From: DATKZS01 sp035527835 [NCBI: bacterium]
GTDB taxonomy: Bacteria > RBG-13-61-14
Assembly (NCBI GenBank): GCA_035527835.1
Contig: DATKZS010000216.1
Span: 1 to 25,766 of the forward strand
DNA length: 25,766 bases
Direction of reading: 5' to 3'
The notes beneath the pieces were generated by a model. The model searched no databases. It saw only the letters and a list, made by a program, of their open reading frames with translations, and had not been told where the DNA came from. Position numbers and translations under genes: made by a program. Positions 1-25,766 of this stretch are shown here, piece after piece. Position 1 is the first letter of the stretch. The number at the start of each line of letters is the position of its first letter.

Positions 1-175
1 ACGCCCCACGCCCCAAGCCTCAAGCCTCACGCCCCACGCCCCACGCCCCAAGCCTCAAGCCCCACGCCTCAAGCCTCAAGCCTCAAGCCTCAAGCCCCAC
101 GCCCCACGCCACACGCCCCACGCCCCACGCCCCAAGCCACAAGCCCCAAGCCCCAAGCCTCAAGCCCCAGGCCTC
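1..175. repeat. Heptamer tandem array, 25 units, cut by the left window edge
   Basis: Twenty-five head-to-tail 7-nt units run without a break from base 1 to 175. Nearly all are one of two forms, ACGCCCC or AAGCCTC, with intermediates such as AAGCCCC, ACGCCAC and ACGCCTC, so the consensus is A(C/A)GCC(C/T)C. The two forms occur in blocks, as expected from slippage and unit duplication. The array ends 36 bases before the start codon of the membrane protein gene at 212. It begins before the window, so its full length is unknown. There is no spacer structure, so it is not a CRISPR array. Confidence 0.95.
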
Positions 176-211
176 TTCTCTGTTCCACCTTCATCTGTTA
201 TCATTCTGGTC

Positions 212-1933
212 ATGGCCTCAAGCCCGCAATCATGGCCCTGGTCCCGCGCTCGCGGAGTCTGGCCCATTGTCCTGCCCGCCGCCCTGCTGGCCTGGCTCCT
301 CGCCTGGGTCTTTCACTTCGGGACCACCCTCATCAACGACGAGTACCTGGCCATTGACTACTTCTACCGCATCGTCCGGCTGGGCCGGGCCTACCCCACG
401 CCCGACGCCTTTCACAAGCCGCTCTCGGTGCTGATGGGATTCTTCGCCTGGCTCACGGAATCGCCGCTGGGCTACGAGGCCGCGGTGGCGGTGTTCGGCG
501 TCATCTTCGTCGTGGTCCTCTACTTCGCGCTGCGCCGCGAGCTGGGGGCCTCATTCGCGCTGGCCGCGGCGGTGGCCGTGTCTCTGCACCCGGACCTCAT
601 GTATTACACGGCGCGGGGCTCCACCGTCATCCCCTTCTGCGCCTTCACCTTTGCGGCGCTGCTGGCCGCCCACAAGCGGGATGAGAAGTGGTCGCTCTGG
701 GTTTACGCGGGCTCTCTGTTCCTGGCCGGCCTGATCCGCGCCGAGCCGTGGGTGCTGGCCGCGCCGGCGCTTTACTGGTGGTGGCCGCGCCATAAGAGCG
801 CGCGGGCGTGGGCCGGCCTTTTCGCGGCGCTATGCTTGATCGGACTGGCGCCGGTGATATGGCTGGGCAAGGACTACTTCATCAACCACGACCTGATGCA
901 CGGCTTCAAGGTCGCCATTCGGGTGCGGGTGGTGGGCATGGGCCAGCCGTTCAGTCTGCTCGACGCCCTGCTCTCGTTTTGGCTCAAGGTGCCGAACAAG
1001 GTCTCGTGGCCGGTGGTGGCCGGGGCCGTGGCCGGCGCCGTGCTTTTTGTCAAGGAAAAGGGCCTGCGCCCGGGCCTGATGCATCCGCTCATCGTGTTCC
1101 CCGCCCTGGTCAGCGTTTTCCTGGCCGCGGTCGTTTACCTGGGCGTGTATCCCAATCCCTGGTATTTTTATTTCGACTCCGTGTTCGCAATTATCTTCTG
1201 CCTGAACTTTTTCCGGACCGTGATCCCGCGGATCAAGATGGGCGCGGGCCGGGCCGCGTGGACCGCCATTATGTTCGCGGCCATTTTCATCGCCATCGCC
1301 ATGTTCCTGGCGCGGGGCGGCGGGGGACTCACGGAGGGCCGCTGGCTCCTGATCGCGGCATCATTGATCTGCGCCGCGCTCGCCGCCGTGCTCGCCCGGC
1401 CGGAGGGCGTGCTCTCCCGGCCCCGCGAGACCTTCCTGATCGCGGCGCTGACGCTGATCTCCCTGTCCTTCCCGCTGATGGCGCACACCCTTTATCAATC
1501 CGAGATTGACGAGCTTAGGCTGGAGGCCGCGAAGCAGCGGGAAATGGCGGCGGTGGCCGAGTTCCTGCGCCGGGAAATTCCCGAGGGCCGCGGCGGCCGG
1601 ATCATGCTGCCCTCCCGCCGCAATGAGCAACTGAGCTGGCTCTTCCGCGACCGCGAGCCGCCCGACACCGTGGCCCTGCGCGAGGCCTTCTATCTGAGCT
1701 CCATGAAGCACATTGATTTCCTCGACCTCCACCCGGACTGGATCATCTACATCCCCGCCGATTACCATTTCCGGGGGCCGGAGAACATGTTCCGCTGGCT
1801 CGGCGGCCAGGACCAGACGGAATTGAACGGCGTCAAGATCAGCCTGGTGATGAGCACCGGCCACATCCGCGTTTTCAAGGTAACCTATCGCCCCGGCCAC
1901 GCGCCGCGCGGGCCGCTGCCCCCGATCCCGTAA
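212..1933 (+). CDS. Polytopic membrane protein, GT-C glycosyltransferase-like
   Basis: The 573-residue product is highly hydrophobic, with roughly ten or more membrane segments from residue 17 to about 475 and a soluble C-terminal tail of about 100 residues. An acidic pair, Asp43-Glu44 in the stretch INDEYLAIDYF, lies just after the first membrane helix. That is where GT-C enzymes of the PMT/ArnT type carry their catalytic acidic residues in the first outer loop. By family logic it would transfer a sugar from a lipid-phosphate donor on the outer face of the inner membrane, but donor and acceptor cannot be read from the sequence. The ATG at 212 has no clear ribosome binding site, and no better in-frame start lies nearby. 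The heptamer array sits directly upstream. The gene converges on the small gene at 2220. A second GT-C-like gene lies at 14118-16037. Confidence 0.7.
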   Translation: MASSPQSWPWSRARGVWPIVLPAALLAWLLAWVFHFGTTLINDEYLAIDYFYRIVRLGRAYPTPDAFHKPLSVLMGFFAWLTESPLGYEAAVAVFGVIFVVVLYFALRRELGASFALAAAVAVSLHPDLMYYTARGSTVIPFCAFTFAALLAAHKRDEKWSLWVYAGSLFLAGLIRAEPWVLAAPALYWWWPRHKSARAWAGLFAALCLIGLAPVIWLGKDYFINHDLMHGFKVAIRVRVVGMGQPFSLLDALLSFWLKVPNKVSWPVVAGAVAGAVLFVKEKGLRPGLMHPLIVFPALVSVFLAAVVYLGVYPNPWYFYFDSVFAIIFCLNFFRTVIPRIKMGAGRAAWTAIMFAAIFIAIAMFLARGGGGLTEGRWLLIAASLICAALAAVLARPEGVLSRPRETFLIAALTLISLSFPLMAHTLYQSEIDELRLEAAKQREMAAVAEFLRREIPEGRGGRIMLPSRRNEQLSWLFRDREPPDTVALREAFYLSSMKHIDFLDLHPDWIIYIPADYHFRGPENMFRWLGGQDQTELNGVKISLVMSTGHIRVFKVTYRPGHAPRGPLPPIP

Positions 1934-1962
1934 ACCTAATCCGGTGGAGGGATTCTTGTTAA

Positions 1963-2030
1963 GCGCAAAGACGCAAAGAACGCAAAGATTATCAAGAAAA
2001 AATTCCTTTGCGTTCTTTGCGTCTTTGCGC
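1963..2030. repeat. Perfect 25-bp inverted repeat of CGCAAAG units
   Basis: The left arm (1963-1987) and right arm (2006-2030) are exact reverse complements over 25 bp, with an 18-nt loop between them. Each arm is three copies of a CGCAAAG unit whose starts are 8 and 9 nt apart. It lies between two convergent genes (ending at 1933 and 2220). It could fold into a long hairpin in either transcript and act as a bidirectional terminator or RNA end protector, but no U-tract follows immediately. Confidence 0.95.
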
Positions 2031-2045
2031 TGCTCAGAAAATATT

Positions 2046-2130
2046 TTTTTGACAGGATTAACAGGATTAACAGGATGAAAGAAAATAAGCATCTACTCGC
2101 TCCGGAACATCCTGTTAATCCTGTCAAAAA
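2046..2130. repeat. Inverted repeat of ACAGGATTA units
   Basis: The left arm at 2046-2067 pairs exactly with the right arm at 2109-2130 (22 bp, including T5/A5 ends). The left side holds three ACAGGAT units 9 nt apart (2051-2076), and the right side holds two. The sequence is unrelated to the CGCAAAG repeat 16 bases earlier, but the design is the same: short tandem units in inverted arms. It lies in the same convergent gap. Confidence 0.93.
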
Positions 2131-2219
2131 TCTTTTCATTATTTCAGGGCGCCGCCTCGCGGCATGAGGAGCTGCCAAAAAAATTTCAATAGCGTCATCC
2201 GGGACAAACCGGACGGCCG

Positions 2220-2528
2220 CTAGGAGGCCCGGGAGAGGGGCACGAGGTACCCGGAGCGGTCGCTGGCCTCGACGGTGAGGGGGAAGAGGGTGGAGGGGAT
2301 GAGGCCGCGGAGCTCGCGCTCGAGCCGGATGAGGCGGAGGATGCAGCGGACGAGCGCGATCTTGTCGCACTTGGGCAGGCGGGACACGGATACGCTCAGG
2401 ATGTCCAGGTCAAAGGGGACGAGGCCGTAGCGGCGGCACAGGACCAGGTAGCGGTCCTTGGTGCGCTTGTACTCCTCCAACATGCGGCCGGAGACCTCAT
2501 GATTTTCTTTGCGTTGCCGTTTTTTCAT
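2220..2528 (-). CDS. Small protein of unknown function, paralog of the product of 3081-3413
   Basis: The 102-residue protein is basic and predicted helical, with no signal peptide or membrane segment. I do not recognise the family. The ATG at 2528 is chosen over an upstream GTG at 2540 because GAGGTGG lies at the right distance before it. Residues 20-70 align without a gap to residues 29-79 of the product of 3081-3413, with 19 of 51 positions identical. The shared pattern is Y-x3-KD-x-YL-x-LC-x2-Y-x-L-x-P-x-DL, followed by D-x-I-x-L-x-R and an L-x3-E. The C-terminal tails differ. A sigma-54-like promoter lies at 2622-2638 in the correct orientation, predicting a leader of about 84 nt. The second half of the shared region could be a DNA- or protein-binding helical pair, but that is a guess. 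Confidence 0.75.
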   Translation of the reverse strand: MKKRQRKENHEVSGRMLEEYKRTKDRYLVLCRRYGLVPFDLDILSVSVSRLPKCDKIALVRCILRLIRLERELRGLIPSTLFPLTVEASDRSGYLVPLSRAS

Positions 2529-2621
2529 GGTCCACCTCACTTTGCCGCTTACTTGGCCCGCTTGGCCAGCTTACCTCCTTCATTTATTATCCCGGACCTT
2601 GCCGATTCCGCCATAATAATA

Positions 2622-2638
2622 AGCAACCATTGTGCCAA
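2622..2638 (-). promoter_or_regulatory. Sigma-54 (RpoN) -24/-12 promoter candidate for the 2220-2528 gene
   Basis: On the minus strand the sequence reads TTGGCACAATGGTTGCT. It has the invariant GG and GC with ten bases between them. It matches the YTGGCACG-N4-TTGCW consensus at every defined base except the G after GGCAC. The predicted transcription start is near 2612, about 84 nt before the ATG at 2528. Confidence 0.65.
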
Positions 2639-2820
2639 AGCCCGCAAATATCTTCGATTAGTGTTATATTTCAATATGTTGGAAACCGGCGCTGTATTTG
2701 AATTCATATTCAGAAGGCCGGATTGCAGTAATAATTACACGTTTTGGCGCACAGACTGAAATATGTCAATAACGGATTAAGGAAACCTTTCTTACGCGGA
2801 TGCCTCTAACTTGAAGGACA

Positions 2821-2836
2821 CAATTGCATGCAACTG
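2821..2836. promoter_or_regulatory. Palindrome midway between the two sigma-54-like promoters
   Basis: CAATTGCATGCAACTG is a 16-bp palindrome with one mismatched pair and a perfect 10-bp core (TTGCATGCAA). It lies about 190-200 bp upstream of both -24/-12 sites, a typical distance for the upstream site of a sigma-54 enhancer-binding activator. The assignment as an activator site is inference from symmetry and position only. Confidence 0.35.
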
Positions 2837-3030
2837 ACTAGAAAATTGAATAATTTTTCGAGGCAGGACTTTGCGTGGATCAATTGAGCCCATCATCTAA
2901 TCATACGGTTTTTACAATGATTGTTGACGGCGTTACATTTTTTCCGCATTCTCCGGGCCGGCAATCAGGGGAGAAAATAATGAGTTTAGTTTTTTCAACA
3001 GGTTATGAGCCGATTGGGAATCGTTAAGAA

Positions 3031-3047
3031 CTGGCATTTAGTTTGCA
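3031..3047 (+). promoter_or_regulatory. Sigma-54 (RpoN) -24/-12 promoter candidate for the 3081-3413 gene
   Basis: CTGGCATTTAGTTTGCA carries GG and GC ten bases apart and matches the YTGGCA and TTGCW parts of the consensus, missing only the C and G after GGCA. Transcription would start near 3058, leaving a 23-nt leader that still contains the GGAG ribosome binding site at 3071-3074. Confidence 0.6.
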
Positions 3048-3080
3048 TGAATAAATTTTGCTACGTCAACGGAGTGTAAT

Positions 3081-3413
3081 ATGAACACAAGGGGGTTTGA
3101 AATGTTGGAGCCGACACTGCCATTGAGCCAGGGGTCAGCGGCCAGAGATCGCCTTCGCGAGCATTATTCCTATAAAAAGGACGAGTATCTCGAGTTGTGC
3201 TGGCAATATAATCTTCCGCCCAAGGATTTGAGCCTTTTGTTGATGGGCAAGCGATCCATCGCCTCGGGGGACCGGATCCGATTGATCCGGCTGGTGATCC
3301 TGTTGATGGACATGGAGAAGCTGCTCGACCGCCGTGACATCGAGGACTACCTTTTCGCGGAGAACGAGGCCCATTATTCGAACAGCGGGATTTTCCGGCA
3401 CGAGCTGCATTGA
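3081..3413 (+). CDS. Small protein of unknown function, paralog of the product of 2220-2528
   Basis: The 110-residue soluble protein belongs to no family I recognise. The ATG at 3081 follows GGAG with six bases between, and a second ATG at 3102 is a weaker choice. Residues 29-79 match residues 20-70 of the divergent neighbour: Y-x3-KD-x-YL-x-LC-x2-Y-x-L-x-P-x-DL near residues 29-50, then D64-x-I-x-L-x-R and a hydrophobic helix ending in Glu79. The segment around GKRSIASGDRIRLIRL has the rhythm of a helix-turn-helix C-terminal half as in Xre-like proteins, but I cannot confirm it. The acidic tail (residues 83-100) is not shared with the paralog. The nearby sigma-54-like promoter suggests expression on a specific signal rather than constitutively. 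Confidence 0.78.
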   Translation: MNTRGFEMLEPTLPLSQGSAARDRLREHYSYKKDEYLELCWQYNLPPKDLSLLLMGKRSIASGDRIRLIRLVILLMDMEKLLDRRDIEDYLFAENEAHYSNSGIFRHELH

Positions 3414-3451
3414 TCCCGGGCCGTGAGTTCGTAAGGATTTTTTTTAAAAAA

Positions 3452-3581
3452 GCGCCAAGGCGCAAAGAACGCAAAGCAATAACCGGATTTTTGGTCAAGG
3501 GCCGGCTGGTGTTTTCAGCCGGAGAGGGTGACCAAGCCGGTTATTTTTTTCAGGCCCTTTGCGTTCTTGGCGTCTTGGCGC
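3452..3581. repeat. 130-bp nested palindromic element
   Basis: Four stems are nested inside one another. The outer arms 3452-3476 and 3557-3581 match at 23 of 25 positions and use the CGC(A/C)AAG unit three times, with unit starts 8 and 9 nt apart. Inside lie AATAACCGG/CCGGTTATT (3478-3486 with 3537-3545), TTGGTCA/TGACCAA (3491-3497 with 3529-3535) and CCGGCT/AGCCGG (3502-3507 with 3517-3522), the last closing a 9-nt loop. The whole element could fold as one long hairpin. It lies between the convergent genes ending at 3413 and 3886. Confidence 0.92.
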
Positions 3582-3634
3582 TTCATGAAAAGGCTTGATT
3601 TCAACATCCGGTTTCACACTTGTTTGATAGCCAT

Positions 3635-3854
3635 CAAGAAAAACGCCAAGACGCCAAGAGTGCCGAGGTTCGCCAAGTAAAACCGGATGTTTCTTGGCGG
3701 CAAGTCTCGGGAAAAGACGCATCGCCTTGACTCCAACCTGCTTGGCGAACCCGGTGACGGGAACGCCAAGAAAGATTAAACTGCCGGGAGGCCGGCTTGA
3801 GAATTTAATAAAAACATCGCCCTTGGCGTTCTTGGCGTCTTGGCGTTTTTCTTG
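3635..3854. repeat. 220-bp inverted-repeat element; second copy at the right window edge
   Basis: The arms 3635-3668 and 3821-3854 pair at about 31 of 34 positions and are built of CGCCAAG units. The interior holds further inverted pieces, for example TTCGCCAAG/CTTGGCGAA. A separate perfect 12-bp inverted pair links 3603-3614 with 3680-3691 across the left arm. The part from 3636 to about 3774 aligns along its whole length with 25626-25766. It has no coding capacity, so it looks like a non-autonomous dispersed element or a structured RNA. Confidence 0.88.
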
Positions 3855-3885
3855 TGCCTATATTTTGGACAGCACTGATCCGGTT

Positions 3886-6800
3886 TTATTTCTGGGTTCG
3901 GATGCGGATGCGGTCGGCGGCTTCCTTGGCGGTTTTGGCCTGGGGCGTTTCCAGCTTGGCGATCTCGTCGAGGAGTTCCAAAGATTTTTCGGAGCCGATT
4001 TTGCCGAGGGCCTCGATGGCGGCTTCGAGGACCACGGGCTCTTCCTTGCCCTGCTCGATGGTGTGCTCGATGGCCTTCTTGAAACGCTTGAAGAGACCGC
4101 CTTTGAGGGCGGCGCGGTCGCTGGCCATTTGCAGGATCGTTTCCTCGACCGTTCCCTGGTTGGGCAGTTCCGCCATGCCTCCGAGCGCCCTGATGAGCTG
4201 GGCAATCCAGCGGTCGTGCTCGACGGCCTGCTCCTTGTCCCCGGGCCTTTCCTTTTTGATCAGCTCCAGGATTTTGTTGACGGACGATTCGGAGGGCGGC
4301 TGAAAGAGGCTGAGGCACCCGAGGGCGCGGCGCTGCACCCTTTTGTCGGTGTCGTGGAGGGCGGAGATGACGAGGGGCTCGGCGTTCCTTCCCTCGAGCT
4401 TGAGGGAGGTGTTGAGGGCCTCCTCGCGCAGCCGGGGCTGGGAGTGCTTGAGGAGGCGGCGGGAGCGTGCGATGTCCTCGTCGCCCTGTCCGATGTGGCC
4501 GATGATGAGCAGGGAGTTGCGCTGGAGGAACCACTGCTGGCGGGGGTCGTCGAGGATTTGGCGGACGCGGCGGCGGGAGAGGTCTCCCTGCTTGATGAGG
4601 GCGTCCACCACGGCCTTGCGCACTCCGCGGTCCTGGCTCTGGGCGAGGACCTTGATCAAGACCTCGACCCCGAGCGGCCCCATGCGGGGGATGACCTCGT
4701 CCATCAGCGCCCGCTCGGCCTTTTCCGCCTTCTCGTACGCCTCCACCAGTTGGTCGGTGTATTCATGGAAGATGAAGATGAGGGGGTTGGCGGGCAGGCC
4801 GGCGCCGCCTCTGAAGACCTTGGCCTCGGCGGCGGCCTTGTCCACGCCCTTGGCGAGCTCGAGGATCACGGCCCATTTTTTCCGCTCGATCAGGATGGGG
4901 GCGACGCGGTGGAAGCTTTTGAGCAACGCCATGGCGTCCTCTTCGACGGTGGCGTGGAGGAGGCCGGCGATATAATTCTCCAGGTCCTTTTCCAGGTCAT
5001 CGGCGAGGCGCAGGGTGTTGATGCGGTACTGGACCTCCGGGGGCAGCTCCTCGAAGGCCAGGATCTCGTTGAAGTATAGCTGCTCCAGGAAATTCTTGGC
5101 GCCCTGCACGTCTTCGAGGACGACGCGCTGGGCGATCCATTTCATGATGCGTTTCACGCCCTGGAAGCGCCGGTTCAGGATCTCGTTGTCCGCGTGCTCT
5201 TCCCTTTCGGAGCGCAGTCTTGCCAGTTCATCGAAGATGAAGCGGGAGGTGGGCAGGAGCATCTGCATGGGGAAGCAGGCGATGATGGTCTGTTCCAGGT
5301 CCTCGGCCTCGATGTCTTCCACGTGCTTGGCGATGACGTAGCAGTTGAGCACGATGTCCTTCAGCAGGAAGGGGTGGCGCAGCGGCCGGATGATGTCCTG
5401 GATGATCTGGACCTTGAGCTTCTTCATCTCCTCGTGTGACTTGCCCTTGAACATGGGCAGGACCTTCAGGTCCTTGGCCAGCCGGTTGATGGCCATCTCG
5501 GCGCGCCAGGGCAGCTTTTCCTCGACCAGGATCATGTCGTCCATGAACACGCTGGAAATCTCGGAGATGCCGGCGGAGATCAGGGCCTTGGTCAGGAGAT
5601 CGCCGACCTTGGCGCCCTCGCCGCGGTCCGCCTTGGGATCGCTCATGATGTCCACGAAGGCGTCGAAGTGCTCGGGCGTGATTCCCTTTTTAATGGCGAA
5701 GGAGACGAGGCCCTTGCGGTTGTAATAATCGCGGAAGCGGGGCACGAAGAGCTCGGCCATGCCGGCGCCCACCACGGTGCGAACGCTCACCGGCTCGTCG
5801 AGGATGCCGGTGATGAGGACGTCGGTTCGCTCGCGGGTCTCCTGGTTGGTGAGCATGAACTCCTTGTCGTCCCCCAGGGCCTTTTCCAGCTGCTCGAAGA
5901 GCCCCTGCTTGGCGTCCTTGGCGCCGGGATGGTCGGGAGCGTAATAGCCGCTCCGGAGCATGGCCTTGGCCAGGTCCATGATGAAGTCGCCGACGGGCTT
6001 GACCCGCTCGCGCTCCTCCGCGGTCAGCTCCTTTTTCTCGGCCGGAGGCGGCGGGGGCGGCGTTACAACTTCGTCTTCGTATTTCATCTCGGCCTGGGCG
6101 ATGACCTCTTTGACCCAGGCGAGCTTCTTACTGAACGACGACGGCGCGGCCGGCTCCGGCTTCCCGGCGCGCGGCTTGGGCTCGGGCGCCGGCGGGGGCG
6201 GAGTGGGGGCCGGCCTTGGCGGCTCCGGGGCCGGCGGATGGGCCGGCGAGCGGGCCGGCGGCTTAGGCTCGGGCGCCGGAGGCGGGGCAACGGCTTGGGG
6301 CTTGGGCGGCCGGATGTATTCGCGCACGTGCTCGCGGGGCTTATGCTCGGTCTTATCCTGATCGAGGGAGATTTTTATTTTGGGGGCGGGTGGCGGAGTT
6401 GGTTCCGGCGGCGATTGCGCCCCTGGGGGCAGGGGCGCCCCTTGTGTTTGCGGGGCCTGCTCTTGAGGCGGGCCGTGCGGGGGCAAGGGTCCCGCGGTCA
6501 CTTCGAGAGCGGGCCCGGTCTCGGCCCCTGGTTTGGGCGGCTCCGGCTCCGGCGGCGCGGGCTCGGCGATGGGCGCCAGCTTGTCGCGGTAGGCATTGCT
6601 CGCGCGGAGCGCGGATTCCAGATTGGAGAGGACGGGGGCGGCATCGGCGGGAAAGGCGACCAGTATGCCCGAGGTTTTCCCGGTTCCTTCGGAACGGTCA
6701 TCGGAGATCACGGCTCCGTCCAGGATGAACTCGTCCTCGATTCCCGGGACCACGATCTCGACGGTCAGCTCGGTCCCGGCCGGCGAGGGGTTCTTGGAGG

Positions 6801-6891
6801 GAACGAACACCTTGGAATCGCGGAGAAGGGCCCAGTCCTTGAGAAACCGGTCCGGCGATGGGTATTTGAGCCTGATTAACTTTCTGGCCAA
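3886..6891 (-). CDS. Large PilZ-like/HEAT-repeat protein with a proline-rich linker
   Basis: The 1001-residue protein appears cytoplasmic, as it has no signal peptide or membrane segment. Residues 1-95 resemble PilZ-type domains of the kind common in Myxococcus-like bacteria, with the pattern LKYPSPDRFLKDW...AGTELTVEIVVPG...GILVAF. The RxxxR and DxSxxG c-di-GMP-binding motifs are not evident, so nucleotide binding is doubtful. Residues 108-240 are extremely rich in Pro, Glu and Ala and should be an extended linker. Residues about 290-440 hold a helical region with YYAPDHPGAKDA, like the Y-P-x-x-H-P segment seen in some bacterial HEAT and HD-type signalling proteins. From about residue 600 to the end come HEAT-like helical repeats. 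The start is TTG at 6891, preceded by AGGGG at good spacing, and no ATG lies near. The gene stands alone. A scaffold role in motility or envelope signalling is inference. Confidence 0.8.
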   Translation of the reverse strand: MARKLIRLKYPSPDRFLKDWALLRDSKVFVPSKNPSPAGTELTVEIVVPGIEDEFILDGAVISDDRSEGTGKTSGILVAFPADAAPVLSNLESALRASNAYRDKLAPIAEPAPPEPEPPKPGAETGPALEVTAGPLPPHGPPQEQAPQTQGAPLPPGAQSPPEPTPPPAPKIKISLDQDKTEHKPREHVREYIRPPKPQAVAPPPAPEPKPPARSPAHPPAPEPPRPAPTPPPPAPEPKPRAGKPEPAAPSSFSKKLAWVKEVIAQAEMKYEDEVVTPPPPPPAEKKELTAEERERVKPVGDFIMDLAKAMLRSGYYAPDHPGAKDAKQGLFEQLEKALGDDKEFMLTNQETRERTDVLITGILDEPVSVRTVVGAGMAELFVPRFRDYYNRKGLVSFAIKKGITPEHFDAFVDIMSDPKADRGEGAKVGDLLTKALISAGISEISSVFMDDMILVEEKLPWRAEMAINRLAKDLKVLPMFKGKSHEEMKKLKVQIIQDIIRPLRHPFLLKDIVLNCYVIAKHVEDIEAEDLEQTIIACFPMQMLLPTSRFIFDELARLRSEREEHADNEILNRRFQGVKRIMKWIAQRVVLEDVQGAKNFLEQLYFNEILAFEELPPEVQYRINTLRLADDLEKDLENYIAGLLHATVEEDAMALLKSFHRVAPILIERKKWAVILELAKGVDKAAAEAKVFRGGAGLPANPLIFIFHEYTDQLVEAYEKAEKAERALMDEVIPRMGPLGVEVLIKVLAQSQDRGVRKAVVDALIKQGDLSRRRVRQILDDPRQQWFLQRNSLLIIGHIGQGDEDIARSRRLLKHSQPRLREEALNTSLKLEGRNAEPLVISALHDTDKRVQRRALGCLSLFQPPSESSVNKILELIKKERPGDKEQAVEHDRWIAQLIRALGGMAELPNQGTVEETILQMASDRAALKGGLFKRFKKAIEHTIEQGKEEPVVLEAAIEALGKIGSEKSLELLDEIAKLETPQAKTAKEAADRIRIRTQK

Positions 6892-7066
6892 ACCCGACCC
6901 CTATTCAAGAGTTTTACAACAAGATCCCGGTCATGAGGCAGGTCCATGGAATCTTGAGTCGCTCCGGACTCAAACCAAGAGGACTATGTAAACCATATCT
7001 TATAACCATTGCCCATGCAAGAAAAGAAGCGCTGATCCGCGCGCCGGGAGGTGCCTGTCTTCCCAT

Positions 7067-7267
7067 TCAGGCCGGCCCTTCATCGCCTCGGCGGCGGATG
7101 CGGACGGCGGCCACGGCCATGGCGGCGACGGCCGGGATGGTTACCAGGCCCAGCGCGATCAGGCGCGGGTCGCGGGTGAGGAGGGCGGCGACGGCGGCGC
7201 CCTGCAGCCAGAAGCCGGCGTAGGCCAGGATGGGGTAGTAGTCGAGTCTTTTGTCGGCGCGGGTCAA
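7067..7267 (-). CDS. Small two-helix membrane protein of unknown function
   Basis: This 66-residue product starts at a TTG at 7267, chosen because GAGGTG lies five bases upstream; a longer reading from a TTG at 7282 has no ribosome binding site. It has two hydrophobic segments (about residues 13-30 and 36-55) separated by the short polar turn TRDPR, and ends in the basic and acidic tail RIRRRGDEGPA. That predicts a helical hairpin with both ends in the cytoplasm. It lies 103 bases downstream of the amidohydrolase gene on the same strand and may be the last gene of that operon. I recognise no family. Confidence 0.5.
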   Translation of the reverse strand: MTRADKRLDYYPILAYAGFWLQGAAVAALLTRDPRLIALGLVTIPAVAAMAVAAVRIRRRGDEGPA

Positions 7268-7370
7268 ATCATCACCTCGCAAAGCCGGACGCCGGCGGCG
7301 GACTCGGGCCGGGCCGCGGGCCGGAGGCGCGGCGTCCTGGATACTATTTTGTGCCCTCCGCGCAAAACTT

Positions 7371-8312
7371 TCAAGTCGCGGCCTCGTCCACCCCGAAGAG
7401 CCGCGCGGCGTTCTGATAAAAAATTTTATTCCTGGCCTCCTGGCTGATCTTGAGGCGCATGATGCTGGCCAGGGACTCGGTATAGGGATAGGGCAGGTTG
7501 GGGAAGTCGGAGCCGAACATGATGCGGTCGGAGTATTGCTCGATCGAGCCGGGATCGCATTTCGGCTTGGTGTCGAAGAGACTGGTGTTGACGAAGATCA
7601 TGGTGGTGTCGAGGTAAAGGGCGGGGAATCGTTCGAGCATCGAGAAGGCCCGCTCGACGTCGTAAGCGCCCATGTGGGGGAGCACGGTGCGGAGGCGGGG
7701 CCGGCGAAGGAGGACGCGCTCGAGGCGGTCGAGGCCGACCCATTCGTTGGCGTAGGGAGCGGTGCCGGCGTGGACGATCAGGATTTTGTCGAGCTCCATG
7801 AGCCGGTCGAGCACGGACGCGAGCCGCTCGTCGTCCACCCCGAAGCCGCATACCAGCGGCTGGATCTTGATCCCGCGGAAGTCGTGCTCTTCGAGGAAGG
7901 GCGCCACCGCGGCCCACGGGTCCGGGTCCGCCGCGTGCACGGTGCCGAAGGGGATGGCGCCGGGGTGCGCGGCGCAAAATTCCCGGGTCCACTCGTTGAG
8001 CGCGGCGGCCTGTCCGGGCCGGCGCACGTAGTTGAGCACGGTGTAGGCCGAGACGCCGTGCGCGATCAGCTTCATGGGCAGCTCGTCCACCGGTCCCCGG
8101 TGCGCGATCCGCCAGCCGCCGCTCTCGAAGAAATTCCAGATGGCCTCGAACATCTTCTGCGGGAAGAAATGGGCGTGGGCGTCAATCACCGGCCGATAGG
8201 GCTGGACGCGCTCCGTTGGTTCCCTGGTCTCGGCCCATTCGTCGGCCTGCGGGACGGAGCCGTTCGGGCCATGCATTCGGCGTTCATGCTTGCGGGCGGG
8301 GACAGCAGGCAT
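7371..8312 (-). CDS. Amidohydrolase-related metal-dependent hydrolase (amidohydrolase_2 type)
   Basis: The 313-residue protein has the TIM-barrel amidohydrolase motifs in order: VIDAHAHFF with metal ligands His46 and His48, Lys149 in GIKIQP, His181 in IVHAG, His213 in LPHMG and Asp269 in FGSDFPN. This suits the PF04909 group of hydrolases and decarboxylases; the substrate is unknown. The ATG at 8312 is chosen because it lies one base after the stop codon of the kinase gene (TGA-G-ATG), which implies translational coupling. An open frame continues upstream into the kinase gene, but that extension is low-complexity shadow sequence. It is the third gene of an operon with an oxidoreductase and a sugar kinase, so a role in opening or hydrolysing a sugar-derived lactone or related intermediate is plausible but inferred. 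Confidence 0.85.
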   Translation of the reverse strand: MPAVPARKHERRMHGPNGSVPQADEWAETREPTERVQPYRPVIDAHAHFFPQKMFEAIWNFFESGGWRIAHRGPVDELPMKLIAHGVSAYTVLNYVRRPGQAAALNEWTREFCAAHPGAIPFGTVHAADPDPWAAVAPFLEEHDFRGIKIQPLVCGFGVDDERLASVLDRLMELDKILIVHAGTAPYANEWVGLDRLERVLLRRPRLRTVLPHMGAYDVERAFSMLERFPALYLDTTMIFVNTSLFDTKPKCDPGSIEQYSDRIMFGSDFPNLPYPYTESLASIMRLKISQEARNKIFYQNAARLFGVDEAAT

Positions 8313-8313
8313 C

Positions 8314-9810
8314 TCACGGCCGCCCGCGGAACTGGCTCTTGAGCGCGGGATAGAGCGCGCAGAACCGTTCGTATTCATGCTCGTAGAGCGGGACCCAGTC
8401 CGGGACCGGTACGGTCTCGCCGGCCACGGCGAGGGTGCGGTCCGCGGCCTCGTCCACATCGGTGAACTCTCGGGACCCGACCAGGGCCAAGAGGGCCGCG
8501 CCGAAGCTCGGGCCCTCGTCCACTCCGAGACGCTTTAGCGGCAGGGCGAGAACGCTCGCGATGATCCGGGCCCACAGCTCGCTTTTAGCGCCGCCGCCGG
8601 AGAGGTAAATCACGTCCATGGCCGTGCCCGCCCGGGCCATGAGCCGGACCGAATCCTTGATGCCGTAGGCCACTCCCTCCATGACCGCGCGGGTGAGGTG
8701 GCCAAGCCCGTGCTTCAAGTTGAGCCCGGAAAAGACGCCGCGGGCGTGGGGGTCAAAATGCGGAGTGCGCTCGCCGGTCAGATAGGGCAGGAAAATGAGG
8801 CCGTCGGCGCCGGGCGGGGATTTTCGCGCCAGCTCGTTCATCGCGCCGTAGTCGAGTCCGGGCTGTAATTCGCGCAGGGCCTCGCGCAGCCAGCGGAGCG
8901 AGCCGCCGGCGGAAAGCATGACTCCCATGGTGTGCCAGCGGCCGGGCGAGGCGTGGCAAAAACAATGGAGGCGGGCCTCGGGGTCCACGACCGGCCGGCT
9001 GGCGCCGGCGAAGACGACGCCGGAGGTCCCGATGGTGACCAGGACCGGGCCTTCCCGCACCACGCCGTTGCCCACGGCGCCCGCGGCCTGGTCGCCGCCG
9101 CCCGCGGCCACCGGCGTGCCGGCCTGAAGCCCGGTCAGCTCTTCGGCCTCGGCGGTGACGCGGCCCGCGATCGCGGGCGACTCGAAGCACTCGGGCAGAA
9201 TGGCGGGATCAATTCCGAGGAGCTCGAGCAGCTCCCGCGACCAGACGCGGTTCTTGACGTCGAAGAGCAACATGCCGGAGGCGTCGGACACGTCGGTGGC
9301 GAAGAGGCCGGTGAGGCGGAAGCGGACGTAGTCCTTGGCCAGCAGCAGGCGGCGCAGGCGGCCGTAATTTTCCGGCTCGTGGTTCCGGAGCCACAGCACC
9401 TTGGGCGCGGTGAAGCCGGTGAGCGCGCGGTTGGCGGTGAGCTCGACGAGCCTCGTGAAGCCGGCGCGGGCGGTGATCTCGTCGCACTCGGCCTGGGTGC
9501 GCTGGTCGCACCAGAGGAGCGCGGGCCGGATCACGCGGCCCTTATCGTCCAGGAAAACGGAGCTGTGCATCTGTCCGGTCAGGCCCACGGCCTTGATCGC
9601 GCCGCCTTCCCGGCGCGCTTTGGCCGCGAGCTCGGAGATGACCTGCACCGCGGCCCTCCACCACTCATCCGGGTCCTGCTCGGCCCAGCCCGGACGCGGC
9701 GTCATCATGCCGTACTCCACCAGCGCGGCCGCCTCCACCTTGCCCTCCACCGACACCAGCAGCCCCTTGGTCCCCGAAGTGCCCACGTCAATCCCGATCA
9801 CAAAATCCAT
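8314..9810 (-). CDS. xylB: FGGY-family carbohydrate kinase, xylulokinase type
   Basis: The 498 residues match the usual length of bacterial xylulokinase. The N-terminal phosphate loop IGIDVGTSGTKG (residues 5-16), GLTGQMHSSVFLD (76-88), LLWCDQRT (98-105), TDVSDASGMLLFD (172-184), the catalytic Asp240 in AGGGDQAAGAVG and the C-terminal YLSGGGAKSELWARI are all present and in order. The enzyme would phosphorylate D-xylulose or a related ketose with ATP in the cytoplasm. FGGY kinases shift specificity easily, so another pentulose or polyol is possible. The ATG at 9810 follows GGGAGG with five bases between. It lies 29 bases after the oxidoreductase gene and is coupled to the amidohydrolase gene. 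No xylose isomerase is present in the window. Confidence 0.85.
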   Translation of the reverse strand: MDFVIGIDVGTSGTKGLLVSVEGKVEAAALVEYGMMTPRPGWAEQDPDEWWRAAVQVISELAAKARREGGAIKAVGLTGQMHSSVFLDDKGRVIRPALLWCDQRTQAECDEITARAGFTRLVELTANRALTGFTAPKVLWLRNHEPENYGRLRRLLLAKDYVRFRLTGLFATDVSDASGMLLFDVKNRVWSRELLELLGIDPAILPECFESPAIAGRVTAEAEELTGLQAGTPVAAGGGDQAAGAVGNGVVREGPVLVTIGTSGVVFAGASRPVVDPEARLHCFCHASPGRWHTMGVMLSAGGSLRWLREALRELQPGLDYGAMNELARKSPPGADGLIFLPYLTGERTPHFDPHARGVFSGLNLKHGLGHLTRAVMEGVAYGIKDSVRLMARAGTAMDVIYLSGGGAKSELWARIIASVLALPLKRLGVDEGPSFGAALLALVGSREFTDVDEAADRTLAVAGETVPVPDWVPLYEHEYERFCALYPALKSQFRGRP

Positions 9811-9839
9811 CCCGTCCTCCCGACTTGTTCCGCCGCTGG

Positions 9840-11009
9840 TCAGAGCTCATCCCTCTTGATTTTAACTCCCTGCTCCGACGAGCGGTAGGCCGCCTTGGTC
9901 CAGGCCACGGCCATGCGTGCGTCCTCCGCGGTGGCGGCCCAGGGGCCGGGGAAATTTTTCGAGAGCGTTTCCCCGCCGGTCAGCCGGTCAATGAAGTGGC
10001 GCATCTGGCGGAAGTAAAGCGAGCGGCGCTTGCCCACCGGCCTGACCGCCGGCGTCCAGCGGTCGAGCGGGATGTTGGCGAGCCCGTAGCGCCAGACCTT
10101 CATGGGCCTCAGCTTATACTCCTGTTCGCACTCGAAGCGGAGCTTGCCGCGCGCCCCGTAAATGAAGCCGTGCTCGAAGCCGGTGGGCCGCCCGATGACC
10201 TGGTTGCTTTTTTCCAGGACCACGAGGCATCCGTTTTCGAGGCGGAGGGTGGCGACGGCCTGGTCCTCGAAGAGGCGGCCGGGGACCAGGTTGTTGGTCT
10301 CGGCCGAGATGCTCATGACCTCGCCCAGGATGAAGCGGGCCAGGTCAATGTAGTGCGGGCCGTGGTCGAAGAAGTCGCCGCCGCCGGAGCGGGGATCGAG
10401 CATGCGCCATGCGCCCCACTCCTTGAGCAGGTCCTTGCCCAGCCAGTCGCGCGACTTTCCGATCAGCCACCTGGCCGGATTCTTCGTGAAGTCCGGGATG
10501 AAGTAGTGCCAGTACACGCTCATCTGGTGGACGCGGCCGAGCTCGCCTTGGGCCACCCACTCCTTGATGCGCTGGAAGCCTATTTCGAAGCGCTTGGAGT
10601 GGCCGGCCTGGACCATGACCTGGTGACGGTCGCGGGAGGCGATGATCCGGTCGCAGTCTTCCAGCGTGCCGGCCAAGGGCTTTTCGCAGAGGATGGCGAG
10701 GCCATGTTGCGCGGCGTCCTCCACGTGTCCGGCGTGGAGCCAGGGCGGGGTGGCGATGACCACGGCGTCGAGGTCCGCGCGGTCCAGCATCTCGCGATGG
10801 TCGGCGTAAGCGGCGCGCGCCCTCGTTTTTTTGGCGAAGCGCTCGCGGTTGCCGGCATCCGGATCGGCGCAGGCGGCGGCGACGGCGCGATCATCGGCGA
10901 GCACGGCCGGCCCGTGCCCGACCTTGGCCACCATGCCGCAGCCGATGAATCCGATGCGCACGGGCCGTCGCTTGACGGGTAACTTCAGCGCGGCCGGGTT
11001 TTCGCTCAT
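9840..11009 (-). CDS. Gfo/Idh/MocA-family NAD(P)-dependent oxidoreductase
   Basis: The 389-residue protein has the N-terminal Rossmann motif GFIGCGMVA, followed by DAVVIATPPWLHAGH and the family hallmark EKPL (in CEKPLAGTLEDC). The C-terminal half begins with the substrate-domain segment GGGDFFDHGPHYIDLARFILGE. Members oxidise or reduce sugars, inositols and amino sugars at a secondary alcohol; the substrate cannot be read here. The ATG at 11009 follows AAGGTG at good spacing; the open frame extends 14 codons upstream without support. It is the first gene of the minus-strand operon with the kinase and amidohydrolase, and is transcribed away from the trehalase gene, whose start codon is only 72 bases off. 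The set suggests oxidation and phosphorylation of a sugar or polyol, possibly with trehalose use. Confidence 0.88.
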   Translation of the reverse strand: MSENPAALKLPVKRRPVRIGFIGCGMVAKVGHGPAVLADDRAVAAACADPDAGNRERFAKKTRARAAYADHREMLDRADLDAVVIATPPWLHAGHVEDAAQHGLAILCEKPLAGTLEDCDRIIASRDRHQVMVQAGHSKRFEIGFQRIKEWVAQGELGRVHQMSVYWHYFIPDFTKNPARWLIGKSRDWLGKDLLKEWGAWRMLDPRSGGGDFFDHGPHYIDLARFILGEVMSISAETNNLVPGRLFEDQAVATLRLENGCLVVLEKSNQVIGRPTGFEHGFIYGARGKLRFECEQEYKLRPMKVWRYGLANIPLDRWTPAVRPVGKRRSLYFRQMRHFIDRLTGGETLSKNFPGPWAATAEDARMAVAWTKAAYRSSEQGVKIKRDEL

Positions 11010-11047
11010 GCTTTCACCTTTACACCATCTCCGGGTTTTGCTGCAAC

Positions 11048-11060
11048 TCACGGGCCGTGA
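11048..11060. promoter_or_regulatory. Palindrome between the divergent oxidoreductase and trehalase genes
   Basis: TCACGGGCCGTGA has perfect 6-bp arms around one central base. It lies inside the 72-bp gap between the start codons at 11009 and 11082, where it could regulate both directions. Promoter hexamers around it are weak, and no regulator gene is adjacent, so an operator role is only a suggestion. Confidence 0.3.
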
Positions 11061-11081
11061 TATTTATGGGAGTGGTGGACC

Positions 11082-13163
11082 ATGAAGGGCGATGAATTCA
11101 GCGGGTCGGTCGTGAAAATTGCCACGCGCATCGGCGCGATCATCGTGGCGATCGGCGTGCTGTATCTTGGCTCCATTTTCCTCTCGCGCTATCTATTCCC
11201 TCCCGGCCAGGTCTTTGAACCGGACGCGCGGCTTACGGCAACCACGCCGCCGCTGAGGCGGCCCGTGAGGGTGAACGCGGACAAGGTGTTGCGGCAACTG
11301 CTGGCGGACGAGGACACGGACCGCGACCTGAAGATCACGGTTGATGACCGGGCCGGCGGGGGCGGGCGGGGCGACAAGGTGTTTGTGTTCGCGGACACGG
11401 CGGGAGTGCGGCACTCGGTGCTGGGCGCGTACGCGCTTTCCAACCTGTTGCAGGAGCTGGCGCGGGCGCGGGCGCGGGGCGAGCGGGCGGCGGTGCTGGA
11501 GCCGGCGCGGATTTACGAGAACGCGGTGGACCGGACTTCGCGGCTGATCCGGGAACAATACTGGGACGGTCTCACGCGGCGGGTGGACGAGGAATTTCTG
11601 CCGCGGATGTTCACGGACGAGAAGGCCGCGTCAACTGACGGGCTCAATCACTTATATGTTCCGGACGGCGACAGCGTGGCGCTCGGGTATTTTCGCGGCG
11701 CCGCGTCGCGCCACCCGGAGTGGAAGCTCGAGGTTGACACGCTGCCGGCCGGGATCACGCCGGAGTACGTGCGCGGGCTGGACGGACGGCACGGCGTGCT
11801 GGCGCTGGCCTTAAGAGAGGAAGGCGGAAGGCTCAGGGGCGTTCCGTTCGTGGTGCCGGGCGGGCGGTTCAACGAGATGTACGGGTGGGACTCGTATTTC
11901 GAGGCGCTGGGACTGCTCACGGACGGCCGGGTCGAGCCGGCGCGCGACATGGTGGATAATTTCGTTTATGAGATCGAGCGCTATGGGAAGATCCTGAACG
12001 CCAACCGCTCATACTACCTGACGCGCTCGCAGCCGCCGTTCCTGACGGCGATGGCGCGGGCGGTCCATGCGCGGCTCCCGGACGATGAGCGCGGCCGGGC
12101 GTGGCTGGGGCGGGCGACCGCGGCGGCGGCGCGGGAATACGAGACGGTGTGGACGGCGCCGCCGCGGCTGACTGACACCGGTCTTTCGCGCTACTACGGC
12201 GAGGGGCTGGGCCCGTGCCCGGAGGTCGAGCCGGGTCATTACGATTCGGTGGTGCGGCCTTATGCGGCGGCCGCGGGCGTGAGTCCGGCTGATTATCTGA
12301 AGGGCTACGTGGAGGGCAGGTTCCAGAGCCCGGAGCTGGCCGCCTTTTTCACGCATGACCGCGCGGTGCGGGAGTCCGGGCATGACACCACCTGCCGCTT
12401 CGGCGGCCGGACCGCGGACTTCGTGACGGTGGACCTGAACTCGCTGCTCTATAAATATGAGATTGACATCGCGGACGCGCTGGAAGAGGTGTACGCGGAA
12501 AAGCGGCTACTCGGGGGCGAGGCCCCGGACCCGGCGCCGTGGCGGGAGAAGGCAAAGCGGCGCCAGCGGCTCATGAACGAGCTGATGTGGGACGCCACGC
12601 GGGGCATGTTCTTTGATTATGACTTTGTTCACCACCGGCGCTCGACTTATGTCTCGGCCACGGTTTTTTATCCGCTGTGGGCGGGCCTGGCCACGCCGGA
12701 GCAGGCCGCGGCCGTGGTGAAGAACGCGCTGCCGCTCCTGGAACAGCCGGGCGGGCTCGCGGCGTCGGCCGAGTCGTCGCGCGGGCCGCTCTCCGCTGAC
12801 CGGCCGCAGCGGCAGTGGGACTATCCTTTTGGCTGGGCGCCGCACCAGATGCTGGCCTGGCAAGGACTGCGCGATTACGGCTTTGCCGCCGACGCCGACC
12901 GGCTCGCCTACAAATGGCTGTACATGATCGCCCGGAACGCCGCGGACTTCAACGGGACCGTGCCGGAGAAGTTCGACGTGGTCCGGAAGACGCACCAGGT
13001 GTTCGCGGAGTACGGCAACGTGGGCACGGGCTTTTCCTACATCACCAGGGAGGGCTTCGGCTGGATGAACGCTTCGTTCGAGGTCGGACTGGCGGCCCTG
13101 CCCCCGGGGCTCAGGGAAAAGCTGCGCAAGCTGACGCCGCCGGAGGAAGTCTTTGACCGCTGA
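11082..13163 (+). CDS. GH37 trehalase, membrane-anchored, similar to fungal neutral trehalase
   Basis: The 693-residue enzyme would split alpha,alpha-trehalose into two glucoses. Both GH37 signatures are present: PGGRFNEMYGWDSYF (259-273) and QWDYPFGWAPHQ (578-589). The likely acid Asp435 lies in ESGHDTTCRF, and the conserved EKFD (629-632) precedes GFGWMNASF. It is longer than E. coli TreA or TreF (about 550 residues). The extra N-terminal region matches yeast neutral trehalase Nth1 as I remember it: DTDRDLKITVDD (78-89) resembles the Nth1 calcium loop, and AYALSNLLQEL, LTRRVD, ITPEYV, KILNANRSYYLTRSQPPFLT and LNSLLYKYEIDIAD also correspond. Residues 11-39 form one membrane helix followed directly by the catalytic part, so the enzyme is probably periplasmic and anchored. 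The ATG at 11082 has GGAG upstream at long spacing. Confidence 0.92.
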   Translation: MKGDEFSGSVVKIATRIGAIIVAIGVLYLGSIFLSRYLFPPGQVFEPDARLTATTPPLRRPVRVNADKVLRQLLADEDTDRDLKITVDDRAGGGGRGDKVFVFADTAGVRHSVLGAYALSNLLQELARARARGERAAVLEPARIYENAVDRTSRLIREQYWDGLTRRVDEEFLPRMFTDEKAASTDGLNHLYVPDGDSVALGYFRGAASRHPEWKLEVDTLPAGITPEYVRGLDGRHGVLALALREEGGRLRGVPFVVPGGRFNEMYGWDSYFEALGLLTDGRVEPARDMVDNFVYEIERYGKILNANRSYYLTRSQPPFLTAMARAVHARLPDDERGRAWLGRATAAAAREYETVWTAPPRLTDTGLSRYYGEGLGPCPEVEPGHYDSVVRPYAAAAGVSPADYLKGYVEGRFQSPELAAFFTHDRAVRESGHDTTCRFGGRTADFVTVDLNSLLYKYEIDIADALEEVYAEKRLLGGEAPDPAPWREKAKRRQRLMNELMWDATRGMFFDYDFVHHRRSTYVSATVFYPLWAGLATPEQAAAVVKNALPLLEQPGGLAASAESSRGPLSADRPQRQWDYPFGWAPHQMLAWQGLRDYGFAADADRLAYKWLYMIARNAADFNGTVPEKFDVVRKTHQVFAEYGNVGTGFSYITREGFGWMNASFEVGLAALPPGLREKLRKLTPPEEVFDR

Positions 13164-13188
13164 TGACCATGCGCCGTGACGGCTTGTT

Positions 13189-14094
13189 TCAGGGGACCAT
13201 GGCGGGATGGTCCGGCCGGTGGGCGGCGCGGCGCCTCTGGATCAGGGAGTCGCGGGAATTGGCGTAGCAATAGAGGCAGCGGTGGGGGCAGGTATCGTAG
13301 GCGCCGAGGTCGAGGGCGCGGTGGCAGTTGCAGGCCTTGCGGGTGGGCGCGGGCTCCGGGGCCGCGCCGCATTCCGGCCAGAGCGAGCGGATGAGGTCGG
13401 CGTCAATACAGCGGGCGGGCAGGACGCCGAAGCCTTGGAGCCTGGGGTCGCAGCAGGCGTGGAGCGTGATCCCGGATCCCGCGCCGATCGCGGCGAGCCG
13501 GGACGACAGATCGAACAACTTCTTATCTTCCGGCACACAGACCGCGTCATTGTGCTCCCGCTCGTAGCCCGCGACCCGTGCCGCGGTCTTGGCATAGGGC
13601 AACATGACGCTGGTGTAACAGCGGCCCACCGACCCCGCCAACTTCCGGCACAAGGCCTCGAACCGCTCGAGCGTCCGCTCCGGCGTGATCTTGCGCGTGA
13701 ACACCATGGGATCGAAGCGCCAACAGATGCGGTCCGGGCCGATCAGCGACGACAGCGCCTTGAGCACGCCCACGCTTTCTCCCGCATCCGGCACTCGCGG
13801 CTCCCACTCCCGGCCCAGCCCGGTGATGGTATAGTGGACGAGCCAGCGCGAATAACCGAGCCTCGTCAGCTCATCAACGCGCTCCAGCATCGGCGCAAAA
13901 TTCTTGGTCCAGAAAACGATGGCGGCAACCCGCTCCGGGCCGAGCGTCACGGCGATCCGCTCATGAGTGTAGGGATGGAGGTACTCGGCGCGGCCCCGGC
14001 GCAGGCGTTCCATGAGCCAGTCCGCGTAAAACGCCGGTACGTCGGTGCGGCGGGAAGCGGAAAGGATGAAGGACTGATCGTTCATTTCCGCCAT
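13189..14094 (-). CDS. DUF1848-family protein with C-terminal radical-SAM-like cysteines
   Basis: This 301-residue protein has the family opening ILSASRRTDVPAFY, then IVFWTKNFAPM, VHYTITG, ICWRFDPMVF and a cysteine-rich end. The end carries Cys255 and Cys257 (CNCHRALDLGAYDTC) and a CX3CX2C cluster at residues 269, 273 and 276 (C-PHR-C-LY-C). That spacing is the one used by radical SAM enzymes to hold a 4Fe-4S cluster, but it lies at the C-terminus, as is usual for this family. The function of the family is unknown. The ATG at 14094 is preceded by AAGAG; ATG at 14085 is an alternative. It lies 23 bases after the GT-C-like gene and is the last gene of a minus-strand run. Confidence 0.85.
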   Translation of the reverse strand: MAEMNDQSFILSASRRTDVPAFYADWLMERLRRGRAEYLHPYTHERIAVTLGPERVAAIVFWTKNFAPMLERVDELTRLGYSRWLVHYTITGLGREWEPRVPDAGESVGVLKALSSLIGPDRICWRFDPMVFTRKITPERTLERFEALCRKLAGSVGRCYTSVMLPYAKTAARVAGYEREHNDAVCVPEDKKLFDLSSRLAAIGAGSGITLHACCDPRLQGFGVLPARCIDADLIRSLWPECGAAPEPAPTRKACNCHRALDLGAYDTCPHRCLYCYANSRDSLIQRRRAAHRPDHPAMVP

Positions 14095-14117
14095 GTTCTC
14101 TTGAGGGGCCAAAGCTC

Positions 14118-16037
14118 TCAATCCGTCAGCGGGATGATTTCCAGAAGCGATATTTTGACGCGGGCGGGGAAGGCCGCGGGGTCCAACCTGAGCTCCTGGA
14201 TCACCCCGGTCTCCAGCCAGGCCAGGTTATTTTGGACTTGAAGCAGATATTCATGCTCCTTGCCGTCGGCTTGAATGGAGAAAATTATCTTGGCCGCTTC
14301 GCAGAAGCGCTGCGTTTTCTCGCCCCGCCAGTATAATTGGGCATAGCCGCTGGCCGGCCCGGAAGGGGCCGCGGGTTCGATGCTCATCCTGATCCGCAGG
14401 CGGCCGACCGCCCAGGCTTCGATCCTCATGCCCTGGCTCAGCAGGTATCCTTGCGGCAAGAGCGCGAACGTCCCATCCTGGCCCTCGGTCCCCGAGGCCG
14501 GCCTTAAGAGGTGCGGCCCATTCTCCGCTTCAATCTCGACCGGCCGGAGTTTTATTCCGGACTCAATGAGCTCTTGACGCCGGCGCCGCCATTCTTTGAC
14601 CTTTGCGGTCTGGTCCCTGAAGCTCCCGTTCAGATCATCCCAGGCCAGGACCAGGTCGAACTGGTCGAGGGACCGGCCGGGACCGGCATCGGCAATGTTG
14701 AGCCCGGTCAGTTCCAGGTCCATCCGGGGCGGCTTTCCCGGCCAGGAACCGGCATGGCGTGAAATGAAATAGTCCTTGAACCCGTTGCTCATCATCAGCA
14801 CGTCACCCTGCCGCGCCGGGACACTCCGCACCAGCGCTCGTGAGCCCGGATGGATCAGAGGGACCTTGAGCGCGAGCTCTTCCTCGATCAGCCGCGTTTT
14901 TTCCGTGGCCGCGAGCCAGGGCCCATAATGAGCAGGGGCCTCGAGAGCGAGCATTACAGCGGCCGCCGCGGCCAGGCCCGTGCTTGCCCATCGCCATAGG
15001 CCTTTCTCGGACACCGCGCAAGCCGCGGTTGCGGCCACGGCCGCCGTGGGAAAAAGCAGCATCCGGTCGTTCATGACCGCGGTGTCGTGAGGGAGGAGAT
15101 GCGCCACGGGAAGAATGGTAATCCAGGCCAGGGCGGCCGCCGCCAGAGTCCGCGCCCGCGTTCCCGGATTGATGGCCCCGGCCACGGCCAGGAGCGCCAG
15201 CGGCCAGCCGGCGGCAAAGCGCGTGACGAAGTTTTCCGGGACCGAGGCGATCCAGGTCGCGGCCAGGCCGCGCAGTCCCTGGTCCATGAACATCAGCCCG
15301 CCATGGGCCGAGTATCCGCCCAGACCGTGAAGCAGGATGATCCGCAGCAAGAGGTAAGCCACGGCCACGCCGGGAAGCGCCAGCAGCGGCTTAAGCCATT
15401 GACGCCGGCCCGCGCCGCGCGGCGAGGACCAATACAGAACCAGCGCCGCCGCCGGCACGGTGATGGCCATTTCCTTGCAAAGCAGGGCGAGGAGGAAAAG
15501 TCCGGCGGAGGCCGCATAACGCCTCCGGACAAAACACAACAGGCTAAGGAGACTGAAGCAGAGGCAGAGCAGGTCAAACCTGGCCGCGGTCCAGGCCACC
15601 GCGCCAACGCCCACCGGGTGCGCCGCCAAAATGGCCGCTCCCGCGCCGGACGCCGGACGCGTGAGCCCGGCCGCCTCCAGCAGCCGGAACAGGAGGATGA
15701 TATTCAGGCAGTGGATGAGAAGATTGGTCAGGTGGAATCCCCAGGCGTTGGCCCCGTAAAGCAGGCGGTCAAGCCTCCAGAAAATCGCCGGGACCGGACG
15801 GATGAACCGATTGCCCAGCAGCCCGAACTCCCCTAGCGCCCGGGAAAATGAATCGGAACAGCTCCAGAACTCGAAGTCATCGGCCAGGAACCCGACCCGC
15901 AGCGCGCGATAGTGCGCATACCAGCCCGCGGCGAGAGCGATGGCAAGGCAAAGAAACATTAACCGGTTCCGGCGCCCAATGCGGCCGCGGCCAGGATCGG
16001 AGGATGGGCCATCCTGCAAGTTTGCCGGGATCACCAC
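14118..16037 (-). CDS. Polytopic membrane protein, PMT/GT-C-like, with a soluble C-terminal domain
   Basis: The 639-residue protein has about ten membrane helices up to residue 375 and a soluble domain of about 260 residues. After the first helix comes FLADDFEFW, with Asp53-Asp54 in the position of the GT-C acidic motif. Next comes RPVPAIFWRLDRLLYG with GFHLTNLLIHCLNIILLF, a pattern seen in bacterial membrane mannosyltransferase-like proteins. It would use a polyprenyl-phosphate sugar outside the inner membrane; the acceptor is unknown. The C-terminal part looks mainly beta and may bind the acceptor. The start is a GTG at 16037 with poor ribosome binding site support; an ATG at residue 27 is a possible alternative. 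It is the third of four tightly spaced genes. Confidence 0.75.
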   Translation of the reverse strand: MVIPANLQDGPSSDPGRGRIGRRNRLMFLCLAIALAAGWYAHYRALRVGFLADDFEFWSCSDSFSRALGEFGLLGNRFIRPVPAIFWRLDRLLYGANAWGFHLTNLLIHCLNIILLFRLLEAAGLTRPASGAGAAILAAHPVGVGAVAWTAARFDLLCLCFSLLSLLCFVRRRYAASAGLFLLALLCKEMAITVPAAALVLYWSSPRGAGRRQWLKPLLALPGVAVAYLLLRIILLHGLGGYSAHGGLMFMDQGLRGLAATWIASVPENFVTRFAAGWPLALLAVAGAINPGTRARTLAAAALAWITILPVAHLLPHDTAVMNDRMLLFPTAAVAATAACAVSEKGLWRWASTGLAAAAAVMLALEAPAHYGPWLAATEKTRLIEEELALKVPLIHPGSRALVRSVPARQGDVLMMSNGFKDYFISRHAGSWPGKPPRMDLELTGLNIADAGPGRSLDQFDLVLAWDDLNGSFRDQTAKVKEWRRRRQELIESGIKLRPVEIEAENGPHLLRPASGTEGQDGTFALLPQGYLLSQGMRIEAWAVGRLRIRMSIEPAAPSGPASGYAQLYWRGEKTQRFCEAAKIIFSIQADGKEHEYLLQVQNNLAWLETGVIQELRLDPAAFPARVKISLLEIIPLTD

Positions 16038-16087
16038 ACTATTCTCGCCATTTTCGACACGGGCCGCAACTGGCGCGCTGCAATCAT

Positions 16088-17257
16088 CTAAAAACGGGAT
16101 GACAACGCGCGCGAAAGCTCATGGCCCAGTTTCACGTAGTCGGCGAGTATCCGCTCATTGACCAGGGAGATGCGGTCGGCCGGGGTGTGGCTTTGATAGG
16201 CGGGGCCGATGAAGTCGAGTCCGTTGTATCCGGCCCGGCGCCAGGGCATGAGGTCGGTGGCCATGCCTGCCGGGATGTAAATCTTTTTCAGCGGGATGCA
16301 ATTTTCAGCGGCGGCGTGGTCGAGCTTTTGCATGAGGCCGGCGGGGACGCGGCGGCGGGGCAGGCCGTAGGCGGCCAGGACCGAGGGGACGCGGCCCCGG
16401 CCGCAGCCGTCGAAGTTGATGACCACGGTGCGGCGGGGGTCGAGCTCGGCGCGGTGGGCGTCGAGGTAAGCGAGCGAGCCGCACAGCCCGATCTCCTCGC
16501 CGGCGGTGGCCACGACGCGGAGCGCGAGGCCGGGCGGAGGGTCGGCCGCGAGGCGCGCGGCGATCTCGCAGATGATGCCCACGCCGGTGGCGTTGTCGAG
16601 CGCGCCGTCGGAGAGGTTGCCCACGCGGTTGCCGAGGAAGGAAAGAGATACGGCGAAGAGGGCAATGGCCAGGGGCAGGATGACGGGCGCGAAGAAGCAG
16701 GTCGCGCCGAGCATGAGGATGATGGCGCAGGCCGAGAGGAGGACGACGAGCGCGCCGCCGATGGCCGCGGAGATGATAAAAAGGAGGATGCGGAGCCAGA
16801 TGGGGAAGGTCTGGCTCTTGGAGTCGTAATGGGCCATGAGGATGACGGCGGGTCCCGGCGCCGGCCCAGCCGGGAGTCGGCCCACGATGTTGGCCAGGCG
16901 ATATGCCGGCCGCTTGCTCCCGCTCCGGAACCCGCTCTGCGCGCGCGACGCCACATAGGCCGCGGGCAGGAACGAGGCCAGAGCGAGCACGAACGCGGCC
17001 GCGGGCCAGCCGCTTTTCAAGAGCAGCGCGGCGGCGAGGAGCATGGCGCCGGTCGGGACCATGGCCCATCTCGCCGCCACCCGGATGGCAAAGTCCCCGC
17101 AGTAGAACCACTCCTCCTCGACCGTCAATCCCGCCGCCTTCAACGCCACCTTCACCCGCTCCCGCGCCTTCGCCTCCCCCTCGCTCCCGGCGAGGCGGGG
17201 GAAGGAGAGCATGGCAGCAGTTCTGAAGGCCATGGGTCCCAAATCTCCGTCGCCCAT
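16088..17257 (-). CDS. M28-family metallopeptidase with transmembrane segments inserted in the catalytic domain
   Basis: The 389-residue protein has all the M28 zinc and catalytic residues in order: His143 and Asp145 in MAHYDSK, bridging Asp221 in GALDNATGV, Glu254-Glu255 in AGEEIGLCGS, Asp283 in NFDGCG and His357 in SHTPAD. Two hydrophobic blocks interrupt it. Residues 66-102 form about two helices before the catalytic core. Residues 153-209 form about two or three helices between the first and second metal-ligand motifs. The protein is therefore membrane-embedded rather than a soluble secreted aminopeptidase, and the active-site side is not certain. The ATG at 17257 follows GGAGAG at good spacing. 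The gene lies 23 bases after the phosphatase gene and 50 before the GT-C-like gene. Confidence 0.88.
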   Translation of the reverse strand: MGDGDLGPMAFRTAAMLSFPRLAGSEGEAKARERVKVALKAAGLTVEEEWFYCGDFAIRVAARWAMVPTGAMLLAAALLLKSGWPAAAFVLALASFLPAAYVASRAQSGFRSGSKRPAYRLANIVGRLPAGPAPGPAVILMAHYDSKSQTFPIWLRILLFIISAAIGGALVVLLSACAIILMLGATCFFAPVILPLAIALFAVSLSFLGNRVGNLSDGALDNATGVGIICEIAARLAADPPPGLALRVVATAGEEIGLCGSLAYLDAHRAELDPRRTVVINFDGCGRGRVPSVLAAYGLPRRRVPAGLMQKLDHAAAENCIPLKKIYIPAGMATDLMPWRRAGYNGLDFIGPAYQSHTPADRISLVNERILADYVKLGHELSRALSSRF

Positions 17258-17280
17258 AAATGCTCTCCGTTTTCTCCGGC

Positions 17281-17916
17281 CTAGAAGTCCTGGCGGAGCG
17301 TGCCGCCCAGCGCCTGGAGGTGGGAGGTCTCGTTCAGGGCGTGGATGACGGCGCGGGGCGGGTCGTAGTCGAAGCGGTTGAGGCAGGCGGTGTCCTGGCG
17401 GACGGCCCAGAACTTGTCGGGCTTGACGCCAAGGAGGCCCAGCATGATGAGCTTGCAGACCACGCGGTGGGTGCAGACGGCGATCACGGATTCGGGGTTC
17501 TCGACGGCGAGGCGGGAGATGGATCGCATGGCGCGGGCCTGGACCTGAGCGAGGCTCTCGCCATGAGGGAAGGTGATTTTTTCGGGCGTGTCGGTCCAGA
17601 GCTTGAACGGCTCCGGGTATTTTTGGCGGGCCTCCTCGATGGCAAGTCCTTCCCAGTCGCCGAAGTTCATGTCTATGATCCCATCGAGCGGGGTGACGGG
17701 CAGGCCCAGGCGCTGGGCCAGGGGCGTCAGGGTCTGGACCGCGCGGGAGAGGGGGCTGGCGTGGATGAGCGTCACCTTTTCCGCGGCGAGCGCGTCGGCG
17801 ACCAGCTCGGCCTCCCTAAAGCCCTGCTCGGAGAGCGGCACGTCCTTACGGCCGCGGAAGCGCTGGTCCTTGTTCCAGGCGGTCTGGCCGTGGCGGACGA
17901 GAATGAAACGGGACAT
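17281..17916 (-). CDS. Histidine phosphatase family protein (phosphoglycerate mutase/CobC-like)
   Basis: The 211-residue protein begins MSRFILVRHGQTAWN, with the catalytic RHG motif at residues 8-10. It continues with ASPLSRAVQT, the acidic stretch FGDWEG, FPHGES with the catalytic Glu, and CTHRVV with the second catalytic His. This matches the phosphohistidine phosphatases grouped with GpmB and alpha-ribazole phosphatase; no cobalamin genes lie near, so the substrate is open. The ATG at 17916 is certain enough because GGAGGAG lies six bases before it; the open frame upstream is only read-through of the inverted repeat at 17979-18053. It is the first gene of a four-gene run. Confidence 0.9.
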   Translation of the reverse strand: MSRFILVRHGQTAWNKDQRFRGRKDVPLSEQGFREAELVADALAAEKVTLIHASPLSRAVQTLTPLAQRLGLPVTPLDGIIDMNFGDWEGLAIEEARQKYPEPFKLWTDTPEKITFPHGESLAQVQARAMRSISRLAVENPESVIAVCTHRVVCKLIMLGLLGVKPDKFWAVRQDTACLNRFDYDPPRAVIHALNETSHLQALGGTLRQDF

Positions 17917-17978
17917 GTTCTCCTCCTTGACTACAACCGGTTTCCTAACCCGTACCATCATCCCCGGCCAGAAGATCA

Positions 17979-18053
17979 GAAACAAGGATGTCAAGGATTT
18001 TAAGGATAAATCCGGGGATTTTTTATCCTGATTATCCTTAATATCCTTGTTTC
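17979..18053. repeat. Inverted repeat of AAGGAT units
   Basis: The arms 17979-18008 and 18024-18053 pair at 25 of 30 positions with a 15-nt loop. The left arm has three AAGGAT units 9 nt apart. It lies between the end of the PD40 gene (18087) and the start of the phosphatase gene (17916), all on the minus strand. It could terminate or attenuate transcription between the two groups. Confidence 0.88.
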
Positions 18054-18086
18054 TTCTTCTTGAAAGGACGATGAAACCATCTCTAA

Positions 18087-19406
18087 TCAATCCGCGGTGT
18101 CGCCGGCTATCGGGGACGCGTCATCGTCGTCATTATCTTCATTCACCGGCGCGTCTTCGTGGACGGCGGTGTAGATTTCGGTTCCGCCGTCGGGGTTTTT
18201 ATGGTCGAGGTTGGTGTTGGACTCGAACACCAGCGAGGTTCCGTCGCGGTTCACGGCCACGCCGCCGGAGGCGCCGAAGAGGAAATCGGTGACGGGCGAG
18301 GGGTCGGTGAGCTGGGGCCGGTCGCCGCCCCCGGCCAGGCTCGGCGGGTCCATATGGGTGATGAAGATTTCCTGGTTGCGCTGCGGGTTCACGGAGGAGT
18401 CGCCGAAGGACGAGGTCATGGCGAGGGTCTTGCCGTCGGCGCTCCATGCGAAGGAGGCGGCGTAAAAGTCGAGTCGGGGGAAGGCGCGGCGGGGCTGGTC
18501 GGTGAGGACGTAGAGCGCGTTCTTTCGTGAGGCGGCCATCTTGCCGGAGAAATCGCAGTCGGACATGAACACGATGGCTCTTCCCTGCGGCTGGACGGAG
18601 GGGGGCCCGTTGTGGCAGTACATGGTGTAGGTGAGCTGGCGGGGCTTGCCGGCGAGGTCGAAGCTGAAGAGCTCCTGGTTCTTGTCGGGGTTTCCGCCCA
18701 CGGTCCTGCCCTCGACAATGACGGGCAGGTCGGCCACGCCGGGCGCGTGCCTGGTGCCGGGAACGTCGTCGTTGCAGCGGGCGATGACGGCGGCGCCGGC
18801 CAGGGCGGGATGGCCGCAGCCCCCCGGCGGCAGGGTATTGCTGATCCTTTTCAGCGCGGGCTCGGGGGATGAGAGGTCGGCCAGAAAAATTTCGTTGCTG
18901 TGGTCGAGATTGTTGTCGGCGAGGTCGGCCTGCGACTCGAAGACGAGCAGCCGTGAGTCGGCGGACCATGCCGGCCGGCGGCTCACGTAACCCTTCCCCT
19001 GGGTGAGGACCGAGAGCTCGCCCGGTCCGTCCATCAGTCCCAGCTCCAGGCCCTGGTCCTTGTTCTTGCCGTCCAGCGGGCAATTGGTCACGAACGCCAG
19101 GCGCCGTCCGTCCGGAGAGAGCGCCGGGTCCATGAACCGGCAGTTAGCGGTGTCCGTGAGCTGGGTGAACGTCCCATGCTCCCACCTGAAAATCTCCGCG
19201 TTCATGTCGGGGTTTTTTCCGGCCAGGTCGCAGGTGGAGACGAAGAGGACGATCCGGCCGTCGCCGGTCATTTGCGGCGCGCCGGAGCTGCCGGCGCGGC
19301 AGGCGGTGAGCTGGGTGATTTTCCACTCGCGCTTATCCGGGTTCCAGAATGAGCCCAACAGGCCGAGAAAAATAATTGAGCCCACCAGTGCCAGCGCTTT
19401 CCTCAT
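18087..19406 (-). CDS. Exported TolB-like (PD40) beta-propeller protein
   Basis: The 439-residue protein starts with a basic-hydrophobic export signal or anchor (MRKALALVGSIIFLGLLGS). Propeller blades follow, with the pattern P-A-x-S-x-D-G-R-x-L-A-F seen in PD40/TolB proteins. At least five copies of an N-x-D-x-N-x-E-(I/L)-F motif recur at blade edges (residues 64-73, 165-174, 238-247, 340-348, 403-411), with a weaker one near 114. The spacing and Asp/Asn content suggest repeated metal- or turn-stabilising loops. The tail is strongly acidic (residues 417-429). The ATG at 19406 is chosen for the GGAGG five bases upstream; an ATG at 19445 overlaps the Nudix gene and lacks one. It lies 25 bases after that gene. 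It probably binds a partner protein in the periplasm; no enzyme motif is visible. Confidence 0.82.
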   Translation of the reverse strand: MRKALALVGSIIFLGLLGSFWNPDKREWKITQLTACRAGSSGAPQMTGDGRIVLFVSTCDLAGKNPDMNAEIFRWEHGTFTQLTDTANCRFMDPALSPDGRRLAFVTNCPLDGKNKDQGLELGLMDGPGELSVLTQGKGYVSRRPAWSADSRLLVFESQADLADNNLDHSNEIFLADLSSPEPALKRISNTLPPGGCGHPALAGAAVIARCNDDVPGTRHAPGVADLPVIVEGRTVGGNPDKNQELFSFDLAGKPRQLTYTMYCHNGPPSVQPQGRAIVFMSDCDFSGKMAASRKNALYVLTDQPRRAFPRLDFYAASFAWSADGKTLAMTSSFGDSSVNPQRNQEIFITHMDPPSLAGGGDRPQLTDPSPVTDFLFGASGGVAVNRDGTSLVFESNTNLDHKNPDGGTEIYTAVHEDAPVNEDNDDDDASPIAGDTAD

Positions 19407-19431
19407 TTTCGCCTCCGCTTTTTCCGGTTCG

Positions 19432-20154
19432 TCATCTTTTGACATCGCCCAGCAGCAAGAACATGAAATCGCCCACGTGAAATTGCCGTTCATCGTATTG
19501 ATAGGTCCGGCCGCGGCCGGGAGCGGCGTCCGGCGCGGAAAAGCCCGGCGCGCGGCTCATGGCCTCGATGAACCCGGCCTCGTCATAGTCGCGGCCCATG
19601 ACCTGGCCGCTAAGATCGAGGAATTGGCCGGCGCTGAATTTTTCCGGGAGCAGGTCGAGGACACGGGGGGTCATGACCGCGATCTCGCGCAACCGCTCGC
19701 GCGCGTCGGCGATGATCCTGGCGTGGTCAAAGGCGAGCTCGGGCAGGCTCTCGAGCGGGAACCAGCGCGCGTCGCGGGCATCGTCGCCGGCCACTGGCCG
19801 CGCGAGAGCCCGGAGCAGGGCCAGAAACGCGGCGGAGATGACGCGGCCGCGCGGATCGCGGTCCGGGTCGCTGTAGGTCCTGAGCGGCAGCAGGCCCATG
19901 CCGGTAACTCCGGTCTCCTCCCTGACCTCGCGCAGGGCCGCGGCCTCCAGCGACTCGCTCATCTCCACGAACCCGCCGGGCAGGGCCCAGAAGCCCTGGT
20001 AGGGATCATGGCGGCGCTCGATGAGGAGGGCTGAAAGGCGCGAGTCAGGAAAGCTCAGCATGACCACGTCGCAGGCCACGGAGGGGCGTTCATACTTGGC
20101 GGGGTCGGATCCGGCCGGCGCGCGGTGGCCGGGCCGCGGGGATGAAGCGTTCAT
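19432..20154 (-). CDS. Nudix protein with a C-terminal winged-helix-like domain (NrtR-like)
   Basis: The 240-residue protein carries a complete Nudix box: Gly61, then five residues, Glu67, then seven residues, then REVREETGV (75-83). The catalytic glutamates are therefore intact. The C-terminal 100 residues, with FDHARII, LLPEKFSAGQFLDL and GRGRTYQYDE, follow the layout of the winged-helix half of NrtR regulators and related ADP-ribose hydrolases. It could hydrolyse ADP-ribose or a similar nucleotide, regulate NAD synthesis genes, or both; no NAD gene is in the window. The ATG at 20154 has AAGG only two to three bases upstream, a short spacing. It is followed after 25 bases by the PD40 gene. 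Confidence 0.85.
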   Translation of the reverse strand: MNASSPRPGHRAPAGSDPAKYERPSVACDVVMLSFPDSRLSALLIERRHDPYQGFWALPGGFVEMSESLEAAALREVREETGVTGMGLLPLRTYSDPDRDPRGRVISAAFLALLRALARPVAGDDARDARWFPLESLPELAFDHARIIADARERLREIAVMTPRVLDLLPEKFSAGQFLDLSGQVMGRDYDEAGFIEAMSRAPGFSAPDAAPGRGRTYQYDERQFHVGDFMFLLLGDVKR

Positions 20155-20207
20155 TACCTTTCAGAATAATGCGGCGGGGCCGGACAGTCAAGGCGGGGAG
20201 CAACACT

Positions 20208-20232
20208 GAGAAAAAGAGGGCCGCGCGGCCCT
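20208..20232 (-). terminator. Intrinsic terminator after the TPR gene
   Basis: A perfect 16-bp palindrome, AGGGCCGCGCGGCCCT (20217-20232), can form a GC-rich stem. On the minus strand it is followed by CTTTTTCTC. It lies downstream of the TPR gene (stop at 20433) and upstream of the Nudix gene start (20154), so it should separate the two transcripts. Confidence 0.65.
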
Positions 20233-20266
20233 TTGGTTCGGAACCGCAACGATGCAATAAGCACTG

Positions 20267-20410
20267 TTTTAAGCGCAAAGGCGCAAAGAACGCCAAGAAT
20301 ATAAGATATAATTAATTCGCCTGTGGATCCAGTCAGTATGAACCAGGAGTACCTCTTAAACGCGAAACTCTAAATTTTTCTTTGCGTTCTTTGCGCCTTT
20401 GCGTTTAAAA
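20267..20410. repeat. Inverted repeat of CGCAAAG units with a long loop
   Basis: The arms 20267-20298 and 20379-20410 match at 30 of 32 positions. Unit starts are again 8 and 9 nt apart, as in the repeat at 1963-2030, but the loop is 80 nt and AT-rich. It lies just past the stop codon of the TPR gene. Confidence 0.93.
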
Positions 20411-20432
20411 AACAATCTCAATTACCTCTTGC

Positions 20433-21650
20433 CTAGTCCACGCTAAATTCTTGGAAATTCTTGGCCATCAACTCTCTCGCCAGGTCCTGGGCCACTCGGT
20501 TCTCGGGCTCCATGTTTTTAAGGGCGTCGGGGTCGCCGGCGATGACGATCTCCAGGTTCTTCCTGGCCAGGTCCTTTTGGCCCAGGACCAGGTACATCTC
20601 TCCGAGCGCCAGGAAGTTTCTCAAGTATCGCGGCTCATAGTTGCAGGCGAAGGTGGTGTTCTTGATGATGAGCTCCTGGGAGAAGCCGACGAGGCTCAGG
20701 GTCTTTCCGACCAGGCTGCCGGCGCGGGCGATGGCGAGGGCGAGGTACTGGGAGACTCCGCCGTAGAAGTAATTGGGGTCCTCCTCCATGACCACCGTGA
20801 GGAGCTGGGTGATCTCGTAGGCATAGCGGACCATGTTGTAGAAGCCGGTGTGGGTCGAGTACATGCCGAGGCTGGCGGCGGTGAGGTAATTGGCGGCGGG
20901 GTTCCTGGGCTCCATGGCGATGGCCTTGCGGCCCCATTCCATGGCCTTCAGGCACCACTTGGCCTTGCCCTCTTTCGTGGGCTCAACGTAATGCATCCAA
21001 TAATTGGCGCGCAGCAGCCAGAGCTTGGGCTCGATGCGGCGCGGGTATTTCCGTTCGAGCTTCTCGAAAAGCGCGATGGCCGTTTTGCCCTCCTCGTACC
21101 GGGAGCGCGCGTCCCAGTGCTTGACGGCCTCCGGCCACATGGGATCGTCATCCGGCACGGTCAGCTCGCGCAGGTCCTCGTACTTCTGGCCGAAGGCCCG
21201 GATCTGGGCGAAGTCCTGGTCCGTGAACTCGTGATAGAAGATCATGGCCGACCAGCGCCAGTAGCGGGCATAGCCGTTTCCCGGGTCGAGCTTCAGCGCC
21301 TGGTCCATGGCCGCGGCCGCCTTCTTCATCATGGCCACCTGCTCGTCGCCGCGCAGCCGGACGCCCAGCAGGTAACGGGCCCGGCCGAGCCAGAGCCACG
21401 CCTCGACCTCACCCGGATGGGCCTGGGTCAGCGCCTCGAACAGGACCAGGGACTTGGCCACTTCCTCGGTGTCGCCGCGCTGGTCCCAGTGGGCAAAGGC
21501 CTCGGCCCAGCGCGGGTCATCGGCCGGGCAGGGCAGGTTGAGGAAGGGGTTGGTGGTGGTGAGCGTCCGCGGGCAGGCCGCCCGGGCCCCCCGCGGCCCG
21601 GAGGCGATAAGAAGCGCCGTTGCCAAAGCCGCCCAGCCGATGTGTTTCAT
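20433..21650 (-). CDS. Exported TPR-type helical protein, TatT-like
   Basis: The 405-residue product starts with a signal peptide, MKHIGWAALATALLIASG ending in ARA before Ala-Cys at about residue 24. The rest is built of helical repeats with TPR features (EAWLWLGRARYLLG, AAAAMDQALKLDPGNGYARYWRW, ALGEMYLVLGQKDLARKNLE). The part near residues 300-400, with YFYGGVSQYLALAIARA and ENRVAQDLARELMAKN, resembles TatT, the periplasmic TPR partner of some TRAP transporters. No TRAP transporter gene is in the window, so the link is structural only. The ATG at 21650 follows GGGAG at good spacing. The gene is transcribed away from the sensor kinase and ends before a repeat and a terminator. Confidence 0.75.
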   Translation of the reverse strand: MKHIGWAALATALLIASGPRGARAACPRTLTTTNPFLNLPCPADDPRWAEAFAHWDQRGDTEEVAKSLVLFEALTQAHPGEVEAWLWLGRARYLLGVRLRGDEQVAMMKKAAAAMDQALKLDPGNGYARYWRWSAMIFYHEFTDQDFAQIRAFGQKYEDLRELTVPDDDPMWPEAVKHWDARSRYEEGKTAIALFEKLERKYPRRIEPKLWLLRANYWMHYVEPTKEGKAKWCLKAMEWGRKAIAMEPRNPAANYLTAASLGMYSTHTGFYNMVRYAYEITQLLTVVMEEDPNYFYGGVSQYLALAIARAGSLVGKTLSLVGFSQELIIKNTTFACNYEPRYLRNFLALGEMYLVLGQKDLARKNLEIVIAGDPDALKNMEPENRVAQDLARELMAKNFQEFSVD

Positions 21651-21764
21651 GGTCCTGCTCCCGGTGTTGCCGCGCATGACCATTGGCGTAACACATCCGG
21701 AGAGATATGTCCAGAAAAGGGGCAAGGCCGGGCTTGGTCGCGACCCACGCCGCCGGCATTCGTA

Positions 21765-21793
21765 TTGACATGGCCGCTCCGATTTGCTAAACC
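21765..21793 (+). promoter_or_regulatory. Sigma-70-type promoter candidate for the sensor kinase gene
   Basis: A perfect -35 TTGACA (21765-21770) is followed after 17 bases by TAAACC (21788-21793), which matches TATAAT poorly but has the extended -10 TG one base before it. Transcription would start near 21800, about 60 bases before the ATG at 21863. Confidence 0.45.
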
Positions 21794-21797
21794 TTGG

Positions 21798-21844
21798 GTC
21801 ATGCCCGCCGGGGCCGGTGAGGCCGTTTTTGCAGCAGGCATGAC
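21798..21844. repeat. Inverted repeat in the sensor kinase leader
   Basis: GTCATGCC (21798-21805) and GGCATGAC (21837-21844) pair perfectly, and the next bases pair partly (CGCC with GCAG plus mismatches). The sequence resembles the GTCATNCC-type palindromic repeats scattered in many genomes. It would fall at the 5' end of the predicted sensor kinase mRNA, leaving the ribosome binding site free. Confidence 0.6.
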
Positions 21845-21862
21845 AATTCCAGGGATAGGAAA

Positions 21863-24370
21863 ATGTCGCGGAATTTTTTCAACATCCGTCTGGTCAGGAA
21901 CCTCATCGTCTCGGTCCTCGCCCTGTTCGCGCTCGGCTTCAGCGCCTACAGCATCGTAGCGGGCCGGGCCTGGATCGGCCGTCCTTTCCCCGGGTTCGCG
22001 GTACAGCGCAACAACCTGGTGCCGGTGACGGCGATGCCGGGATGGGAAGGCTACAGGCTCGGCATCAAGTTCGGGGACGTGGTGACGGCGGCGGACCACG
22101 AACCCGTGACCTCCGGCGACGTCCTCAACGCCTACGCGGCTCGGCTCAAGCCCGGCACCCCCGTCACCTATACCGTGGACCGCCGCGGCGAGAAGCTCGA
22201 CATCATTGTGCCGGTGTCGGTCTTCACCCTGCGCGATTACCTCATCTTTTTCCTCGCGATCAACGCGATCGGCCTGGTCTTTTATTCCATGGGGCTCGTG
22301 GTGTTCTACCTGAAGCCGAGCTCGCCGGCGAGCTGGGCGTTTCTCTTCAACAGCGTGGTGGTGGGGATGACGCTGGTGGCGGTCCCGGAGTACTGCACGG
22401 TGCACCGGAACATCATCCCGTTGCTCGCGATGCCCTACATCGGCCCCTCGTTCGTGGTACTGGGCCTGTATTTCCCGGAGGTGAGCCGGGCCCGGAAATA
22501 CCTCTTGCCGCTCACCCTGGGCATCGCGGCGCCCATCACCGCGTTTTACGTGTACTACTTCGAGGACATCGCGCGGTTCCTGGTGGTTGACCGGATCTTT
22601 CTGGTCTTCATGGGCATCAACAACGCGCTGGGCTTTTACCTGATGGGCCGGTCGTTCTACCGGAGCACCGACCAGTTCATGCGGCAGAAGGCCAAGATGG
22701 TGATCTACGGCTTCAGCCTGACTTTTGCTCTGGCCACGCCCTTTGCCATCGGCACCCTGATCCTCAAGAACTTCATCTTCACCTGGTCGCTGTTTTTAGG
22801 GCTTTTGATGCTGCCGCTGTCCATCGCCTACGCCATCCTGGTCAGCAACCTCTTCGACGTGGACGTGTTGATCCGGCGCACGATCGGGTACGCGGTGGTG
22901 AGCATCATGGCGGTGCCGCTGCTGTTCGGGTTGATGGGCGTCAGCAGCTACTTCCTGCAGGGTTTGACCGGGGAATCTTCGCAGGTCGCCGCGGTGTTTT
23001 CGACGCTCCTGGTGGTGGCGGCGTTCCGGCCGCTCCACACCCGGGTCAACAACGAGATCAACCGCCGCTTTTACCGCGAGGGGTTCGAGTACCAACGCAC
23101 CATCCGCGAGGCGGGCAAGATGCTGGCCCGCATCATTGACCTGGACCAGCTGGTGAACCGGGCGCTGGACACGGTGATGGACGCGGTCAAGATCGAGGTC
23201 GGGGCCATTTTCATCATGGACCCGGAGCAGGGCCGTCTCAAGATCATGGCCACCCGCGTCCACCGGCCCGAGGCCGCGGCCGGCGCGGACGGCGGGGCCG
23301 CGGGGCCGCGACTCACCGGTGTACCGGCCGACCATCCGCTGGTCCGCCGCCTCGAAGCCACCGAACGGCCTATGCAGTTGAACGACATTCCGATGCTTCC
23401 CATCTTTAAAGAGGATCGTGAACAGATGCAGGACCTGATGCACTCCCTGGGGGCCGTGCTCGTCATCCCCATCATGTACGAGCTCAAGCTGATCGGGCTC
23501 CTGGCCCTTGGCCCCAAGCGCTCGGGCGCGTGGTACTCGTCGGAAGACATTGACCTGATCCACACCCTCATGATCCAGACGGCGGTTTCCATCGAGAACG
23601 CCCGCAAGGTGGGCGAGCTGAAAAAGATGGTGGCGCTGGAGGCCTCCTACCGCGAGCTCAAGGCCCTGGACGAGATGAAGGACAACTTCTTGTCCATGGT
23701 CTCGCACGACCTGCGCACGCCCATGACCGGGATCAAGGGCTACGCCTACATGCTCCGCGAATCACTCGCCGATCCCCAGCACCGGCAGTACCTCGACGTG
23801 ATCATCCAGCAGAGTGAGCGCCTCACCCGGCTCATCAACGACCTGCTCGACTTCCAGCGCTTCGAGGCCGGCAGGATGGAGCTCGAGTTCGAGGACCTCG
23901 ACCTCGCCGCCGTGGCCGGCGAGTCGTTCGACGCTTTTGTCGGCGCGACCTTCGAGAAAAAATTGGCCCTGGAAAAATTCATTCCCCCGCAACCCGTCAT
24001 GATCAAGGGCCACCGCGACCGCCTGCAGCAGGCCGTGGCCAATCTCTTGTCCAACGCCGTCAAGTTCACACCCCCCGACGGCCGCGTCACCTTGAGCGTG
24101 CGGGTGGCCGGCGGCCCCGGCCATCAGGAAGCCATGGTCTCGGTCATTGACACCGGGCCGGGCATCGCCCCGGAGATGCAGCCGCTCCTGTTCCAGCGCT
24201 TCTCCCAGGTCCATGAAGGCGCGCGGGAGAAGCAGCAGGGCAGCGGGCTCGGGCTGGCCCTGGTCCGACAGATCATCGAGCACCACGGCGGCAAGGTGGG
24301 GGTGACGAGCGAGGCCGGGCAGGGCAGCGACTTTTTCTTCACGCTCCCCCTCTCCGCCCCCGGCCAATAA
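21863..24370 (+). CDS. Membrane sensor histidine kinase: PDZ-like, multi-helix, GAF, HisKA, ATPase
   Basis: The 835-residue kinase has one membrane helix (about 11-33) and an outer PDZ-like domain (about 42-120, with FGDVVTAADHEPVTS). About nine more membrane helices follow (124-388). A cytoplasmic GAF-like domain (about 410-580) precedes the kinase core. His615 in FLSMVSHDLRTP is the phosphorylation site. The ATPase has its N-box (Asn727 and Asn731 in NLLSNAVKFTP), DTGPGIAPE and GSGLGLALV. The PDZ-helices-GAF order, with LFDVDVLIRRTIGYAV, is like ComP-type kinases. The ligand is unknown; the PDZ-like and membrane parts suggest an envelope or lipid signal. It has no receiver domain of its own, but the response regulator gene begins 19 bases on. 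AGGA lies close upstream of the ATG at 21863. Confidence 0.92.
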   Translation: MSRNFFNIRLVRNLIVSVLALFALGFSAYSIVAGRAWIGRPFPGFAVQRNNLVPVTAMPGWEGYRLGIKFGDVVTAADHEPVTSGDVLNAYAARLKPGTPVTYTVDRRGEKLDIIVPVSVFTLRDYLIFFLAINAIGLVFYSMGLVVFYLKPSSPASWAFLFNSVVVGMTLVAVPEYCTVHRNIIPLLAMPYIGPSFVVLGLYFPEVSRARKYLLPLTLGIAAPITAFYVYYFEDIARFLVVDRIFLVFMGINNALGFYLMGRSFYRSTDQFMRQKAKMVIYGFSLTFALATPFAIGTLILKNFIFTWSLFLGLLMLPLSIAYAILVSNLFDVDVLIRRTIGYAVVSIMAVPLLFGLMGVSSYFLQGLTGESSQVAAVFSTLLVVAAFRPLHTRVNNEINRRFYREGFEYQRTIREAGKMLARIIDLDQLVNRALDTVMDAVKIEVGAIFIMDPEQGRLKIMATRVHRPEAAAGADGGAAGPRLTGVPADHPLVRRLEATERPMQLNDIPMLPIFKEDREQMQDLMHSLGAVLVIPIMYELKLIGLLALGPKRSGAWYSSEDIDLIHTLMIQTAVSIENARKVGELKKMVALEASYRELKALDEMKDNFLSMVSHDLRTPMTGIKGYAYMLRESLADPQHRQYLDVIIQQSERLTRLINDLLDFQRFEAGRMELEFEDLDLAAVAGESFDAFVGATFEKKLALEKFIPPQPVMIKGHRDRLQQAVANLLSNAVKFTPPDGRVTLSVRVAGGPGHQEAMVSVIDTGPGIAPEMQPLLFQRFSQVHEGAREKQQGSGLGLALVRQIIEHHGGKVGVTSEAGQGSDFFFTLPLSAPGQ

Positions 24371-24389
24371 AAATTAAGGAGCAGTTGAG

Positions 24390-24761
24390 ATGGCGAAAAA
24401 GGTGTTGATCGCCGACGATGATGACATGGTCCGCAACCTGATCAAGCTGACCATCCGCGATGACGGCTATGAGGTCCACGAGGCCTGCGACGGCATCGAG
24501 GCCCTGGATATGGCCAGGGAGATCATGCCCGACCTGATCGTCATGGACGTGATGATGCCGGGAAAGGTCGGATACCAGGTGTGCCAGGAGCTCAAGGAAG
24601 ATCCTGACACCCGCCAAATCTTCGTCATGTTCCTGACCGCCCGCGGCGGCTCCCTCTCCAAGGAGACAGTAGAATTGAGCGGAGGCGATGCCTTCCTGTC
24701 CAAGCCCTTCACCCCCCGCGAGCTGCGCGAGCTCATCCAAAAGGCCCTCTCCCGGGCGTGA
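24390..24761 (+). CDS. Single-domain response regulator
   Basis: The 123-residue protein is a receiver domain and nothing more: the acidic cluster Asp9-Asp12 in IADDDD, phosphoacceptor Asp53 in LIVMDVMMPG, Thr83 in FLTARG and Lys105 in LSKPFTP. It lacks a DNA-binding or enzymatic output domain, so it must act by binding another protein, as CheY or Spo0F do. It starts 19 bases after the kinase stop, with AAGGAG upstream of the ATG, so the two are co-transcribed partners. The region between Thr83 and Lys105 is slightly long and polar. Confidence 0.95.
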   Translation: MAKKVLIADDDDMVRNLIKLTIRDDGYEVHEACDGIEALDMAREIMPDLIVMDVMMPGKVGYQVCQELKEDPDTRQIFVMFLTARGGSLSKETVELSGGDAFLSKPFTPRELRELIQKALSRA

Positions 24762-24806
24762 GCATTCCTGCCCTCATTACGCCAAGTCCCCCGGCGGCCC
24801 GAGGCC

Positions 24807-25490
24807 TCAATTACTCCGGCCGCGGGGAGCGGCTTCCGTATCGGGAAAGATCAGCTTTTCCAGCAGGGGAAGAAAAACGTACAGGAGCGCGTCCTTGACC
24901 CAGGCCCGATAGGACTCGCTATCAGGATCCAGGCCGAGAATCTGGGCCTGGCAGGAGGAGGCGCCCAGGTAGTAGATGAGAAGGCTGTTGAATGAGTTGA
25001 TGAAAATTCCGATCTGGTCCGGCGAGGCCCGGAGCGGGGTCTTTTCCTCGAAGGTCCGCCGGGTCTTGGCCAGGACCTCGGGTATTTTCTGGTAGCCGGG
25101 AATTTCCTCGAACCGGTCAATGTGCGGCGAGTTGATCAGGATGATGCGGAGGGCCTCGGGACGCTTGAAGTTGTAATCGAGCAGACGGTCCAGATAGAGG
25201 GAAAGTCCTTCGCGCGGCCCCAGGCGTTCCAACCCCTCGAACCAGGAGATGTTGGCCGCATAGAACTCCTCGCAAATCTCCGCGACCACCCGCTCGAACA
25301 GAACACCCTTGTTGGGGAAATAATAGCGGATCAGCGGATGGTCAAACCCGCCGGCCTTGCCGATCATGCGGATGCTGGCCGCGCGGTAGGGATGGTCGGC
25401 GAAAACCTTGCGCGCCGCGCGCAAAATTTTCCGGCGGGTGAACTCACTCTTGCTGTGATTTTTGGCGTGGCCAGCCTTGGAACTTTTCAT
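24807..25490 (-). CDS. TetR/AcrR-family transcriptional regulator
   Basis: The 227-residue protein has a basic N-terminus. Its TetR helix-turn-helix (about 16-62) runs TRRKILRAARKVFADHPYRAASIRMIG and then HPLIRYYFPNKGVLFERVV. The rest is an all-helical ligand and dimer domain of usual length. Ligand and targets are unknown. The only plausible start is the ATG at 25490, because the next in-frame methionine is inside the DNA-binding domain. The promoter at 25499-25527 places transcription start within a few bases of this ATG. The gene converges on the response regulator gene with a 45-bp gap. TetR proteins often repress their own gene, and a TGTC-N3-GACA repeat overlaps the -35 box (25522-25532). 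Confidence 0.9.
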   Translation of the reverse strand: MKSSKAGHAKNHSKSEFTRRKILRAARKVFADHPYRAASIRMIGKAGGFDHPLIRYYFPNKGVLFERVVAEICEEFYAANISWFEGLERLGPREGLSLYLDRLLDYNFKRPEALRIILINSPHIDRFEEIPGYQKIPEVLAKTRRTFEEKTPLRASPDQIGIFINSFNSLLIYYLGASSCQAQILGLDPDSESYRAWVKDALLYVFLPLLEKLIFPDTEAAPRGRSN

Positions 25491-25498
25491 GGCCCCCC

Positions 25499-25527
25499 AT
25501 TCTATTCGCCGATCAAGAAGGTGTCAA
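25499..25527 (-). promoter_or_regulatory. Near-consensus sigma-70 promoter of the TetR gene
   Basis: On the minus strand TTGACA (25522-25527) and TAGAAT (25499-25504) are exactly 17 bases apart, matching the consensus at 11 of 12 positions. Only eight bases (GGGGGGCC) separate the -10 box from the ATG at 25490, so the mRNA would begin at or within about two bases of the start codon. Confidence 0.8.
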
Positions 25528-25625
25528 GGACAGGAGACAGGCTGAGAATCGGATGAGATCGGGACCCGCAGATACAACGCATTGATTTAATGTAATTTTA
25601 TTCACTCTTGTCCAAAATAGGCCGT

Positions 25626-25766
25626 AAGAAAACCGCCAAGACGCCAACAGCGCCAAGGATCGCCAAGGAAATCAAGATGTTTCTTTGCGGCCCGGCAAAG
25701 AACAGCTCCGCAGCGTTGGCCCCAACCGGCTTGGCGAACCGGCCGACGGGAGCGCCAAGCAAGAAA
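25626..25766. repeat. Second, diverged copy of the 3635-3854 element, cut by the window edge
   Basis: This stretch follows 3636-3774 base for base with scattered substitutions and few gaps. Shared runs include CGCCAAGACGCCAA, GATGTTTCTT and GCTTGGCGAACC, and the block order is the same. It lies upstream of the TetR promoter. The right arm, if present, is outside the window. Confidence 0.85.

Follow-up and report, generated by a model that had tools for sequence, protein, structure and literature searches.

The window, by which we mean the whole stretch of 25,766 nucleotides analysed here, contains two small genes, referred to below as P1 and P2, which lie back to back and are divergently transcribed, with 552 bp (2529-3080) between them. 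The features of this module are as follows.

2220-2528, minus strand: P1 coding sequence, 102 amino acids from the ATG at 2528, product basic (pI 10.1); assigned from the open reading frame, paralogy, a homolog in another genome and composition
2622-2637, minus strand: P1 promoter of the -24/-12 (sigma-54) type, TGGCACAATGGTTGCT; assigned from an exact match to TGGCAY-N5-TTGCW and a shuffle test
2638-3031, no strand assigned: A+T-rich stretch of 394 bp between the promoters, by its position only a candidate place of shared activator (enhancer) sites
3032-3047, plus strand: P2 promoter of the -24/-12 (sigma-54) type, TGGCATTTAGTTTGCA; assigned from an exact match to TGGCAY-N5-TTGCW and a shuffle test
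3081-3413, plus strand: P2 coding sequence, 110 amino acids, product slightly acidic (pI 6.1); assigned from the open reading frame, paralogy and composition

The mechanically called open reading frame of P1 begins at GTG 2540, and its start is probably the ATG at 2528 instead. BLASTP aligned the two products with 28 of 80 residues identical and one gap position (E 3e-11), and their BLOSUM62 local score of 105 compares with at most 48 in 500 shuffles. The ungapped block from Y20 to E70 of P1 (numbered from the ATG) and Y29 to E79 of P2 holds 19 identities in 51 positions, as counted by eye on the translations. Judging from these alignments, a single small protein gene gave rise to P1 and P2, which have since diverged; the first-pass annotation had already claimed this paralogy from the same 19 of 51 positions, and the count, the BLASTP result and the shuffle test all bear it out. 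At third codon positions, the GC fraction is 0.91 in P1 and 0.75 in P2 (0.85-0.90 in three other genes of the window). The net charge is +9.6 for the basic P1 and -2.1 for P2, which is acidic, as is P3 (-4.1), a third family member described below.

Inverted repeats were also seen in the window. Inverted pairs of CTTKGCGTTCTTKGCGTCTTKGCG occur at 1964-2029, 3453-3580, 3644-3845, 20274-20403, and 25634-25657, and nine copies with up to three mismatches were counted against 0 expected; the first three of these pairs sit where genes converge, on both sides of the P1-P2 module. A second inverted repeat, TTTTTGACAGGATTAACAGGAT / ATCCTGTTAATCCTGTCAAAAA, has perfect arms of 22 nt and lies at 2046-2130. 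Among 171 loci, neither an exact copy of CTTKGCGTTCTTKGCGTCTTKGCG nor an exact match to the 27-nt form of the second repeat was found.

The whole window was scanned for exact matches to TGGCAY-N5-TTGCW, and no site was found beyond the two upstream of P1 and P2, each of which is correctly oriented for its gene. The single site with one mismatch (15346-15361) is located inside an open reading frame (14118-16037). In 20,000 dinucleotide shuffles of the intergenic region (2529-3080), the mean number of exact sites was 0.0024; 47 shuffles had at least one site and none had two, while 1 of 300 shuffles of the whole window had two or more. The first-pass annotation had placed correctly oriented -24/-12 sites upstream of both genes and had seen in them one protein family with both copies behind sigma-54-type promoters, and the exact matches and the shuffles agree with it on both points. 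The predicted leaders are ~83 nt (P1) and ~23 nt (P2). The GG and GC elements 10 nt apart (-24/-12) that are required of sigma-54 promoters are present at P1, P2, and P3, and the sigma-54 consensus is printed as tGGcacg ... tTGCt in one report (PMC4641369). We consider it very probable that P1 and P2 are under sigma-54 control.

The window seems to belong to a small phylum sampled here by three genomes (G001, G025, and G026), an assignment drawn from its proteins and not from a phylogeny. Its trehalase is 63 percent identical to that of L004, a locus of G001, which is a metagenome-assembled genome (MAG) named uncultured delta proteobacterium at NCBI, and the closest HEAT-repeat protein among the 24 genomes searched is also in G001 (37 percent). 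Full-length relatives of the window's PDZ-GAF-histidine kinase, which is followed by a single-domain response regulator (21863-24758 for the two), are present in G001 (47 percent) and G026 (50 percent).

The rpoN gene was present in all four genomes tested, namely the three of the nearest phylum and G007. Scanning the three phylum genomes for the exact -24/-12 pattern gave 6, 9, and 13 sites, an unsorted total of 28 of which some will be chance or intragenic, compared with 3 for the reversed-pattern control. Because a response regulator carrying a Sigma54_activat domain (L121) is encoded behind one of the exact sites of G026, enhancer-binding proteins exist in this phylum and, to judge from its genomes, sigma-54 is in use there. 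Exact sites are also followed shortly by genes for another response regulator (L115) and for a pilin-like product (L111). L115 and L117, which lie 5.4 kb apart on one contig of G026 (C99), have identical -24/-12 sites and the same start of the downstream response regulator; the second frame is shortened, and a duplication with a truncated copy is likely. In addition, an ECF-type sigma gene (Sigma70_r2) begins 32-69 nt after an exact site in G001 (L104), G025 (L116), and G026 (L119), which suggests a conserved cascade from sigma-54 to an ECF sigma factor in all three genomes.

A profile of P1 and P2 gave one match among the three phylum genomes, in G026 (E 8e-16), and this gene is the third family member.

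L092 1486-1761, minus strand (the strand of the neighbouring HicB-like gene): P3, 91 amino acids, found by profile match in G026

The BLOSUM62 scores of P3 were 132 with P1 and 112 with P2, compared with at most 46 and 58, respectively, in 500 shuffles. The residues common to all three proteins are Y29, Y36, L37, C40, Y43, L45, P47, D49, L50, L53, D64, R70, L75, E79, L82, R84, and F92 in the numbering of P2. P3, the one homolog found elsewhere, has its own exact -24/-12 site, TGGCATTGGTTTTGCT, which ends 36 nt before the ATG; shuffles of the 300 bp upstream gave a mean of 0.0002 exact sites. Two of the findings that the first-pass annotation had named as refuting its reading, homologs lacking the motif and an absent rpoN, were looked for and not observed in P3 and in the three phylum genomes, respectively. 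With E allowed up to 10, a profile of all three proteins found no second copy in G026 and no member in G001 or G025. Past the P3 stop, 53 nt away on the same strand, lies a gene for a HicB-like antitoxin (L092 1239-1433, minus strand; PF15919, 33.7 bits).

Wider searches gave no further accepted member, and, given the incompleteness of MAGs and a shallow profile, these negatives carry limited weight. Four weak places (best E 0.042) came out of the profile search of 24 genomes with a cut-off of E 1; L084, L086, and L087 were set aside at that point, and none of the four was accepted. In searches run without a positive control, no member turned up in the 395 genomes of the G007 phylum or in the 39 of the G013 phylum. 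Among 386 relatives of G026, G026 itself was matched together with four places at E 0.003-0.009, about four being expected by chance; three of these places have internal stops, and L154, the only one with an open frame, lacks a -24/-12 site even when two mismatches are allowed. Peptide-pattern scans matched nothing in the genome contigs or viral contigs, and two viral stretches that matched a hand-made DNA pattern have stops inside and were taken as chance. With tblastn, P2 had no match in plasmids and P1, among the matches listed for phages, had only those of E ~7 or more. A limited literature search, which does not prove absence from print, found no paper on the family.

Up to an E of 10, Pfam assigned no family to any of the three proteins, and PADLOC returned nothing for the family proteins. 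The matches obtained elsewhere were not credible, namely one to YidC for P2 in NCBIfam (11.5 bits against a cut-off of 891; P1 and P2 scanned), one in PHROGs (E 0.29), and three among PDB sequences (E 0.13-0.79). The family thus appears to be undescribed in the libraries searched. AlphaFold2 run on both window sequences predicted helices at 15-42, 51-54, and 62-81 (mean pLDDT 70, pTM 0.60), and on P1 alone helices at 4-34 and 54-77 (pLDDT 65). These low-depth models, built on one or two sequences, predict an alpha-helical hairpin for P1 and P2. Helical hairpins are common, and so are middling Z values among them. Foldseek gave no match of the P2 model to PDB or BFVD at E 0.001 or better; the nearest solved fold is that of the small, functionally uncharacterised helical protein HP1531 from Helicobacter pylori (PDB 1zke), with Z 7.8 over 71 residues, an rmsd of 2.9, a Foldseek E of 2.0, and 13 percent identity, and we claim no kinship between them.

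The first-pass annotation had stated that the enhancer-binding activator needed by sigma-54 is not encoded in the window, and indeed no Sigma54_activat domain or enhancer-binding activator was found among the 16 other window proteins scanned. Three imperfect palindromes (2692-2713, 2821-2836, and 2877-2890), which may be chance occurrences, lie in the stretch between the promoters. Motif comparison with shuffles found no significant activator motif common to the three upstream regions: the best match between P2 and P3 was 11 nt and was equalled in 14 of 60 shuffles, that between P1 and P3 in 34 of 60, and that between P1 and P2 is an overlap of the same DNA.

What the products do was approached through several readings. 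That they are small DNA-binding regulators of the helix-turn-helix (HTH) or antitoxin-like kind, acting on their own divergent promoters or on other genes, would fit their small size, the divergent arrangement, the basic P1, and the HicB-like antitoxin gene next to P3, and by eye the core LxxCxxYxLxPxDLxxLL resembles helix-turn-helix spacing and is loosely like that of the Xre/MbcA/ParS (DUF2384) antitoxins. P2 and P3 are acidic, however, Pfam finds no HTH family in any of the three proteins (E up to 10), and in the models the positions expected of HTH helices 1 and 2 are taken up by a long helix. The antitoxin candidate was rejected, as PF20432 was not matched at E up to 10, no profile matched P1-P3, and hhalign gave probabilities of 0.1 percent against one antitoxin and 0.5 percent against an alignment of five. 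The HTH weight-matrix scores of P1, P2, and P3 (-2.7, -3.4, and -1.7) are below the non-regulator mean of 1.6 (n = 90), although the matrix is weak: built from Escherichia coli K-12 regulators, it assigned no motif to 5 of 19 of them, its envR motif looks misplaced, and it recognised the HTH protein of L105 but not the TetR of the window. A canonical helix-turn-helix is not supported for P1-P3, which we take as a weak negative, and the DNA-binding reading is rather unlikely.

Another possibility is that the sigma-54 regulon includes a programme for the surface or type IV pili in which the family takes part, for example as cytoplasmic partners in c-di-GMP signalling. A gene with a PilZ-type domain adjoins the family gene both in the window, where the N-terminal 100 amino acids of the product of 3886-6891 match TIGR02266 (E 4e-5; 23.6 bits, with the cut-off at 68.7), and in G026 (L093 10493-11272; PilZ, 38.9 bits against a cut-off of 22.5), and the pilin-like gene after another exact site of G026 (L111) matches PF14245 (E 2e-5, below the cut-off). 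We hold this to be unlikely, for there are only two loci, PilZ genes may be common in these genomes, the two genes converge in the window but diverge in G026, and Pfam does not detect PilZ in the protein of the window.

We strongly doubt the suggestion of the first-pass annotation that P1 and P2 are paired subunits or antagonists, that is, an interacting basic and acidic pair such as obligate subunits or a toxin and its antidote. Their opposite net charges and their position as divergent neighbours with promoters of the same type are what such a pair might show, but interacting gene pairs are usually co-translated, which separate promoters do not resemble, and PADLOC gave nothing. Because G026 has a single copy, with no second member beside P3, the family needs no partner paralog, which speaks against an obligate P1-P2 complex.

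That the -24/-12 matches arose by chance and the genes use ordinary promoters is highly improbable, since two sites never occurred together in the 20,000 shuffles and a third exact site precedes the independent homolog P3, even though six sigma-70-like matches (9 of 12) were found in 2000-3900 against 1.8 expected. Because such matches lie upstream on the same strand of P2 (plus, 2911-2939) and of P1 (minus, 2927-2900 and 2674-2647), additional sigma-70 promoters may serve both genes.

The reading that we prefer, to which we give a probability of about 0.4, combines sigma-54 co-induction by an enhancer-binding protein with small partner-binding proteins of the adaptor or regulator type. RpoN-RNA polymerase would sit closed on both promoters until an enhancer-binding protein that uses ATP, with its gene at another place in the genome and its binding site probably within the 394 bp between them, fires the two together. 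The products would be small soluble cytoplasmic helical hairpins that bind a partner protein, as adaptors or anti-activators, in the sigma-54 response, and the second copy would have arisen by duplication, diverged in charge, and come to tune or extend the first. The protein-binding role taken by itself, which is suggested by the fold type alone, is a tentative proposal, short of an even chance. A bolder version, in which an undescribed regulator or adaptor family is confined to this little-known phylum-level lineage and always under sigma-54, the window pair being a matched switch on the sigma-54 response, seems to us quite improbable.

Divergent operons under one sigma-54 system have been described before. 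In Desulfovibrio vulgaris, the divergent orp operons and the type III secretion operons are co-regulated by sigma-54 and one activator, which reminds us of P1 and P2 in that there are two divergent units, each with a sigma-54-type promoter, and a common upstream region (PMC4641369). A title by Fievet (2011) is among the references of that paper. The activator of D. vulgaris is encoded in or beside the operons (PMC4641369), whereas none was found in the scanned neighbours of P1 and P2, whose products are small proteins unrelated to those of the D. vulgaris operons. The arrangement of P1 and P2 is ordinary because divergent sigma-54 operons are already known; it adds one more example to that kind, and what is new is the protein family.

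With such precedents for the arrangement, the surprise is moderate. P1 and P2 nevertheless make up a small testable module from a lineage known only by metagenomes, and a sigma-54 promoter close to the consensus precedes all three known family members. Provided that these promoters are functional, the P1 and P2 genes would serve as reporters of sigma-54 activity in these bacteria, and an unknown player would be added to a regulon that seems to drive ECF sigma genes as well.
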